DNA of 64,000 nt from Nitrospirota bacterium. GTDB lineage: Bacteria; Nitrospinota_A; UBA7883; JACRGQ01. The notes below the pieces were generated by a model that made no database searches, was not told where the DNA came from, and worked only from the letters and a program-made list of their open reading frames with translations. Shown piece by piece: positions 1-64,000 of the stretch. The position numbers and the translations under genes are program-made. Where the stretch lies: positions 1-64,000 of the forward strand of contig JAJRYD010000004.1 of the NCBI GenBank assembly GCA_024275955.1, in the 5' to 3' direction. Each line of letters starts with the position of its first letter. The first letter of the stretch is position 1.

Positions 1-335
1 CACACCGCTGTCGCCTTGCAGGCGAGGCACTGCCAAAGGGAAACCATCGGCACAAAACCACGCACGGCGTGGGGCGAGCTGCCGCACGCGGTAAACACTG
101 CCTTACTGAACTTTAAAAAAAAGTTCGCCTCCACACCGCTGTCGCCTTGCAGGCGAGGCACTGCCAAAGGGAAACCGTCGGCACAAAACCACGCACGGCG
201 TGGGGCGAGCTGCCGCACGCGGTAAACACTGCCTTACTGAACTTTAAAAAAAAGTTCGCCTCCACACCGCTGTCGCCTTGCAGGCGAGGCACTGCCAAAG
301 GGAAACCATCGGCACAAAACCACGCACGGCGTGGG
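1..335. repeat. 131-bp tandem repeat, about 2.5 copies, each with four short stem-loops
   Basis: Copies begin at 1, 132 and 263; the third stops after about 73 bp. They are nearly identical (one visible A/G difference). Each unit carries four short inverted repeats. In the first copy these are TCGCCT/AGGCGA (11-25), CCACGC/GCGTGG (58-72), CCGC/GCGG (82-91) and GAACTT/AAGTTC (108-126). The open frames crossing it merely repeat with the DNA and are not counted as genes. The left edge may continue outside the window. Confidence 0.93.
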
Positions 336-437
336 AAGGCGAGGGGTCAAATACGGCATTTTGAACTGGAAGAAAAGTTATCCGCCGCCGGCGATAAGCA
401 AACCCGCAATGCAGGTGTGGTGTGGTAGATTGAGCGG
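336..437. other. Spacer between tandem repeat and smpB
   Basis: No gene is seen. The segment leads into smpB; only a weak ribosome-binding site (GAGCGG) lies close to the start codon and no convincing promoter was recognised. Confidence 0.5.
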
Positions 438-887
438 ATGATTAAGATAATAGGAACGAACAAAAAGGCGTTCCACGAATACCATATAACCGAAAAATAC
501 GAAGCGGGACTGGAACTAAGAGGAACGGAAGTAAAATCGCTTCGTGCTGGAAACGTCCGCATGAGCGAGGCATACGCATGGCCCAAAGACGACGAGCTTT
601 ACCTTAATAATATGTATATAGGCGAGTTTAAGCAGGGAAACATACACAACCACAATCCAACCAGAGAGCGGAAACTTCTTCTTCATAAAAAAGAGATACT
701 AAAACTGACAGCCAAAGCGCAGGAAAAGGGGCTGAACATCGTGCCTCTCAAAATATATTTCAAAAATTCGTGGGTGAAGGTAGAGCTGGGGCTAGGTAAA
801 GGCAAGAAAATGCACGACAAGAGGGAGACGATAAAAAAACGGGATATGGAACGGGAACACCAGCGCGACTACAAGGTTAAAGGATAG
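438..887 (+). CDS. smpB: SsrA-binding protein SmpB
   Basis: SmpB binds tmRNA and brings it to stalled ribosomes for trans-translation. The 149-residue length is typical for the family. Family hallmarks are visible: an early segment with GLELRGTEVKSLR (about residues 25-37), a middle block HNHNPTRERKLLLHKKEI, and the basic C-terminal tail beginning GKGKKMHDKRE that enters the ribosome. The ATG at 438 gives the standard N-terminus. It lies 2 bp upstream of a biotin gene, so it may share a transcript with the bio operon, although the functions are unrelated. The tmRNA gene itself was not found in the window. Confidence 0.97.
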   Translation: MIKIIGTNKKAFHEYHITEKYEAGLELRGTEVKSLRAGNVRMSEAYAWPKDDELYLNNMYIGEFKQGNIHNHNPTRERKLLLHKKEILKLTAKAQEKGLNIVPLKIYFKNSWVKVELGLGKGKKMHDKRETIKKRDMEREHQRDYKVKG

Positions 888-889
888 CG

Positions 890-1684
890 TTGAGCAAACT
901 TTCATGTCATATTTCCGGCAACGGCGAACCTGTTATGTTCGTCCACGGCTGGGGACTGAACTCCGCTATATGGAAAGAGCAGGTAAAAAATTTAAAAAAC
1001 GATTTCACCGTTATAACGGTAGACCTGCCGGGACACGGCCTCTCGAAACCTCTCTCTAAAAAGCTGACTATAGAGCTGTGCGCCGAAATGCTTTCCGCTT
1101 TTATCCGCGAGAACGGTTTTAAAGCTCTCCGGCTTGTCGGCTGGTCGCTCGGGTCGCAGGTAATCTTGCGCTCCGCGCTGGAGCTGGGTAGTGAGCATAT
1201 CCACTCGCTTGTGTTCGCAAGCGGTACGCCGTGCTACCTGTCGCCGACAGGCAAAGAGGAATGGGCAACGCACCCTGCCAAAGGAAAATATTTTGAGCGC
1301 CAGCTTCAAAACGATTTCAAAACAGCACTCGGCATTTTCCTTATGACCTTTTTTGAAGCGGAACCGGAGCTAACGCCAAAAAGGAGGAACGAAATAAAAT
1401 CACTTTTTTTCGATAAAAACTTTCCGCCAGACAAAAAATCGGCTCTTGAACTGCTGACAAGCCTCTACGACGACGACTTGAGAGAAGAGGCAAAAGAGCT
1501 TAAGGTACACTGTTTGATATGCCATGGGGAGCATGATATGATTGTCCCATCGAAAGTTACCGAAATATGGGGGTCTCTTTTAAAATCGCCGAAAACGGTT
1601 CTTATGAAAAATTGCGGCCACGCCCCTTTTCTTACTCAACCAGAAAATTTTAGAAACATACTCAAGAGGTTTTTTGCAGAATGA
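890..1684 (+). CDS. bioH: Alpha/beta hydrolase, probable pimeloyl-ACP methyl ester esterase (BioH-like)
   Basis: A 264-residue alpha/beta hydrolase. The oxyanion segment HGWG is at 19-22, the nucleophile elbow GWSLGS places Ser86, and Asp216 (GEHD) and His244 (CGHAPF) complete the triad. Fold alone would not give substrate, but the gene overlaps bioC by 4 bp (ATGA) and is followed by bioD-bioA, which supports cleavage of pimeloyl-ACP methyl ester, the step after BioC. Start is a TTG at 890, immediately after smpB. Other carboxylesterase roles remain possible because this fold is widespread. Confidence 0.85.
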   Translation: MSKLSCHISGNGEPVMFVHGWGLNSAIWKEQVKNLKNDFTVITVDLPGHGLSKPLSKKLTIELCAEMLSAFIRENGFKALRLVGWSLGSQVILRSALELGSEHIHSLVFASGTPCYLSPTGKEEWATHPAKGKYFERQLQNDFKTALGIFLMTFFEAEPELTPKRRNEIKSLFFDKNFPPDKKSALELLTSLYDDDLREEAKELKVHCLICHGEHDMIVPSKVTEIWGSLLKSPKTVLMKNCGHAPFLTQPENFRNILKRFFAE

Positions 1685-2463
1685 TTACCGAAAAAGTAAA
1701 AAAGTCGTTCACCAAAAGTGCTAAGAGCTACAAACGGCACGGCAGTCTCCAAAGAGAGGTTTCCAGATCGCTTATAAAAAACTTTTTCCCAAAAGGAATT
1801 TCATCTCCAAAAAAAATTCTTGATATAGGTAGCGGCACCGGCTTTACTTCGGCAGATGCCAAAAGAAAATGGCCGAGCGCCTCGATAACCGCCATAGATA
1901 TCGCGGAGCCGATGGTTGCTAAAACCAAAAGTTCCGGCATACCATCTTCAATAACGGCGGATGCCATAGAGCTTCCGTTCAAAAACAGGTCGTTCGATAT
2001 GGTGGTATCCTCCCTCGCTTTCCAATGGATAGCCGACTATGAAAAACTGTTTCTGGAAATCGAACGTGTATTAAAAAGCGGCGGCCTGCTCCTCTTTAGC
2101 ACCATAGGGCCTGGAAACCTTCTGGAGCTACGCACCGCCTACGATAGAGCATGCAGGGAATGCACAGGCCGGCCGGCCAATTTTCCGGAAATAACCAACA
2201 TCGAAAACCTAGCGGAAAAACTAAGAGGTACAGGCTTTTACGATATCAACTGGGGGCAAACTACTAAAAGCAGAAATTACGAAGATGTAAATGATTTTTT
2301 CCTCGCGCTAAAAGGTGTTGGGGCTACAGCTCCCAGAAGACCAAGCAACCCGCCGAGAAGAGATATTATCAGCAAGACCGTTTCATACTACCCCTGTAGC
2401 GATGGCCCTATAAATGCGACTTACGAAATCATTTACGTCAACGGAATAAAGAGTGGGGCATAG
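1681..2463 (+). CDS. bioC: Malonyl-ACP O-methyltransferase BioC
   Basis: A 260-residue class I SAM methyltransferase. Motif I is ILDIGSGTGFTS (about 46-57), the acidic SAM-ribose region is AIDIAEPM, and further family blocks include LPFKNRSFDMVVSSLAFQW and the LFSTIGPGNL segment typical of BioC. It methylates malonyl-ACP to disguise it for elongation by fatty acid synthase into a pimeloyl chain. It overlaps bioH by 4 bp and the bioD-bioA gene by 11 bp, so all three are probably translationally coupled. Length is close to the family norm (about 250-265). Confidence 0.93.
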   Translation: MITEKVKKSFTKSAKSYKRHGSLQREVSRSLIKNFFPKGISSPKKILDIGSGTGFTSADAKRKWPSASITAIDIAEPMVAKTKSSGIPSSITADAIELPFKNRSFDMVVSSLAFQWIADYEKLFLEIERVLKSGGLLLFSTIGPGNLLELRTAYDRACRECTGRPANFPEITNIENLAEKLRGTGFYDINWGQTTKSRNYEDVNDFFLALKGVGATAPRRPSNPPRRDIISKTVSYYPCSDGPINATYEIIYVNGIKSGA

Positions 2464-4525
2464 CGGGCTTTTCATTACCGGCGTAGGCACCGGCGTAGGT
2501 AAAACGATTACCTCTGCCGCTATCGCGCACCTTTTAAAGAAAAACGGTCATGCCGTCGACCTTATGAAGCCGGCGCAGACCGGCACCAACGGAAAAAAAC
2601 CTTTCTTAGAAGACATCGGACTTATTAAAAAACTGTCCGCCGCCGATACGCCGGACAGCCTTGCCTCCCCGTACCGTTTCAAAGCTCCGCTCTCGCCGTA
2701 TCATGCCGCTCTAAAAGAAAACAAGAAAATAAGCCTTAAGAAAATAACCGGCAAGTTCAAGCAGATACAAAAAGAACGCAAAAGTTTTATCATAGTCGAA
2801 GGGGCCGGCGGCCTTATGGTTCCGCTTACCGAAAAACAATTCTGGCCCGACCTGATAAAAATGCTGGATATACCGATAGTGATAGTAACTACCCCCGCGC
2901 TTGGCATGATTCACCAGACTCTAAGCACCATCCTTACAGCCGAAATGTACGGCCTCGATATAGCCGGTATCGTAATAGTAGAAACAGACAAAAAAAAACA
3001 TCCCGACATCGACACAAAGTGGCTGGAGAAAAATGCCGGATGCAAGATACTGGCAACACTCCCTTTTACCGGCTCCATTAACAGCCCAAAAAGATTTCGA
3101 GCCTATGCAGAGAAGCATCTCCCCTCTGAACCTTTCGTCAATCTCCTTAAAAAAAAGGAAAACAGCAGGCTTCAGAAAAAACTGGAGAAAAGTGACAGAC
3201 AGCATATATGGCATCCGTTTACCCAGATGAAAGAGTGGATGGAAGAGGATATGCTTATTGTCGATTCCGCTAGCGGCACGAAGTTAAAAGATATTCATGG
3301 CAACAGCTATTACGACGGCCACTCGTCCTACTGGGTAAACATTCATGGGCATAGCCACCCAAAACTTATGCGAAGCCTGCATAGACAATCGGCAAAGCTC
3401 GACCACGCGACATTCCTCGGCCTCACTCATCAGCCGGCGATTGAGCTTGCGGAAAAACTGGTAGAGATAACTCCGCAAAACCTGCGGAAGGTTTTCTACT
3501 CGGATAACGGCTCCACCGCGGTGGAAGTAGGCATAAAAATGTCGGTACAGTATTTTAGACAAAGAGAAAAAAAACGAAAGCCGAAAAAAACAAAGCTGAT
3601 GGCGCTTGGTGAAGCGTACCACGGCGACACTCTTGGGGCTGTTGCCGTTGGGGGAGTGAAAATGTACCGAAAAATTTTCGCCCCCCTTCTTGCCGATACT
3701 GTTTTCGCGCCGTCGCCCTACTGCTACCGCTGTACGGTAGGCAAGGAATTTCCAGAGTGCGGCCTCTCTTGCGCCGAGGAGATGGAAAGAATAGTAAAAG
3801 CAAACCACGAAAGTATAGCCGCCTTTGTGATAGAGCCTATGGTTCAATCTCCGGGGGGGATAATAATCTCTCCTCCCGGCTACCTTAAAAGGGTTCGTGA
3901 TATCTGCTACGAGTACGACATCATTATGATAGCGGACGAAGTCGCCGTTGGTTTTGGCAGAACGGCCAAGATGTTCGCGTGCGAACACGAGAACGTAGAG
4001 CCGGACATTATGGCGCTTTCCAAAAGTATAGGTGCCGGCGTAACGCCTCTTGCCGCCACGCTGGCTACGGACGAAATATACAACGCCTTTATCGGCAATT
4101 ACGACGACAAAAAAACCTTTTTTCACGGCCATACATTTACCGCCCACTCACCAGCATGCGCCGTCGCGCTTGAGTCGCTAAAACTTTTTGGCGATGGAAA
4201 GCTTTTAGCCAAAGTGGAGGAAAAAAGCGCGCGGATTGGCGATTTTCTTGTAAAGTTCGAGGATCTGCCGCATGTCGGCGATATACGGCAGTTGGGGATG
4301 ATAATAGGCATAGAGATAGTAGGAAACAAAGAGAGCCGAAAGCGGTTCACCCCCTCCAAACGGACAGGTCACGCAATCTCGATGGAAGCTAGAAAAAGGG
4401 GGCTGATTGTAAGGCCACTTGGGGATATAATGGTTCTCTTTCCGATACTTGAATCAATGGAAGATGAGCTGGAAGATATGGTGAATATTCTGCACGAATC
4501 TATAGCGGCTGTTACCGGCGGTTAA
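2453..4525 (+). CDS. bioDA: Fused dethiobiotin synthetase and DAPA aminotransferase (BioD-BioA)
   Basis: One 690-residue frame holds two biotin enzymes. Residues 1 to about 220 are BioD, with P-loop GVGTGVGKT at 10-18 and the EGAGGLMVP block. Residues from about 245 to the end are BioA, a PLP fold-type I aminotransferase with WHPFTQM, SDNGSTAVE, GEAYHGDT, IADEVAVGFGRT and a predicted PLP lysine K524 in LSKSIGAG. A four-cysteine segment (CYRC...CGLSC) lies near 3720-3770. BioA and BioD act in consecutive steps (KAPA to DAPA to dethiobiotin). The order mirrors the plant BIO3-BIO1 fusion. Start is GTG at 2453, overlapping bioC. The frame runs without interruption through the junction, so this is a true fusion in this sequence. 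Confidence 0.95.
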   Translation: MGHSGLFITGVGTGVGKTITSAAIAHLLKKNGHAVDLMKPAQTGTNGKKPFLEDIGLIKKLSAADTPDSLASPYRFKAPLSPYHAALKENKKISLKKITGKFKQIQKERKSFIIVEGAGGLMVPLTEKQFWPDLIKMLDIPIVIVTTPALGMIHQTLSTILTAEMYGLDIAGIVIVETDKKKHPDIDTKWLEKNAGCKILATLPFTGSINSPKRFRAYAEKHLPSEPFVNLLKKKENSRLQKKLEKSDRQHIWHPFTQMKEWMEEDMLIVDSASGTKLKDIHGNSYYDGHSSYWVNIHGHSHPKLMRSLHRQSAKLDHATFLGLTHQPAIELAEKLVEITPQNLRKVFYSDNGSTAVEVGIKMSVQYFRQREKKRKPKKTKLMALGEAYHGDTLGAVAVGGVKMYRKIFAPLLADTVFAPSPYCYRCTVGKEFPECGLSCAEEMERIVKANHESIAAFVIEPMVQSPGGIIISPPGYLKRVRDICYEYDIIMIADEVAVGFGRTAKMFACEHENVEPDIMALSKSIGAGVTPLAATLATDEIYNAFIGNYDDKKTFFHGHTFTAHSPACAVALESLKLFGDGKLLAKVEEKSARIGDFLVKFEDLPHVGDIRQLGMIIGIEIVGNKESRKRFTPSKRTGHAISMEARKRGLIVRPLGDIMVLFPILESMEDELEDMVNILHESIAAVTGG

Positions 4526-4572
4526 GGTTTTTTGCGGATAAACGGAGTTAGCATAAAAGCTATAGGCTAAGG

Positions 4573-5988
4573 ATGGAAGTTCCATTGGAAAAATTTCAGG
4601 ACGAGTGCGCCGTATTCGGAATATACGGAAGCCCAGAGGCCTCAAACCAGACATACCTGGGCCTTTACGCACAGCAACATAGGGGACAGGAATCTTCCGG
4701 TATAGTATCTTCGGACGGTGAGGATCATTACGTTTTAGTCGGCATGGGGCTTGTCAACAAGGTTTTTAAAAAAGAAAGCATAGAAAAACTAAGAGGTAGC
4801 ATAGCTATCGGTCATAACCGATATTCCACTACCGGCGAATCGCTTTTAAAAAATGCCCAGCCTCTGGCGATAGAATATTCCGACGGGTATCTGGCGATAG
4901 CCCACAACGGCAACATAGTGAACGCCGCGTCTATAAGAGCCGACCTCGAAAAACAAGGCTCCATCTTCCGTACCACTATGGATACCGAAGTGGTGGCGCA
5001 CCTTGTGGCGAAATCTACCGAAACCAGTTTTATGCCAAAAGTTATAGACGCGCTTTTGGAAGTAAAGGGCGCCTACTCGATGCTGATAATGAATGACAAC
5101 GAAATGATAGTTGTGCGGGATCCGTACGGCTTTAGGCCTCTGGCTATGGGCAGGCTTGGCGACGCTTACGTCTTCGCCTCCGAGACATGCGCGTTCGACC
5201 TTATAGGGGCGACCTACGAACGGGACGTGATGCCGGGCGAGCTTATCCATGTTACGGAAGAAGGTTATAAATCGCATTTCCCGTTTCCAAAGAAGGAACC
5301 CCGCCACTGCGTGTTCGAGTTCATATATTTCGCAAGGCCCGACAGCTACATCTTTGGAGAATCTGTCCACAAGGTAAGAAAAGGGTTCGTACGCGAACTG
5401 GCAAAAGAAAAGCCTGTAAAAGCAGACATTGTTATACCAGTCCCAGATTCCGGCGTGCCTGCCGCGATGGGATACGCCGAAGAATCCGGTATTCCGTTCG
5501 ACATAGGGATGATAAGAAACCATTATGTCGGGCGCACCTTCATCGAGCCGGAAAGCAGTATCCGGCATTTCGGCGTCAAGATAAAACTAAACCCCATAAA
5601 AGCGATAATCGAAGGTAAGCGCGTAGTGCTGGTAGACGATTCCATCGTAAGGGGAACTACCAGTAAAAAAATAATCTCGATGGTAAAGGCGGCAGGTGCC
5701 AGCGAGGTGCATATGAGAGTAAGCTCACCGCCTACTACACACTCCTGCTTTTACGGAATAGACACCCCAACGCAAGGAGAGCTTGCCGCCGCCAACTACA
5801 GCCTTGCTGAGATAGAAAAATATCTTAAAGCCGATTCACTCGCCTACCTTAACCAAGATAGAATGCTCGCGATGTTTGGAGGTAAAGGGAACAGCTACTG
5901 CACCGCATGCTTTGACGGCAACTACCCGATACAGCGATACGACACCGAAATACTCCAGCCGGAACTTTTCGATAGGATAGGCGAGTAG
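4573..5988 (+). CDS. purF: Amidophosphoribosyltransferase PurF
   Basis: First committed step of purine synthesis: glutamine and PRPP give phosphoribosylamine. The N-terminal Ntn-type glutaminase domain begins after a short propeptide, with Cys12 in DECAVFGI as the expected nucleophile after processing. The phosphoribosyltransferase domain has the PRPP loop VVLVDDSIVRGTTSKK. Four cysteines expected for the Bacillus-type 4Fe-4S cluster are visible: one in HCVFEFIYFARPDS, one in SCFYGID and two in SYCTACFDG. Length 471 matches that class. It stands 47 bp after bioDA and may be the last gene of the same transcript. Confidence 0.97.
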   Translation: MEVPLEKFQDECAVFGIYGSPEASNQTYLGLYAQQHRGQESSGIVSSDGEDHYVLVGMGLVNKVFKKESIEKLRGSIAIGHNRYSTTGESLLKNAQPLAIEYSDGYLAIAHNGNIVNAASIRADLEKQGSIFRTTMDTEVVAHLVAKSTETSFMPKVIDALLEVKGAYSMLIMNDNEMIVVRDPYGFRPLAMGRLGDAYVFASETCAFDLIGATYERDVMPGELIHVTEEGYKSHFPFPKKEPRHCVFEFIYFARPDSYIFGESVHKVRKGFVRELAKEKPVKADIVIPVPDSGVPAAMGYAEESGIPFDIGMIRNHYVGRTFIEPESSIRHFGVKIKLNPIKAIIEGKRVVLVDDSIVRGTTSKKIISMVKAAGASEVHMRVSSPPTTHSCFYGIDTPTQGELAAANYSLAEIEKYLKADSLAYLNQDRMLAMFGGKGNSYCTACFDGNYPIQRYDTEILQPELFDRIGE

Positions 5989-6074
5989 GCTGGAGGAATT
6001 TACAGCTCACTTTCAATATAAGCTTCCATAGCGGCCTTAAGCGAGAGAAAAACAAAAAGTTAAAAACTCCCTCC

Positions 6075-7517
6075 CTACTCCCTCACGTTAAAATATTTCC
6101 AGAGCATCTTTTTTGCCGTCTCTAAATATCTCCCTTTGCCTTTCCTATACCTTCGTAAATCGTCAACAACTCCTCTTAGCAGTCTCTTATCCTCTCTATA
6201 ACTCCTTGCCAGAGAATTATAAAGAATATGGGCCTCACGTTCGTTGCCTGCCGCGAGCTGGGCTATAGCAAGGTGCCTCTTAGCCAGCGCGCTTCTGCCG
6301 GCGACCTTGGCGGACCAAAAAACAGCATCTTCATACCTCTTCGCGAGATAAAGCTCACGTCCATAAAGCTCCATCCCTGCAAAACTCCCCTGCTCGGCGG
6401 AAAGTTTTAGCCATTTAAGCGCTTCGCCTCTATCTTTTGGCAAACCATCTCCAAAACTATACGCCCTGCCAAGATAATACTGCGCGTCGGCATATCCCTG
6501 CATGGAAGACTTTTTAAACCAATAGGCGGCGGCACGGCTGTTTCGCTTGGTGCCGTTTCCAAGTGAATAGGCTAACCCCAGCATATACTGCGAACGTCTA
6601 TCGCCCTCCCGCTTTGCCGACTTTATAAAAAGCTTAAACGCTTCGTCATCTTCCCCCGCTTCATGCAGTTCAACCGCTTTTTCATACCGCCCTTTTGAGA
6701 GCTTTTTATCTTTTTGTTTTTTGTTTTTTAGCGCGGCAACTCTTCTGGGCGGTTTTACGTCTAAACGAAAATATCTATGAGGATCCTGTTTCTCGCCGTT
6801 TACCAACAGCTCGTAATGCAGATGCGGGCCGGTAGATTTACCGCTGTTTCCTACCTTTGCTATAATCTGCCCAAACCTTACGCGCTCCCCTTTTTGCACA
6901 AGATTGCTCGCGTTATGCGCGTACCGTGTCGTGATGCCGTTGCCGTGGTCTATTACCACCTCTTTGCCATACCCGCCGTTCACGCCTGATTTTAGAACCG
7001 TCCCGTCTGCTGTAGCGATAATATCGGAACCGAGAGAGGCGGCGATATCTACAGCTCGATGCATTTCGCGCCTGCCGCTAAAAGGAGAAACCCTAAAGCC
7101 AAACCCGCTGGTAACCCATCCGTTGACCGGCCAGATGGAAGGGATGGAAGGCTTTGGAGCGTTCCCATCAAGATATACCTTGCCGCTGTTCATATCTATA
7201 GACTGCTTTAAAACCCAGAATTTCCCGCCGCCGATGCTAACCTCTGCCGGCATCCCCCATTTCTCCGGTTTGCCGGTAGTGCCGGTAAACTTGGCCTTAA
7301 GCCCGTCTTCGAGCCGCGCGCAAATGCCAAGCTCTATATACCGAGCAACCTTCTCAAACCCTTTGGGAGTAGCCTTTAAAAGGAGAGAGTACGCCTCGTT
7401 TAGCTTCTCTTTTGTTTCGCATATAACAAACCCCTCGCGGGTACTGCCGGAAGATGAGTAGGCACTGCCGGCCAAAGTGGTAAAGAGCAGGCAGGCGGTA
7501 AAAACGAACAATCTCAC
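6075..7517 (-). CDS. Secreted M23 (LytM-type) metallopeptidase with C-terminal Sel1 repeats
   Basis: A signal peptide (VRLFVFTACLLFTTLAG and following) directs export. A central M23 domain has the zinc motifs HRAVD and GPHLHYE plus TRYAH, so all expected metal ligands are present and the enzyme should cut peptidoglycan cross-bridges. The C-terminal half carries Sel1-like/TPR helices (for example YMLGLAYSLGNGT and YYLGRAYSFGDG), usually protein-interaction modules. The start is GTG at 7517 or TTG at 7520; GGGAAAGG upstream fits the GTG best. It is monocistronic and convergent with purF. The peptidase-Sel1 combination is less common than M23 with LysM or coiled coils. Confidence 0.88.
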   Translation of the reverse strand: MRLFVFTACLLFTTLAGSAYSSSGSTREGFVICETKEKLNEAYSLLLKATPKGFEKVARYIELGICARLEDGLKAKFTGTTGKPEKWGMPAEVSIGGGKFWVLKQSIDMNSGKVYLDGNAPKPSIPSIWPVNGWVTSGFGFRVSPFSGRREMHRAVDIAASLGSDIIATADGTVLKSGVNGGYGKEVVIDHGNGITTRYAHNASNLVQKGERVRFGQIIAKVGNSGKSTGPHLHYELLVNGEKQDPHRYFRLDVKPPRRVAALKNKKQKDKKLSKGRYEKAVELHEAGEDDEAFKLFIKSAKREGDRRSQYMLGLAYSLGNGTKRNSRAAAYWFKKSSMQGYADAQYYLGRAYSFGDGLPKDRGEALKWLKLSAEQGSFAGMELYGRELYLAKRYEDAVFWSAKVAGRSALAKRHLAIAQLAAGNEREAHILYNSLARSYREDKRLLRGVVDDLRRYRKGKGRYLETAKKMLWKYFNVRE

Positions 7518-7668
7518 CAAAAATTAACCTTTCCCAAAAACAGTCGGTATGTCTGCTGTATGCCTATGATATGCAACCATAAAACCGAAAATCAAGCGAG
7601 CCGGAAATAAGGTATCGTCGTACTCTCCCCACGATGCAATATAGCCCAAACTCGGATATAATCAGCCG

Positions 7669-8400
7669 ATGGCAAAACTTGGGGTAAATGTAGATCATGT
7701 GGCGACGCTTAGGCAGGCACGGCTTACCAGCTATCCCGACCCGGTTACCGCGGCTAAAATAGCACTTTCCCACGGGGTCTCCTGCATAACGGTGCATCTG
7801 CGGGAAGATAGACGGCATATACAGGACGACGATCTATACCGTATAAGAAAGCTACCCAACTGCCGGCTTAACATGGAGATGGCGGCAGAGGAAGAAATTA
7901 TAAAAATTGCGCTCGACCTAAAGCCGGATCAGGTAACGCTGGTTCCTGAAAAGCGGGAAGAGCTTACAACCGAAGGCGGGCTGGATGTCGGCCGGAATTT
8001 CGACCACATCCGCGATACCGCGAAGCGTTTTAACGAAAGCGGGATATCTGCATCGCTCTTTATAGATGCCGACAGCAGTCAGATAGAAGCGTCATCGCTT
8101 ACGCAGGCTGTCGCTGTAGAGCTAAATACCGGCCCGTATTCCCAAGCGAAGTCCGAAAAAGAGGCTTCTAAAAAGCTAAGAGAAGTTAAGGAAGCGGCGG
8201 CGTTCGCTAGCGGTCTTGGCCTTACGGTACACGCGGGGCATGGCCTTACATACAAAAACGTGATGTATATCTCCGACATCCCCCATATAAACGAAATAAA
8301 TATCGGCCACAGTATAGTTTCCCAAGCTCTATTTGTAGGTTTCGATCAGGCGGTATCAATGATGAGCGGTATCATAGCCAAACAGCCGGTAAGCTTTTAA
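7669..8400 (+). CDS. pdxJ: Pyridoxine 5'-phosphate synthase PdxJ
   Basis: A TIM-barrel enzyme that condenses 1-deoxyxylulose 5-phosphate with 3-amino-1-hydroxyacetone phosphate to give pyridoxine phosphate. The 243-residue length and blocks are diagnostic: GVNVDHVATLRQAR at the N-terminus, TVHLREDRRHIQD, LVPEKREELTTEGG, VHAGHGLTY and NIGHSIV near the end. It precedes a Dabb-domain gene by 3 bp, so the two are probably co-transcribed. PLP made through this pathway is the cofactor of the BioA domain upstream, though no regulatory link is seen. Confidence 0.97.
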   Translation: MAKLGVNVDHVATLRQARLTSYPDPVTAAKIALSHGVSCITVHLREDRRHIQDDDLYRIRKLPNCRLNMEMAAEEEIIKIALDLKPDQVTLVPEKREELTTEGGLDVGRNFDHIRDTAKRFNESGISASLFIDADSSQIEASSLTQAVAVELNTGPYSQAKSEKEASKKLREVKEAAAFASGLGLTVHAGHGLTYKNVMYISDIPHINEINIGHSIVSQALFVGFDQAVSMMSGIIAKQPVSF

Positions 8401-8403
8401 CAG

Positions 8404-8709
8404 ATGATTCGGCATATCGTCCTTTTTAAAATGAAAGAGAGCTCCAGCGAAAGTGATAAAGATAGGCTTGTGCTGGAACTAAGAGAGCTAAAAGAATCAA
8501 CCGGCGGGCTTATGCTGGAAAACGAGGTGGCTGTCGATATCGCCCGCCTGCACAACTCTTACGATGTAGTGCTTAACTCCGTTTTTGAAAATATGGAGGC
8601 GGTCGGAAAATACGCGGCCCACCCCAACCACCTAAAGGTGCTGGAAACGATAAAGGCACTCTGCTCCAAAACGGTAAAGGCAGATTACTTACTGCCAAGT
8701 ACCGCCTGA
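8404..8709 (+). CDS. Dabb-domain (stress-responsive A/B barrel) protein
   Basis: A 101-residue single-domain protein of the Dabb family, a ferredoxin-like dimeric barrel. Visible family signs are the opening IRHIVLFKM and the C-terminal AAHPNHLKV segment. Family members vary in function (some bind hydrophobic ligands or act as cyclases), so no reaction is assigned. It follows pdxJ by 3 bp. Its 3' end overlaps the convergent CBS-domain gene by 25 bp. Confidence 0.85.
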   Translation: MIRHIVLFKMKESSSESDKDRLVLELRELKESTGGLMLENEVAVDIARLHNSYDVVLNSVFENMEAVGKYAAHPNHLKVLETIKALCSKTVKADYLLPSTA

Positions 8710-9071
8710 GGAGTAAGCACACCGAAAACAGCCCCGTCTTTCATCACAATAAGATGTTTGACCTTACTTGCATCCATCATTTTTCTTGCCTCGAAAATTG
8801 ATTCGTCAGCCGGAATCGTAAGCGGATCGGGTGTCATAATTTCTGATAGACCAGTAACGGAGAGATCAATCTTTTTGGCAACCCCGCGCCTTACGACATC
8901 GGACTCGGTAACAATTCCGAGCGTTTTATCGCCGTCAACCACCAGAAGGGAACCGGCATCCTCTTCCATCATTCTTGTCGCGCCTGCCTCTATGGAAGCA
9001 TCTTTTGGAAGCGTAACAACCTTCCTGTCAGTAATGCTTTCCACTGATAACAAAGTCTTGAAATCATCCAT
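8685..9071 (-). CDS. Two-CBS-domain protein
   Basis: A 128-residue protein made of two CBS motifs, which usually bind adenosyl ligands such as AMP, ATP or SAM. Repeated patterns are visible: AGSLLVVDGDKTLGIVTESDVV in the first (VVD...GIVTESD) and VKHLIVMKDGAVFGVLTP in the second, each preceded by a MT/IMTPDPLTI-type strand. The ATG at 9071 is preferred over a longer open frame because GGAGGGG precedes it. Stand-alone CBS pairs are often energy-sensing or of unknown role. It is convergent with the Dabb gene. Confidence 0.9.
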   Translation of the reverse strand: MDDFKTLLSVESITDRKVVTLPKDASIEAGATRMMEEDAGSLLVVDGDKTLGIVTESDVVRRGVAKKIDLSVTGLSEIMTPDPLTIPADESIFEARKMMDASKVKHLIVMKDGAVFGVLTPQAVLGSK

Positions 9072-9272
9072 AAACAAACACCCCTCCGGCAAAATAATTT
9101 GGCATGTAAAATTACATACTACCTTTGCTGGTTGCGAGGTGTCAAGATGTCGTTTACGCCACTCACCATAGATAAGACTAAGGTCGCAATGGAATGAAAA
9201 TAAAGAGTGCCTATATGAACATTTTTCTACCATAAAATTTAAGTCATTGAATTATATCGACTAGATTTCTTA

Positions 9273-9319
9273 TGAATATTGAACACTTGCTTGACTGTTC
9301 AATATTCAAAAAGTATTAT
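9273..9319 (+). promoter_or_regulatory. Promoter and operator of the tetR-type gene
   Basis: A perfect 12-bp inverted repeat TGAATATTGAAC / GTTCAATATTCA (9273-9284 and 9297-9308, 12-bp spacer) overlaps a sigma70-like promoter with -35 TTGACT (9291-9296), a 17-bp spacer and -10 TATTAT (9314-9319). The palindrome covers the -35 box and much of the spacer, as expected for autorepression by the encoded TetR-type protein. Confidence 0.8.
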
Positions 9320-9325
9320 CCTCTC

Positions 9326-9949
9326 ATGGGGAAAAATGAGGAAATACTAAACGATATTCAAAAAGAGATACTAGCGGCGGCAGGGAAGAGGTTTGCCCAT
9401 TATGGGTTTGGCAAAACCACAATGGCCGAAATAGCAAAAGATTGCGAGATGTCGGCCGCCAACCTTTACCGCTTTTTTGACAGCAAAAACGGGATAGCGG
9501 CAGAGCTTGCGAAAGAGCATTTCAAAGAAACAGATATAAAGCTCCAAAAGATTGCGGAGCTTACAGACGTTTCAGCGGGAGAGAAGATAAAGCTTTTTGC
9601 GGTAGCACTGGCAAATAATGTGTGCCACCTTTTTGAGGAGAATCCTAAAATAATGGAACTGGTAGATTACATCAGTAACGAGAGAAGAGATCTGGTAGAA
9701 GAAAAAATTGGCAACCAGCTCTACCACATAGTGACAATTCTGGATGAAGGGGTAGCCGGCGGAGAGTTCGAGATAAAAGATACTGCCACTACCGCAAGGC
9801 TCTTGCACCTTTCCCTTTCTTCTATCACTTTCCCGCCGCTTGCCAAAAAAACGCAGGAAGGCGGCGGCACAGGGCCGGTAAAACTAGAGGATGTCGCCGA
9901 AGGGCTGGCAGAGCTTATCTTGAACGGCTTGAGGAAGAATAAAAGATAA
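9326..9949 (+). CDS. TetR-family transcriptional regulator, probable repressor of the RND operon
   Basis: A 207-residue regulator with an N-terminal TetR helix-turn-helix (RFAHYGFGKTTMAEIAKDC then AANLYRFFDSKNGI) and a C-terminal ligand domain without recognised ligand. I chose ATG 9326, not the upstream ATG at 9272, because the upstream codons lie inside a promoter-operator palindrome. The -10 box ends 6 bp before ATG 9326 and there is no Shine-Dalgarno, so the mRNA is probably leaderless. It lies 24 bp upstream of two RND transporters and may control them together with itself. Confidence 0.9.
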   Translation: MGKNEEILNDIQKEILAAAGKRFAHYGFGKTTMAEIAKDCEMSAANLYRFFDSKNGIAAELAKEHFKETDIKLQKIAELTDVSAGEKIKLFAVALANNVCHLFEENPKIMELVDYISNERRDLVEEKIGNQLYHIVTILDEGVAGGEFEIKDTATTARLLHLSLSSITFPPLAKKTQEGGGTGPVKLEDVAEGLAELILNGLRKNKR

Positions 9950-9973
9950 AAAAATAAGAAGGGGGTAGACGGG

Positions 9974-12283
9974 GTGAGCAAATATAACAACCTAGGACAA
10001 AGACTAGGCATCTCTATGGTTCGTTTCAGATGGCTTGTCATCGTTCTTGCTTTTGTTACTTTTATTGTAACCGCGAGCGGCGGGCGGTTCATCAGCTTTT
10101 CCAATAACGCGCGCGACTTTTTTAGCGGAGAAAACCCCCAGCTAAAAGCGCTCGAAACACTAGAGAACATCTATTCCAAAGACGACATTATAATTATCGC
10201 CGTCGCTCCCAAAGATAAAAATATATTCACCCCCCAAATGCTGGCGTTGGTGGAAGATCTTACCGAAAAATGCTGGCAGTTGCCTTATTCCAGCAGGGTA
10301 GACTCCATCACCAACTATCAACATACAAAAGCGGAAGAGGACGACCTTGTCGTCGAAAATCTGGTAAAAAACCCGCTAAACCTTTCGGCAAAAGAACTAG
10401 CGGAGATAAAAGAGATAGCCTTGCGCGAACCTGTCTTAAAAAACCGCCTTATATCCCCTTCCGGTCATGTTACAGGCATAAGCGTTCTCTTTCGCCTTCC
10501 GGCAGACAATAGTTTAGCCACCATCGAAATTGTCGAGAAAGTTAGAGAGCTTGTCGCAAAGGCGAAAGAAAAGCATCCTGATGTCGAATTTCCATTATGG
10601 GGCGGGGTGATGATTAACAACGCCTTTGGAGAAGCGAGCAAAGACGACATCGAAACCCTCGTGCCGCTTATGTATATATTCATGGCGCTCGTAATGTGGG
10701 TGATGCTCCGTTCTATATCGGGAACCGTTTCCGCGCTTATCGTCATCTTTGCCTCCTCCATCACCGCTATGGGCCTTGCGGGCTGGCTTGGCATAGTTCT
10801 CACCCCTCCATCGGCGATGGCACCGACCATAATATTAACGCTGGCAGTGGCCGACTCTGTCCATATCCTCGTTACGATGCTCCACGAAATGCGAAAAGGA
10901 AGGACGAAGCACGAAGCTATAATAGAATCTATGCGCCTTAACATGCAGCCGGTTTTTCTTACCAGCATAACCACCGCTATAGGATTTTTAAGCATGAACT
11001 TTTCCGACGCTCCGCCGTTCCGCGACCTCGGCAACATAGTCGCCATCGGCGTTATGGCGGCGTTTGCTTACTCCGTAACTTTACTCCCTGCCCTTATGGC
11101 TCTTCTTCCGGTAAAAACGGTAAAGGTAGATAACGCCGACAACATTTATATGGACCGCTTCGCGAATTTCGTGGTCGAAAAACGCAATTCCCTGCTATGG
11201 GGGATGACCTTTTTCATTCTCCTCATAATCGGAGGGATATCCCAAGTAGAGCTTAACGACCTTTATCTCGATTACTTTGACGACCGCTACCAGTTCCGGC
11301 GGGATACCGATTTTATAAATAAAAACCTTACCGGAATATCTATGGTGGAATATTCGCTCTCATCCGGCGAAGAAGGGGGAATAAGCAACCCAGAATATCT
11401 AAACACTCTGGAAAACTTCACGCAATGGCTAAAGGAACAGCCGGAGGTGGTGCAGATAACGAACATAAACGACATAATGAAAAAGCTGAACAAAAGCATG
11501 CATGGCGACAGCCCTGACTGGTACAAGATACCGGACAACCGCGACCTTGCCGCACAGTACCTCCTCTTGTACGAGATGTCGCTTCCATTCGGGCTGGACC
11601 TTAATAACATGATAAACGTCGATAAATCGGCCACGCGGTTCCGTATAACGCTTACCGACATTCAAAATAGAGAGATAAGAGCGTTTGAAAAACGGGCCAG
11701 CGGCTGGCTGAAAGAAAACGCTCCAGAAAAAATGCACGTTGCCGGAACGGGGATATCAATAATGTTCGCCTACATTAACGAAAGAAATGTAACAGGCATG
11801 CTTAGAGGCACGTTTATCGCCTTGCTGTTTATATCCGGCATCCTTATATTCGCGCTCAAGGATATTAAGATAGGATTATTGAGCCTTATTCCAAACCTTG
11901 TGCCGGCGTTCTTGGCATTCGGGCTTTGGGGGTACACTGTCAGCCAGATAGGTCTCGCGGTATCTGTGGTGGCGGCGATGAGCCTCGGCATAGTGGTAGA
12001 CGATACCGTGCATTTTCTTAGCAAGTACCTAAGAGCTAGGCGGGAGCATAATATGGACAGCAAAGAGGCGGTAAGGTACTCGTTCCACAATGTAGGGATG
12101 GCGCTGGTGATTACATCTACTATACTAATAGTAGGCTTTGGCATACTTTCGATGTCCGGCTTTAAGATAAACGCCAACATGGGGATACTAACCGCGATAG
12201 CGATAACCTTCGCGCTTTGGGTAGACTTTATGCTACTCCCGCCTATCTTGATGAAACTGGATGGCAATAAAAAACCGGCATGA
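9974..12283 (+). CDS. RND/MMPL-family exporter, first of a tandem pair
   Basis: A 769-residue inner-membrane RND transporter of the MMPL/HpnN-like group. Two repeats each have one membrane helix, a large periplasmic loop and a helix cluster: helix near 20-40, loop with NNARDFFSGENP and SRVDSITNYQHT, then helices around ILTLAVADSVHIL. The second half has LGIVVDDTVHFLSKYLRARR. No periplasmic adaptor gene is nearby, typical of lipid or hydrophobic-compound exporters. Start GTG 9974. It overlaps its paralogue by 4 bp (ATGA). Confidence 0.92.
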   Translation: MSKYNNLGQRLGISMVRFRWLVIVLAFVTFIVTASGGRFISFSNNARDFFSGENPQLKALETLENIYSKDDIIIIAVAPKDKNIFTPQMLALVEDLTEKCWQLPYSSRVDSITNYQHTKAEEDDLVVENLVKNPLNLSAKELAEIKEIALREPVLKNRLISPSGHVTGISVLFRLPADNSLATIEIVEKVRELVAKAKEKHPDVEFPLWGGVMINNAFGEASKDDIETLVPLMYIFMALVMWVMLRSISGTVSALIVIFASSITAMGLAGWLGIVLTPPSAMAPTIILTLAVADSVHILVTMLHEMRKGRTKHEAIIESMRLNMQPVFLTSITTAIGFLSMNFSDAPPFRDLGNIVAIGVMAAFAYSVTLLPALMALLPVKTVKVDNADNIYMDRFANFVVEKRNSLLWGMTFFILLIIGGISQVELNDLYLDYFDDRYQFRRDTDFINKNLTGISMVEYSLSSGEEGGISNPEYLNTLENFTQWLKEQPEVVQITNINDIMKKLNKSMHGDSPDWYKIPDNRDLAAQYLLLYEMSLPFGLDLNNMINVDKSATRFRITLTDIQNREIRAFEKRASGWLKENAPEKMHVAGTGISIMFAYINERNVTGMLRGTFIALLFISGILIFALKDIKIGLLSLIPNLVPAFLAFGLWGYTVSQIGLAVSVVAAMSLGIVVDDTVHFLSKYLRARREHNMDSKEAVRYSFHNVGMALVITSTILIVGFGILSMSGFKINANMGILTAIAITFALWVDFMLLPPILMKLDGNKKPA

Positions 12284-14568
12284 GTGAAGATAGGCTAGGC
12301 GAACTGGTACTAAAACGAAAGTGGCTCTTCCTCGCCCTCTCGTTCGCTCTGCTCGCTATCTCTATAGCCGGCACTACAAAGCTGAAGATGATAACCGACT
12401 CAAGAGCTTTTTTTGCTAAAGACAACCCGATGCTGGTGGCGCTAAACCAGCTGGAAGATACTTACGCGAAAAACGAAGTGATAATCTTAGCTCTAGAGCC
12501 AGAAGGCGGAACCGTTTTTACGAACAAAACCCTTTCAGCTGTGGAATGGCTCACCGAAGAGGGCTGGAAGGTGCCGTACTCCAAGCGGGTAGACTCGCTG
12601 ACCAACTACCAACATACCTACGCGAAGGAAGACGACCTGATAGTTGAAGACCTTATTAAGAACCCCGGCAAGCTAACAGCCGGCCAGCTGGAAAGAGCAG
12701 AGAAGATAGCCCTTTTAGAGCCATCTCTAGTAGACAAAATAATATCCAAAACGGGCCACGTTACCACCATCATCATCAACACCCAAAAGCCGGAAAAACA
12801 AGCGTTTCAAGAGACCGAAGATATGGTCTTTTTTATAAGAGACGTGATAGACGAGTTCTACAAAAAGTACGACGGCATAAAGCTCCACCTTGCCGGCAAC
12901 GTACCGTTCGATCAAGAATTCGTAGAAGAAGCTAATAAAGATATGGCAACCCTACTACCGGCGATGTTCGTTATCATGGTTATAGTTACATGGCTCTCCC
13001 TTCGCTCTATCACCGCCACTATAGCGACTCTGATGGTAATCGTCTTTTCGGCTACTACCGGTATGGGTTTATCGGGATGGCTGGGAATAATGCTAAGCGA
13101 TGTAGCTTCTCTCGCGCCTACCATAATACTAACTCTGGCAGTTGCCGACTCTATACATATCCTCAACACAATAATGCAGGAGATGAGGCATGGTAAGAGC
13201 AAAGACGAGGCGATAAAGGAATCTTTGCGGGTAAACGCAAAGCCGGTGTTCATTACCAGCATCACCACCGTAATCGGTTTTTTAAGCATGAACTTTTCCG
13301 ACGCTCCGCCGTTTCACGACCTCGGCAACATAGTGGCAATGGGTGTCGCTTCGGCATACCTTTATTCTGTCTATATGCTTCCGGTACTTATTCACCTATT
13401 GCCGATAAAAGCCGGAAAAGATTCCGGAGCGTTTACGCGGATAAGCGACCATATGGCCGACTTTATTATCAGCTACCGGAAAACGGTTTTCTGGGGAATG
13501 GCCGGAATAATACTCTTCCTCATCTCCGGCATACACAAAATAGTGCTGGACGACAACTTTATCGAATATGTAAGCGAAAAGAACTCTCTTAGAATTTCCG
13601 CCGAGTTCCTTATGGATAACGTAATGGGGCTCGATTCGATAGAGTACTCTATACACTCCGGCAACGAAGGCGGGATTAACGACCCTGAATATCTCAAAAA
13701 TCTCGAAAAGCTTGAAAACTGGTTTAAAAAACAGAAAAAGGTTGTCCATATAGATTCCATTAACGACGTGATGAGAAGGCTGAATAAGACTATGCACGGC
13801 GATAAGCAAAGCTGGTACACCATTCCCGATAACCGACAGCTTGCCGCGCAGTATCTCCTTTTGTACGAGATGTCGCTCCCGTTCGGCCTAGATCTCACGT
13901 CGCAGGTAAACCTAGACAAATCGGCCTCCCGCTTTACTGTAACGCTGGCAAACCTATCTTCCGCGGAGATTGTAAGGCTTGAAAAAAAAGCAGACAAATG
14001 GATAGAAGAAAACCTGCCGCCGGTGATGCATGCCAAAGGCACCGGTCTTGCCGTAATGTTTGCCCATCTATCCGAGAATAATATCAAAAGCATGCTAAAG
14101 GGAACGGCGCTTGCCCTTCTGCTTATCTCTATCATCCTGATATTCTCGATAGGCGATATGAAGGTAGGGCTATTAAGCCTTATTCCTAATATGGTTCCAG
14201 CGCTTATGGCTTTCGGCATCTGGGGCTATACCGTGGGAGAGGCGGGGCTTGCGGTATCTATAGTCGCCGCTTTATCTCTCGGCATAGTGGTAGACGACAC
14301 CGTGCATTTTCTTAGCAAGTATGTAAGGGGCAAAAAAGAAAAAGGGTTGAGCGGCGGAGAAGCTGTACGGTATTCGTTTCATGCTGTTGGGCGGGCGATA
14401 CTTATAACAACACTTATACTGGTAGCCGGTTTCATGGTGCTTGCGCAGTCGGAGTTTTTGATAAACGGACAGATGGGGCTTTTAACGGCAACAACTATAC
14501 TGTTCGCGCTACTTGTCGACTTTCTGTTTTTACCCACATTGCTTTTAAAACTGGAGGATACTAAATGA
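12280..14568 (+). CDS. RND/MMPL-family exporter, second of a tandem pair
   Basis: A 762-residue paralogue of the preceding gene, with the same order of blocks: DSRAFFAKDNPM, SKRVDSLTNYQHT, ITSITTVIGFLSMNFSDAPPF, NRQLAAQYLLLYEMSLPFGLDL and LGIVVDDTVHFLSKYVRG. Similarity along the whole length indicates a local duplication followed by divergence. Coupled translation (4-bp overlap at both ends, upstream ATGA and downstream with the next frame) suggests the two are made in similar amounts and could work as a heterodimer, which is inference. Substrate unknown. Confidence 0.92.
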   Translation: MSEDRLGELVLKRKWLFLALSFALLAISIAGTTKLKMITDSRAFFAKDNPMLVALNQLEDTYAKNEVIILALEPEGGTVFTNKTLSAVEWLTEEGWKVPYSKRVDSLTNYQHTYAKEDDLIVEDLIKNPGKLTAGQLERAEKIALLEPSLVDKIISKTGHVTTIIINTQKPEKQAFQETEDMVFFIRDVIDEFYKKYDGIKLHLAGNVPFDQEFVEEANKDMATLLPAMFVIMVIVTWLSLRSITATIATLMVIVFSATTGMGLSGWLGIMLSDVASLAPTIILTLAVADSIHILNTIMQEMRHGKSKDEAIKESLRVNAKPVFITSITTVIGFLSMNFSDAPPFHDLGNIVAMGVASAYLYSVYMLPVLIHLLPIKAGKDSGAFTRISDHMADFIISYRKTVFWGMAGIILFLISGIHKIVLDDNFIEYVSEKNSLRISAEFLMDNVMGLDSIEYSIHSGNEGGINDPEYLKNLEKLENWFKKQKKVVHIDSINDVMRRLNKTMHGDKQSWYTIPDNRQLAAQYLLLYEMSLPFGLDLTSQVNLDKSASRFTVTLANLSSAEIVRLEKKADKWIEENLPPVMHAKGTGLAVMFAHLSENNIKSMLKGTALALLLISIILIFSIGDMKVGLLSLIPNMVPALMAFGIWGYTVGEAGLAVSIVAALSLGIVVDDTVHFLSKYVRGKKEKGLSGGEAVRYSFHAVGRAILITTLILVAGFMVLAQSEFLINGQMGLLTATTILFALLVDFLFLPTLLLKLEDTK

Positions 14569-14642
14569 CGATAAAATATCTTCGCCGCAACTCTTCGCTT
14601 AAGGAAGGTAGCTCTACCGGAGCGCGAACTGTTGGAGGAAAG

Positions 14643-15446
14643 ATGAAAAAGCTTTTAAGCTTTACAGCCGTTCTTCTTTTACTGCCGGCTGTTTCATCCT
14701 TAGCCGAAACACCGGAAGAAAAAGGACTAGCGATAGCGATAGAGGCCGATAAGCGGGACGACGGGTGGGGCGACTTGCAGTCCGACATGGTAATGATTCT
14801 TAAAAACAGGCATGGCGACGAGAGTAAAAGAATCATAAAAAGTAAAACACTCGAGGTGCAGGGCGACGGCGACAAGTCTATGAGCATCTTCGACAACCCA
14901 AGAGATGTAAAAGGAACGGCTATGCTTACCTTCTCGCACAAAGTCGGCGACTACGACCAATGGCTCTACCTCCCCGCGCTTAAAAGGGTAAAGAGAATTT
15001 CATCTTCCAATAAATCAGGTTCCTTTATGGGGTCGGAATTCAGCTACGAAGATTTTGCCAGCCGAGAGATAGAAAAGTACATGTACAAGTATATAAAAGA
15101 CGAGCGATGCCCCGGCGACGAATATAAGGAGCTTACCTGCTTCGTAAGCGAAAGTTACCCTATAGACAAGAAAAACTCCGGCTACACAAAGATGGTCGGG
15201 TGGATCGACAAGAAGGAATACCGCAGTATTAAAGTAGAGTTTTACGACAGGAAAAGCTCTCACCTCAAAACTCTTACGTTCAAAGGCTACAAGCAGTACC
15301 TCGGTAAATACTGGCGGGCAGATGAACTCTATATGGTCAATCACCAATCGGGCAAAAGCACAAAACTGCTCTGGAAAAACTATAGGTTTAAAACAGGCCT
15401 AAAGAAGAGCGACTTTAACAAGAACGCGCTTAAAAGGGCAAGATAA
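14643..15446 (+). CDS. Periplasmic LolA-like outer-membrane lipoprotein-sorting family protein
   Basis: A 267-residue exported protein. The signal peptide is MKKLLSFTAVLLLLPAVSS and the ATG at 14643 follows a good GGAGG. Hallmarks of the LolA-like family that accompanies RND exporters are visible: DMVMILKNRHGDESKR, LTFSHKVGDYDQWLYLPALKRVKRI and SFMGSEFSYEDF. Members have a LolA/LolB-like half barrel thought to carry lipid or lipoprotein across the periplasm. Its place between two RND pumps and an outer-membrane barrel fits a shuttle role. An upstream frame-compatible start inside the RND gene is possible but lacks a signal peptide. Confidence 0.88.
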   Translation: MKKLLSFTAVLLLLPAVSSLAETPEEKGLAIAIEADKRDDGWGDLQSDMVMILKNRHGDESKRIIKSKTLEVQGDGDKSMSIFDNPRDVKGTAMLTFSHKVGDYDQWLYLPALKRVKRISSSNKSGSFMGSEFSYEDFASREIEKYMYKYIKDERCPGDEYKELTCFVSESYPIDKKNSGYTKMVGWIDKKEYRSIKVEFYDRKSSHLKTLTFKGYKQYLGKYWRADELYMVNHQSGKSTKLLWKNYRFKTGLKKSDFNKNALKRAR

Positions 15447-15451
15447 AGAAG

Positions 15452-15760
15452 ATGGAAACGGTAGTCGCAAATGTTAACGGCATAATAGCCGATGGACAGC
15501 CGCGAAAGCTTTTGCCTGTGATAGAGACAGAATCTTTTTCCCTTTTTTGCCAGAAGTTCGATGGAAAACATTCATTCAGACATCTCAACGAACAGCATGA
15601 CGAAGTTATTTACGTTATCTCAGGCAAGCTAAATATCTGGACAGCTGATGGAACTTTTGAGCTTGGTAGCGGTGAGAGCATAAAGATTCCAAAAGGGCTG
15701 GAACATGGCGATCTTGTCGGCAAAGACGTGGAGATACTGGTCATTGACGGCAAGCTTTAG
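15452..15760 (+). CDS. Small single-domain cupin
   Basis: A 102-residue protein with a single cupin barrel. Motif 1 is HLNEQHDEVIYVISG and motif 2 is IKIPKGLEHGD, so the His/Glu/His metal ligands appear present. It begins 5 bp after the LolA-like gene and precedes the outer-membrane barrel, hence probably operon-encoded. No signal peptide is seen, so it is likely cytoplasmic. Cupins of this size are enzymes, sensors or of unknown function; none is assigned. In this operon a metal or metabolite sensing role would be a guess. Confidence 0.8.
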   Translation: METVVANVNGIIADGQPRKLLPVIETESFSLFCQKFDGKHSFRHLNEQHDEVIYVISGKLNIWTADGTFELGSGESIKIPKGLEHGDLVGKDVEILVIDGKL

Positions 15761-15784
15761 CCTAAACAACTAGCGAACAACCGC

Positions 15785-17011
15785 ATGAGCAAACTAAAAC
15801 TTTATTTTTTGCCTGCCATCTCTCTGGGGATGCTTTTATCGGCATTCAGCCACCATCCTCCTGCTCAGGCGGGCGAGCTGAAGATGTCTGGAAACATTTC
15901 CGGCGAAGCGAGGCTTTTTACGGCCGAACCTATGTACGCAGAGCAAAAGCATGACAGCTACTCAGCGGTGGCAGAGCCGGAGTTCTACTACGACTTTGGC
16001 AACAGCAAAAGTTTTACCGTTACACCTTTTGCGCGGGTAGATTCGGCCGACAAAAAACGGACACACGCTGACCTGCGCGATGCCTTCTTTATGACATACG
16101 GCGACGACTGGGAAATACGCGTAGGGCTGGACAAAGTATTTTGGGGCGTAACCGAATTCGCGCATCTTGTAGATATAATCAACCAGACAGACGCAGTGGA
16201 AGGTTTCGATGGGGAAGACAAGCTTGGACAGCCGATGGTAATGCTTTCTCTTATACAAGAGTTCGGGACGCTGGACTTTTTTGTCCTCCCATATTTCCGA
16301 GAGAGAACTTTCACCGGCAAAGGGGGAAGGCTCCGCTTCCCTATACTTGTAGACGACAGTAACCCAATCTACGAAAGCTCTAAGAGGGAGCGTCAGATAG
16401 ATTTTGCCGTAAGATACAGGCATACAATGGGCGGCTGGGATATCGGGCTTTCGCATTTTAGAGGAACGAGCAGAGAGCCGACGCTACTGCTAAGAGTTGA
16501 CGCCGGGGGACAACCTGTCTTTACCCCATACTACGAACAGATAAACCAAACAGGACTCGACCTGCAATATATCCGAGGCGAATTGCTCTGGAAGCTCGAA
16601 AGCATATACCGTGCTGGACAAGGAGGCCAAAACTACTACGCCCTACAAGGAGGGTTTGAGTATAGCTTTTACGCGCTCTTTGATAGTAAGGCAGATATTT
16701 CTCTGCTGACCGAAATAGCATGGGACGAAAGGGGCGATAACGCTGTAAGCGCCTACGCATACAACCACGACGTTATGCTTGGAGCGCGGCTAGCCTTTAA
16801 CGATATATCAAGCACGGAACTTCTTTTTGGCTTTAGTGCAGACTACAAAAACGGATCCAACTCAATACTGCTGGAGGGAAACAGACGGTTCGGCGATAAC
16901 TGGAAGATGGAACTGCAGAGCTATTACTTCCTGCATGCCTCTGCCTCCGACTACTCCTACCAGATAAGAAACGACGACTTCATCCAGCTGACGCTTAGCT
17001 ACTACTATTAG
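15785..17011 (+). CDS. Outer-membrane beta-barrel protein ending the RND operon
   Basis: A 408-residue protein with an N-terminal signal peptide (KLYFLPAISLGMLLSAF, cleavage near AQA-GE). The rest is rich in alternating aromatic strands, and the last residues are LTLSYYY, ending in an aromatic residue as BAM-dependent barrels do. It resembles the alginate-export/DUF1302-like porins often seen beside RND plus LolA-like genes, but I cannot name the family firmly. It gives the operon a component in the outer membrane, completing an inner membrane-periplasm-outer membrane set. Its stop codon touches a mobile repeat. Confidence 0.82.
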   Translation: MSKLKLYFLPAISLGMLLSAFSHHPPAQAGELKMSGNISGEARLFTAEPMYAEQKHDSYSAVAEPEFYYDFGNSKSFTVTPFARVDSADKKRTHADLRDAFFMTYGDDWEIRVGLDKVFWGVTEFAHLVDIINQTDAVEGFDGEDKLGQPMVMLSLIQEFGTLDFFVLPYFRERTFTGKGGRLRFPILVDDSNPIYESSKRERQIDFAVRYRHTMGGWDIGLSHFRGTSREPTLLLRVDAGGQPVFTPYYEQINQTGLDLQYIRGELLWKLESIYRAGQGGQNYYALQGGFEYSFYALFDSKADISLLTEIAWDERGDNAVSAYAYNHDVMLGARLAFNDISSTELLFGFSADYKNGSNSILLEGNRRFGDNWKMELQSYYFLHASASDYSYQIRNDDFIQLTLSYYY

Positions 17012-17141
17012 GGCACTGTTTCCAAAAAAGTTTTTTAAAGCATTTTAAGAAAAAGTTCATTTTTTAACTTTAAAAAAATAGAGCCGTTAGCGATTGATAA
17101 TTTTAAAGAAAATCAAGATCGTCTTATTCGGCAACAGCCAC
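17011..17141 (-). mobile_element. MITE-like element, copy A (131 bp, reverse orientation)
   Basis: Starts GGGCACTGTTTCC at the stop codon of the barrel gene and ends TCGGCAACAGCCAC. The interior matches the reverse complement of the copies at 42294 and 59858, including the TTAAAG and TTTAACTTTAAAAAAATAG blocks. The ends form imperfect terminal inverted repeats (GGGnCTGTTnCC). No target duplication is visible, so this is probably an older copy. Confidence 0.85.
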
Positions 17142-17335
17142 ATTGGGCCAAATCACGGCCGGCTTTATCTTCTCTGCTTCAGGCAAACCGGCCTGCCGAA
17201 GCCTTTCTTCAATTATTACCGCCGCAAGCCGATACCTGCAAGCTGTTAAAACCGCTAAATATTAACAGCAAAAAAATCTTACAAGCGGATGGTGAGACTG
17301 TCAAAATCTACCATCGTTTGAAAAGTAAAATATAG
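17142..17335 (+). pseudogene. Possible decayed coding remnant beside MITE copy A
   Basis: One frame, open from 17039 through the repeat to TAG at 17333-17335, reads after the repeat as a protein-like tail (SRPALSSLLQANRPAEAF, LLPPQADTCKLLKPLNI, ending YHRLKSKI). It has no start codon and no upstream gene continues into it. It may be the 3' fragment of a lost gene, perhaps a transposase, but I do not recognise the family. A hairpin follows directly. Confidence 0.35.
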
Positions 17336-17340
17336 GTTAA

Positions 17341-17372
17341 GGGCAGGCGGCCAGTGGGGTAGCCGCCCGCCC
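17341..17372. terminator. GC-rich hairpin, possible terminator
   Basis: Arms GGGCAGGCGGC (17341-17351) and GCCGCCCGCCC (17362-17372) pair with one mismatch around a 10-nt loop. No T-run follows, so intrinsic termination is uncertain. Confidence 0.45.
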
Positions 17373-17422
17373 TCGTAATGGAGAGGAGAAAATTTAAAGG
17401 AAGGGGTCCTTTAAAAACTTAT

Positions 17423-17756
17423 CTATATCCGAAGCAGTGCCTGCCTTCTTAAAAAAGCGGACGAAACGTTTTTAAGGCTTTTGTCCCGATTATGGCAACA
17501 GCGCATTATGCAGTAAAGCGACCAGTCAAGAGTCCGCCTTGAATGAGCGCATGAACCGCAGATAGCTGGAAGTGATTTCTCACTTTTAATATCCAAAGAC
17601 CTGCTCCCTCTTTTTCGCGTAAAAAGACTGCCAGCTGGTAAGCCTTCTTTCGCAGTTGAACTTGCATTTGACGTTGCAGTACGTTTTGCGAGAGAAAAAA
17701 CTCTTTTTGTGGAATATGCATTTCTCACAAAACCGTGGAAGTTCACACCTGTACAT
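17423..17756 (-). pseudogene. Cys-rich small protein gene split by a +1 frameshift
   Basis: A 56-residue frame starts at ATG 17756 behind a good GAGGGG and stops at 17586-17588. It has six cysteines in a CX5CX2CX13CX3CX3C pattern (RCELPRFCEKC, then YCNVKCKFNCERR). The frame shifted by +1 remains open to 17423 and continues with another Cys cluster (ICGSCAHSRRTLDWSLYC, MRCCHN). Both halves look like one zinc- or iron-binding protein of about 105 residues interrupted once. I do not recognise the family. If the shift is a sequence error the gene is intact; if real, only the 56-residue form is made. Confidence 0.5.
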
Positions 17757-18114
17757 ATTCTCTACCCCTCATAGCTATATTTTTAACTTTCATAACCCCT
17801 CTTAACCGCATACCGTTGCACCAGCTATGCCAAAAAATATCCTTCGAAATTCAATGAGTTATAAATATAAAAGAGCTATATGTATCTTTTTTTATATGGA
17901 TGCCTATATTTTTTTATAAATGTAGAAAATGTAGTTTTTTATCTACGTTACAAAGAAAATCTGTCCAAAATGTCTGGTTTTGTCGAGGCTAGATGGACGA
18001 TATTTTGACAAGCGATATTGAAACAAAACATTTTTTTGCTTAAATTTATTGATTTTTCGTTTTAATTCAAGTAACTTAGCTATGATTCCATGAAGTTACT
18101 TTAAGGGGTGATAA
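17757..18114. other. AT-rich divergent spacer upstream of the sigma54 activator
   Basis: About 360 bp, markedly AT-rich, between the minus-strand Cys-rich gene and the plus-strand activator. Apart from the inverted repeat at 18069-18101 I see no gene, RNA or clear -24/-12 promoter. It probably carries promoters for both neighbours. Confidence 0.5.
18069..18101. promoter_or_regulatory. Perfect 9-bp inverted repeat before the sigma54 activator
   Basis: AAGTAACTT (18069-18077) and AAGTTACTT (18093-18101) flank a 15-bp spacer that contains a -10-like TATGAT. The repeat ends 13 bp before ATG 18115 and just upstream of the AAGGGG ribosome-binding site. It may be an operator or a leader hairpin. 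Confidence 0.55.
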
Positions 18115-19386
18115 ATGAACACCGTCAAAGAAATGGACGAAACAGGGCCGAAAGAGCTTCCCAAGATGCCGTCAGCGACAGTATCTGGGATAACATCGGA
18201 AAATAATTTAGAAGCTAAAACCTTTGCTTTGCCGGTAGATTCCGTTGAATCGGCGATTGCGGCAGAGGCTCCACTACCGGATGTCGAAGGGGGATTCGAG
18301 AACCGGAAGGGGCCGGAAACCGCCCCTATTCAGGCAAAACGAAAAAGGCCATTGTCGCTTCCCGGGATAATAGGCAACAGCGAACGGATGGAAAAGGTTT
18401 TCGATGCCGTCCACAAGGTTGCCGATACCGACTCTACCGTTCTTATTCTCGGCGAATCCGGCACCGGCAAAGAGCTTTTTGCAAAAGCGGTACACCGGCT
18501 TTCCCCAAGAGCCAGAAGAAATTTCGTCGTCGTAAACTGCGGGGCTATACCAGAGGACCTTTTGGAGAGCGAGCTTTTCGGCCACGAAAAAGGTTCGTTT
18601 ACCGGCGCTATCAGAACCCGTATCGGCAAATTCGAGATGGCGCACGAAGGCAGTATTTTCCTTGACGAAATAGGCGATATGTCGCCCTCCTTGCAGGTAA
18701 AGCTTTTGCGGATACTGCAGGAGCAAAGGTTCGAAAGAGTCGGTGGCAATCAGGTAATACGAACCAACGTACGGATAATAGCCGCCACAAACAAAAATCT
18801 TAAAAAAGCGATTGCAAAAAATGAGTTCCGCGAAGATCTTTACTACCGCCTCAACGTAATACCGCTCGACCTTCCGCCTCTAAGAGATAGACAATCCGAC
18901 ACACGCAGACTGGCCGAACATTTCATTACCTGTTTCAACAAAACCAAAGTACGGTCGATTACCGGCATATCGCCCGGAGCGATGGATATAATCGCAAAGT
19001 ACGACTGGCCAGGCAACGTACGCGAACTGGAAAACGTATGCGAGAGAATGGTGGTGATGAGAGGCGAAGGCGAAATAGATATCGACGACCTGCCGTACCA
19101 TCTGCTTCCTCAAGGAGAGACAAACGAACAGCTAGAGAGCGATATGCTTCTTGTCGGCGGACACGAAGAGGATCTGGAAATAGATGACGAAATTCCGGCG
19201 GGGCAAGTTACCGATATCCCTGACAGCGGAATAAACCTTAAAAGCGTCGTAGAGGAATACGAAACTTTGCTCATTATTAAAGCGCTTGAAAAGTGTGGCT
19301 GGGTGAAAAACCGCGCGGCGGCTCTTCTTAGCCTAAACCGCACCACGCTGGTAGAAAAGCTTAAGAAAAAAGGGCTGAACCGCTAA
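18115..19386 (+). CDS. Sigma54-dependent transcriptional activator lacking a receiver domain
   Basis: A 423-residue NtrC-family enhancer-binding protein. The first 75 or so residues are low-complexity and hold no receiver, GAF or PAS domain. The AAA+ core follows, with Walker [13 protein letters not shown], the sigma54-contact loop GSFTGA, Walker [10 protein letters not shown] and the arginine-finger region [13 protein letters not shown]-terminal Fis-type helix-turn-helix reads [20 protein letters not shown]. Without a receiver it may be constitutive or controlled by a partner or by expression level. Good AAGGGG precedes ATG 18115. Confidence 0.93.
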
Positions 19387-19413
19387 TCACTTTCCTGTCG
19401 CGGTAAAATTCTT

Positions 19414-19911
19414 ATGGCAATATTTGGAACTGTGAACGACACACAAAATTTGATAAGAAAAAACCAAAATTTCCAAACGGCGTTCGGCTACCTTGCCAGT
19501 TGTCTTAAAAAAGATAGCAAGGAAAACAGACGCATAATGTCGATGGGGATGAACGAGGTTTTCAAATTTGATATCAATGACGATATCTTCGCTATGGAAC
19601 AGTCGTACAAACCAAAAAAGCATGTCGACGGACGGTTTGAATCGCACCGCAGACATATCGACATACAGTGCGTTATAGGCGGTGCGGAAATGATGAGAAC
19701 AGTTCCGGCAGATAAGCTCGCTGTAAAAACTCCTTACGACGAAGGCACCGACGTTGTTTTTTACGTCGATACAGGCAACGGCTCGGCACTAAAAGTATCC
19801 AAAGGGGCTTTTGCCATATTCTACCCGAACGACGCGCATATGCCGTGCCTAGAGGCTGGCGGAGAAAGCGGAGCTGTTTTTAAAACTGTGGTGAAAATTC
19901 CGGCAGGTTAG
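19414..19911 (+). CDS. YhcH/YjgK/YiaL-family protein
   Basis: A 165-residue protein of the YhcH/YjgK/YiaL family (also annotated as beta-galactosidase subunit beta, EbgC-like), a cupin-like barrel. Visible family signs are KKHVDGRFESHRRHIDIQ in the middle and FAIFYPNDAHMPCLE near the end, which supply conserved His and Glu ligands. Members are linked to sugar or sialic acid metabolism, mainly by context; no sugar genes lie nearby, so the substrate is open. It starts 27 bp after the sigma54 activator and its end overlaps the convergent FAH-family gene by 4 bp. Confidence 0.85.
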   Translation: MAIFGTVNDTQNLIRKNQNFQTAFGYLASCLKKDSKENRRIMSMGMNEVFKFDINDDIFAMEQSYKPKKHVDGRFESHRRHIDIQCVIGGAEMMRTVPADKLAVKTPYDEGTDVVFYVDTGNGSALKVSKGAFAIFYPNDAHMPCLEAGGESGAVFKTVVKIPAG

Positions 19912-20528
19912 GAAGCGGCGCGCTCCACTCTCCACCCGCCGGTTACAAGCACTTTTCCGTTAGAAATAATCTCGCCTTTAAAGCTGTCGCCAACATGGTA
20001 AGAGCCTACCCCTTTTGGAGTGCCGGTCATTATTATGTCGCCATCCTCCAGAGTGAAGCTTTGTTTTACTTCTGCCAATATCTCTGCCGGTTTATATATC
20101 ATAAGCCGAACTCCGCCGTTCTGCGCTGGCTGGCCGTTTATAGACAGCTCCAGTTTTAGACTTTCGACATCATTAAACGGCACGAAACGGCTGAACAGAG
20201 CGGAGCTGTCGAACGCCTTCGATTTCTCCCACGGCAGGCTCTTGTTCTTTAGCCGTTTTTGTACTTCCGAGAGAGTAAGGTCAAGCCCGAAGCCGACACC
20301 GGCAAGCTCTCCTCCTTTAACGATAAACGATATCTCTCCTTCGTACCGGCATCTCTCTTCCGGCAAAAAAAGCGTTTGGCTTATCGCGCTGTTAGGCTTT
20401 ATAAAAAGAACTATCTCTTTAGGATTACCGCTCCCAAGCTCTTTTATATGCTCTGCGTAGTTCATCCCTACGCAGATTATTTTTGATGGGAAAAGTTTGC
20501 GCCCGTTAAAATCTGCAAAGTTTTTCAC
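19908..20528 (-). CDS. Fumarylacetoacetate hydrolase (FAH)-family protein
   Basis: A 206-residue FAH-fold protein of the short FAHD1/YcgM type. Signs are ICVGMNYAEHIKELG, RYEGEISFIVKG with the metal-binding Glu pair, and the C-terminal MTGTPKGVGSYHVGD. Members act as acylpyruvases, oxaloacetate decarboxylases or aromatic-ring-cleavage hydrolases; the sequence does not decide. Start is GTG at 20528. It is the last gene of a minus-strand block running down from tatC. Confidence 0.88.
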   Translation of the reverse strand: MKNFADFNGRKLFPSKIICVGMNYAEHIKELGSGNPKEIVLFIKPNSAISQTLFLPEERCRYEGEISFIVKGGELAGVGFGLDLTLSEVQKRLKNKSLPWEKSKAFDSSALFSRFVPFNDVESLKLELSINGQPAQNGGVRLMIYKPAEILAEVKQSFTLEDGDIIMTGTPKGVGSYHVGDSFKGEIISNGKVLVTGGWRVERAAS

Positions 20529-20551
20529 GCCTGCATTCTAACAGCCCAGAG

Positions 20552-21094
20552 CTAAAGCAGTCTGTCGAGTTTTTTGCCTATATTCATTTTATAGATAAAC
20601 CCTTTTTTATCTCCGTAAACTTTCCAGATAGGCAGGCCGCTTACCATAAAACTGTAAGAGACTACCCTAGCCGAGCTTTTAAGCTCATTTTTAAACCTCT
20701 CCAGCATACTATCGGCTATCTGATGTGAAAGGTAGATGAAAAGCAAATCGGCATCTTTTAGCTCTGCTTTTTGGGCGGACGACCAGATAACTTTTATCGA
20801 GCCGGAAAGCCCTGCCAGTTTTATCCTCAGCTTTAGCATCAAAACTTTAAACGGGTCTATCTCCACCCCGACAGCTTTGGCGCCGAAATCTCTTACCGCC
20901 GTAAAGAGCAGTCTCCCGTCGCCGCAACCGAGGTCGAAGAGAGTCTCGCCTTCTTTTAGTTCCGCCGCCTTTAAAAGGTTTTTAATATCGGCATTAGGGG
21001 TAGGCAACCATACCGCGCCCCATATAAGAGGAACGACGACTAAAAGCGCGGCAACTATAACAAGAAAAAGAAGAAGGTAGGAAAACAGCTCCAC
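20552..21094 (-). CDS. Membrane-anchored SAM-dependent methyltransferase
   Basis: A 180-residue protein. The first 30 residues form a hydrophobic helix (LFSYLLLFLVIVAALLVVVP), then comes a compact class I methyltransferase with motif I LFDLGCGDGRLL, acidic motif VGVEIDPF and a following DADLLFIYLS strand. The GTG start at 21094 directly follows the upstream gene's stop. Small membrane-tethered methyltransferases of this kind are common in Deltaproteobacteria-like genomes but their substrate is not known. Confidence 0.82.
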   Translation of the reverse strand: MELFSYLLLFLVIVAALLVVVPLIWGAVWLPTPNADIKNLLKAAELKEGETLFDLGCGDGRLLFTAVRDFGAKAVGVEIDPFKVLMLKLRIKLAGLSGSIKVIWSSAQKAELKDADLLFIYLSHQIADSMLERFKNELKSSARVVSYSFMVSGLPIWKVYGDKKGFIYKMNIGKKLDRLL

Positions 21095-21346
21095 CTATTT
21101 GGTTTGCTTTTCCTGCCCGCTCTTCCCCGCTAAAACCGTTAAAAGCGATTTTATAGGAAAGAACGCTATAGCGGCAAATATCGCGAGCAGGATAAGCGCG
21201 TGCGGAGAGCCGGTAACGCTTGCCAAAGGGTTGTTAAAAAGTATGCCGACGCAGTAGCCTACTCCGATGATTCCGGCAAGAAGCGGAAATATAACCGCCT
21301 CCAGTTTCTGTCCAAAATCGTCTTCGTTTTTATTTTCCAATGCCAC
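21095..21346 (-). CDS. Small two-helix membrane protein
   Basis: An 83-residue protein with two predicted membrane helices (PLLAGIIGVGYCVGILF and ALILLAIFAAIAFF) and a charged N-terminus. I do not recognise a family. Its stop codon is immediately followed by the GTG of the membrane methyltransferase, so the two are probably co-translated and may work together at the membrane. Confidence 0.7.
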   Translation of the reverse strand: MALENKNEDDFGQKLEAVIFPLLAGIIGVGYCVGILFNNPLASVTGSPHALILLAIFAAIAFFPIKSLLTVLAGKSGQEKQTK

Positions 21347-21382
21347 TCCGTTTTCAGTTAATAAAGCGAAACCTAATATACC

Positions 21383-21664
21383 CTACAACTCTACCGAGAA
21401 GGTAGCGAACTCTCCCGCAGGCTCTTCCCATTCCACTTCTACCAAGCTTACCTTTGCCGACGGCGGGCCGCTACGGCACCATTTTATCAGCTCCTCTATT
21501 TTATCTTTCTCTCCTTCCACTACTACTCTCACTCTTCCGTCGGCTAAGTTTTTGGCCGAGCCGGTAAGGCCTAGCGAGAGAGCTGTCTCGGCTGTCGTGG
21601 AGCGGTAAAAAACGCCCTGCACGACACCGGAGACTAAAATAACAGCGCGGGCAATACCGCTCAA
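21383..21664 (-). CDS. acyP: Acylphosphatase
   Basis: A 93-residue protein with the acylphosphatase fold. The phosphate-binding loop GVVQGVFYRS supplies the conserved Arg, and SAKNLADGRVRVVVEG supplies the catalytic Asn. It hydrolyses acyl phosphates; its cellular role in bacteria is unclear. The start TTG overlaps the TGA of pyrF in TTGA, indicating translational coupling. Length is typical (about 90). Confidence 0.93.
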   Translation of the reverse strand: MSGIARAVILVSGVVQGVFYRSTTAETALSLGLTGSAKNLADGRVRVVVEGEKDKIEELIKWCRSGPPSAKVSLVEVEWEEPAGEFATFSVEL

Positions 21665-22383
21665 GCGAGAGCCTCTTTTATCTCTTTTATAACCATCTTC
21701 GCCGCCTTTAGCGGGTCGTCGGCCAAGAGTATCGGCCTTCCTACCACTATATAGTCCGCGCCATCTTTTATCGCCTTGTACGGCGTTGCTATTCTTTTCT
21801 GGTCGTTTTTAACCGCCCATTTCGGCCTGATGCCGGGCGTTACTATAAGAAAATCTTTCCCGAACTTCCATCTTAAGGTAGAGATTTCCATAGCCGAAGC
21901 GACCACGCCGTCCATCCCGCTTTTAAGAGATACCTTGCAAAGTTTTACGACAGTTTTATCCATCGGCGTTTTTATGTTTACCTTGTTAAGCTCCGCCTCA
22001 TCGTAGGAAGTTAAAATGGTAACCGCTATCAGTTTTGTTCCGGCTTTGGCACTTTCTGCTGTTTTTACGCACTTCGACATCGCTTCCGGCCCGCTAAGCG
22101 CGTGTACATTTAGTAAAAGAGGTTTGGCTTTAAGAGCCGAAGCTACGGCGGAAGACATCGTATTTGGAATATCGAGAAACTTAAGGTCGAGAAAAACTTT
22201 TCAGCCGGCATCATTTATTTTTTTAACTATGCCGGGGCCGGCAGAGCAGAAAAGCTCTAAGCCTACTTTGAAAACTCTTACCGTCGGTAAAAGCAGGCGT
22301 ACCAGCTTTAACGCCTCTTTTTGAGTGTCGACATCAAGAGCTACTATCAGTCGTTGCGTTGTCGGAATTTTCTTTGCCGTCAC
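21661..22383 (-). pseudogene. pyrF: Orotidine 5'-phosphate decarboxylase PyrF, interrupted by an in-frame UGA
   Basis: PyrF makes UMP from OMP. The frame from ATG 22383 gives the correct N-terminus (LIVALDVDTQKEA, FKVGLELF) and is stopped by TGA at 22201-22203. The same frame then continues without shift as KVFLDLKFLDIPNT, with the DxKxxD active-site residues, VNVHA, VTILTS, DGVVASA, TPGIRP and VVGRPI to a normal end at 21661. The interruption lies just before the active-site strand, where families vary (Phe, Gly, Lys and others occur). All catalytic residues survive, so this is a single nonsense change, a read error or a recoded UGA. Overlaps tatC by 50 bp. Confidence 0.9.
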
Positions 22384-23119
22384 TTCCTCCTCCTATCTCT
22401 TTTGCTTTTTTACCAAAAATATTAATCACAACTATGCTTAACTCGTAAAGAATTATCAAAGGCAGAGAAAGCACCACCTGCGTAAAAATGTCGGGAGGAG
22501 TTATAAGCGCCGAAAGAACAAACGCAGATACTATAAGGTACGGCCGGAACGATGCAAGCTGTTCCACGCTTACCAAGTCTATCCTGTTTAGGAAGATGAC
22601 GATAAGAGGCAGTTGGAAAACGATCCCGAAAACGAACATTAGCGTCATGCAAAAACCGAGAAAGGCCGAAGCGGAAATCATCGGCGATATAATGCTTCCG
22701 CCGTAGCCAAGCAAAAAATTTAGCCCAAAAGGGAGAACAAGAAAATAGCAAAAGGAAACGCCGATGCCAAAAAAAATAGACGACCCCAAGATAAACGGAA
22801 AAGCTAATTTTCGCTCCTCTTTCAACAGCCCGGGAGATAAAAACGACCAGACCTGATACAGGAGGTACGGAACAGAAACAGCCAATGAGGCGTAAAAAGC
22901 TATCTTCATATGTACGAAAAAAGCTTCGGTGGGACTTATGAAAACCAGTTTATGCTCCCGCATCAGGCCAGAGAGCGGCTCCAGCAGTTTATCGGATATG
23001 GCAAAAGCTACGAAAAACAGCACGCCGACAACAATAATGGAATGTATAAGCCTCTGACGCAGTTCTTCCAGATGCGCCGCAAACGGCACCGTTTCTCCTT
23101 CGTCAAGCTTCCTGACCAT
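22334..23119 (-). CDS. tatC: Twin-arginine translocase subunit TatC
   Basis: The 261-residue polytopic subunit that binds twin-arginine signal peptides. The N-terminal amphipathic block FAAHLEELRQRL with the conserved Glu, the loop FISPTEAFFVHMK, FLSPGLLKEERK and six hydrophobic helices are all visible. The ATG at 23119 (MVRKLDE) is preferred to a start 15 residues upstream because it gives the normal N-terminus and has AGGGA upstream. The hydrophilic Ser-rich tail overlaps the start of pyrF. tatA and tatB are not in the window. Confidence 0.95.
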   Translation of the reverse strand: MVRKLDEGETVPFAAHLEELRQRLIHSIIVVGVLFFVAFAISDKLLEPLSGLMREHKLVFISPTEAFFVHMKIAFYASLAVSVPYLLYQVWSFLSPGLLKEERKLAFPFILGSSIFFGIGVSFCYFLVLPFGLNFLLGYGGSIISPMISASAFLGFCMTLMFVFGIVFQLPLIVIFLNRIDLVSVEQLASFRPYLIVSAFVLSALITPPDIFTQVVLSLPLIILYELSIVVINIFGKKAKEIGGGSDGKENSDNATTDSSS

Positions 23120-23291
23120 AGATTTCCCTAAAAACTTCTTCCCGCAAAAGAGGCCCAACAGCAAAGACCGGCTGGGCTATTAAATCAGATATTTGTATAA
23201 TAGAATACCTGTTTTAGGGGATACTTTGCCGGTTTTCTTGATATGCAGAATTCAGTTGTACGAAAAGCCGAGCCGTAGGGGGAGCTAGAAA

Positions 23292-25838
23292 GTGATAAAC
23301 AGCCTATTGAAAAAGCTTCAAAAAGCTAGCAATTTCCAGATTTTTGCCTTCACTGTAGCCTTCTCCATCATTCTTACGATGATTGTCGTACTTACTATGA
23401 GCATTTTCTTTTTCGGCAAAATCACCCTCGAATTTATGGCAACAGGGCTTGTAGCCTCCTTTCTGGTGGCCGGCATAGTTACCGCCATTCTTGTACCGCT
23501 TGTAAGGCGGCTTGGCCAAAAAGAGGGCGAGGATATCGGCGAACTGCTGGCCAAGGAGAGAGACAGATCAAAAAAGGCACTGCAAAAAAGCGAAGAGAGC
23601 CTTGCGAGAGCGCAGACAATAGCCCATATAGGTAGCTGGGACTGGAACCCTACCACAGGAAGTGTCGTTTGGTCTGACGAGCATTACCGTATTTTCGGGC
23701 TTGAGCCTCAGGAGGTAACGGCGACACATGATCTATTCACAAAATATCTCCACCCTGACGATATCGGCTTTGTAAATAAATCTTTGGAAGATGCCTTGGC
23801 CAGCAAGAAAGAGTACTGCATAGATTACAGGATTATAAGAAAAGACGGGGCCGAACGGGTATGTCATGGTCATGCGGCGGTTCAGTATGACGATGACGGA
23901 AACCTTGAAAGAATGATAGGAACGATTCAGGATATAACCGAAAGAAAAAAGGCCGAGGAAAAAGCCGGGAAACTGGAGAAAACCCTCTCTTCCATTCTGG
24001 AGAGAACGCACGATGTATTTTACAGGGTTGACACGGAAGGAAAATTTATATGGGTATCACCTGTGGTAAAAGAGATGACAGGGTACGAACCGACAGAACT
24101 GATAGGCGAAAATATAGCCGGTTTCTACCTAAACATGGCGGACAGAGAAAAATTTAAGCAAAAACTTCACTCAAGCGGCGGCATGATTAGAAAATTTGAG
24201 GCGCCTTTAAAACGGAAAGACGGCTCCATCTTCTGGGTTTCTACCGATGCTGGGTTTTTTTACGATAAAGCTGGAAACGTTGGGGGGGTGGAAGGGGCGA
24301 CGCGCGATATAACCGAAAGAAAACTTGCAGAAGCGGAGCTTAAACAATCCGAAGGAAAATACAGAACGCTTATAGACCATATGCAGGACGGCGTCTTCCT
24401 TATACAAGACGGAAAGTTCCTTTTTGCAAACGAACCGATTGCAGATATGACAGGCTACAGCGTAGAAGAGCTTACCGGCAAACGTTTCGATTCTTTTATA
24501 GCTCCCGAAGACAGGGAGATGGTGTTGGACCGTTACACACGAAGACTGCATGGAGAAGATGTGCCTGCCGAATACGAATTTCGTCTTCTTCACAAAGACG
24601 GCATCACCGCGGTTTATATAAATATGGCGGTCGGCATTACTTTGTATGAGGGCAAAACCACCTCCATCGGCACCATCAAAAACACAACCGAAAAGAAAAA
24701 GGCCGAAGAGGAACGGTTAAAGGCGCAAAAGCTCGAATCGCTAAGCCTTCTCGCTGGCGGAATAGCGCACGACTTCAATAACATCCTAACCGCGATACTC
24801 GGAAACATCTCACTAGCTAAAGCCGATGAAAAACTAGACGATGAAACAAAAGAGATACTCTCGGAAGGAATAACAGCGACCAGACACGCGCAAGACCTCA
24901 CAAAACAGCTCCTGACATTCTCGAAAGGCGGAGAACCTCTCAAGGCGACCGTAGATATAGCAAAGCTTCTTTCGGGAGCGGTAAGATTCGCAATGAGAGG
25001 TTCTCACTCCTCATACACGATTACTATCTCTGAAAATCTTTCCTATATCAATGCCGATGGTGGGCAAATAAGCCAAGTGATAAATAACCTTGTGTTAAAC
25101 GCCGAAGAGGCGATGCCGGATGGCGGGCGGGTAACTGTCAACGCGTTCAATATGACAATAGAACCAGAAAGCAAACTGCCGCTTAAAAGCGGGGCGTATG
25201 TCTGCTTTTCCATTGAGGATACCGGAATAGGAATAAAGGCGGAACACCGCGCTAGAATTTTCGACCCGTACTTTTCCAGCAAGAAAAGGGGAAGCGGGCT
25301 GGGGCTTGCCACCAGTTATTCAATTATAAGCAATCACTCAGGACATATCGAAGTTGAATCCGACTTAGGGAAAGGAACCAAATTCACCATCTGCCTGCCT
25401 GCCTCTAAAGAAGCTATACCGCCGGCAAAGCCTGCAAAAACTGAAATCAAAAAAGGGAAAGGCCGGATACTGGTGATGGACGACGAACAGGTTATAAGGG
25501 ATGTTCTGGTGCGGATGCTCAAAAAGCTTGGATACGAAGTGGACTCTTCGGTTGATGGCAACGAGGCGCTAAAAAAATACGGCGAAAGGCTAGACAACGG
25601 GAGTAGCTATGATCTGGTAATAATGGATCTAACCATTCCCGGCGGGATGGGCGGGCTACAGACGATAAAGGAACTGCTAAAGCTCGACCAAAACGCGAAA
25701 GCTATAGTATCGAGCGGTTACTCTACCGACGCGGTTATGAAAGACTACAGGAAATACGGCTTTAGGGGGATTATGCCAAAGCCGTTTGAGCTGGAGAAAC
25801 TGTCCGAAATTTTAGCGGAAGTTTTGAGCGCGGAGTAA
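23292..25838 (+). CDS. Membrane hybrid histidine kinase with three PAS domains and a C-terminal receiver
   Basis: An 848-residue sensor. Two membrane helices lie at about 15-70, then three PAS domains (about 105-215, 225-345, 355-470), each ending in an ITERK-type PAC strand. The dimerisation/phosphoacceptor segment has LAGGIAHDFNN with His493. The ATPase domain follows (NNLVLNAEEAMP, DTGIGI, GSGLGL), then a receiver with VMDDEQ and phospho-Asp779 in IMDLTIPGG. The periplasmic loop is very short, so sensing is probably by the PAS domains. Start GTG 23292. No partner regulator is adjacent. Confidence 0.93.
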   Translation: MINSLLKKLQKASNFQIFAFTVAFSIILTMIVVLTMSIFFFGKITLEFMATGLVASFLVAGIVTAILVPLVRRLGQKEGEDIGELLAKERDRSKKALQKSEESLARAQTIAHIGSWDWNPTTGSVVWSDEHYRIFGLEPQEVTATHDLFTKYLHPDDIGFVNKSLEDALASKKEYCIDYRIIRKDGAERVCHGHAAVQYDDDGNLERMIGTIQDITERKKAEEKAGKLEKTLSSILERTHDVFYRVDTEGKFIWVSPVVKEMTGYEPTELIGENIAGFYLNMADREKFKQKLHSSGGMIRKFEAPLKRKDGSIFWVSTDAGFFYDKAGNVGGVEGATRDITERKLAEAELKQSEGKYRTLIDHMQDGVFLIQDGKFLFANEPIADMTGYSVEELTGKRFDSFIAPEDREMVLDRYTRRLHGEDVPAEYEFRLLHKDGITAVYINMAVGITLYEGKTTSIGTIKNTTEKKKAEEERLKAQKLESLSLLAGGIAHDFNNILTAILGNISLAKADEKLDDETKEILSEGITATRHAQDLTKQLLTFSKGGEPLKATVDIAKLLSGAVRFAMRGSHSSYTITISENLSYINADGGQISQVINNLVLNAEEAMPDGGRVTVNAFNMTIEPESKLPLKSGAYVCFSIEDTGIGIKAEHRARIFDPYFSSKKRGSGLGLATSYSIISNHSGHIEVESDLGKGTKFTICLPASKEAIPPAKPAKTEIKKGKGRILVMDDEQVIRDVLVRMLKKLGYEVDSSVDGNEALKKYGERLDNGSSYDLVIMDLTIPGGMGGLQTIKELLKLDQNAKAIVSSGYSTDAVMKDYRKYGFRGIMPKPFELEKLSEILAEVLSAE

Positions 25839-25916
25839 TGGTAGACTTGCGTTTGTACCGCTGGCGGAATTTCTTCGGCAACGGCAAAGGCTAAATTTTA
25901 AAAAGGAAGGTACTTA

Positions 25917-26561
25917 ATGACTATCGTGGCGCCATCTATTCTCTCTGCTGATTTTTCTAAACTGGGCGAAGAGATAAAAGCGGTAGAAGATGCCGGTGCC
26001 GACTGGATTCATATAGACGTTATGGACGGACATTTCGTGCCGAACATCACCATAGGCCCGCTGGTGGTAGCCGGCATAAGACCTATAACCGAGCTGGTAA
26101 TCGACGTTCACCTGATGATTGAGAACCCAGATAACTATGTGGGAGAATTCGCGAAAGCAGGAGCAGACTACATAACTGTCCACCAAGAAGCATGCCCGCA
26201 TCTGCACCGCTCCATTATGCTCATAAAATCGCTCGGCAAAAAAGCGGGAGTATCGCTAAACCCGTCTACCCCTGCCTCCGTTCTGGGAGAGGTGATAAAG
26301 GATGTAGACCTTATGCTTATTATGTCGGTAAACCCAGGCTTTGGCGGACAGTCGTTCATAGAGTCGTCGCTCGGCAAGACAAAAGAGATAAAGAAGATGA
26401 TAACCGCGTCCGGCTCGAAAGCTATTATAGAGATGGACGGCGGCATAGGGATGAAAAACGCGCAAAGCGTAAAAGATGCCGGGGTTACAGCTATCGTCGC
26501 CGGCTCCGCCGTTTTCAAATCTAAAAACTATAAAGCGGTTATCGACGAACTGAAAAGGTAG
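25917..26561 (+). CDS. rpe: Ribulose-phosphate 3-epimerase
   Basis: A 214-residue TIM barrel that interconverts ribulose 5-phosphate and xylulose 5-phosphate. Diagnostic blocks are [45 protein letters not shown] and EMDGGIG, which carry the metal-binding His/Asp pairs. A GGAAGG ribosome-binding site precedes ATG 25917. It seems to be a single gene. Confidence 0.97.
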
Positions 26562-26602
26562 CCTGTAGCGTGGCGTAATGTATCTCAATATGAGGCGTCT
26601 CT

Positions 26603-27118
26603 ATGGGAGATAAAATAGAGGTTACATATAAAGGCATCGCGTATATTTTTGACAGTCGTCTATGGTACGAAGCAAAGACTTTCCAAACACCCCCTTCAAC
26701 AGTAATAAACGAGCTTGAAAAAATAGCTGGGTCTAAAGTTAAATACGAATGGGAAGATATAGACGATTGCCATCAGTTGCTTAAAATTGCCAGCAAGAAA
26801 GCTTTTCAGGAAAAGCATAAAGAGGTAGTAAAGATAACAAAACGTATTTTAAGCTTAAATTTTAATTGCAACAGAACTCAAACAGAGATGGCCGCCTCGA
26901 AACTTTGCGCAAGCTTGAGGGCTTTAAGCAAACCTCAAGATGCCCTACTTGAAACCGAAAAATATAAAAAACATTCATCCGGTTATCTATTAATAAGCCG
27001 AGCCGCGGCACTATGTGACCTTCAAAGATGGGATGAGGCCGAAGCTGTCATTAACCGCGTCGATGGGAGGATAGCATATTCCGTGAAGAGGAGGATACAA
27101 AAAGAACGGCCAAAATAG
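26603..27118 (+). CDS. Hypothetical helical protein
   Basis: A 171-residue protein with no signal peptide or membrane helix and no recognised domain. The second half looks helical and TPR-like (an LLISRAAALCDLQRWDEAEA segment), with an acidic-basic amphipathic pattern throughout. It starts 41 bp after rpe with a weak ribosome-binding site, so both are possibly co-transcribed. Function unknown. Confidence 0.65.
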   Translation: MGDKIEVTYKGIAYIFDSRLWYEAKTFQTPPSTVINELEKIAGSKVKYEWEDIDDCHQLLKIASKKAFQEKHKEVVKITKRILSLNFNCNRTQTEMAASKLCASLRALSKPQDALLETEKYKKHSSGYLLISRAAALCDLQRWDEAEAVINRVDGRIAYSVKRRIQKERPK

Positions 27119-27342
27119 CGCGGACAACTCTTTTGCCGCAAAGCAAAAAAGTCAGCCCTCAATATTAGACTACTCCCCTCTGCGCCTCTGCGGTAAGTCA
27201 CTCCAAAACCGCATGCTACGCATAACCCAACAGGCGATAGTCGCCTGTTCCACCGCAAGCGAAAGGCAAACCAGCAATGCGGGGCGCGCACGGGCCGCGA
27301 TTACTGCCTGCCCCGTGTACAGCCTCCACGCCTTTGCGTGGC
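27119..27342. repeat. Intergenic palindrome cluster
   Basis: This spacer contains the dispersed motif CTCTGCGCCTCTGCGGTAA (27179-27196 region), a perfect palindrome AACAGGCGA/TCGCCTGTT (27229-27249) and CCACGC/GCGTGG (27326-27341). The last two share stems with the 131-bp tandem repeat at the window start. No gene is seen. Confidence 0.7.
27326..27341 (-). terminator. Hairpin just after the ruvA stop codon
   Basis: CCACGC and GCGTGG pair around a 4-nt loop 2 bp beyond the ruvA stop. There is no T-run, so it may be a weak terminator or a transcript-end stabiliser. Confidence 0.4.
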
Positions 27343-27927
27343 TTACGACGGCGAGAGGAGTTTTAACGCTCCTCTTATAATCGCTGAAAGCTCTACACTG
27401 CCGTCTTCTTTTAAAACCTTTGCTACAGCTTTCATGCTTTCAGCTTTTTTGTAGCCGAGATTTTCAAGCGCCGCTACGGCGTCTTCTCCTGCATCACCGT
27501 GCGGTAGAGCTTCGTCTATAGCTGTTTCGCCTATCTTATCTTTAAGCTCCATAATTATTCTCTCGGCGGTTTTTTTGCCTATGCCGGGTCTTTTAGAAAG
27601 GGCTATATGGTCTCCCTTTGCTATCGCCTTTCGCATCTCACCTGCCGTAGTGCCGGAAAGCGCCTGACAGGCAAGCTTAGGGCCTACCCTCGTTACCGAA
27701 ATAAGTTTTAAAAACATCTCTTTTTCGTCCATGTCGGCAAAGCCATACAGGTGGAGGGCATCCTCTCTCGAAACGGTTACCGTGTAAAGCTCTGTCCCTA
27801 AGCCTTTTGCGGGAAGTTTTTCGTAAGTGGAGAGCGTTATAAAAAGTCTATAACCAACAGAGTTCACGTTAAGAAGAAGGTTGGACGGGCTTTTGTCCAG
27901 CACCGTTCCTTTAAGCCACCCTATCAT
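27343..27927 (-). CDS. ruvA: Holliday junction DNA-binding subunit RuvA
   Basis: A 194-residue tetrameric protein that holds the four-way junction for RuvB. The N-terminal OB fold starts MIGWLKGTVLD, the helix-hairpin-helix motifs include ISVTRVGPKLACQALS and RPGIGKKTAERII, and domain III closes the protein (AVAALENLGYKKAE). ATG 27927 overlaps the ruvC stop as ATGA; a longer upstream frame lies inside ruvC and is not used. ruvB is on the opposite strand about 1.7 kb away, outside this transcript. Confidence 0.96.
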   Translation of the reverse strand: MIGWLKGTVLDKSPSNLLLNVNSVGYRLFITLSTYEKLPAKGLGTELYTVTVSREDALHLYGFADMDEKEMFLKLISVTRVGPKLACQALSGTTAGEMRKAIAKGDHIALSKRPGIGKKTAERIIMELKDKIGETAIDEALPHGDAGEDAVAALENLGYKKAESMKAVAKVLKEDGSVELSAIIRGALKLLSPS

Positions 27928-28433
27928 CTTAAAGCTCCGGCTGTTTGTTTTATGCTCTTTATCATCGGCCCGCTTTGGATATGACAAAGTGCGACGGCAA
28001 GAGCGTCGGTAACATCTGTCGGTTTGGGCGCCTCTTTTAACGACAAGGTACGGCAAACCATAGCCGACACCTCTTCCTTGCTGGCATGGCCTTTGCCCGT
28101 CGCCGCCTTTTTTACCTGTAGAGCGCTGTATTCGTAAAGCGGAAGCGATGCTATAAGAGAGGGCATTATAGAGGCGGCCCTCGCCTGCCCAAGTAGAAGC
28201 GCCGACTTTGCGTTCTTCGCGAAAAAAACATTCTCCACAGCAACTTCCGATGGGCGGTATTCCGAAATTATTTTCGCGAACTGCTCGTAAAGGAATTTTA
28301 GTTTTAATGAAAACTCGAAGTCAGCAGGCGGCTTTACCACGCCGAACGACAAAGCCTTTAGCCTGCCGGCAGTCTCGTCGACGACAGCCCATCCAGCTAC
28401 ACGGCTTCCGGGGTCTATACCGAGAGTAAGCAT
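27924..28433 (-). CDS. ruvC: Holliday junction resolvase RuvC
   Basis: A 169-residue RNase H-fold nuclease that cuts Holliday junctions. Catalytic acidic residues are in GIDPGS (Asp7), VAVENVF (Glu) and the C-terminal TDVTDALAVALCH (two Asp). Length is typical. It sits between yebC (3 bp upstream) and ruvA (ATGA overlap), the arrangement common in many Gram-negative bacteria. Confidence 0.96.
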   Translation of the reverse strand: MLTLGIDPGSRVAGWAVVDETAGRLKALSFGVVKPPADFEFSLKLKFLYEQFAKIISEYRPSEVAVENVFFAKNAKSALLLGQARAASIMPSLIASLPLYEYSALQVKKAATGKGHASKEEVSAMVCRTLSLKEAPKPTDVTDALAVALCHIQSGPMIKSIKQTAGALR

Positions 28434-28436
28434 ATC

Positions 28437-29186
28437 TCAGCCGAGCAGACTCTCCATTATCTCGTTTGATATATCGAAGTTCGCGTAAACCTTCTGCACG
28501 TCGTCCACATCATCAAGCGCGTCCATAAGCTTTAACATAGCGGCGGCATGCTTCTCGTCGAGCTTTACCGTATTCTGCGGTATCATCGTCAGCTCTGCCA
28601 TCGTAGGCTTTAGCCCTTTAGCGTCTATAGCTTTGCTGACAGCCTCAAAATCTGCCGGCGAAGTGATTATCTCAAAAACATCACCCTCGCTGGAAATATC
28701 TTCCGCGCCGGCTTCCAGCACTAGGTCCATCAGATCCGCCTCGTCTATCTGGTCGGCAGGTATCGCTATCAGCCCTTTACTATCGAACATCCAGCCTACA
28801 CAACCAAGCTCCCCCATGTTGCCGCCATTCTTGCCGAGACATGCGCGGATATCGGAAACGGAGCGGTTTTTATTATCTGTCATCGCCTGTATTAAAAGAG
28901 CCACTCCGCCCGGGCCGTACCCTTCGTAAGCTATCTCCTCTATCGTTTCGCCGGCTATCTCGCCGGTACCTTTTTTAATCGCCTTTTGGAGCGTCGCCGA
29001 CTGCATGTTGGCCGCTTTCGCTCCGGCAACAGCTGTACGGAGCCTCGGGTTGGTAGCTATATCGCCTCCGCCAAGCCGCGCCGCGACAGTTATCTCTTTG
29101 ATAACCTTGCTAAAAAGTTTGCCTCTTTTGGCATCGGTCGCCGCCTTTTTGTGTTTTATCGTTGACCATTTGGAATGACCCGACAC
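28437..29186 (-). CDS. yebC: YebC/PmpR-family protein
   Basis: A 249-residue three-domain protein beginning [20 protein letters not shown], the family signature, followed by [13 protein letters not shown] and the C-terminal MIPQNTVKL block. Members were described as DNA-binding regulators, and recent work links the family to translation of proline-rich stretches. Start is GTG at 29186. It heads the yebC-ruvC-ruvA transcript. Confidence 0.95.
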
Positions 29187-29263
29187 CCTTTAAAAACCCC
29201 CAAAAAGAAACATTTAAGATTTATATTTACCGCCCTTAAGCGCAGATTCTAGCACAGCGGAAG

Positions 29264-29527
29264 CTATTTCCTTTCACGAACTTTTTCCGCTTCCGCCTCT
29301 CTTTTTCTCTCCACTTTTTTGATTTCGCCAAAATGACGCTCTTTCAAGGCATCCAGCTCCGGCCCCGCTATTAACGCCGATTTCTGGGCGAACATTATCT
29401 CAAGCTCGGCCACTTTAGCTTTCGCTTTTGAACGGATTTCGGCTATCTCCTTTTTCTCCGTGTCGGTCAGCTTCCGCTTATCACCGCCGCCGGAACGCTC
29501 CATAGCAAGTTCAATCGCACTTTTCAT
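29264..29527 (-). CDS. Small charged coiled-coil protein
   Basis: An 87-residue, mostly helical protein with dense Lys/Glu heptad-like stretches (KKEIAEIRSKAKAKVAELE and a C-terminal VERKREAEAEKVRERK). ATG 29527 follows AAAAGGAGAAAG and is the supported start. It has no signal peptide. It is divergent from ruvB by 77 bp and precedes yebC, so it may share a transcript with the ruv genes. Function unknown. Confidence 0.72.
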   Translation of the reverse strand: MKSAIELAMERSGGGDKRKLTDTEKKEIAEIRSKAKAKVAELEIMFAQKSALIAGPELDALKERHFGEIKKVERKREAEAEKVRERK

Positions 29528-29604
29528 AGCTCTTTCTCCTTTTAGATAGATTATATTCCACCCACAGCCTTTAGCGGAAGCTTTCGCTGTTATAATCATT
29601 AGCG

Positions 29605-30633
29605 ATGAATGAATCTACCTTATCTGCCGGTCTCAGTACCGGCGGAGACGAAAACGAGGCTCTGCTCGACAGGTCGCTACGCCCATCTATCTTTAAAGAT
29701 TTTATAGGCCAAAGCCTGCTTAAGGAAAACCTCTCCATCTCTATAGAGGCGGCCAAAGGCAGAGGCGAAGCTATGGATCATACCCTTTTTTACGGCCCGC
29801 CGGGCCTTGGCAAAACGACGCTCGCGTACCTTATAGCAACTTCGCTTGGAACATCTATAAAAGCGACATCCGGCCCGGTGATAGAAAAAGCGGGCGACCT
29901 TGCGGCAATACTTACCACCCTTACTAAAGGCGAGGTTCTCTTTATAGACGAGATACACCGCCTAAGCCCAACGGTGGAAGAGATACTATACCCAGCTATG
30001 GAAGACGGGCATGTAGACCTTATGGTAGGGCAAGGGGTATCGGCAAAATCTATAAAGCTCGACATAGAGCCGTTCACCCTTATAGGCGCCACCACAAGAG
30101 CAGGGCTTTTGACATCGCCATTAAGAGACAGGTTCGGCATAGTAGAAAGGCTGGAGTTTTATTCTGCCGGCAATCTTGCTGAGATAGTAAAACGCTCTGC
30201 CGGAATATTAAACGTTCCGATAGATAAAGACGGCGCGAAAGAGATTGCGACACGCTCGCGCGGAACGCCTAGAATAGTGAACAGACTGCTAAGACGGGTG
30301 CGGGACTTTGCCGAGGTAAAAGCAGACGGCAGTATAACGAGAGAGGTGGCAGGCAGAGCGCTCAAGCAGATAGATGTAGACGAAAAAGGTTTCGACAGGA
30401 TGGACAGAAACCTTTTGCTTACCATAATAGAAAAGTTTGGCGGAGGGCCTGTAGGGATAGATACCTTATCCGCCGCGCTTAACGAAGAAAAAAATACGAT
30501 AGAGGATGTTCTGGAGCCTTATCTTTTGCAGGAAGGTTTTCTGCAAAGAACGCCGAGAGGCAGAGTGGCCGGGCTGTCGGCCTATAAACATCTAAAAATC
30601 GCCCCTCCGTCAAACCAGAAAGAGCTTTTTTAG
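29605..30633 (+). CDS. ruvB: Holliday junction branch-migration ATPase RuvB
   Basis: A 342-residue AAA+ motor. Walker A is [10 protein letters not shown], Walker [10 protein letters not shown], sensor 1 GATTRAG, and the arginine finger region [14 protein letters not shown]. The C-terminal winged helix ends in [17 protein letters not shown]. It drives branch migration with RuvA. It is divergently oriented to the coiled-coil gene and yebC-ruvC-ruvA. Confidence 0.97.
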
Positions 30634-30863
30634 TTCTCCTGCTTGGGATAAATGTCGTCCTACATCGTCGAACTACACAAAATAGTTCGTTCATCTACTG
30701 GCAGTAGACTCTCTCACTTTTTGTTTGTTCTCCTTGCATTACTCGTTTCTCCTGTGCGAGCCGTAGCACGGCAGGTAGCCCTCGCAGGCAGAGTATCTAT
30801 TTTACCGCTTTTTAGGCACCTGCTATTAACAAACCAGCGATGCCGGCGCTACTATAGTGTCAC

Positions 30864-32156
30864 TTACCGTACGCACCGGACACCGAGGCTACTACTCGAC
30901 TTACTGCTACCGCCAACATTGCCATAGCTGAAGAGCACATGCCAGGCGGAAGAAGTATTGCTTGCATAGGTGGTCGCCGACCAATAGTGCGACGAAACGG
31001 TGCTAGGAAAATAGGTACCACTTATAGCAGGGCCGTAAACGCTGTAGTCTACTATTGATGCCAGCTCATTCTTGTTTGGTAAACGCCAATCAACATTACC
31101 TGCAAGAGACAGCCCTTCACAGTAGGTTATCGCGCTCTCCCATCTGCTGGTTGTAGCCGTGCCACTACAGTCTGTAGCATTCTGCCCATTACTGCACTTC
31201 TGCCACATCATAGTAGTTACATTATCTGTAACCGTTCCATCACCGTTATCGGTAAAGCCTTGACCATTCTCTGTGCCACGAACGCATCGGACATAGAAGC
31301 TAGAGGACTTATTGTCGGTGCCGTTGCTAACAAAACCAATATCTAAGCTCACATCCCATGCGGTGGAAGTACTGTTTGCGTGGGTAGTAGCGGCCCAATA
31401 GTACGACGAGACAGTACTTGGGAAATATGTGCTGTTTATCGAAGGGCTAGATGTTTCATTGTCGGCAATTAGCATAAGTTCAAACGGTTTTGGCAAACGC
31501 CAATCGCTGTTACCGGCAAGAGATAGAGAGCCGCAAACATTGGTCGCACCACCTGCGTTGTAGGTAGCATCTGTCGTACCTGTCGCCTCGTACCAGTTGT
31601 GGGTAGTCGCCGTGCCACTGCAAGAGGCATCGTTAGCCTGCCCCACGCTACACTTCTGCCACATAAGGCCAGTCACATTGTCGCTTATCGTATAATCACC
31701 ATTATCGGTGTAAGAGGGTGGGTTGATAGTGTAGTCACTATCCTCTCCAAATGTAGCTGTGTGAGAAGTCGTCTGCCCGGTATCTGGCACTTTCACCACG
31801 CTTATAACATAAGTCTCGGTTTTTACACTTTCGCTATTACCGGCGCTATCTACCGCAAAATATTTGAGCGTGGTACCAGCTGAAATGCTTATAGCGCCGG
31901 TGTAAACGGTAGAGCCAGTCGTTGGCGTAGTTCCATCAGTGGTGTAATAAATTGTTGCCGTTTCATTTGCCGTAAGGGTAACCGTTTGGGCACTGCTGTA
32001 TGTACCGCCGGCGGGGCTGGCTGTAGTTGTCGGTGCTGTTGTATCAGAAGTGGTTGTCGGCGTAGAGCTTGAACTGCTACCACCACCACTACCGCAGGCA
32101 GAGATAATTGCGCTTAATAATAGAACCAAAACAAAGTATGAAAACCGACATCCCAT
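30864..32156 (-). CDS. Lipoprotein with chitobiase-like and two DUF1566 domains
   Basis: A 430-residue secreted lipoprotein. The signal ends in a lipobox (AIISAC-GS) followed by a Gly/Ser/Thr linker. Residues about 40-115 match the bacterial chitobiase/beta-hexosaminidase C-terminal-type repeat (ASPAGGTYSSAQTVTLTA, YYTTDGTTP). Two DUF1566 (Lcl_C-type, C-type-lectin-like) domains follow, each with LMWQKCS or MMWQKCS, DWRLP and a closing VRCVR. The ATG at 32156 follows AAGGGGGTG. It probably displays an adhesin- or ligand-binding fold on the cell surface. It is divergent from an XRE regulator that may control it. Confidence 0.85.
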   Translation of the reverse strand: MGCRFSYFVLVLLLSAIISACGSGGGSSSSSTPTTTSDTTAPTTTASPAGGTYSSAQTVTLTANETATIYYTTDGTTPTTGSTVYTGAISISAGTTLKYFAVDSAGNSESVKTETYVISVVKVPDTGQTTSHTATFGEDSDYTINPPSYTDNGDYTISDNVTGLMWQKCSVGQANDASCSGTATTHNWYEATGTTDATYNAGGATNVCGSLSLAGNSDWRLPKPFELMLIADNETSSPSINSTYFPSTVSSYYWAATTHANSTSTAWDVSLDIGFVSNGTDNKSSSFYVRCVRGTENGQGFTDNGDGTVTDNVTTMMWQKCSNGQNATDCSGTATTSRWESAITYCEGLSLAGNVDWRLPNKNELASIVDYSVYGPAISGTYFPSTVSSHYWSATTYASNTSSAWHVLFSYGNVGGSSKSSSSLGVRCVR

Positions 32157-32225
32157 AACAACACCCCCTTAAAAAACCAGACATCCTTACCGTGGCACGA
32201 AGAAATCCTCTTCTTCTCTTTATGG

Positions 32226-32268
32226 ATAATACTCATGTATGAGTACTAATGCAATATATAATACTCAT
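32226..32268. promoter_or_regulatory. Operator-like repeats between lipoprotein and XRE genes
   Basis: TACTCAT and ATGAGTA form a perfect inverted repeat with a 2-bp spacer (32230-32245). The 11-bp sequence ATAATACTCAT occurs at 32226-32236 and again at 32258-32268, exactly 32 bp apart, three helical turns. The cluster lies between two divergent genes, as expected for binding by the XRE protein. Confidence 0.65.
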
Positions 32269-32325
32269 ATTAAGGGGTTATCCATTTTCTCTTTCCTTGA
32301 TAGGTTTCGGGCAAGGGAGAAGCTT

Positions 32326-32682
32326 ATGGATGGAAAGAAAGTTCAAACACTTCTAGGCAGGCGCATAAGGCAACTTAGAAACGAGCAAGGACTAACTCAA
32401 GAGAGAGCCGCGGAAAAGGCTGGAACGATTACTGAAAAGCGTTGGTCGGACATCGAGCGGGGGATGTACGCCGTAGGGTTGGCAACCTTGGCAAAAATAG
32501 CTACAGGTTTGAATGTGCCTGTTCAGGAACTTTTTGAGTTTGAAAAAACAAAAAGACAAAAGGTGAAAAACCGTTTTTCAAGGAAAAATCTTCTGACAAT
32601 CGACAAACAGATAGTAAAAATGGAAGAAGAAATCGCCAGCCTAAAAAAGAGAGTTAGAGGCTTACTAAAGCCTATCAAATAA
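32326..32682 (+). CDS. XRE-family HTH regulator
   Basis: A 118-residue regulator. The helix-turn-helix spans about residues 5-65 (LLGRRIRQLRNEQGLTQERA, then a WSDIERG recognition region and LATLAKIATGLNVPVQELFEF), and a basic coiled C-terminus follows. The ATG at 32326 has AGGGAGAAGCTT before it and is preferred to an ATG at 32239 that would read through the operator repeats. Probable regulator of itself and the divergent lipoprotein. Confidence 0.85.
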   Translation: MDGKKVQTLLGRRIRQLRNEQGLTQERAAEKAGTITEKRWSDIERGMYAVGLATLAKIATGLNVPVQELFEFEKTKRQKVKNRFSRKNLLTIDKQIVKMEEEIASLKKRVRGLLKPIK

Positions 32683-32860
32683 GCTCTCAGTAATGCCTAC
32701 TGTCCTACCCGACAAATGCACTTTCAAAGAAAACAGTTTCCTGCGCCTCTGCGGTAAAATAGGCGGCTATCCCTGTTGCTCATGCGAAGCATTATGTTTC
32801 GGTTGTCCCTGCGGGACAATCCACACAGGCAAGAGTGCCTATGCTACTGGAAGAAGCATT
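32683..32860. repeat. Spacer with palindromes and the CTCTGCGG motif
   Basis: It contains CTGCGCCTCTGCGGTAAAAT (about 32741-32760), the perfect palindrome TTGTCCCtgcGGGACAA (32803-32819) and a TATGCTACTGGAAG segment that recurs near 57003. No gene is seen. It lies between the XRE gene and the tyrS stop. Confidence 0.6.
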
Positions 32861-34048
32861 TTAAACGCTAACCACTCGGACATACTTTTTCTTGCCGAGC
32901 TTTACGACATACTCTCCCGCTTTAATAGAAAACTTTTCGTCGGTTATCTTTTTTCCGTCGACACTAAGGCCACCGCCCTTTATCAGCCTGCGCACTTCCG
33001 ACGCGCTTTTTGCCGCGCCGTGCCGTGCTATTATCCCGGCTAGCGGTTCCATATCTTTTTCCCACTTATGTTTGATTATTTCCATATCGTCCGGCACCTG
33101 CTTTTTGCGGAACTGCGCGTTAAAAGAAACCTCCGCGTCGTTAGCGGCACTGTCGTCATAAAACCTTGTTACTATTTTTTTTGCCAGCTCCATCTTTGCT
33201 TGGCGTGGGTGCATCGCCTTAACGCCTTCCAGCTCTTCCGGCGTAACGCCTCCTACCAGCTCGTAGTACCTCAGCATTAGCTCGTCAGAAATCGACATCA
33301 CTTTGCCGACCATCTCTTTTGGCGGGTCGTCTACCCCTATATAGTTGTTAAGCGATTTGCTCATTTTATTTACGCCGTCGGTTCCTTCCAAAAGAGGCAT
33401 AGTGATGACCGCTTGAGGCTTTTGGCCAGCCTCTTTTTGCAGTTCGCGCCCTACCAGCAGGTTAAACTTCTGGTCGGTGCCGCCTATCTCTATGTCGGCC
33501 TTTAGCGCTACCGAGTCGTACCCCTGTATAAGAGGGTAAAGAAATTCGTGTACAGCTATCGGCCTTTGCTTTTTGTACCGTTTGTGAAAATCGTCACGCT
33601 CCAGCATTCTCGCCACTGTGTATTGCGATGCCAGCTTTATCATATCCGCCCCTGTAAACTTGTCCATCCATTCGGAGTTGAACACCACTTTGGTTTTCTC
33701 TTTATCAAGTATCTTGAAAACCTGCTCTTGGTAGGTTTTTGAATTTGCTTTTATCTCTTCCTTTGTAAGCTGGGGCCTCGTTTCCGATTTGCCGGCAGGA
33801 TCGCCTATCATCGCGGTAAAATCGCCTATAAGAAATATTACGTTATGGCCAAGCTCCTGAAACTGCCTTAGCTTATGTATAAGCACCGTATGGCCGAGGT
33901 GTATGTCGGGGGCTGTCGGGTCGAACCCTGCTTTTACCGTAAGCGGTTTGCCTTTTTCAAGTTTTTCACGCAGAATATCTTCGGAGATAACCTCCACCGC
34001 GCCGTGGCGGATTATCTCAATCTGTTTATCAATATTCATGCTTACCAT
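32861..34048 (-). CDS. tyrS: Tyrosyl-tRNA synthetase
   Basis: A 395-residue class I synthetase. The HIGH-type motif is PDIHLGHT, the KMSKS loop is NKMSKSLNN, and substrate-binding blocks are GFDPTAPD and [13 protein letters not shown]-terminal S4 RNA-binding domain follows ([15 protein letters not shown]). It belongs to the TyrS group with HLGH. The start is ATG 34048 or ATG 34039 (MNIDKQI); neither has a strong ribosome-binding site. Confidence 0.96.
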
Positions 34049-34148
34049 ATCAAGTACGAAAGGGTACCATAATCGGATGATTTCTTATAGCACCTTGCCG
34101 GTAGGGGCGGTAGCCGCTTCCAGCGATGAAAACAGTTAAGAGGACTGC

Positions 34149-35774
34149 ATGAAAGTTTGCCTAGTTTACCCCAATAAAAGAGAGATAGGCCTTAGCAACC
34201 TCGGGTTTCATAAGATATACAGGTCGCTTACAACTGCCGGAGCAAAGAGCGATATCGCCTTTTTGCCGGACGGCGATGGCAAGCTTTTGTCCGAAAACAC
34301 GAAACAGCCGCTTAACAGTTTCGATCTTATCGCTTTTTCCGTAACCTTTGAGATGGACGAACTTAACCTCCTTAAAATTCTCAAACGCTCATCAATACCG
34401 CTACTGGCAAAAGAGCGCGGCGATAGGATGCCTATAGTGGCGGCTGGCGGTGTGGCAGTTACTCTTAACCCAGAGGTATTGTCGCGCTTTATAGACTTCT
34501 TTGTGCTAGGCGAAGGAGAGCTGGCGATTGACGAGATAGTATCGACACTCTCCAAAAATAAATCGAAAGATGAGAGCTTAGAACAGCTGGCCCTCGTTGA
34601 CGGCGTGTATGTTCCTTCGCTTTATAAAACCGAGTATGGAGAAAAAGGCGAACTGCTGTCGAGAACCGCTATTCGGGGGGCGAGAGAGAAAGTGAAGAGG
34701 CTTATAAACCTTGACTACCACAAAAGCGGGATGGCGCAGGTAGAGGGGATGGAAGGCTCGGCGTTTGGCGGCTCGTATCTCGTCGAGGCCGGCAAAGGAT
34801 GCGGGCAGGGGTGCAGGTTTTGCGCCACAGGTTTTATCTACCGTCCTGTCCGGCATGTAGACGCTCGGCTATTAAAAAAACAGACAGACAAAGCTATTGA
34901 AGACGGCAGGCGGATAGGACTGGTAGGTTCCGCCATCTGCGAACATCCCGATATAGATTCTGTTCTTCAACATATAGTCGGCAAAGGGGGCAGTGTTACC
35001 GTATCTTCCCTGCGCATCGGCTTGGTAAATAGCGGCACTTTTGAACGCCTCGCGAAAGGAGGATGCAAAACGGTAACTATAGCGCCGGAAGCCGGTAGCG
35101 CAAAGCTTCGGCGTTCCATAAATAAATGGATGGAAGACGACGAGATACTGCAAACGGTGAGCAACGCCGTATCTGCCGGAATATTGAACGTCAAAACATA
35201 TTTTCTTGTAGGACTGCCGGGAGAGAGGGAGGAAGATGTTCAGGCTATAGTGGAGCTGGTAAAAAAGATGCGCGAAGTTTTTATAGAAGGCTCTAAACCG
35301 TTTGGCCGTGTCGGCACTATTACCGTCGGCGCGAACCCGTTTATACCAAAACCTTCCACTCCGTTTCAGTGGGAGCCGATGGCGCCTATGCCGGAACTAA
35401 AGAAAAAGCTGGCGCACCTCAAAAAAGAATTCGGTAAAATGAGCAACGTGGAGTGCAAGCCGGAAAGCGTAAGGCTCTCCGCTGCGCAGGCTTTGCTTTC
35501 TGTCGGGTCGGCTGATGTCGGCAGTATGCTTTTAGAAGCGTTTAATGGAAAAAGCTGGAACGAAATTATAAAAAGAGAACCTGCTAAAAACTTTTTTGCT
35601 AGAAAGAAAGGGAAAGAGGAGATCTTGCCGTGGGATTTTATCGACAGCTCAGTGGAGAGAGATTTTCTATGGAGAGAGTATGAAAGATCTATGGAAGGCA
35701 AAACCAGCCCCGCCTGCCCGCCGCAAGGCAGTGGATGCAGAAAATGCGGAGTTTTTACGGGGGTATGCGTGTGA
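34149..35774 (+). CDS. B12-binding-like radical SAM protein
   Basis: A 541-residue radical SAM protein. An N-terminal Rossmann-like cobalamin-binding-type domain is suggested by IAFSVTFEMDELN and AAGGVAVTLNP, though the classic DxHxxG motif is not seen. The 4Fe-4S cluster motif CX3CX2C is in GCGQGCRFCATG (about residue 220). A C-terminal Cys group (CPPQGSGCRKCGVF) may bind a further metal. It resembles the TIGR03960-like family of unknown substrate. It overlaps pgeF by about 10 bp. Confidence 0.85.
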   Translation: MKVCLVYPNKREIGLSNLGFHKIYRSLTTAGAKSDIAFLPDGDGKLLSENTKQPLNSFDLIAFSVTFEMDELNLLKILKRSSIPLLAKERGDRMPIVAAGGVAVTLNPEVLSRFIDFFVLGEGELAIDEIVSTLSKNKSKDESLEQLALVDGVYVPSLYKTEYGEKGELLSRTAIRGAREKVKRLINLDYHKSGMAQVEGMEGSAFGGSYLVEAGKGCGQGCRFCATGFIYRPVRHVDARLLKKQTDKAIEDGRRIGLVGSAICEHPDIDSVLQHIVGKGGSVTVSSLRIGLVNSGTFERLAKGGCKTVTIAPEAGSAKLRRSINKWMEDDEILQTVSNAVSAGILNVKTYFLVGLPGEREEDVQAIVELVKKMREVFIEGSKPFGRVGTITVGANPFIPKPSTPFQWEPMAPMPELKKKLAHLKKEFGKMSNVECKPESVRLSAAQALLSVGSADVGSMLLEAFNGKSWNEIIKREPAKNFFARKKGKEEILPWDFIDSSVERDFLWREYERSMEGKTSPACPPQGSGCRKCGVFTGVCV

Positions 35775-36550
35775 GAATAGTTAAACCTCTTAAGCATCAG
35801 TCAGACGGCATCATCTGGTATTCGTTTAGACAGTTGGACGGTTTTGGATTTATGAAGCATTGGATAACGTCGAGACATGGCGGAGTCTCTACGGATGGAT
35901 ACGCGACGCTAAACCTTGCCGACCATCTGGGCGACAGCTTGGAAGCGGTTAACGAAAATAGAAAACTGGTAAGAGAAAAACTTTGCGGTGGTTCGCCCCT
36001 TTTCCTCTTGAAGCAGGTTCATTCCGACATAGTGGTAGAAGCTGCCGCCGGTACGGCCAAACCGCCAGAGGCCGACGCTTTACTGCTTGGCAAAACAGGG
36101 CTTACCGCAGGCGTGCTTACCGCCGACTGTCTGCCGATAATAATAGCAGACCCTGCTACAAAAGTTACAGCGGCTGTGCATGCGGGGCGGGTTGGGGTAT
36201 TTGAAAATATCGTTGGAGCGACTATCAAAAACCTTTCGGCAAAATACAAAAGCAACCCCGCAAATATGATTGTCGCCATCGGGCCAGGCATTAAGGACTG
36301 CTGTTATAAGCTGGAGGAAGATATTTTTGAAGACCGCTATAAAAGTTTTAAGCGATACTACACACTTGATGGAAGGCTCGACATGGTGTCGCCAGTCGAA
36401 CGGCAGTTGATAGAGGAAGGGGTTTTGGGCAAAAATATTATCGACAGCGGTATCTGCACGTCATGCAGTAGCGGAGATTTCTTTTCGCACCGGAAGCAAA
36501 ATGGCAAAGCAGGCCGGTTTTTAACCGCTGTAAAGCTGGTGGAAGAGTAA
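35765..36550 (+). CDS. pgeF: PgeF/YfiH-family peptidoglycan-editing factor (multicopper oxidase-like)
   Basis: A 261-residue member of the PgeF/YlmD/YfiH family. Metal-binding motifs are QVHSDIV, LTADCLPI and VHAGRVG, with late blocks AIGPGIKDCCYKL and the final FSHRKQNGKAGRF. In E. coli the family corrects mis-incorporated Ser in peptidoglycan precursors; others act on purine nucleosides. The ATG at 35765 is chosen because it places the N-terminus in the normal position; an ATG at 35735 lies further inside the upstream gene. Confidence 0.93.
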   Translation: MRVRIVKPLKHQSDGIIWYSFRQLDGFGFMKHWITSRHGGVSTDGYATLNLADHLGDSLEAVNENRKLVREKLCGGSPLFLLKQVHSDIVVEAAAGTAKPPEADALLLGKTGLTAGVLTADCLPIIIADPATKVTAAVHAGRVGVFENIVGATIKNLSAKYKSNPANMIVAIGPGIKDCCYKLEEDIFEDRYKSFKRYYTLDGRLDMVSPVERQLIEEGVLGKNIIDSGICTSCSSGDFFSHRKQNGKAGRFLTAVKLVEE

Positions 36551-36634
36551 TGGTCGTTGCGCAAGGTAGGGGGAAATTCAGGTAGTTGCTTGTATCTCCC
36601 TGTGAGAGCTGACTTTGGGGCCGCGCTGGCGTAG

Positions 36635-36976
36635 CTACGCCTTGCCGCCGACGCATTCGACGCACCGTATGCTTTCCGGCAGGAGCATCATTCTTTCTAT
36701 CGGGATAGGCATTTCGCATATTGCGCATTCGCCGAAACTCTCGCTACCCACCCTTTCGAGCGCTCTTTCGAGCTGTGTCAGTTTTATCTTTGCTCTTCTT
36801 ACCACAGCTTCGTTTATGCTTTTGCTCTGTATCGCCTCCATCCGTGTAAGGCGACCTATGGCGTTGTCGGGCAAAATTGGCTTTGTAGATTCTTTTAACG
36901 ATTCGATTTCGTTTTTGACCGCTTCGATTTCGGAGATGATCTTCTTCTTTATTTCGGCTCTTTCCCCGTTAGTCAT
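36635..36976 (-). CDS. DksA/TraR-type zinc-finger protein
   Basis: A 113-residue protein with an N-terminal coiled coil and a C-terminal C4 zinc finger: CAIC followed by 17 residues and CVEC. The coil-tip region DNAIGRLTRMEA contains the DxxDA-like acid used by DksA family proteins to act through the RNA polymerase secondary channel, here as DNA. It may modulate transcription in the stringent response, but short TraR/DksA relatives vary. It is convergent with pgeF. Confidence 0.9.
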   Translation of the reverse strand: MTNGERAEIKKKIISEIEAVKNEIESLKESTKPILPDNAIGRLTRMEAIQSKSINEAVVRRAKIKLTQLERALERVGSESFGECAICEMPIPIERMMLLPESIRCVECVGGKA

Positions 36977-37081
36977 TTCGGCATCTGCTGTTTTTCTTTT
37001 AACAGTTTATCTATTATCCGGCCGGCATCTTACTTCCGCTAAGTAGGAACGGTCAGACAGCGCGCTGGACAAACTCCTTCT

Positions 37082-38503
37082 TTATGCTCCGCCTAAAAGG
37101 TAGTCTACCACCTCTTTGACGCTGTACGATTTTTTGGTATCGGAAAGAAAGTGCCGAAGGTTCAAAACATCGTCTCCCATTGTAAGGAGAGGTTTTTCCT
37201 CGTAACCGCCTTTTTGTATCTGGTGGTAGCCGACATTTGCCATCAGGCCGTTGCAGAGGCATTTTCTGCCGACGGCATCTTCCAGCCTGCCGCCCTTTTT
37301 GACATAAATATTTTCCGGTTCCGAAGGGCATCGGTATCCTATCTCTCCGTTACTTTTAAGGAAGAGGTGTCTTAAAAAGCCGAGGTCGCATATTCTCGTT
37401 CTGTTTTCATAAATATCTTTTTCCGAGTTGGTTCCCTTTATATTAAGTACCTTAAAAGGAAAACCTGTAGGCGACGCTACAGGGTCGGTAAAGACTTTTG
37501 CCGTTCCATTGTTGATAGCTTCCAGTATCAGTTTTTTCCAGCTTTCGGCATAGCCGGACTCTGCCGTGCCGGCAAAAGCTGTGCCGACCTGTATGCCGGC
37601 GGCTCCAAGCTCTGTTGCTTCTTTTAGTTTTCCAGGGCTTCCCCACCCGCCCGCAAGCCAGAACGGCAAGCCGAGGTTTTTGATTTTTCCCAAGTCTACC
37701 TTATCTTTTTCTCCGTAGATAGGTTCGCCGTTTTCATCTAGTTTCATGGCGCCTCTTGGCGGGGCGTTGTGTCCTCCGGCAGTTGCCCCTTCCACGATAA
37801 AACCATTTACTTTGCCTGTAGATTTTTTAAAAAGAGTAAGGGCCAGCACCGCCGACGAGATGATGGGGAAAAACTCCGGTCGCTTTAGAGGAGGCAGAAT
37901 TTTGTCGATTATTGCGCTTGGGTTAAAGGTTAGTTTAAAATCGCCGGCAGTTTGAGCACCTATGACGTTTATTTTCATGGAGACTTCTTCATGGTTTACA
38001 AGCTTATCCAGTATGCCGGGAATTTCTCTCGGTATGCCGGCACCCATTATTATTATATCTACGCCGGCAAGCATCGCTCCGTAAATTCCAGAAAGATTTG
38101 GAAGCTGTATTTTTTCTAAAAAGTTTATCCCTACAAGGTTGTCATGCTCTTCCTTAGCTAGAAAAACCTCGACAAAATTTCCGACGATATTGAGTTCTTG
38201 GAGCATTTTCGACGGGTTGAGGCTGAACATATGACTAAGTTTAAAAGCATCCGATGCTTTTTTGCCGCCGGGGATGAAAAATTCATCCATTATCCTTTTG
38301 ATTATTTCCTGAATAGGGAAATGCTCCATCGCCCTTCTTATGTTGCCGCCAGAATCGCCAAGCTGGAGCCTTCTTACTAGAGCCATATCGAGCGCCGTTC
38401 CAGAAACTACGCCAAGCTGGCCCTCTTTGGAAACCGCTTTGGCAAGATTCCAGTCGGAAACGGCCGCTCCCATCCCGCCTTGTATTATCAAAGGATAACT
38501 CAT
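37082..38503 (-). CDS. Nitronate monooxygenase/PfaD-like FMN enzyme
   Basis: A 473-residue FMN-dependent TIM-barrel protein of the nitronate monooxygenase group, longer than classic members (about 350). Signs are LIIQGGMGAAVS at the N-terminus, IMGAGIPREIP, the EGATAGGHNAPPRG loop and LAGGWGSPGKLKEATELGA. A Cys pair (GRKCLCNGL) lies in the extra C-terminal part. Related enzymes include FabK and PfaD enoyl reductases, so the substrate is open. ATG 38503 (MSYPLII) is preferred. Confidence 0.88.
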   Translation of the reverse strand: MSYPLIIQGGMGAAVSDWNLAKAVSKEGQLGVVSGTALDMALVRRLQLGDSGGNIRRAMEHFPIQEIIKRIMDEFFIPGGKKASDAFKLSHMFSLNPSKMLQELNIVGNFVEVFLAKEEHDNLVGINFLEKIQLPNLSGIYGAMLAGVDIIIMGAGIPREIPGILDKLVNHEEVSMKINVIGAQTAGDFKLTFNPSAIIDKILPPLKRPEFFPIISSAVLALTLFKKSTGKVNGFIVEGATAGGHNAPPRGAMKLDENGEPIYGEKDKVDLGKIKNLGLPFWLAGGWGSPGKLKEATELGAAGIQVGTAFAGTAESGYAESWKKLILEAINNGTAKVFTDPVASPTGFPFKVLNIKGTNSEKDIYENRTRICDLGFLRHLFLKSNGEIGYRCPSEPENIYVKKGGRLEDAVGRKCLCNGLMANVGYHQIQKGGYEEKPLLTMGDDVLNLRHFLSDTKKSYSVKEVVDYLLGGA

Positions 38504-38793
38504 ACTCTTTTTACCATAATCCCCCGCTTGTGCCTCTTTTAGCCAGAACAACCCTCTTTAACACCGTTTTTAAAGAATCCTTTTTATATCATTTTCATCG
38601 TTGGGTTTGGAAGGTTTTCTTGCATAATTCGCCTTTTGATATTGCGGAAATATAAAAGCCGAGCCTTCTTAAACGCCCAAAAATGCCAGAAAACGGCGCT
38701 ATGTTAGCAGGTTTTGGCTAAACACCAGAAAATATTGCATTTCCCATCACTCCAAGATAAACTTTTGATAACGAGTTGGAAAGGATTCTGATT

Positions 38794-39636
38794 ATGAAAT
38801 GTCCAAAATGCAGTTACGTTAGTTTTGAGTATCTTGACAGGTGTACCAATTGCGGCAAGGAGCTGGCTGAACATAAGTCCGAGTTTGGGATAGATTTTAT
38901 ACGCTATTCATCTATCAACATTTTATCGCCATCCAAACAAAATGGAGGCGAAGATATTGGAGAAGATACTGCTGTTGCTGTTGCCGGTGCCGAAGAAGAA
39001 GCGGTAGCCGATATTTCCACAGATACATTCTCGGAAAAAAGTGACGAAGAACCGGCAGGCGACGAGCCGGAAGATGCCGTTGCCGAAATAAGCCTTGACG
39101 AATAACCGGAAGACGGCGAGCCGAAAGATGCTGTCGCCGAAATAAGCCTTGACGAAGAGCCGGAAGACGGCGAGCCGGAAGATGCTGTCGCCGAAATAAG
39201 CCTTGACGAAGAGCCGGAAGACGGCGAGCCGGAAGATGCTGTCGCCGAAATAAGCCTTGACGAAGAGCCTGCCACTATTGGCGAAGACTCCGGGCCTACT
39301 AAGGATCTTGCTGTCGATGCTCTCGAAAATAGTGAAGGTATAACTCTTGGCAGAGGCAGTGAGATTACTCTGGAGGATACAGGCTCAAAGACCGAGACAG
39401 AAATTGAAATATCGACAACTGGAATTGAAGCTCTTGAGGATACAGGTAAGCTTGCCTCCCCCGCAATGCCGGAGTACCCCGAAGATACGGTAAACGTGGA
39501 TCTTGATTCTCTAGGGCTTGACGGCTTGGAAGCGGCGCAAGATTCTATAGATTCAGACAAACCAAAGAAAAAGAAACAAGACGATGAAGAGGACGGAACG
39601 CTGAATATCAACCTTGACGACTTGGATCTTGAATAG
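38794..39636 (+). pseudogene. Zinc-ribbon protein with acidic repeats, broken by an in-frame TAA
   Basis: From ATG 38794 the protein opens with a CxxC/CxxC ribbon (MKCPKCSYVSF, DRCTNCGKELAE), then an acidic Ala/Glu/Asp region. A TAA at 39103-39105 interrupts the frame inside a repeat where sibling repeats have GAG. The same frame stays open to TAG 39634-39636. Three exact 54-bp repeats (39106-39267) encode EDAVAEISLDEEPEDGEP-like units. The downstream RDD domain begins in another frame 93 bp later; a single -1 shift at 39633 would join all of it. A -35 TTGCAT (38735) and -10 TAAACT (38758) lie upstream. Confidence 0.75.
39106..39267 (+). repeat. 54-bp coding tandem repeat, three units
   Basis: Units at 39106-39159, 39160-39213 and 39214-39267 are nearly identical and encode an acidic 18-residue repeat; a diverged earlier unit precedes them. 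Slippage in this tract is a plausible source of the stop in the host gene. Confidence 0.9.
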
Positions 39637-39728
39637 CTTCCCCGCTAGGTTCCGCCGGCTCAGGTAGCGTAAGCTTTACCGCTGGCTCCGGCAACGGTCG
39701 GCTCTATGCCGCTTTTTTTGCTCGGGGT

Positions 39729-40109
39729 TTGGCATTCTCGATAGACTGTATGCTACTGGCGATATTTCTAAAAGGTATGATTAGCACAGCTCTTGCCCTT
39801 TCAAGCCTTAATCCGTTCTTAAGCTTTTGGTTTTCTCTCTTTTCGGCGCTTTTTTCCTTTCTTATCATTTTTGTCTATTTCATATGGTTCCATACTTTTA
39901 TAGGGCAGACACTCGGGAAGATGCTGCTTGGAATAAAGGTGACAGATATAGGTGGGAAAAGAGCTTCTCTTTTGCGTATCGTTTTTAGAACTTTTGGCTA
40001 CTCTCTTTCTTTTACCTTCTTTTTTTTGGGTTTTTTTTGGGCGGCCTTTGACCGCAAAAAGCAAGGGTGGCACGACAAGCTTGCCGGAACAGTAGTCCTC
40101 GAAGCATAA
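39729..40109 (+). CDS. RDD-family membrane protein
   Basis: A 126-residue membrane protein of the RDD family, with three helices and the later signature GQTLGKMLLGIKVTD plus the C-terminal DRKKQGWHDKLAGTVV. The only start in frame is TTG 39729, but the conserved Arg of the RDD motif lies just upstream (FFARGLAFSIDC), so the real N-terminus probably lies further left. The open frame extends back to 39633 without a start codon, which supports it being the 3' part of the broken zinc-ribbon gene. Confidence 0.75.
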   Translation: MAFSIDCMLLAIFLKGMISTALALSSLNPFLSFWFSLFSALFSFLIIFVYFIWFHTFIGQTLGKMLLGIKVTDIGGKRASLLRIVFRTFGYSLSFTFFFLGFFWAAFDRKKQGWHDKLAGTVVLEA

Positions 40110-40212
40110 TCCCGCTCAGGTATAAACGATAATTTCTAAAAAAGGCAAAACTCGGTTACAATGGATGTTGAGGAACCACTTCACTCTTATAATCGTCGAG
40201 AGATGCTAACCA

Positions 40213-40908
40213 ATGGAATTTAAACCGCCTTTAAAGAAATGTCTTGTGGTCGATGACGACAAGTCGATGAGAGATTTTGCGCGCATAGAGCTGGGAAGAG
40301 GCGGATTTGTGATAGAAGAGGCGGAAAACGGCAAGGTAGCGCTTGAGAAACTAAATAGAGAACGAAACTTTTCTATAGTACTGTTAGACCAAATGATGCC
40401 TATTATGGACGGGCTGACCACGCTTGAAAAAATAAGGAAAAGCGAAAAGCTTGCCGGAGTAAAGGTGATAATGGCAACAGCAGTAGGCACCTACAACATG
40501 GGTGTGGAGGCTATGAAAAAAGGGGCAAACGATTTTATAGTCAAACCGTTTGCCCCGGGCTTTCTCCAATATACGGTTGAGAATGTTTACTCCGAAGCTG
40601 TCATAGACGCAATGAACGAAAAGTTTGCCACCATACCAGAAGACAAAAGAGACAAAGTTCAAAAATTCAAAGAGATGGCGACAGCCGGTTTCTTATTAAA
40701 ACATGAGGTAAACAACCAGCTGCAGCTAGTGCTTCTATCGGCAGGAATGTTTGACAAGGAAATGAGTGCCGACGAAGCGAAAAGCAATCTGGAAAAAAGC
40801 GTGGAAAATATACGGTACGCGGTTGAAAAATTTGTTTATGCTGTCAATCTAGATGCTGGGGCAGGCATTCAAAAGAGTTCGATAGGAAGAAAGGAACAGC
40901 CGAATTAG
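40213..40908 (+). CDS. Response regulator with a C-terminal kinase-like H-box segment
   Basis: A 231-residue protein. Residues about 10-125 are a receiver: acidic VVDDDKS, phosphoacceptor Asp in IVLLDQMMPIMDG, Thr/Ala in IMATAV and Lys in FIVKPF. The C-terminal 100 residues hold KHEVNNQLQLVLLSAGMF, resembling the phosphoacceptor helix of histidine kinases, followed by another helix, but no ATPase domain. It could dimerise and pass phosphate between Asp and His, or be a kinase-inhibiting decoy. No DNA-binding motif is seen. Confidence 0.85.
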   Translation: MEFKPPLKKCLVVDDDKSMRDFARIELGRGGFVIEEAENGKVALEKLNRERNFSIVLLDQMMPIMDGLTTLEKIRKSEKLAGVKVIMATAVGTYNMGVEAMKKGANDFIVKPFAPGFLQYTVENVYSEAVIDAMNEKFATIPEDKRDKVQKFKEMATAGFLLKHEVNNQLQLVLLSAGMFDKEMSADEAKSNLEKSVENIRYAVEKFVYAVNLDAGAGIQKSSIGRKEQPN

Positions 40909-40946
40909 CAGTGGGAACCGGATCGGTCTTTATAGTTCAAACTAAC

Positions 40947-40976
40947 TTGTACGGCAGTACAAATTCTTGTTATATT
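40947..40976 (+). promoter_or_regulatory. Promoter with palindrome upstream of metK
   Basis: A -35 TTGTAC (40947-40952) and -10 TATATT (40971-40976) are 18 bp apart. The -35 box is the left arm of the perfect palindrome TTGTACggcaGTACAA (40947-40962), which may be an operator. A GGAG ribosome-binding site precedes metK. Confidence 0.6.
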
Positions 40977-41009
40977 ACCGGCTTACTTTAAACTACAAAG
41001 GAGAAGCTA

Positions 41010-42179
41010 ATGGGGAGAATTAACTACCTGTTTACATCGGAATCAGTTTCCGAAGGACATCCAGACAAGGTCTCTGACCAAATCTCAGACGCGGTTCTTG
41101 ACGCGCACCTAGCTCAAGACCGATACGCGAGAGTTGCCTGTGAAACGCTTGTCACCACCGGCTTGGTTATGCTTGCTGGCGAAATTACATCTAAAGCTAA
41201 AGATATAAACTACATAAATATAGCAAAGCAGACGATCAAGGAGATAGGTTACGACGATTCCAAGCTCGGCTTCGATTACGAATCTTGCTCGGTTCTTGTC
41301 GGGCTACATGAGCAGAGCGTCGATATAGCTCAAGGTGTCGTGCGCGAAACAGCGGAAGAGCAGGGTGCTGGCGACCAAGGGCTTATGTTCGGCTATGCCA
41401 CCAATGAGACCAAAGAGCTTATGCCATTGCCTATACTTCTTTCTCATCAGCTGGTATCTCGCATGGCAGACCTTAGAAAAGACGGGACGCTTGCATGGCT
41501 AAGACCAGATAGCAAATCACAGGTTACTGTCGAATATAAAAACCAAAAGGCGCATGTAATAGATACCGTGGTTATCTCTACCCAGCACGCGCCAGAAGTT
41601 GATAACGACACAATAAGGAAAGAGATTATCGAAAAGGTTATACTTCCGATACTCCCAAAAGAGCTTTATAACGAAAAACGTATCAAATTCCATATCAACC
41701 CTACCGGACGGTTTGTAATCGGCGGTCCTCACGGAGATTGCGGGCTTACAGGAAGAAAAATAATAGTAGATACATACGGCGGCGCGGGGCATCATGGCGG
41801 CGGTGCTTTTTCGGGCAAAGACCCAAGCAAGGTAGACCGCTCGGCATGTTATATGGCGAGATATGTCGCCAAAAACCTTGTAGCGGCCGGTATAGCCGAT
41901 AGGGCCGAGGTACAGCTTTCATACGCTATCGGCGTGGCAGAGCCTACCTCTATACTTGTCGATACTTTCGGCACACGCAAGATAGAGCAAGATAAGATAG
42001 TAGACATAGTAAGAAATAATTTCGACATGAGACCTGTCGGAATATTGAAGACGCTTGACCTTAGAAGGCCGATATACAGGCAGACCGCCGCCTACGGCCA
42101 TTTCGGACGGGAACTCCCAGACTTTACATGGGAAAAAACCGACATAGCCGACAAACTAAGGGCCGAAGCAGGCCTTTAA
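41010..42179 (+). CDS. metK: S-adenosylmethionine synthetase
   Basis: Makes SAM from methionine and ATP. The 389-residue protein starts [13 protein letters not shown] and has the family blocks [31 protein letters not shown] (P-loop-like) and the metal-binding [16 protein letters not shown]. Length and motifs are canonical. It supplies SAM for BioC, the radical SAM enzyme and the methyltransferase in the window; ahcY recycles the product at the far end. Confidence 0.98.
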
Positions 42180-42191
42180 GGCGAGAGACTC

Positions 42192-42238
42192 CCCCCCCAC
42201 TTTTGCGAAAAGCTGTAAAGAAGCGCAAAAAGGGGGGC
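42192..42238 (+). terminator. Large hairpin after metK
   Basis: CCCCCCCACTTTTGCG and CGCAAAAAGGGGGG pair imperfectly around a loop of about 16 nt, 12 bp beyond the metK stop. A strong stem without a T-run; it may end the metK transcript. Confidence 0.5.
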
Positions 42239-42288
42239 AAAAGGTGTTTTCCAGCTGGAACGGCAAAAGATAAATCTCCCACTGTTCC

Positions 42289-42427
42289 ATGTTGGGGCTG
42301 TTGCCGAATAAGACAATCTTGATTTTGCTACAACTTGCCACTCTCTAACGGTTCTATTTTAAAGAAGTTAGAAAATAAACTTTTCCTTAAACTGCTCAAA
42401 AAACTCTTTTGGAAACAGTCCCATGTT
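42289..42427 (+). mobile_element. MITE-like element, copy B, with 5-bp target duplication ATGTT
   Basis: The 129-bp element is 42294-42422, from GGGGCTGTTGCC to GGAAACAGTCCC (10 of 12 terminal-repeat positions match). Identical ATGTT lies on both sides (42289-42293 and 42423-42427). It ends 16 bp before the acyl-CoA ligase start codon. Confidence 0.88.
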
Positions 42428-42438
42428 ACGATGTAGGC

Positions 42439-44223
42439 ATGGGGAATATAAAAACCGTTCCCGAAATCCTCCTTAAAGCATCGCAGGCATACCCGAACAA
42501 CAAAGTGCTATACCACAAAGAAGACGGCAGGTGGGTTCCCGTTAGCTACGCGAAGCTGGCCGAGAAGGTTTCGCTTTTCTCAAAATCGCTTTACTCCATC
42601 GGCGTAAGGCCTGGCGATAGAGTGGCGCTTATGCTTTCTAACTCCCCTGAATGGGTAATAGCCGACTTAGGTTCCATCACGATAGGCGCCGTAGATGTGC
42701 CGCTTTACTCCACTTTGTCGGCAGAGGAGGCTGGCCATATCCTCTTAGATTCTGGAGCAAAATATATCGTAGTCTCCGGCGAGGATCAGATATTGAAATT
42801 AAGAGAGATAGCTGGGGGTCTGCCGAAACTAGAACTGGTAATTACGGTAGAGGATAAAATCAAACCTTTTGAAGGGAAAAAAAGCGTAACCTTTTCATCA
42901 CTGCTAAAAGCAACAGCACCGGACGAAGGATACGATGAAGCTAGAAAAGATGTAAAACCGGAAACGCTCGCCTCTATTATATACACCTCCGGCACCACAG
43001 GAACGCCAAAAGGGGTTATGCTTACTCACGCAAATTTTACAGCCAATGTTGAAGCGATATTGAGAAGGCTAAAAGTATATCCAGCCGACAGGCATCTATC
43101 CTTTCTTCCTCTTACCCACGCGTTTGAAAGAATGGCTGGATACTACGCACAGCTCGCGGCGGGGATGTCGATTTATTACGCCGAGAGTGTAGATACGATT
43201 CCGCAAAATATCCTAGAGGTAAAGCCGACCATAATGGTAAGCGTGCCTCGCCTTTTTGAAAAAATGATAGCCCGTATAAAGCAAAGGGTGGAAGAGGCTC
43301 CGGCATGGCGGCGAAAGCTTTTCCACTGGGCTATGGACGTGGGACAAAGGTTTAACGACCCCGCCATAAAAGGAAAGGCTCTCCCGCCTCTTCTTAGTTT
43401 TCAGCATGCGGTTGCCGACACGCTTATATTTAAAAAAATTCAGGCAGGCTTCGGCGGGCAGATACGGTTTTTCGTATCCGGCGGAGCGCCTCTGGGAAAG
43501 GATGTTTCACTTTTCTTTAGAGCGGTAGGTTTAAAGGTGCTGGAGGGGTACGGCCTTACCGAAACATCGCCGGTAATAGCGGTAAACCCTCTGGAGGCCC
43601 CCCGCGAAGGGGCTGTAGGCCCGCCCCTTGATAACGTAGAGGTGATGATCGCCGATGACGGCGAACTGCTGGTAAAAGGAGCTTCGGTGTTCGGCGGTTA
43701 TTACAACAATGATGCCGAAACAAAGGCATCGTTTAATAGCGATGGATGGTTTCATACCGGCGATATAGCGGAGATAGATGACGGTTATTTAAAGATTACC
43801 GATCGTAAAAAAGATATTCTTGTTCTGTCAAGCGGCAAGAAGGTGGCGCCGCAGATGCTGGAGGCTCTGCTTTTGGAAGACGACTATATAGCGCAGACTG
43901 TGGTAACCGGCGAAAATAGAAATTTTGTATCGGCGCTTATCGTGCCGAATTTCAAAAAGCTCGAAAACTTTTTGCAAAGTAAAGGGCAGAGATACAAGGA
44001 AAATGAAGATATGACGGCAAGCGACGATGCTAAAAAGTTTATCGAAAAAAGAGTAGAAGCTATGATGGGGCGGTTCGCGCGGTTTGAACAGATAAAGAAA
44101 ATAGCTCTGCTGTCAAAAGAGTTTTCTATGGAAGGGGGTGAGCTTACCCCAACGCTGAAGGTAAAAAGAAAAGTGGTGGCAAAAAAATATTCTAAGGAGA
44201 TAGACTCCCTTTACGATATTTAG
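42439..44223 (+). CDS. Long-chain acyl-CoA ligase (AMP-forming)
   Basis: A 594-residue ANL-superfamily ligase that activates fatty acids through an acyl-AMP. The AMP-binding motif is IIYTSGTTGTPKGVMLTH, followed by GYGLTETSP, GWFHTGDIAEID and the A10-type lysine region KKDILVLSSGKK and LTPTLKVKRK. It is of the long-chain FACL type. The ATG at 42439 is chosen; an upstream TTG would read into the mobile repeat. No strong ribosome-binding site is seen, and the repeat replaced whatever leader was there. Confidence 0.94.
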   Translation: MGNIKTVPEILLKASQAYPNNKVLYHKEDGRWVPVSYAKLAEKVSLFSKSLYSIGVRPGDRVALMLSNSPEWVIADLGSITIGAVDVPLYSTLSAEEAGHILLDSGAKYIVVSGEDQILKLREIAGGLPKLELVITVEDKIKPFEGKKSVTFSSLLKATAPDEGYDEARKDVKPETLASIIYTSGTTGTPKGVMLTHANFTANVEAILRRLKVYPADRHLSFLPLTHAFERMAGYYAQLAAGMSIYYAESVDTIPQNILEVKPTIMVSVPRLFEKMIARIKQRVEEAPAWRRKLFHWAMDVGQRFNDPAIKGKALPPLLSFQHAVADTLIFKKIQAGFGGQIRFFVSGGAPLGKDVSLFFRAVGLKVLEGYGLTETSPVIAVNPLEAPREGAVGPPLDNVEVMIADDGELLVKGASVFGGYYNNDAETKASFNSDGWFHTGDIAEIDDGYLKITDRKKDILVLSSGKKVAPQMLEALLLEDDYIAQTVVTGENRNFVSALIVPNFKKLENFLQSKGQRYKENEDMTASDDAKKFIEKRVEAMMGRFARFEQIKKIALLSKEFSMEGGELTPTLKVKRKVVAKKYSKEIDSLYDI

Positions 44224-44285
44224 CAGGTTTACGAAAGTAATCTGCTATATTAAGCGGCATTACTTAATAACGGGGATTTTAAATT

Positions 44286-44435
44286 ATGGAAATCGCGACA
44301 ACGATATACGCCTACCTTAGCAATCCTATAGCTTTGATCCTTTTTATGGCGTTCATCTGGATATATTTTGATAGAAGCGGCGCGGACAAAGAGGACGGGA
44401 AAAAGGACGACAGCCCGCCTGACAATAAATTCTAA
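44286..44435 (+). CDS. Short single-pass membrane protein
   Basis: A 49-residue frame from ATG 44286, with one hydrophobic helix (NPIALILFMAFIWIYF) and a charged, Asp/Lys-rich tail ending PPDNKF. A purine-rich GGGG lies about 11 bp upstream. It starts 62 bp after the acyl-CoA ligase and overlaps the end of the convergent flippase gene by 4 bp. No family is recognised; it could be an accessory subunit. Confidence 0.55.
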   Translation: MEIATTIYAYLSNPIALILFMAFIWIYFDRSGADKEDGKKDDSPPDNKF

Positions 44436-45952
44436 CCGCGCGGACGAGGGGCTAACCGGCTCTCTCTAACCGCCGCTTCCACGATATTTTTTATCTGTTC
44501 TTTACTGCCGCCGTCGGCCAGCAAAAAGTAGCAGCTCCCCCAAAAAAGAGCAATATGCAATACCGGCTTTAAAAAGAAAAGGTACATAGGCAAAGGAAGG
44601 TAATAAACCGGAGCGAAAAAAAGCCCCGCGATGCCGATTTTGGCAAGTGGAAATATAATCGCCGTAGTTCCAGAGCCTATATTTTTGCATGTAACAGCGA
44701 TATAGCCGTAAAGACCGACAGCTTGGCACAAAAGCGTGGCATATACCGCGCCTATCATCCCGTAAGCGGCTATAAAAAAGAAATCGAGTACCACATTTGA
44801 AACGGCGATAGAGACAGCCCACCCTGCTTCCCGCTCCGGCCTGTTTATGCTTTTGAGAGTAAGGCCTCCCATTATGCTTACCGCCTGCAACAGCCATGCG
44901 ATAGAGAGAAACCTCATAGCATTAGTAGCCGGTATCATCTCCTCTCCTACCCAGAGTCTTAAAATCGTCTCGGCATAAACGCAGAAGAAAACGGTGACAG
45001 GCAGTAGCAACAGCAGTATCCCTTGCGTGCTTATCTCAAAACCTTTGCGTACTTTCTCCATCTCGCCAGCCCCATGAAACCGCGAGAGTATAGGCATTAT
45101 CACCGCGCCAAAAACTCCCGCGACCTCGGCTATCTTTATAGAAATGATATTAGCAACCGAATAAAGCGCGATGGCGGCAGGATTTAGAATCATTCCTATT
45201 ATGTATATGTCGCACTGGTTTATGGTGTGGCCCGCCGCCTGTCCTATAAAGGCGAATGTCTTATACCTTGTTACCTCTTTAAGGTTTTCCCTCGTTACAA
45301 GCTTTTTGCTTATCACAATTTGGGGGTAGAGCTTTTTAAGGGTAAGCCACGCGGTAAGCTTCCAAAGAAAGCCGGTAATAGTGATAGCGGCTACGGCAGA
45401 TTCCGCACTGCTGTCGTATCTTAAAAAAATGATGACCATAACGAGCATCAGAGTTTGGAAAACTACTCTTAAAAAATTGTAAATATCCATCCTTTGAAGG
45501 CCGACAAATATTTTGGCAAAAAGGTTCAACGGGTAAAGAACCCATAAAGCCGACGCTATTACGAGAAACATCCGCGCGGCACTTTCTATAAGAGGTTTAT
45601 CGAAAGAGAAAAGCAGTTCCACGCCGTAAACAGCAAAGAGTGTAAGAAGTAGCGCCAGTAAAAGCCCTAGACCCGCGCTAAAGTAAAAGAGGGTAGAGGC
45701 GGCTCTTGATACCTCGTCAAAACCTTTAGCCTCGGAGATTTTTTTTACTATCGTTTCGCCTATTCCCATCTCCATGTAAAGGAAGTAACCGGCGGTACCG
45801 CCGACGAGCGATAGAAGGCCAAAAGATTCCGCGCCGATAAGACCGATAGCGATTCGGGTGCCTATAAGGACGATACCGAACTGCCAGAGTGAACCGAGCA
45901 GATTGTATAAAGAGTTTTTGGAGACTGTTCTTAGCACACTGCTACTTTCCAT
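44432..45952 (-). CDS. MOP-superfamily polysaccharide flippase
   Basis: A 506-residue integral membrane protein with 12-14 predicted helices, of the Wzx/MATE-type polysaccharide biosynthesis family. Features are the opening NSLYNLLGSLWQFGIVL, ALYSVANIISIKIAEV, GAVIMPILSRFHG and LTLKSINRPEREAGW. It probably moves lipid-linked oligosaccharides across the inner membrane. It stands alone, with no glycosyltransferase cluster nearby. Its 3' end overlaps the small membrane gene. Confidence 0.87.
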   Translation of the reverse strand: MESSSVLRTVSKNSLYNLLGSLWQFGIVLIGTRIAIGLIGAESFGLLSLVGGTAGYFLYMEMGIGETIVKKISEAKGFDEVSRAASTLFYFSAGLGLLLALLLTLFAVYGVELLFSFDKPLIESAARMFLVIASALWVLYPLNLFAKIFVGLQRMDIYNFLRVVFQTLMLVMVIIFLRYDSSAESAVAAITITGFLWKLTAWLTLKKLYPQIVISKKLVTRENLKEVTRYKTFAFIGQAAGHTINQCDIYIIGMILNPAAIALYSVANIISIKIAEVAGVFGAVIMPILSRFHGAGEMEKVRKGFEISTQGILLLLLPVTVFFCVYAETILRLWVGEEMIPATNAMRFLSIAWLLQAVSIMGGLTLKSINRPEREAGWAVSIAVSNVVLDFFFIAAYGMIGAVYATLLCQAVGLYGYIAVTCKNIGSGTTAIIFPLAKIGIAGLFFAPVYYLPLPMYLFFLKPVLHIALFWGSCYFLLADGGSKEQIKNIVEAAVRESRLAPRPRG

Positions 45953-46258
45953 CGCTATACTTTAGATGGTAGTAGGCTCTACCGCAACTGCGCAAAAGTC
46001 GCTTTAGATAGGCGAGACAGAAGCGTAGAGCCGATAGCCGCGCTCCCAGCGTCGCAAGAATTGCTTTTCAGGTGGGAATGCCGCGAGGAAGGCCGAACGC
46101 TCTAGGTAGCGGCCCCGCTTACGATAGATTGCCGCAAGATGCCAACGCATTTTACGATAATGACGAAGAGAATGGTTCTCTCCGTTCCCTGCGCCCTTTG
46201 CGGTAAAAACAGAGAAAAAAGATAAAAAGGTAAATTACTTTTTCAAAAGCTCTTTATC
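45953..46258. other. Repeat-derived spacer upstream of MITE copy C
   Basis: About 305 bp without a gene. It contains the dispersed motif CCCTGCGCCCTTTGCGGTAA (about 46187-46206) and short REP-like GC-rich pieces near 46030-46110. It holds the promoter region of the minus-strand flippase gene. Confidence 0.55.
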
Positions 46259-46389
46259 GGGGCTGTTGCCGAATAATACAATCTTAATCTTGCCGCAAAA
46301 TGCCAACCTCTAACGGCTCTATTTTAAAAAAGTTAGAAAATAAACTTTCCCTTAAAATGCTCAAAAAAACTCTTATCGAAAACAGTCCC
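46259..46389 (+). mobile_element. MITE-like element, copy C (131 bp)
   Basis: Runs from GGGGCTGTTGCCGAAT to AAAACAGTCCC and matches copies B and F along its length with about a dozen differences. It abuts the mutL stop codon (46391-46393). No target duplication is visible, so it is probably older. Confidence 0.87.
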
Positions 46390-46390
46390 T

Positions 46391-48193
46391 CTAGCTCGGC
46401 CTTAAAAAATCTTTATAAAGAGAATCTCTCGATATCTCTACAGCGACGGGCCGTCCATGCGGGCAGGTGTACGGTAGTTCCGTTTTGCCGAGATCTTCTA
46501 CCAGCGCCGATATCTCTTTTAGAGACAAGCTGTCGCCAGCTTTTACCGCCGCCCTGCATGCCATCCGCGATACCAGTTCCGACACCATCTCCTTAAAATC
46601 AAGCTCGCGGTTTCCTTCTATCGTCTCGGAGAGTTCCTTTACCGCCTCTGTGTAATTTTTCCCAACGAGAAGCGCGGGGACCTCTCGTATTACGAACGAA
46701 CTCTTGCCAAACGGTTCAAGCGTCCAGCCCAGCTCGTCAAACGTCTTTAGGTTAGAGAGTATAAGAGAGGCTTTTATAGAGTCGGTATCTATTGTCTCTG
46801 TTACCAACAGCTTTTGCCTTTCTATCTGCCTACCGCTAAGCTTTGCCATGAACCGCTCGAAAAGTATACGCTCGTGTACCGTATGCTGGTCCAGTATGAA
46901 AAACGAATCGCCGTCTTCGATAAGAAGAAATGTTTTAAAAATCTGTCCGATAGGGATGGCTGTTGGCGAAAGTCTGCCGTGCGCCGGCGACGATAACGGC
47001 GGTTCGTTTGCTCCAAGCAGTCCATCTTCTCTAAGAGGTTTGCTCCATAATTCGAAACTTCTCTCAAATCCTCCTTTAGCGGATGGTCTGCCAGTGATGC
47101 TGGTAAGGTGCGAAGAAGATATACGGACATTCTGGTCGTCGCTGTTGTTGAAGCTCTTTCTTGTCTGAGCCATCACCGGAACGGCGGAACTGCCAAGCCC
47201 TTTTCTTATAGCTTCTACTATCGCCGTTGATATTCTGCCAGGCTCCGAAAAGCGTACCTCCGTTTTTGCCGGATGCACATTAACATCTACAGATTCAAGC
47301 GGGAGCGAAAGCTTTAGAAATACTACCGGCTTCCTTCCTCTCGGCAAAAGGTCGAAGTACGCCCTCGCCGTCGACATCCGTATAAGCGTATCTTTTACCG
47401 GCCTTTCGTTTACGAAAAAATATTGGTCTATGGAGGTTGCGCGGTTAAAGTCCGGCGTTCCGGCAAGCCCGAATACCAGCATCTCCCCTTCGCGAAAGTT
47501 TATCTCGATAAGCTTCTCGGCATATTCTATGCCGAATATCTGCCCCACCCGCTCCCGTAATGTTTTGGCTGGAGAGAGCCGAAGCACCTGCTTTTTATCT
47601 TTTACGAAAGAAAACCTCTTTTGTGGAAATGAAAGGGCGGAGTTTATAACAGCAGAGGTTATATGCGTCATCTCCGTCGAATCTGACCTTGCGAACTTCC
47701 GCCTTGCGGGGGTGTTATAAAAAAGGTTTTCGACAAGCAGTTCAGTTCCGCCGATAGGAGGGGCGGCCTCGACACTTTTTATCTCTCCGCCTTCCACTAT
47801 TATCTGAGAGCCTTCCGGTTCGCCTTCTGCGTGGGATGTAAGCGTAAGCCTGCTTACAGAAGCGATAGACGGCAAAGCCTCGCCCCGAAAGCCGAAAGTG
47901 CCTATGCCAAAGATGTCGTCCCTGCGGTAGACTTTGCTCGTGCCGTGTCGCGCGAGTGCTGTTTTTAGCTGGCCGGGCGGTATGCCATACCCGTCGTCTT
48001 TTATACGCATTCTTCTGCGGGAGAGCGATATATCTACCTCTATACTGGAAGCAGAGGCATCGAGAGCGTTTTCTATCAGCTCTTTTATTACCGAAGCAGG
48101 CCTCTCCACAACTTCGCCGGCCGCTATCTGGCTTGCGAGATCTTCCGGCATAACCTCTATACGGCCGCCCTTTTTCAGCTTCTCTATCGTCAT
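46391..48193 (-). CDS. mutL: DNA mismatch repair protein MutL
   Basis: A 600-residue GHKL ATPase with a C-terminal endonuclease domain. N-terminal motifs are IAAGEVVERPASVIKELIEN, the ATP lid DDGYGIP, and GFRGEALPSIASV. The C-terminal domain keeps the endonuclease motif DQHTVHERILFE and the partner motifs ACRAAVKAG and CPHGRPVA, so it is a nicking MutL as in species lacking MutH. Start ATG 48193. Divergent from the Hda-like gene. Confidence 0.96.
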   Translation of the reverse strand: MTIEKLKKGGRIEVMPEDLASQIAAGEVVERPASVIKELIENALDASASSIEVDISLSRRRMRIKDDGYGIPPGQLKTALARHGTSKVYRRDDIFGIGTFGFRGEALPSIASVSRLTLTSHAEGEPEGSQIIVEGGEIKSVEAAPPIGGTELLVENLFYNTPARRKFARSDSTEMTHITSAVINSALSFPQKRFSFVKDKKQVLRLSPAKTLRERVGQIFGIEYAEKLIEINFREGEMLVFGLAGTPDFNRATSIDQYFFVNERPVKDTLIRMSTARAYFDLLPRGRKPVVFLKLSLPLESVDVNVHPAKTEVRFSEPGRISTAIVEAIRKGLGSSAVPVMAQTRKSFNNSDDQNVRISSSHLTSITGRPSAKGGFERSFELWSKPLREDGLLGANEPPLSSPAHGRLSPTAIPIGQIFKTFLLIEDGDSFFILDQHTVHERILFERFMAKLSGRQIERQKLLVTETIDTDSIKASLILSNLKTFDELGWTLEPFGKSSFVIREVPALLVGKNYTEAVKELSETIEGNRELDFKEMVSELVSRMACRAAVKAGDSLSLKEISALVEDLGKTELPYTCPHGRPVAVEISRDSLYKDFLRPS

Positions 48194-48337
48194 ATTTTAG
48201 CGCACCAAAAAAATCGTTTATGCCTCTGGCATCTATCGGTGCAATACTAGACACAAGTTCTTGACCCAGTCAAGCGAGCTACCTGTTTTTTAGTTATGAT
48301 TTTTAAAACCTTATTGATAGAGCGACACTAAAGAAAG

Positions 48338-49072
48338 ATGGAAAAGAAAAACCGGCAGTTAAAATTCGGCCTTGCTTTAAAGGAGAGATATCTTTTCTCG
48401 CTTGAGAGGTTTTACGAAGGGAAGTTTAACAAAGTTCCTCTTGCCGCCGCTAGAATTTTTGGAGAAAAAAAGCAAAACCAGCCGCAAAGCCTCGTGATAA
48501 CCGGAGCAAAAGAAAGCGGAAAGAGCCACCTATTAAAAGGAATTTCGATAAAGAAAAGAAGGGGCGTTAAAGCGGTCTATATTTCAGCCTCTAAACTTTT
48601 ACCGCTACCGCCAGCAGAGATGAAAAAGAACCTTAAACTACTGGCAAACTACGACATCGTCTGCGTTGATGATATCGACCTGCTACAAGAAAACCGAGCT
48701 TTTTACGACGAGCTGTTTCATCTGTTTAATGAGCTTATACAAAGCTGACGGTTTTTAGCGGTTGCTATGGCAAAATCTCCGGCAAAGGCTAGCTACCTGC
48801 CGGACCATCTATCGACAAGACTTCTATCCGGCATGGTGGTAAATATAAAAAGATTAGGCGATGACGAAAAGAGAGAAGTAATAAGAAAGCTAGCCGCCGA
48901 CAGGCAGATACTTATAACCGCCAAAAGCATCGACTACATACTGGAAAACTCCCCGCGCTCTGTGGGAAAGCTCTCACAGCTTATCGGGGTAATCGAATCT
49001 AGCATTCCGGCTGGCGCTAAGTCGGTCGGTTTACATATAATAAGGCGGGTGATAAAATCTTGGGGAAGATGA
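48338..49072 (+). pseudogene. Hda/DnaA-like AAA+ ATPase, interrupted by an in-frame UGA
   Basis: The frame from ATG 48338 encodes a DnaA-type AAA+ core without the DNA-binding domain, as in Hda: Walker A GAKESGKSHLL, Walker B IVCVDDIDLL, and the C-terminal lid with ENSPRSVGKLSQLIGV. It stops at TGA 48746-48748 after NELIQS and continues in the same frame as RFLAVAMAKSP to a second stop at 49070. Relatives usually have Gly in this position (SGR), so a single G-to-T change from GGA would explain it. Total length about 244 matches Hda. Hda helps control initiation of replication. Confidence 0.8.
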
Positions 49073-49455
49073 GGGAACGAAAAAACGGCCCTGCTACCCC
49101 TCTTGGCGCACTCGAATGCGGCAAATGCGGTTGCCCTAACAAGCAGGGTGATAACTATTGTAGCTACTGTAATGCCGAGCTATCGAAAGCGACCCCCGGC
49201 TTTAAAGAAACACTGGAGCAATACCTCAACTACTATCTAAACCGGATACGATTCCAGTACAAGGTTCCTTCTTATTCAGTGCTTTTGAAGATGATGCTTA
49301 CAACCTTCTTTTCGTCGTCACTGTTCGTAAGCGGTCTTTATGTTATTTACTTTGCCATCAACAAAAGCGGTGGGTTCGCGGCACTCTGCATAGGCACGCT
49401 GATGGCGCTTTACGGCGGCGCCGCTCTTTATAATATGTTCGGTAAAAAAGGCTGA
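49069..49455 (+). CDS. Zinc-ribbon membrane protein
   Basis: A 128-residue protein. The N-terminal zinc ribbon has ECGKCGCPNKQGDNYCSYC (CxxC/CxxC), followed by a linker and two membrane helices (FFSSSLFVSGLYVIYFA and FAALCIGTLMALYGG). ATG 49069 overlaps the stop of the Hda-like gene as ATGA, so the two are co-expressed. No family name is recognised. Cytoplasmic ribbon plus two helices is a common architecture of uncharacterised proteins. Confidence 0.75.
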   Translation: MRERKNGPATPLGALECGKCGCPNKQGDNYCSYCNAELSKATPGFKETLEQYLNYYLNRIRFQYKVPSYSVLLKMMLTTFFSSSLFVSGLYVIYFAINKSGGFAALCIGTLMALYGGAALYNMFGKKG

Positions 49456-49798
49456 CTAGCCCCCGCGCCAAGCAAAAAGGTAAAGAGGCTATAAGCAAAC
49501 CGCTTTTGTGCCATCAGCTCGGTTAGCCGTCTGGGGGGACTTCAATCTATGCCTATCGTTTGGCAGTGTGTCAGTTTAGATTTCAGTGGTTCCCCTCCTT
49601 TGAAAAAGGAGGAGACTGAGGGGCGGTACCCCTTAAGGTAGCCCCTTCGTCCCGCACTCACGGGGGATGCCCTCACCTTTAGCTTCGCGAGGGGAGGAGA
49701 AAAATGACTGTAATTTTCAAACTGATACATTACCTACAATCTATACCTATAGCTTGGCGACGTTGATGATACTCTTTTTAATATTTTCGGCCTCTTAA
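49456..49798. repeat. Repeat-rich spacer with palindromes and a possible small element
   Basis: It contains the hairpin CCTCCTTTgaaAAAGGAGG (about 49596-49614). A region bounded by GTGTGTCAGTTT (about 49567) and AAACTGATACAT (about 49719) forms imperfect inverted ends. Outside it are near-identical 22-bp direct repeats (CAATCTATnCCTATnGnTTGGC) near 49543 and 49737. No gene is supported. Confidence 0.5.
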
Positions 49799-50046
49799 GG
49801 GGGAGTTGCCGAAATAGTTTTTTGAACATTTCAAGGAGAGGTTCATTTTCTAATTCCTTAAAGATAGAATCTTTAGATATTGGCAATTTGCAATAGAACC
49901 AGCTTATGGGTTCCTCTAAAAATAAGTGATTTTCTTCATCGGTTTCGGCAATAGCACTAAATCCCCATCTATAATTCGACCAACCAAAAGTCAGAACTTT
50001 AAAAATAGATTTTTAGAGGTTCCCTTATGTCATTCGGCAACAGCCT
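49799..50046 (-). mobile_element. MITE-like element, copy D, interrupted by a second element
   Basis: The left part (49799-49907) begins GGGGGAGTTGCCGAAAT and follows the reverse-complement consensus; the right part (50030-50046) ends TCGGCAACAGCC. Removing the inserted segment and one target copy gives about 126 bp, close to the family length. It has many differences from copies B and F, so it is an old copy. Confidence 0.75.
49903..50029. mobile_element. Second small element with target duplication CTTAT, inside copy D
   Basis: A 117-bp segment (49908-50024) has inverted ends: GGGTTCCTCTAAAAAT at the left and ATTTTTAGAGGTTCC at the right, sharing an 11-bp perfect core. Identical CTTAT lies on both sides (49903-49907 and 50025-50029). 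It encodes nothing. The ends differ from the main family, so it is a distinct element. Confidence 0.72.
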
Positions 50047-50122
50047 TCCAGCAGTCTTTCAATGCCGAAGACGGCAAGAACTTTATTTTAATATTTTAGG
50101 TTTAAAGATTTTTCAAACCTGT

Positions 50123-50938
50123 CTAAACGAACCAGAACCCGCAGTAGCCGACCACTCTCGATCTATCTCCGGTTACATCTCCCGAATTGCTGTAGCCGAC
50201 AAGCTGGGCGCTCTTTACTCCAAGCTCTTTGCATGCCGTAAGCATTACCGCTACCGGCGCGCCGCCGCAAAGAGCCGAATCGCTTTTCGCTTTTCGCAAA
50301 ACTTCCAGCGGCCTTAAGCTCTTTATTATCTCTATAGTTTCGCCGTCCATTTCGCGCGCGGCACCATCGCTTAAAAAATGCGTCATATCGCTACTGGCGA
50401 CTATCAACGCACCAAACTCTTTTGCCACTCTTGCTGTAGCCAGCCCCAGTTCGGCTACAATCGTCTCATCTTCCGTAAAAAGCGATATAGGAATTATCCG
50501 CACGCTCTTATTGCGCGCGTAGAGAAACGGGATGATAACCTCTAACGAATGCTCCTTAGAATGCGCCCTTGAATCGAACGAAACGGACAGACAACGCTTT
50601 GCTATCTCTTTAGCTATTTTGCCGTTCACCGGAATATCGCCAAACGGAAACGACCAGCTTTTTGAACTGTCGATAGCGGCGGTATCCCCTATACCTCTAT
50701 GGTTCGGCCCTATCAATATCACGTCGCCAGGCACCTCGATAGAGGCAAAAACCTTCGCGGCAACAGCGCCGGAATAGGCCCAGCCGGCGTGCGGCGATAT
50801 AACAGCTATCACTTTTTCTTTTTTGAGTGGTGACAGTTTGCTCATTATCAAATCAAGTTTTGCGAAAATCTCCCCGCTGGAGGCAGGGTAGAAACTGCCG
50901 GCAAAAACCGCTTCTCTTAAACTTTTTAACATAAGCAA
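50123..50938 (-). CDS. amrB: MEMO1/AmmeMemoRadiSam-B family protein
   Basis: A 271-residue member of the MEMO1 family, a dioxygenase-like fold. Signs are REAVFAGSFYP at the N-terminus, VISPHAGWAYSG, ILIGPNHRG, EHSLEVIIPFL, ASSDMTHF and a central Cys in SDSALCGGAPVA. In the usual AmmeMemoRadiSam system it sits with an AMMECR1 protein and a radical SAM enzyme; neither lies next to it here, and the radical SAM protein at 34149 belongs to another family. Function unknown. Confidence 0.92.
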   Translation of the reverse strand: MLMLKSLREAVFAGSFYPASSGEIFAKLDLIMSKLSPLKKEKVIAVISPHAGWAYSGAVAAKVFASIEVPGDVILIGPNHRGIGDTAAIDSSKSWSFPFGDIPVNGKIAKEIAKRCLSVSFDSRAHSKEHSLEVIIPFLYARNKSVRIIPISLFTEDETIVAELGLATARVAKEFGALIVASSDMTHFLSDGAAREMDGETIEIIKSLRPLEVLRKAKSDSALCGGAPVAVMLTACKELGVKSAQLVGYSNSGDVTGDRSRVVGYCGFWFV

Positions 50939-51006
50939 GAACCTCCATGTTCATTATCTGCCTTGCTTTGGCAAGAGGCAAGCAGAGACGAAGAGAACAG
51001 CTATCT

Positions 51007-52464
51007 CTAGCTACCTATGAGCGATTTATAAAGCTTTACATACTCGCCTGCCGATTCGCCCCATGAGTTATCCTCTGCCATTCCATTTTTCATTATTTTT
51101 TCCCATTCTTCTTTTTGGCCAAACATTTCGAGCACTTGGCGAAAACTTTTAAGAAAATCTGCCTTTTCAGGTTTGTTAAAAACAAACCCGTTGCCTTTGC
51201 CTGTTTTAGCACTGTACTGCGTTACCGTATCGGCAAGGCCTCCGGTAGCTCTTACCAGCGGAACCGTTCCATACTTTAGCGAAAACATCTGGTTTAGCCC
51301 GCAAGGCTCGAAGCGGGAAGGCATAAGAAAAATATCGGCCCCTGCCTCTATTATATGGGCAAGCCTATTATCGTAACCAAGCCTAAGCCCGACCCTCTTT
51401 GGATGTTCCTTCGAAATCTCCAAAATCGCTTCCTCGTACTCCTTTTGCCCGCTACCTAGAATTACAAGGCTGAAATCTAAAGCAAGCATCTCTTTAATGG
51501 CGGAGATCATTATGTCAAAACCTTTCTGCTCTACAAGACGCGAGACCATCCCGACCAGAGGGGGGTGCCGATTGCCGACATTGTCGATGCCGAACTCTCT
51601 TAAAAGCTCTGCTCTGCAAAGCTTTTTACCGGACAGGTTGTTGGCAGAATAGTTTGCCGGTATAAGCTTATCGGTTCGCGGGTTCCACTCTTTGGTATCA
51701 ATACCGTTTAAAATCCCTTTTAGCTCTTTTTTCCGGCTGTTTAGAAACTGCTCCAGCCCAAAACCGAATTCCGGCGAAAGTATCTCTTTTGCGTAAGTTT
51801 TGCTTACGGTGGTAAGAAAATCGGCGTAGAGTATGCCGGTTTTCAAGAACGCCAGCTTGCCGTAATGGGCGACGCCTGTCGTCTCGTTTTCAGTAAAATA
51901 TCTTGCCGGCAGGCTGGTAAAGGTAAAGGAATCTTTTGGAAAATGCCCCTGATACGCAAGGTTATGAATGGAAAAAACAGACTTAACAGCCGACAGTTTG
52001 CCTTTCTTCTCCCTTTCAAGCGTTAGGTAAAGCGGCACAAGGCCTGTCTGCCAGTCGTTGAGGTGAATTATATCCGGCGGTTGTGTAAGAGAAGTTGCGA
52101 ACTCGATAACAGCTCTATTAAAAAATATAAACCTTGCATCGTTATCATGGTAATCACCGTCGGCATCGCCGTACGGCCCCTCTCTACCGCCGTAAAGCTC
52201 TTCCTGTTTAACAAAGTAAAACTCTACCCCGAATATATCGGTCTTTAGTATCGACGCTTTTAAGAGGCTTCCTTTAAGTTTTATCGAAAAAGCTATGCCG
52301 GCATCTTCAAGCCGAGAGCTAGCTATCGAACCGTAGAGGGGAAGCAGTACCCTAACCTTCTCTCCCTGCCCCGAAATGGCAGATGGGAGAGAAAAAGATA
52401 CATCACCAAGCCCCCCTGTTTTTACAAAAGGAGATGCCTCTGAAGAAACAAAAAGGATATCCAT
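51007..52464 (-). CDS. glgA: Glycogen synthase (GT5)
   Basis: A 485-residue ADP-glucose glycosyltransferase. The N-terminal KTGGLGDV motif binds the nucleotide sugar; further blocks are HLNDWQTGLVPLY, SRLVEQKGFD, SRFEPCGLNQMFSLKYG and ATGGLADTV. Length and motifs are canonical for GlgA. Other glycogen genes are not adjacent. Start ATG 52464. Confidence 0.97.
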   Translation of the reverse strand: MDILFVSSEASPFVKTGGLGDVSFSLPSAISGQGEKVRVLLPLYGSIASSRLEDAGIAFSIKLKGSLLKASILKTDIFGVEFYFVKQEELYGGREGPYGDADGDYHDNDARFIFFNRAVIEFATSLTQPPDIIHLNDWQTGLVPLYLTLEREKKGKLSAVKSVFSIHNLAYQGHFPKDSFTFTSLPARYFTENETTGVAHYGKLAFLKTGILYADFLTTVSKTYAKEILSPEFGFGLEQFLNSRKKELKGILNGIDTKEWNPRTDKLIPANYSANNLSGKKLCRAELLREFGIDNVGNRHPPLVGMVSRLVEQKGFDIMISAIKEMLALDFSLVILGSGQKEYEEAILEISKEHPKRVGLRLGYDNRLAHIIEAGADIFLMPSRFEPCGLNQMFSLKYGTVPLVRATGGLADTVTQYSAKTGKGNGFVFNKPEKADFLKSFRQVLEMFGQKEEWEKIMKNGMAEDNSWGESAGEYVKLYKSLIGS

Positions 52465-52727
52465 AAATTATATAGAACAGTATCACGATACTAGTAAGCA
52501 AGCTGATACTTAAAAGCCCTCCCTAGAGAGGTATTGGCGGTTAAAGGCGGGTTGAACCTTACTCGTCTCTGCCCGTAGATATTGGGGGCTTAAAATTGTT
52601 ATTATTTTTTCTAAAAAAAGGTTGACTAAAATATAAATATGTGCAAATATTGTCTTCAGTAATTTAAATAGGCTTTATTTAAAATGATGTTATTTGTATT
52701 AACAGCTATACATAGTGGGGGTTTGGG

Positions 52728-52907
52728 GTGGATACCACGTCGAAAAAGAAGGTTCCAGTGACCACTCATCTTTATGAGCATCAGGTTTTGATGCTCAATA
52801 AAATAGCGAAGGAGCTACAGGTGACAAAAGCGGTACTTTTTCGGACAGCTATCGAGCATCTCTTAAAAAAATATGAAGATAAACAGCTGGATATCGGCAT
52901 TAAATAA
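52728..52907 (+). CDS. Small ribbon-helix-helix protein
   Basis: A 59-residue frame from GTG 52728, preceded by a G-rich ribosome-binding stretch. It reads as a ribbon-helix-helix DNA-binding domain: basic start (TSKKKVP), a beta strand (VTTHLYEHQV), helix one (LMLNKIAKEL), turn (QVTKAVLFR) and helix two (TAIEHLLKKYE). It resembles CopG-like antitoxins and regulators, but no toxin gene is next to it. It is 44 bp upstream of a histone-like gene, so the pair may act on DNA together. Confidence 0.75.
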   Translation: MDTTSKKKVPVTTHLYEHQVLMLNKIAKELQVTKAVLFRTAIEHLLKKYEDKQLDIGIK

Positions 52908-52951
52908 TATAGATATAACGAGAAAAACTAAAGAAAGGAGGGTGTATAGAT

Positions 52952-53131
52952 ATGGCAGCCAAAAAGAAAGCTAAGAAAAAAGCTGTGAAGAAAAAGGCCA
53001 AAAAGAAAGTAACTAAGAAAAAGGCTAAAAAGAAAGCGACCAAGAAAAAGGCTAAAAAGAAAGCGACTAAGAAAAAGGCCACCAAGAAAAAGGCCAAAAA
53101 GAAGGCTAAGAAAAAGGCTAAAAAGAAGTAA
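52952..53131 (+). CDS. Histone H1-like lysine/alanine-rich protein
   Basis: A 59-residue protein made almost entirely of KKKA repeats with a few Thr and Val (MAAKKKAKKKAVKKK at the start). Such proteins resemble the C-terminal tail of eukaryotic H1 and bacterial Hc1 or AlgP-like nucleoid proteins. It has a strong AAGGAGG and a perfect terminator downstream, so expression is expected. It probably binds DNA or RNA non-specifically. Confidence 0.85.
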   Translation: MAAKKKAKKKAVKKKAKKKVTKKKAKKKATKKKAKKKATKKKATKKKAKKKAKKKAKKK

Positions 53132-53182
53132 CTCGGAAGACTAGCGGTAACCGCGTAGTCTAAATTTACTGTTCGGCTTTTA

Positions 53183-53218
53183 AACTGGGGGTTGTAGGCG
53201 ACCCCCAGTTTTTTTTTT
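53183..53218 (+). terminator. Intrinsic terminator after the histone-like gene
   Basis: AACTGGGGGT (53183-53192) and ACCCCCAGTT (53201-53210) form a perfect 10-bp stem with an 8-nt loop, followed by a T-run to 53218. This is a textbook Rho-independent terminator. Confidence 0.95.
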
Positions 53219-53276
53219 GTCCTTTTCCGCTCCTCTTCTATACAAATCTAGCCTAAAAGCGGGTAGAATCGAGCAG

Positions 53277-54458
53277 GTGAGTAAAAAATCTGCATCAATC
53301 GGGAACGAAGGCGTACTGCCGATACAAGAACTGAGAAAAGCGGTTGACCAGAAGTATCTTATTTCCAATGAAAAGTTTGACGAAGGGCAATACCAGCCTT
53401 CCAGCATAGACCTCCGCTTAGGAAAAAAAGCCTACCGCATTAGAAGCTCTTTTCTGCCGCAAAAGAAGACTGTAAAAGAAACTCTAAAAGAGCTTCAGAT
53501 GTACGAATTCAGCTTAAAAAAAGGTGCGATTTTAGAGAGAGGGAATATCTACCTAATACCTCTTCTCGAATCGTTAAAACTGCCCCTCAATATTAAGGGG
53601 CGTACAAACCCTAAGTCTTCCACCGGCAGGCTAGATATTTTTACGCGAGTTATTACCGACAACTCCAGCAGGTTTGAAGATATTGAAGCTGGATATAGAG
53701 GCCCTTTGTATCTTGAGGTTGCCCCCCGCTCGTTTACCATCAAGGTTAAGACAGGACTGACGCTTAACCAAATCCGTTTTTACAGGTGTAACGATATAGA
53801 TTCGTCGGGAGATAATTTTAGACAAAGAGACCTTTTGGATAACAATATCTTAATTGATGATAAAGATTTATATCTTCTGCATCAAAAACATACCCTTCTT
53901 TTTAATTCGGCCAAACCGATTAAAAAACCGATAATACAAAACGGCCTATACATGGGAATAGAGATACATACCGAGATTGACGAAGGGGTAGTCGGCTACA
54001 TGGCAAAGAAAAACAGCAGTGTAATCGACCTCTCGAAAGTGGGACAACACCGCATTATCGACTTTTGGGAGCCTATAAAATCACCACACGAAAACTTCCT
54101 GATACTGGAACCGGAAGAGTTTTACATCTTCGCCTCAAAGGAGAGTGTCCGTATTCCTGAAAGTCACGCGGCTGAAATGGTAGAGTATGACGCAGGCTCC
54201 GGCGAACTGCGGACGCATTATGCCGGCTTTTTCGACCCGGGCTTTGGCGGAGAGAAACAAAATGGCAAATTACAAGGAACCAAAGCGGTACTGGAGGTAC
54301 GGCCCCACGATGTACCGTTCCGCGTTGATGACGGGCAGATATTTTTTAAGCTACGTTATGAGAAGATGGCGGCAGTACCAACCACCACCTACGGTAGCGG
54401 TATCGGCTCCAACTATCACAATCAGGGCCTCTCCTTAAGCAAGCATTTCATCAAATAG
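53277..54458 (+). CDS. Two-domain dCTP deaminase-like protein
   Basis: A 393-residue protein of the long 2'-deoxycytidine 5'-triphosphate deaminase family, which has two dCTP deaminase/dUTPase-like halves. Signs are QYQPSSIDLRLG, IKGRTNPKSSTGRLD and YRGPLYLEV in the first half, and EGVVGYMAKKNSS, HYAGFFDPGFGG and LEVRPHDVPFRV in the second. GTG 53277 (VSKKSASIG) is the likely start, since the frame further upstream lies in the terminator region. Supplies dUMP precursors in nucleotide metabolism. Confidence 0.88.
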   Translation: MSKKSASIGNEGVLPIQELRKAVDQKYLISNEKFDEGQYQPSSIDLRLGKKAYRIRSSFLPQKKTVKETLKELQMYEFSLKKGAILERGNIYLIPLLESLKLPLNIKGRTNPKSSTGRLDIFTRVITDNSSRFEDIEAGYRGPLYLEVAPRSFTIKVKTGLTLNQIRFYRCNDIDSSGDNFRQRDLLDNNILIDDKDLYLLHQKHTLLFNSAKPIKKPIIQNGLYMGIEIHTEIDEGVVGYMAKKNSSVIDLSKVGQHRIIDFWEPIKSPHENFLILEPEEFYIFASKESVRIPESHAAEMVEYDAGSGELRTHYAGFFDPGFGGEKQNGKLQGTKAVLEVRPHDVPFRVDDGQIFFKLRYEKMAAVPTTTYGSGIGSNYHNQGLSLSKHFIK

Positions 54459-54462
54459 ACAT

Positions 54463-55536
54463 ATGAGCGACAAGCAGCGATCCACATTCGACCCGTCAGA
54501 CAAGTACGCCGATATGCGGCTCCTCTACCCGTCATACCCTGTCTACCGCACCCACGCGGTACTCGCGCTGGTGTTCAAAGGCTTCGCTCTTGCGTCGGCT
54601 TTTGCTGTCGCTGTCGTCATATTTTCCCAACTGCGTCTTTCCGAAGCTACACGGCTGATAGACCCTACGATTTCGATAGTCGGGTTTATTTTGGCAGTAG
54701 CGCTTTTAAGAAAAAAGCTTTTAAGCAGTATGCCGCTTAACCTTTTTTACGACCAGCAGGCAGAGCTTTTTATTTTTATAAGAAAAGATTATTTTTCGTG
54801 GAAGATGGCAACGGAAAATATTGCCGACCTTGAGCAGATAGAGATAGCGCCGGAAATAACGAAGTGGGCTGTTACGCTTTTCATAAAAGGCGGCAGAACA
54901 TACCGTCTTCCTCTGGAGAGTTCGCTTAAAAAAGCTAAGATGGCGGCGGGAAAGGTCGGCGGTGTGACCAAAGTAATTCTGGTAGAAAAAGATATTGACG
55001 GTAAAGAACTCTCACGCGAAAATGCCGGAGAGGTGGTAGAGCCGCTTTACATAAAACTGAAGAAAAGAACTGTGCCGATGCACGATGAAAAGCTGAAAAT
55101 AGATAGAGAAAAGATAGACGGCGGTATGAAGTGGGGCATACCTTTGCCGAACTCTATACTAGCTATTATCGTCGCGCTGGCGCTTGTTAATATAGTTGTG
55201 GGGATTGCTGTTATGTCGTTTCTTGACGAAAGCTATTCCCTGCTCGCCGGCATTCCGTTTTTTGTTATTACCGCTATGCTCCTTGTTCTTTCGGCTAGTT
55301 TAAAAACTATAAAGCGGCCGCTGACACTCACGATGAAAGGGATAACGCACAGAGGTGTAACGATACCGCTTGAAAAACTGGAAGAGGTATACGCAAAGCC
55401 GGGGTTTTTCTATAGGCTTGAGTTTATCTCGCCGGAAGAAAGCGTCTCCCTGCTATGCAATGAGAGGCAGGGGAAATGGCTAAAGCAGGATGTAGAGTTC
55501 GCTCTGTGGGAGAGAAGAGGAAATATAGGGGAGTAG
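54463..55536 (+). CDS. Hypothetical membrane protein with PH-like regions
   Basis: A 357-residue protein with four membrane helices in two pairs (about residues 35-85 and 225-285). Each pair is followed by a beta-rich cytoplasmic segment that looks like a bacterial PH-type domain (FIKGGRTYRLPLESS, TMKGITHRGVTIPLEKLEE). No named family is recognised. It follows the dCTP deaminase-like gene by 4 bp and is probably co-transcribed. Confidence 0.7.
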   Translation: MSDKQRSTFDPSDKYADMRLLYPSYPVYRTHAVLALVFKGFALASAFAVAVVIFSQLRLSEATRLIDPTISIVGFILAVALLRKKLLSSMPLNLFYDQQAELFIFIRKDYFSWKMATENIADLEQIEIAPEITKWAVTLFIKGGRTYRLPLESSLKKAKMAAGKVGGVTKVILVEKDIDGKELSRENAGEVVEPLYIKLKKRTVPMHDEKLKIDREKIDGGMKWGIPLPNSILAIIVALALVNIVVGIAVMSFLDESYSLLAGIPFFVITAMLLVLSASLKTIKRPLTLTMKGITHRGVTIPLEKLEEVYAKPGFFYRLEFISPEESVSLLCNERQGKWLKQDVEFALWERRGNIGE

Positions 55537-55759
55537 CACTCCCCCCGCCTACACAGGCTACGTCATATAACCTTTTAGCAACAGCCATGTTACGCAGATG
55601 CTCGCGTCACTTTGCAACTCTGGGCTCGTTTATAAAAATCGTCATGGGAAGTATTCTTTTGCTGTTCCCTTAATGGGAAAATTCATTTTGAGACAAATTT
55701 CTTCGGAAGAATAAATCAAAAAAAGATGACAAAAAAACAGCTAGGCTACCTGTCTCCCC

Positions 55760-56404
55760 TTAAACCTTCTCCACTATAAATGCTGGTGGATGATCTTCCA
55801 GCAGTATTTTTCTGTTTTTGCCTTGCCAATATTTATAAAATTTTTCTCTCTCTTCCGGCGTGGCAGATCCCATTATCGTCTGCGGCATATAGCTACTGCA
55901 TTCTTTTTCCTCGTCTGTCATCGGTATTACGCTTGGGTTCGCATAAACGGTAACGGCATCGCCTGTGTCGGACCGCTTGAATACCGCCATGATCCCTGGC
56001 CTGTCGCCTTCGAGATTCTGGTCGTAGACGAATCTATCTGCGCGGGAGTATTTACCGCCAAGCCCGTGAAAGCCGGTCTCGATGGCGGCGCCTGTGAGGA
56101 ACTGTATCACCTGCCCTATAGGGCCGTTCGCGCCGTCCTCTCTGTCTCCTGAGTATCTCACCTCTATATCGCCCCTTACCGGCAGTTCGTCCCCCGGGTA
56201 AAGCGCCTTTAGGGCAACCTTTGTCATCTGAAAAGCGGAAGATACAGAGGCGCAGGCATGACCCGCCAGCTTTACGCAGTCTTCGTAGGCGTAGTATATA
56301 GGCTCTCCGTCGTCGGTAGCTCCCAGCACCGAAGCGAGCGGATCCTGCATAGCTATCGGTTCAACATCAAGATAGAAATCTTGTTTCCATTTTGTTTTTG
56401 TCAT
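55760..56404 (-). CDS. FmdE-like protein
   Basis: A 214-residue cytoplasmic protein whose first two thirds resemble the FmdE family (AGHACASVSSAFQMTKVALK followed by DIEVRYSGDREDG), with the His-Cys pair placed as in the family's metal-binding motif. The C-terminal part is specific. Family members are linked to molybdenum/tungsten formylmethanofuran dehydrogenase regions or are of unknown role. Start ATG 56404 immediately follows the ScdA_N gene's stop, so they form an operon. Confidence 0.72.
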   Translation of the reverse strand: MTKTKWKQDFYLDVEPIAMQDPLASVLGATDDGEPIYYAYEDCVKLAGHACASVSSAFQMTKVALKALYPGDELPVRGDIEVRYSGDREDGANGPIGQVIQFLTGAAIETGFHGLGGKYSRADRFVYDQNLEGDRPGIMAVFKRSDTGDAVTVYANPSVIPMTDEEKECSSYMPQTIMGSATPEEREKFYKYWQGKNRKILLEDHPPAFIVEKV

Positions 56405-56602
56405 TCAGCTCTCCTTTGCCGCCATTTTGTTGAGGTCTTCCATTACTTTATTTATATCGGCACCGCCTACCGCCGTCGTAGTCGCGATACTCTCGCCGCC
56501 GCCGCAACAGGAATCGACCTTGTGCTTGGCAAAAACTTTTACGCTCTCGGGGTATTTTTTAATTACCTCGTTTATCACCATCTCTTTTTTTATAACTGCC
56601 AT
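56405..56602 (-). CDS. ScdA_N (DUF542)-type small protein
   Basis: A 65-residue protein matching the N-terminal domain of ScdA/YtfE iron-sulphur repair proteins: VINEVIKKYPESVKVFAKH followed by the Cys pair in DSCCGGGES. The di-iron hemerythrin part of full-length ScdA is missing, as in stand-alone members. ATG 56602 follows GGAGGAGGG. It is coupled to the FmdE-like gene and may sense NO, redox or metal status. Confidence 0.85.
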   Translation of the reverse strand: MAVIKKEMVINEVIKKYPESVKVFAKHKVDSCCGGGESIATTTAVGGADINKVMEDLNKMAAKES

Positions 56603-57099
56603 AATCCCTCCTCCAAAAAACAATGCTGTATTATACCGTGCGGAAGGCAGAGCTGGATATGACTTTCATCATCCTCTCCCTTTGTTAGCTTCGCCGCCTT
56701 TAGCTTCGCTTGCAGAAACTCATTCTAATTGAGAAGCTAATGTAGCTTATTTTGGCACCCGCGCGCGTTCCGCCCCTCTTTTGAGTTTTAATCGAAGGCT
56801 TGGGAAAGCTCATATTGATTGAAAAAGGAAATGTCCGCTTTGCAGGTTTGCTTCTCGCAAGCAATATGCGAACTTTCTGGAACTTCATAGAATTTTTGCC
56901 AAACGGATATACCAGCCGCTAAAGATTTTCACCGCAAAGAGCGCGGAGAGCAGAGGGGATGAGAACAAATGCCCCGCCGAAGACGGCAGTTGCGCTATGC
57001 AGTTATGCTACTGGAAGCTCTGGAAAAAAGATTTCTACCACTTGTGAGAACCGGCTCCACGCTGTTGCGCGGCAACTGCCGCCAGCAGGCGTTGCCTGC
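56603..57099. other. Spacer with dispersed motifs
   Basis: About 500 bp without a gene. It contains the reverse of the CTCTGCGG motif (CACCGCAAAGAGCGCGGAGAG, about 56930-56949, two bases beyond in each family member) and, near 57003, the TATGCTACTGGAAG segment seen also near 32848. GC-rich inverted pieces (GCCAGCAGGCG, GCCTGCTTAGTAGGC) precede the AMIN/TPR gene stop. Confidence 0.5.
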
Positions 57100-59541
57100 T
57101 TAGTAGGCGAAGAGCTCTTTGTTTTTTATTTTCCAGTTGATATTTCCTATAGAGGCATCGGCCACTTTGCCGTATATAGAGGCGGAATCGGTCTCCACTA
57201 TTCCTTTTAACGAGATTATAGCTTTTTCATCTTCGCTAAGTTTCGCTTCGCTATCGCTCTTTATATAGCGCGCCCATGAATTTTGCAGGTTTTTACCGTA
57301 AAGGTTCACCGCTCCGTCGGCAAAAAGTTTGGCACTCTCGTAATCTCCGGCTAGGTATGCTGTTTCTATAAGCTGGTAGTGGCTTTCCACAAAGTGCCTC
57401 GGCTCACCTTTGCCGACCGTGGGGCGGTAATAATCTATCGCCTTTTGAAAATAGATAGTCGCCTCACTGTATTCCTTCATCTCCTTTTGCATAACGCCAA
57501 GATAGTAGGCGGAACGAGAGTTCTCCTTATGTTTATCATCTAGCGAAATAGCATACCTCATTGAGCCTACAGCTTTTTCAAACTGCTTTTGCGAATAGTA
57601 TACATTCCCCAAAAGATGCACCGCGTCAGCGGCGTGAGAGGAATTTTTGAACCTGCCGACAAACTTTTTTAATTCGTTCTCGGCATCTTCCCACCTGCGC
57701 ATTGAGGCGAAAGACCTGCCGATACTAAAAGCTATTCTCTCTTTAAAGACCCCCTGCCTATCGAGCCTGAACGCAGTCTGGTACTTTTCCACGGCGCGCT
57801 TAAAAAGCCCTGTTTCAAAATAGGCATCGCCCACTTTTATCATTATCTCAGGGTTCCTAACGTCGGATAGAAACGGATCGAAGTTCTCATAATAGGTAGC
57901 CAGCACCCTGTAATATCCATGCTGGCCGTGATAGTTTCTAATAAGCTGGAAAAAGTTATCCCTTACCAGTTTTGCCGTGTTTTCTGAAAAGCGGGAATCA
58001 GGAAACTTAACCATCATCTCTTTTAACGTAACTATAGATTTTACGAATCTTTTTTGCGTAAAGAGATACTTCGCCTTTTGAAAAATAGCGGCATGGGCCT
58101 CTTTACTGCCTGCGTGGGTTCTCGCAATCTCGTTATACGTTTCCAGCGGGCTGAAATAGTCGGGATAGTCTATTACCCCTGCCTCTTCTCTGTTTATAAA
58201 CTTTGTTCTGGCATGACCGAGCGCCGCAAGCCTTAAGCGTGACTCCACGCCTTCTGGATCGTCTGGCGATTGTCTAGCCTGTATGCCTAGAAGTTTTATC
58301 GCCGCCTTTGGTTTGTTATCTATAAGCAATATCCTAGCTACCCTGTTAAGCGCGCTCTTACCCTGATCCGCACCGGGGAAAAGGTTCATCAGCTCTATAT
58401 AAAGCTTTTGCGCTTTGCCGTACATCTTTAGCTGGAAATATGTGTCGGCAAAGTAGTCCATCGTGTCTGGGTTGCTCTTGATATATGAAGGCCATTTCCT
58501 GTTTGAATCTTGGAAAATCGTCAGCGCTTTTTCATATCGCTTTTTGAAATAGAATGCCTCGGCAATTTTGAACCTAGCCTCCCTAACCTCTTTTGCCGCG
58601 GGGTAGAGTACTAGTATCTTTTCCAGCTCGTTATATGCTTTGTTGTATTCCTTCTTCTTTAGATATATATCGGCTTTGCCGCTTAACGCGGAAAGAACGA
58701 ACTTTCCGTCTTTATCGCCCTTTATAACGCTGTGATATATCGCCGCCGCCTCTACAAAATGGTTCTGGTCTAAAAACATATCGGCTATTCTCAACCGTCC
58801 CCTGTTTCTGTAGGGGGATAGAGGGTAGGTAAAGCCTGCTATGCGAAAGGCACTTATAGCCTCGTTGTATGTGGTATTGTCTTTCTTGGCTATTCTGTAG
58901 AGTGCCTCGGCACGGGTGTACATCGCCTTTTCGTGGTAGATACTGCTTGGGTACGATTTAAGAAATTTACCGAAAAGCTTCACAGCATCGTCAAATTTAT
59001 TTTTATGAAAATCGTGCATCGCTTTGACATAAAATTCTCGGCCTGCGCTTTTTTGTGTCTTGGCCATTTTCTTTAAGGCCTTATCTTCCTCTTTCTTCCT
59101 CGCAAGCTTTTGCTCGGGGCTTTCCGGGTCGAGCTTTAACGCCATCAGCTTATTTCGGCTTTTGAGCCTGAGCGTAAGCCTTTTCCCGTCTCTGGAAAGG
59201 GAGTGGTAGACCGATGTTTTAATACTCTTGAGGTATACCTCCACAGCGGCGCTAGACCCAGACATAGAACGAAGATTTATTATTCTCACCCGTCTGTCGT
59301 TTAAAGTCTCGGTTACAATATTGCGCCCTATATTGCTCTGGGGAAAAATAACCTTTATCATCTTCTTTTCGACATTCGGCTCGACGGAATAGGTCGCTGG
59401 ATGGGTGAAATCTATAACTACCGTTGAATACTCGTCGCCCTTTAGGAGTGATATGGAAGATATCGTGTTAAAAGCGGTATCGGCCGACTTCACCAGCATC
59501 CCGACAAGGAACGCAACGATTAAAAATTTTACTTTTTTCAT
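57100..59541 (-). CDS. AMIN-domain TPR envelope protein
   Basis: An 813-residue exported protein. The N-terminal signal peptide (VKFLIVAFLVGMLVK) is followed by an AMIN-like beta domain (VVIDFTHPATYSVEP to about 110), a charged linker and then about 600 residues of TPR repeats (for example AVKLFGKFLKSYPSS, AFRLDRQGVFKERI, YYLGVMQKEMKEYSEA). AMIN domains usually bind peptidoglycan and localise proteins in the periplasm, so it may scaffold an envelope complex. ATG 59541 is chosen because it gives the signal peptide. Confidence 0.85.
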   Translation of the reverse strand: MKKVKFLIVAFLVGMLVKSADTAFNTISSISLLKGDEYSTVVIDFTHPATYSVEPNVEKKMIKVIFPQSNIGRNIVTETLNDRRVRIINLRSMSGSSAAVEVYLKSIKTSVYHSLSRDGKRLTLRLKSRNKLMALKLDPESPEQKLARKKEEDKALKKMAKTQKSAGREFYVKAMHDFHKNKFDDAVKLFGKFLKSYPSSIYHEKAMYTRAEALYRIAKKDNTTYNEAISAFRIAGFTYPLSPYRNRGRLRIADMFLDQNHFVEAAAIYHSVIKGDKDGKFVLSALSGKADIYLKKKEYNKAYNELEKILVLYPAAKEVREARFKIAEAFYFKKRYEKALTIFQDSNRKWPSYIKSNPDTMDYFADTYFQLKMYGKAQKLYIELMNLFPGADQGKSALNRVARILLIDNKPKAAIKLLGIQARQSPDDPEGVESRLRLAALGHARTKFINREEAGVIDYPDYFSPLETYNEIARTHAGSKEAHAAIFQKAKYLFTQKRFVKSIVTLKEMMVKFPDSRFSENTAKLVRDNFFQLIRNYHGQHGYYRVLATYYENFDPFLSDVRNPEIMIKVGDAYFETGLFKRAVEKYQTAFRLDRQGVFKERIAFSIGRSFASMRRWEDAENELKKFVGRFKNSSHAADAVHLLGNVYYSQKQFEKAVGSMRYAISLDDKHKENSRSAYYLGVMQKEMKEYSEATIYFQKAIDYYRPTVGKGEPRHFVESHYQLIETAYLAGDYESAKLFADGAVNLYGKNLQNSWARYIKSDSEAKLSEDEKAIISLKGIVETDSASIYGKVADASIGNINWKIKNKELFAY

Positions 59542-59794
59542 ACTAAAATACCTTTTTATCCACCCAATGGTGGAGCAATATGTGGGCCAAACCGGCCAAC
59601 AGACCAAAACCTTACTTTTTTATACAATCTATAGGCAAGAAAAGTGCCGTTTTATGAATGAGTTGGAAACAAAGGGGAAACCTGCCAACCGTTCGCCGAG
59701 CTGTAGCTAAAATAATCGGAACCATAGCTGTGATAGTAAAAAACGCCATATTTTTGGCACTTTTTGCCGGAAAATGAGAAAAACTTTCTCTGAT
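59542..59794. other. Spacer upstream of the AMIN/TPR gene
   Basis: About 250 bp with the probable promoter of the minus-strand AMIN/TPR gene. I see no gene or clear hairpin here; it ends at MITE copy E. Confidence 0.45.
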
Positions 59795-60056
59795 GGGCCT
59801 GTTGCCGAAATGGTTTTGGAGTATTTGGAGGAAAGACTCGTCTCTTGCCTTCTTTAAGGGGCTGTTGCCGAATGAGATAAGTTTAATTTTTCTACAAATT
59901 ACCAACTCCTAAAGGCACTATTTTAAAGAAGTTAGAAAATAAACTTTTCCTTAAACTGCTCAAAAAACTCTTTTGGAAACAGTCCCTTTAAAATAGATAT
60001 TTTAGCGGTTGGTGGTTTTAAACAAAATCAAATTTATGAGATTCGGCAACAGCCCC
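59795..60056 (-). mobile_element. MITE-like element, copy E, carrying copy F inside it
   Basis: The left part (59795-59857) begins GGGCCTGTTGCCGAAAT and the right part (59992-60056) ends TCGGCAACAGCCCC. Together they are 128 bp, the family length, in reverse orientation. The junction without the insert would read CTTCTTTAAAATAG, which matches the family consensus exactly. Confidence 0.85.
59853..59991 (+). mobile_element. MITE-like element, copy F, with target duplication TTTAA
   Basis: The 129-bp element occupies 59858-59986 (GGGGCTGTTGCC to GGAAACAGTCCC) in forward orientation and is nearly identical to copy B. TTTAA lies on both sides (59853-59857 and 59987-59991) and duplicates 5 bp of the older copy E. 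Confidence 0.9.
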
Positions 60057-60178
60057 ATAACCTTAAGTTAAATAACCATGTTTTTGATTACTTCTTCATT
60101 TTTCCTACGATTTTCCAAAGAGTTAAAAACCGATATTAACCTTTATCTGCAGTATAAAACAACTTTTTCAGGGGGCGA
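60057..60178. other. Short AT-rich spacer
   Basis: About 120 bp between MITE copy E and the XRE gene stop. Nothing recognised. Confidence 0.4.
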
Positions 60179-60574
60179 CTATTTAGATAACTTTTGACCC
60201 TGTGATTTAGGCTGGTAAACCTGAAGGACCGATTTGGCCGCCGCTTTTCCAGTTTTATCGGCATCACGGTAGAGGTTTATCAGCTCTATCTCATCCTTTG
60301 AAAGCATACCTATACCATAGCCCGCGCCGCCGCTTTCTGCTACATTGCCATTTCCTTGCGGCTCTTTTCCTGTAAGCAGATAGTCTGAACTGATACCGTA
60401 ATAACCTGCGGCCCAGAAGATAAATTCTGCTGTCGGCCTTGCCTTGCCAGCCTCGAACCTCTGGATTACCTGTTGTCTGGAACCAAACTCTTTCGCCGCC
60501 TCACGCTGGGTAATACCGGCATTTTTCCGAACCTTTTTCAGCCGTTCGCCGATACCTTCGAGACTATATTCCAC
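60179..60574 (-). CDS. XRE-family regulator of the phage-repressor type
   Basis: A 131-residue regulator. The helix-turn-helix is in residues about 8-65 (GERLKKVRKNAGITQREAAK, QQVIQRFEAGKARPTAEFIF), with a divergent C-terminal part. It faces the CI-like gene at 60772 across a spacer with clustered ACACC/GGTGT sites. Such divergent pairs are typical of lysogeny control, but no other phage gene is in the window. Start GTG 60574. Confidence 0.85.
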   Translation of the reverse strand: MEYSLEGIGERLKKVRKNAGITQREAAKEFGSRQQVIQRFEAGKARPTAEFIFWAAGYYGISSDYLLTGKEPQGNGNVAESGGAGYGIGMLSKDEIELINLYRDADKTGKAAAKSVLQVYQPKSQGQKLSK

Positions 60575-60631
60575 ACCGGCAATTTTACACCATTTCGGTG
60601 TTTTATGCTGGACATTACATCGCTGAGGTGT
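60573..60631. promoter_or_regulatory. Cluster of ACACC/GGTGT operator-like half-sites
   Basis: ACACC at 60573-60577 and 60587-60591, GGTGT at 60597-60601 and 60627-60631. The middle pair forms a 15-bp inverted repeat ACACCatttcGGTGT. Sited between divergent XRE and CI-like genes; likely binding sites for one or both. Confidence 0.55.
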
Positions 60632-60771
60632 ATTATATTACCTATGGTAGTAAATACTTTACTTGACAGCTCTCTCGCTTCAAAAGCGGCTTTACCGCTT
60701 AGCTTTGCCGGAAGCCTCTTTCCGCAGTCTTTCTCAGCCTCTTTGCCAGCAGAACCATTAAAGAGTGTAAA

Positions 60772-61179
60772 ATGAGCAACACAAACAAGCAGACATTCAA
60801 AAACCGGCTAGAGATCCTTATGGCAGACTGCGGAGAAAGACAGCCTTATGCCTGGGCCAAAAAAATGGGCATAAAAGTAGGCCTTTTTTCCTACTACTGG
60901 AATAAAGGCAATGTACCGACCTTCGAAACGCTTATGAAGATCCAGAGCTATACAGGTTGCTCGCTCGACTGGCTTCTTATGGGACAAAAAGTGGCGGCAA
61001 ACGAGCGTTTCTCCTACCTCAATTTCGAGAAAAGCGAGAAAGATACCGGCAAGAATGAGATGGCACTGCTAAAAAACTACCACATGCTAAAAGCGATTCA
61101 TCAAAAACCTGAGAAGTTCAAAAAAGTGGAAGCGATAGGAGAAATCTTAAAAGCTTTCTCTTTAAAAGAGGGAAGCTGA
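60772..61179 (+). CDS. CI-like helix-turn-helix protein
   Basis: A 135-residue protein whose N-terminal 65 residues look like a phage CI-type HTH (FKNRLEILMADCG, WAKKMGIKVGLFSYYWN, LMKIQSYTGCSLDWLLMG). The C-terminal part is helical and unrecognised; no peptidase domain for self-cleavage is seen. Divergent from the XRE gene at 60574 and probably part of the same switch. Confidence 0.75.
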   Translation: MSNTNKQTFKNRLEILMADCGERQPYAWAKKMGIKVGLFSYYWNKGNVPTFETLMKIQSYTGCSLDWLLMGQKVAANERFSYLNFEKSEKDTGKNEMALLKNYHMLKAIHQKPEKFKKVEAIGEILKAFSLKEGS

Positions 61180-61202
61180 CAGTCAAATTTTTATGATAAT
61201 TA

Positions 61203-61424
61203 TTATACTCTTTTTCGGTAGACGATAAGACCGTGGCTCAAATCATAAGGGGATAGGCCTACCGTGACCGTATCCCCCAGAATAATTCTAATTTTAAAAC
61301 GCTTCATACGGCCCGAAAGTTTGGCCGTGACGGCAACCCCGTTATCAAGATCTATCTTATAGGTTCCGCCTCCGGTAGCCTCGACAACCTTACCTTCAAT
61401 CCTTATTAAATCGTCTTTTGACAA
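61203..61424 (-). CDS. infA: Translation initiation factor IF-1
   Basis: A 73-residue OB-fold protein (IRIEGKVVEATGGGTYKID, GDTVTVGLSPYDLSHGLI). It blocks the ribosomal A site during initiation. Start is TTG 61424, with GGAG upstream. The family usually begins with a hydrophobic-to-acidic N-terminus as here. It lies downstream of the RRM gene. Confidence 0.93.
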   Translation of the reverse strand: MSKDDLIRIEGKVVEATGGGTYKIDLDNGVAVTAKLSGRMKRFKIRIILGDTVTVGLSPYDLSHGLIVYRKRV

Positions 61425-61475
61425 TTATCATCTCCGCTTGAAACGTTAATAAAATCTTAACCTGTAAAAAACAGC

Positions 61476-61736
61476 TTAGCCGCGATCCGGCTTTGGTTTT
61501 GCTTCTGCTACGGTAATGTTGCGTCCGTCTCTTTCAGCACCGTTCAATTTTTCGATAGCATCGCTAGCTTCGTCGTCGTTGCCCATCTCTACAAAACCAA
61601 ACCCTTTGCTTCTGCCGGAAGAGCGGTCTTTTATAACTCTGGCAGACTGAACAGTGCCGCACTCTGTGAAAATCTCCTCAAGGCCGACGTCGTCCATTGA
61701 AAAAGAAAGATTACCTACAAACAATTTATTACCCAT
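61476..61736 (-). CDS. Single-RRM RNA-binding protein
   Basis: An 86-residue single RNA-recognition motif. RNP2 is KLFVGNLSF and RNP1 is RSKGFGFVEM, both complete, followed by a short tail. Bacterial RRM proteins of this type are often cold-inducible RNA chaperones. It has AGGAGG before ATG 61736 and a structured leader. Probably transcribed from the promoter at 61826-61855. Confidence 0.95.
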   Translation of the reverse strand: MGNKLFVGNLSFSMDDVGLEEIFTECGTVQSARVIKDRSSGRSKGFGFVEMGNDDEASDAIEKLNGAERDGRNITVAEAKPKPDRG

Positions 61737-61750
61737 TATTACCTCCTAAG

Positions 61751-61855
61751 GCGTGGGGCCGCTGGACAAGAACCTGGGCACCACGCACCGGGACTCTGAC
61801 GCGACTATCTAAAAAATAAGGATGGATTGTAGCACAAGGCTTCCTGACTGTGTAA
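61751..61855 (-). promoter_or_regulatory. Promoter and structured 5' leader of the RRM gene
   Basis: On the minus strand a -35 TTACAC (61850-61855) and -10 TACAAT (61826-61831) are 18 bp apart. The leader of about 85 nt has the stem CCACGC/GCGTGG (61751-61786) closing a few nt before the ribosome-binding site, so it could control access of ribosomes. Confidence 0.55.
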
Positions 61856-61970
61856 ATTTTATTCGGCTTTACCATAGATTTAAGCAACTGAAAATTTTCA
61901 CTTTAACTTATGGCTCGCAATAGCCCCAAAATGGAGAGCCTGCGCCTCTTTTTTTAGTCTCTTTAGCTAT

Positions 61971-62483
61971 TTAGTGGCTATTGTTATGGCCGCCGGTTTT
62001 TTTATCAAAATTGGGGAACCTCACTTTGGCATATTTTGAATGACAGCGCACGCAACTGTCGGAAAGCTTATAAAAATAAAATGTTACCAACTCAGCATGC
62101 CGTTTATCGGCAACCTTGGCAAGCATGCCGGCCGCCTTGTGGAACTCGCCGTCGATATCCTTGAACAGCTCTGGCAGTTTGCTCCCCAGCTCCTCTTTTT
62201 GGCTTTTGGAAAGCTGTTTTTTAATGATAAAGCTTTCCTCTATATTCCTTGCGATTGAGGCTATTTTCTCCCAGTTGCCGGAAGCTATTTCGCGCACAAG
62301 CCTAGACATGCTTTTTTCGATTAAAGCCATCTCTTCTTGCAGTAAAGCTTTAAGACCGCCGTAAAGCTTTATGTCTCCAGATGCCTTCGGCTCATGCCTC
62401 GGGCTATGTTCGCCCGCGAAAGATATGGTAAAAAAGTGCAAAGAAGCGATTACCGCAATCGTTACCGCTGATAGATGTTTCAT
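61971..62483 (-). CDS. Cytochrome c'-like mono-haem protein
   Basis: A 170-residue periplasmic protein with a signal peptide (SAVTIAVIASLHFFTISFA-GE). The mature part is helical with one haem-binding motif CVRCH near the C-terminus, as in cytochrome c'/c556-type four-helix bundles. ATG 62483 is preferred to an upstream start. It may transfer electrons or bind NO. No partner is adjacent. Confidence 0.85.
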   Translation of the reverse strand: MKHLSAVTIAVIASLHFFTISFAGEHSPRHEPKASGDIKLYGGLKALLQEEMALIEKSMSRLVREIASGNWEKIASIARNIEESFIIKKQLSKSQKEELGSKLPELFKDIDGEFHKAAGMLAKVADKRHAELVTFYFYKLSDSCVRCHSKYAKVRFPNFDKKTGGHNNSH

Positions 62484-62658
62484 ATTGTTGCCCCATCCTC
62501 TCAAGTTGCTAAAAAAAACAGACCACATATTAATCTGTCATGAATAAGAAAGGGGAGTCTACCAATTTGCCATAACTCCATCAAATATTTTTCAAACTTT
62601 AAAAAAAGATGCTCCTCCCCTGCTTAGGCGGCGGCCAAACAACCTTTAAAAAGCTGAT

Positions 62659-62688
62659 TTGCGAATTTCCGCTGAATAGGGATATACT
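62659..62688 (+). promoter_or_regulatory. Promoter of ahcY
   Basis: A -35 TTGCGA (62659-62664) and -10 TATACT (62683-62688) are 18 bp apart, about 60 bp before the ahcY start. No SAH riboswitch was recognised in this leader. Confidence 0.6.
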
Positions 62689-62747
62689 GATTAATTATCA
62701 AAAATTTAGGTTATATAAAGCCGTATCTGATATTTAAAGGAGTTTAT

Positions 62748-64000
62748 ATGGGCAACGCAACTTTTAGTGCTACGGAAAGTTACAAAGTAAGAGATATCTC
62801 CCTTGCCGAATGGGGACGAAAAGAGATAACGATAGCAGAGGCGGAGATGCCGGGCCTGATGGCTCTTAGAAAAGAGTTTGGCGGTTCCAAGCCTCTCAAA
62901 GAGGCGAGGATTGCCGGATGCCTTCATATGACAATCCAAACAGCTGTTCTTATAGAGACGCTAACCGCGCTTGGCGCGGAGGTTCGATGGTCGTCATGCA
63001 ACATATTCTCGACGCAGGACCATGCGGCGGCGGCGATTGCCGCGACAGGTGTGCCGGTGTTCGCGTGGAAAGGACAGACCGAAGAGGAGTCCGAATGGTG
63101 CATAGAGCAGACACTCTTTTTTGGAAGCACAGATAAACCGCTTAACCTCATCCTTGATGACGGCGGCGACCTTACCAACATGGCACTCGATAAATTCCCG
63201 GAGCTGGTTGAAGGCATAAAAGGAATTTCCGAAGAGACGACCACAGGCGTTCACCGCCTTTATGAACGGGTAAACAACGGAACGCTTCCTATCCCCGCTA
63301 TCAATGTTAACGACTCGGTTACGAAATCGAAGTTCGATAACAAATATGGTTGCCGCGAGTCGCTGGCAGACGGCATCAAACGGGCTACCGACGTTATGGT
63401 TGCCGGCAAGGTTACTGTCGTTGCCGGTTACGGCGATGTAGGTAAAGGCTGTGCAGATGCTATGAAAGGACTTGGCTCAAGAGTTATCATTACGGAAATC
63501 GACCCAATCTGCGCGCTTCAGGCCGCTATGGAAGGGTTTGAGGTAATGGGAATGGACAGAGCCTCCAAAGTAGGCGATATATTTGTAACGACAACAGGTT
63601 GCAGAGATATTATTGTCGGCAAACATCTCGATAATATGAAAGACAAAGCGATCGTCTGCAACATAGGCCATTTTGATCTTGAGATCGATGTCGCGTATCT
63701 GCATGACAGAAGCGACATCACGAAAACCGAGGTAAAACCACAGGTAGATATCTACCGCTACCCCGACGGTAAAGAGATAATTCTTCTGGCAGAAGGCCGT
63801 CTTGTTAATCTTGGTTGCGCTACTGGCCATCCGTCGTTTGTTATGTCAAACTCATTCACTAATCAGGTACTTGCACAGATAGACCTTTGGGAAAACCCAG
63901 ATAAGTACGAAAATAAAGTTTATGTTCTCTCCAAACTGCTCGACGAGAAAGTGGCGCGGCTCCACCTCGGACAGCTAGGGGTAGAGCTTGATGTCTTGAC
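62748..64000 (+). CDS. ahcY: S-adenosylhomocysteine hydrolase, 3' end outside the window
   Basis: Splits SAH to homocysteine and adenosine, completing the methyl cycle begun by metK. From ATG 62748 (AAAGGAG upstream) 417 codons are seen. Family blocks are [66 protein letters not shown], the NAD-binding [12 protein letters not shown] and VVCNIGHFD-type ([10 protein letters not shown]). The family is about 420-470 residues long, so only the C-terminal NAD-contacting end is missing. Confidence 0.97.

Follow-up and report, generated by a model that had tools for sequence, protein, structure and literature searches.

We identified a new family of MITEs in the genome of a Nitrospinota-like bacterium, in which one copy, F, is inserted within an older copy, E. 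The two lie at positions 59795–60056 of the window, that is, the whole 64,000-nucleotide stretch analysed, which is located on contig C29 of the host assembly (2.45 Mb, 56 contigs, 98% complete). It is almost certain that F entered E with duplication of the 5-bp target TTTAA, the family presumably being moved in trans. MITEs are a well-known kind of mobile DNA, and the E/F arrangement is an ordinary nested insertion; both the observation made in the original prediction from the sequence and its interpretation as transposition are correct.

A copy nested within a sister copy

The inner element F is a 129-bp MITE at 59858–59986 on the forward strand, matching the family model over its full length (positions 1–129) and bounded by imperfect inverted repeats of about 20 bp (GGGGCTGTTGCCGAATGAG / GGGACTGTTTCCAAAAGAG). 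It splits E, whose parts remain recognisable on the reverse strand. The right-hand part, which includes one TTTAA, occupies 59795–59857 (positions 66–129 of the model in nhmmer searches), and the left-hand part, carrying the GGGGCTGTTGCCGAA end, occupies 59992–60056 (positions 1–71); the alignment of the joined element supports both assignments. The two TTTAA copies were read directly in the sequence at 59853–59857 and 59987–59991, their register being set by the family-wide statistics described below. The predicted coordinates of F, the opposite orientation of the two elements and the flanking TTTAA were thus all borne out.

With F and one TTTAA taken out, the joined E measures 128 bp, as predicted, and aligns end to end with the family model (83.5 bits, E = 4.7e-27), gap-free across the junction and with a single one-base gap far from it. 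Keeping both TTTAA copies lowers the score to 76.9 bits and introduces a 5-base insertion, while deleting both lowers it to 70.2 bits and leaves a 5-base gap. Since the empty site is best reconstructed with exactly one TTTAA, an insertion of F into E is favoured. The restored junction, CTTCTTTAAAATAG, is the sequence also found in F itself and in another window copy, B. The majority consensus at this point is CTTCTTAAAAATAG in subfamily I and CTTCTTCAAAATAG in subfamily II, so the claimed exact match between the restored junction and the family consensus is true of some copies and not of the majority consensus of either subfamily. Base 59986 is a C, so the E/F boundary taken alone is compatible with a duplication of either TTTAA or the 6-bp CTTTAA, and it is the duplication statistics of the family that point to 5 bp.

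The nested element is adjoined by divergent genes encoding helix-turn-helix proteins (60179–60574, reverse strand; 60772–61179, forward strand), with HTH_3 and weak Phage_CI_repr matches.

A MITE family with two subfamilies

The host genome contains 174 exact occurrences of the end pattern GGGRCTGTTKCCNAA and none of the reversed control. In 363 kb, comprising the window and stretches mainly around end sites, there were 143 matches to the family model, 114 of them full length; as the stretches were selected around matches, this is a lower bound on the copy number. The family is identified as a MITE by its short length (129 bp, where MITEs are under about 500 bp), its high copy number, inverted ends, a target duplication of constant length and the lack of a transposase gene.

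Clustering separated two subfamilies, I with 103 copies and II with 17 members including the joined E, whose consensus sequences agree at 107 of 130 positions (about 82%). F is identical to consensus I at 121 of 130 positions. E agrees with consensus II at 112 of 129 positions and with consensus I at only 96 of 130. F is thus a member of subfamily I and E one of subfamily II, and the target of F was a sister element rather than an older copy of its own subfamily. The original description of E as an older copy of the same element therefore stands as regards age and family, but not subfamily.

The window contains four further copies. Copy A (17012–17141, reverse strand) is flanked by CCAAT/CTAAT, matching at four of five positions, and copy C (46259–46389, forward strand) no longer has a clear duplication. 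Copy B (42294–42422, forward strand), of subfamily I, shows an ATGTT/ATGTT duplication and is 100% identical to a copy at a different locus, C11:49303–49431; such identity at separate loci suggests that the family moved recently. Copy D (49800–50047, reverse strand) is split by a second, unrelated MITE at 49908–50024.

No reading frame is open through the whole consensus. A coding role was considered for the right half, which is open in one frame, yet the conservation there lacks a codon pattern. An RNA role was likewise rejected: Rfam matches fall far under the cut-off, no terminator-like site is present, and the folding z-scores (−2.5 to −0.9) are accounted for by the inverted ends.

Target duplication and insertion-site preference

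An exact 5-bp repeat in the expected register flanks 65 of the 114 full copies; in a further 18 the flanks agree at four of five positions (83 in all), whereas each duplication length other than 5 bp is seen in 0 to 3 copies. When left and right flanks were shuffled, exact 5-bp pairs averaged 0.9, with a maximum of 5 over 2000 trials. Transposition with a 5-bp target duplication, predicted from E/F, is thus supported both at that locus and across the family.

The restored sites reveal a palindromic target preference, Y|WTNAW|R, with C or T at position −1 in 84% of sites, T at +1 in 69%, A at +3 in 71%, and A or G at +5 in 79%; the site entered by F, C|TTTAA|A, agrees with it. Insertions also lie mostly between genes: 63 of the 69 testable sites fall outside open reading frames of at least 100 aa, whereas the same is true of 88 of 413 control points in their vicinity.

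Putative transposase and mechanism

These features would fit a DDE-type transposase, provided in trans, that binds both ends of the element, excises or copies it, and joins the copy to a palindromic, mostly intergenic Y|WTNAW|R target with a 5-bp stagger, repair of which would yield the 5-bp duplication. At the present locus, F of subfamily I entered C|TTTAA|A midway along an existing subfamily II element, E, in the opposite orientation.

An insertion sequence sharing the ends and the 5-bp duplication, which the original prediction proposed to look for, was not found in the assembly. No transposase gene lies between family ends in any stretch examined, and all listed exact end sites belong to short copies, truncated remnants, or copies broken by other elements, namely an IS3-like element (C12), an IS5-like element (C51) and the second MITE (C11, C13). 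In the host genome, the profiles of the Tn3 (PF01526) and IS1380 (PF13701) transposases gave zero matches, and that of IS982 (NF033520) only one sub-threshold match (E = 0.04). Of the matches to PF01609 (DDE_Tnp_1), three are IS5-like fragments and the fourth is an IS4-like remnant; all were rejected as the parent, as they lack family ends. An IS1634 origin was similarly discarded, the matches to NF033559 being limited to a weak one within an IS4-like remnant that lacks family ends and a false positive, an ATP synthase b subunit. The parent, if multi-copy, may be missing from the fragmented assembly, or it may have been lost. That both subfamilies were moved by an undescribed or unrecognised transposase family, making 5-bp duplications at Y|WTNAW|R and acting on GGGGCTGTTGCC-type ends, with the enzyme present in the organism and missing from the assembly, is conceivable though unlikely. 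In Haloquadratum walsbyi, MITEs have been reported to move although the genome lacks a functional transposase (PMC3119063).

The general features of the family resemble those of RUP and other bacterial MITEs, which are short, non-coding and AT-rich, with inverted ends, a target duplication, around 100 intergenic copies and, presumably, movement in trans. RUP of Streptococcus pneumoniae is 107 bp long and is present in about 108 copies, and IS630-Spn1, acting at TA sites, has been suggested to move it (PMC2229807). Unlike RUP, the family described here makes 5-bp duplications, has GGGGCTGTTGCC/GGGACTGTTTCC ends and has no known partner. The IS1634 family also generates AT-rich target duplications, of 5–6 bp, but its ends begin with C in a published survey (PMC2266710), whereas those of the present family begin with GGG and no IS1634 transposase was found.

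Tn3-type ends start with GGGG, and the ends of the family start with GGGG or GGGA. Together with the 5-bp duplications in AT-rich targets, this raises the possibility of a Tn3-derived miniature element (TIME), since TIMEs duplicate 5 or 6 bp of target in AT-rich DNA (PMC4133298). We consider such an origin rather improbable: TIMEs are defined by 38-bp Tn3-like inverted repeats (PMC4133298), the family ends are alike over about 20 imperfect bases only, and the host genome yielded no Tn3 transposase.

Frequency and direction of nesting

Nesting also occurs in the converse direction. On C49, a subfamily II copy (37801–37929) lies within an older subfamily I copy (37777 to about 38026), flanked by ACAAG/ATAAG. 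This reciprocity, I in II and II in I, points to an overlap in time between the two subfamilies. On C4, the outer element, entered at CTTTAA by a copy with 97% identity to F, has lost its right half. Among about 121 copies, two nestings are clean (E/F and C49) and about four are damaged (C4, C14, C25 and C28).

Such a number could be taken to mean that the elements home to their own kind, nesting being a mechanism rather than chance, the more so as the site used in E and in C4 is one of several YWTNAWR matches within the element itself (near positions 65 and 93). Given the abundance of the family, this explanation is not needed and is very unlikely. About 121 copies of 129 bp make up approximately 4.4% of the intergenic DNA, if the intergenic share is taken from the window, where 14.5% is non-ORF sequence, and the density of YWTNAWR in family copies is 1.2 to 1.9 times that of intergenic DNA. 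A rough calculation (121 × 4.4% × 0.5 × 1.5) gives about 4 nestings, so nesting is about as frequent as chance would predict for an element that prefers AT-rich intergenic DNA. In Haloquadratum walsbyi, 192 insertions of mobile elements, MITEs included, into mobile elements have been described; there, the elements entered by MITEs are PATEs and IS605-type transposons, none of the targets being a MITE (PMC3119063), whereas here MITEs enter MITEs.

It is highly improbable that E and F instead form one longer compound repeat, produced by recombination or inverted duplication without insertion: some other paired copies do resemble products of recombination or deletion (C25:14364–14549 and C28:8699–8861), but F retains both ends in full, is flanked by an exact 5-bp duplication in the family register and occupies a target site of the preferred kind, E is continuous once F and one TTTAA are removed, and the two belong to different subfamilies, contrary to the inverted duplication of a single copy. 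The 5-bp register statistics had already largely refuted this explanation. Moreover, F-like and E-like copies occur separately rather than as one intact longer repeat, the former standing alone at about 100 places in the host genome and the latter including uninterrupted copies, the best of which is 88% identical (C9:56442–56315).

Other repeats and mobile elements

The second MITE family, represented in the window by the 117-bp element that splits copy D, has GGGWWCCTCTAAAAAT ends and, at that site, a 4-bp TTAT/TTAT duplication. About 10 copies, 95–99% alike, are present in the genome, with 4-bp duplications of TTAT, TTTA, TCAA and TTAA; three of them are nested within first-family copies (49908–50024 in the window, C11:20803 and C13:41648). 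An IS5-like insertion sequence, with ends near GTCCCTGAAAAA / GTCGTCCCTAAAAA, is found at the starts of C9 and C33 and at the end of C51, and has probably broken the assembly at these contig ends. It is also inserted in a copy of the first family at C51:12520–12597.

At C38:11009–11060, a helix-turn-helix reading frame (...RWIRGENELLLKMLKNSFGNSP...) has at its end, in frame, the right terminus of a family copy, so MITE sequence may possibly have been captured there as coding sequence. An in-frame TAA lies upstream, however, and suggests that this gene is broken. Elsewhere in the window, 131-bp tandem direct repeats occupy the very start of the contig (1–393), their first two units being 99% alike, and a Lys/Ala-rich repeat region at 52959–53132, built of AAGAAAAAGGCC units, resembles a histone-H1-like tail.

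Distribution and significance

A DNA search of 59 other genomes, ten of the same taxonomic family included, did not detect the family; two matches at E ~ 1e-3 were short, AT-rich and due to chance. The family was likewise absent from 288 other genomes searched by end pattern, of which nine had single matches; the six of these that were examined were isolated, with no similarity to the element beyond the end. Searches of GTDB contigs and of plasmids gave 0 matches each. Three matches in viral contigs were dismissed as chance, extending to the end only, the rest of the element having no match. The end strings of the family were not found in the relevant literature, nor did the literature searched contain a report of MITEs for a Nitrospinota-like group. 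As to the host, the closest relative of a biotin-synthesis protein encoded in the window is from a Nitrospinales MAG (59%), followed by Nitrospinota MAGs, so that the bacterium probably belongs to the Nitrospinota.

These results describe, in a Nitrospinota-like genome, a MITE family that is large, was recently active and seems confined to its lineage. Its copies, nested in both directions, provide a relative clock for the two subfamilies, and the sharp 5-bp duplication, along with the palindromic target, offers a concrete signature with which to seek the missing transposase.
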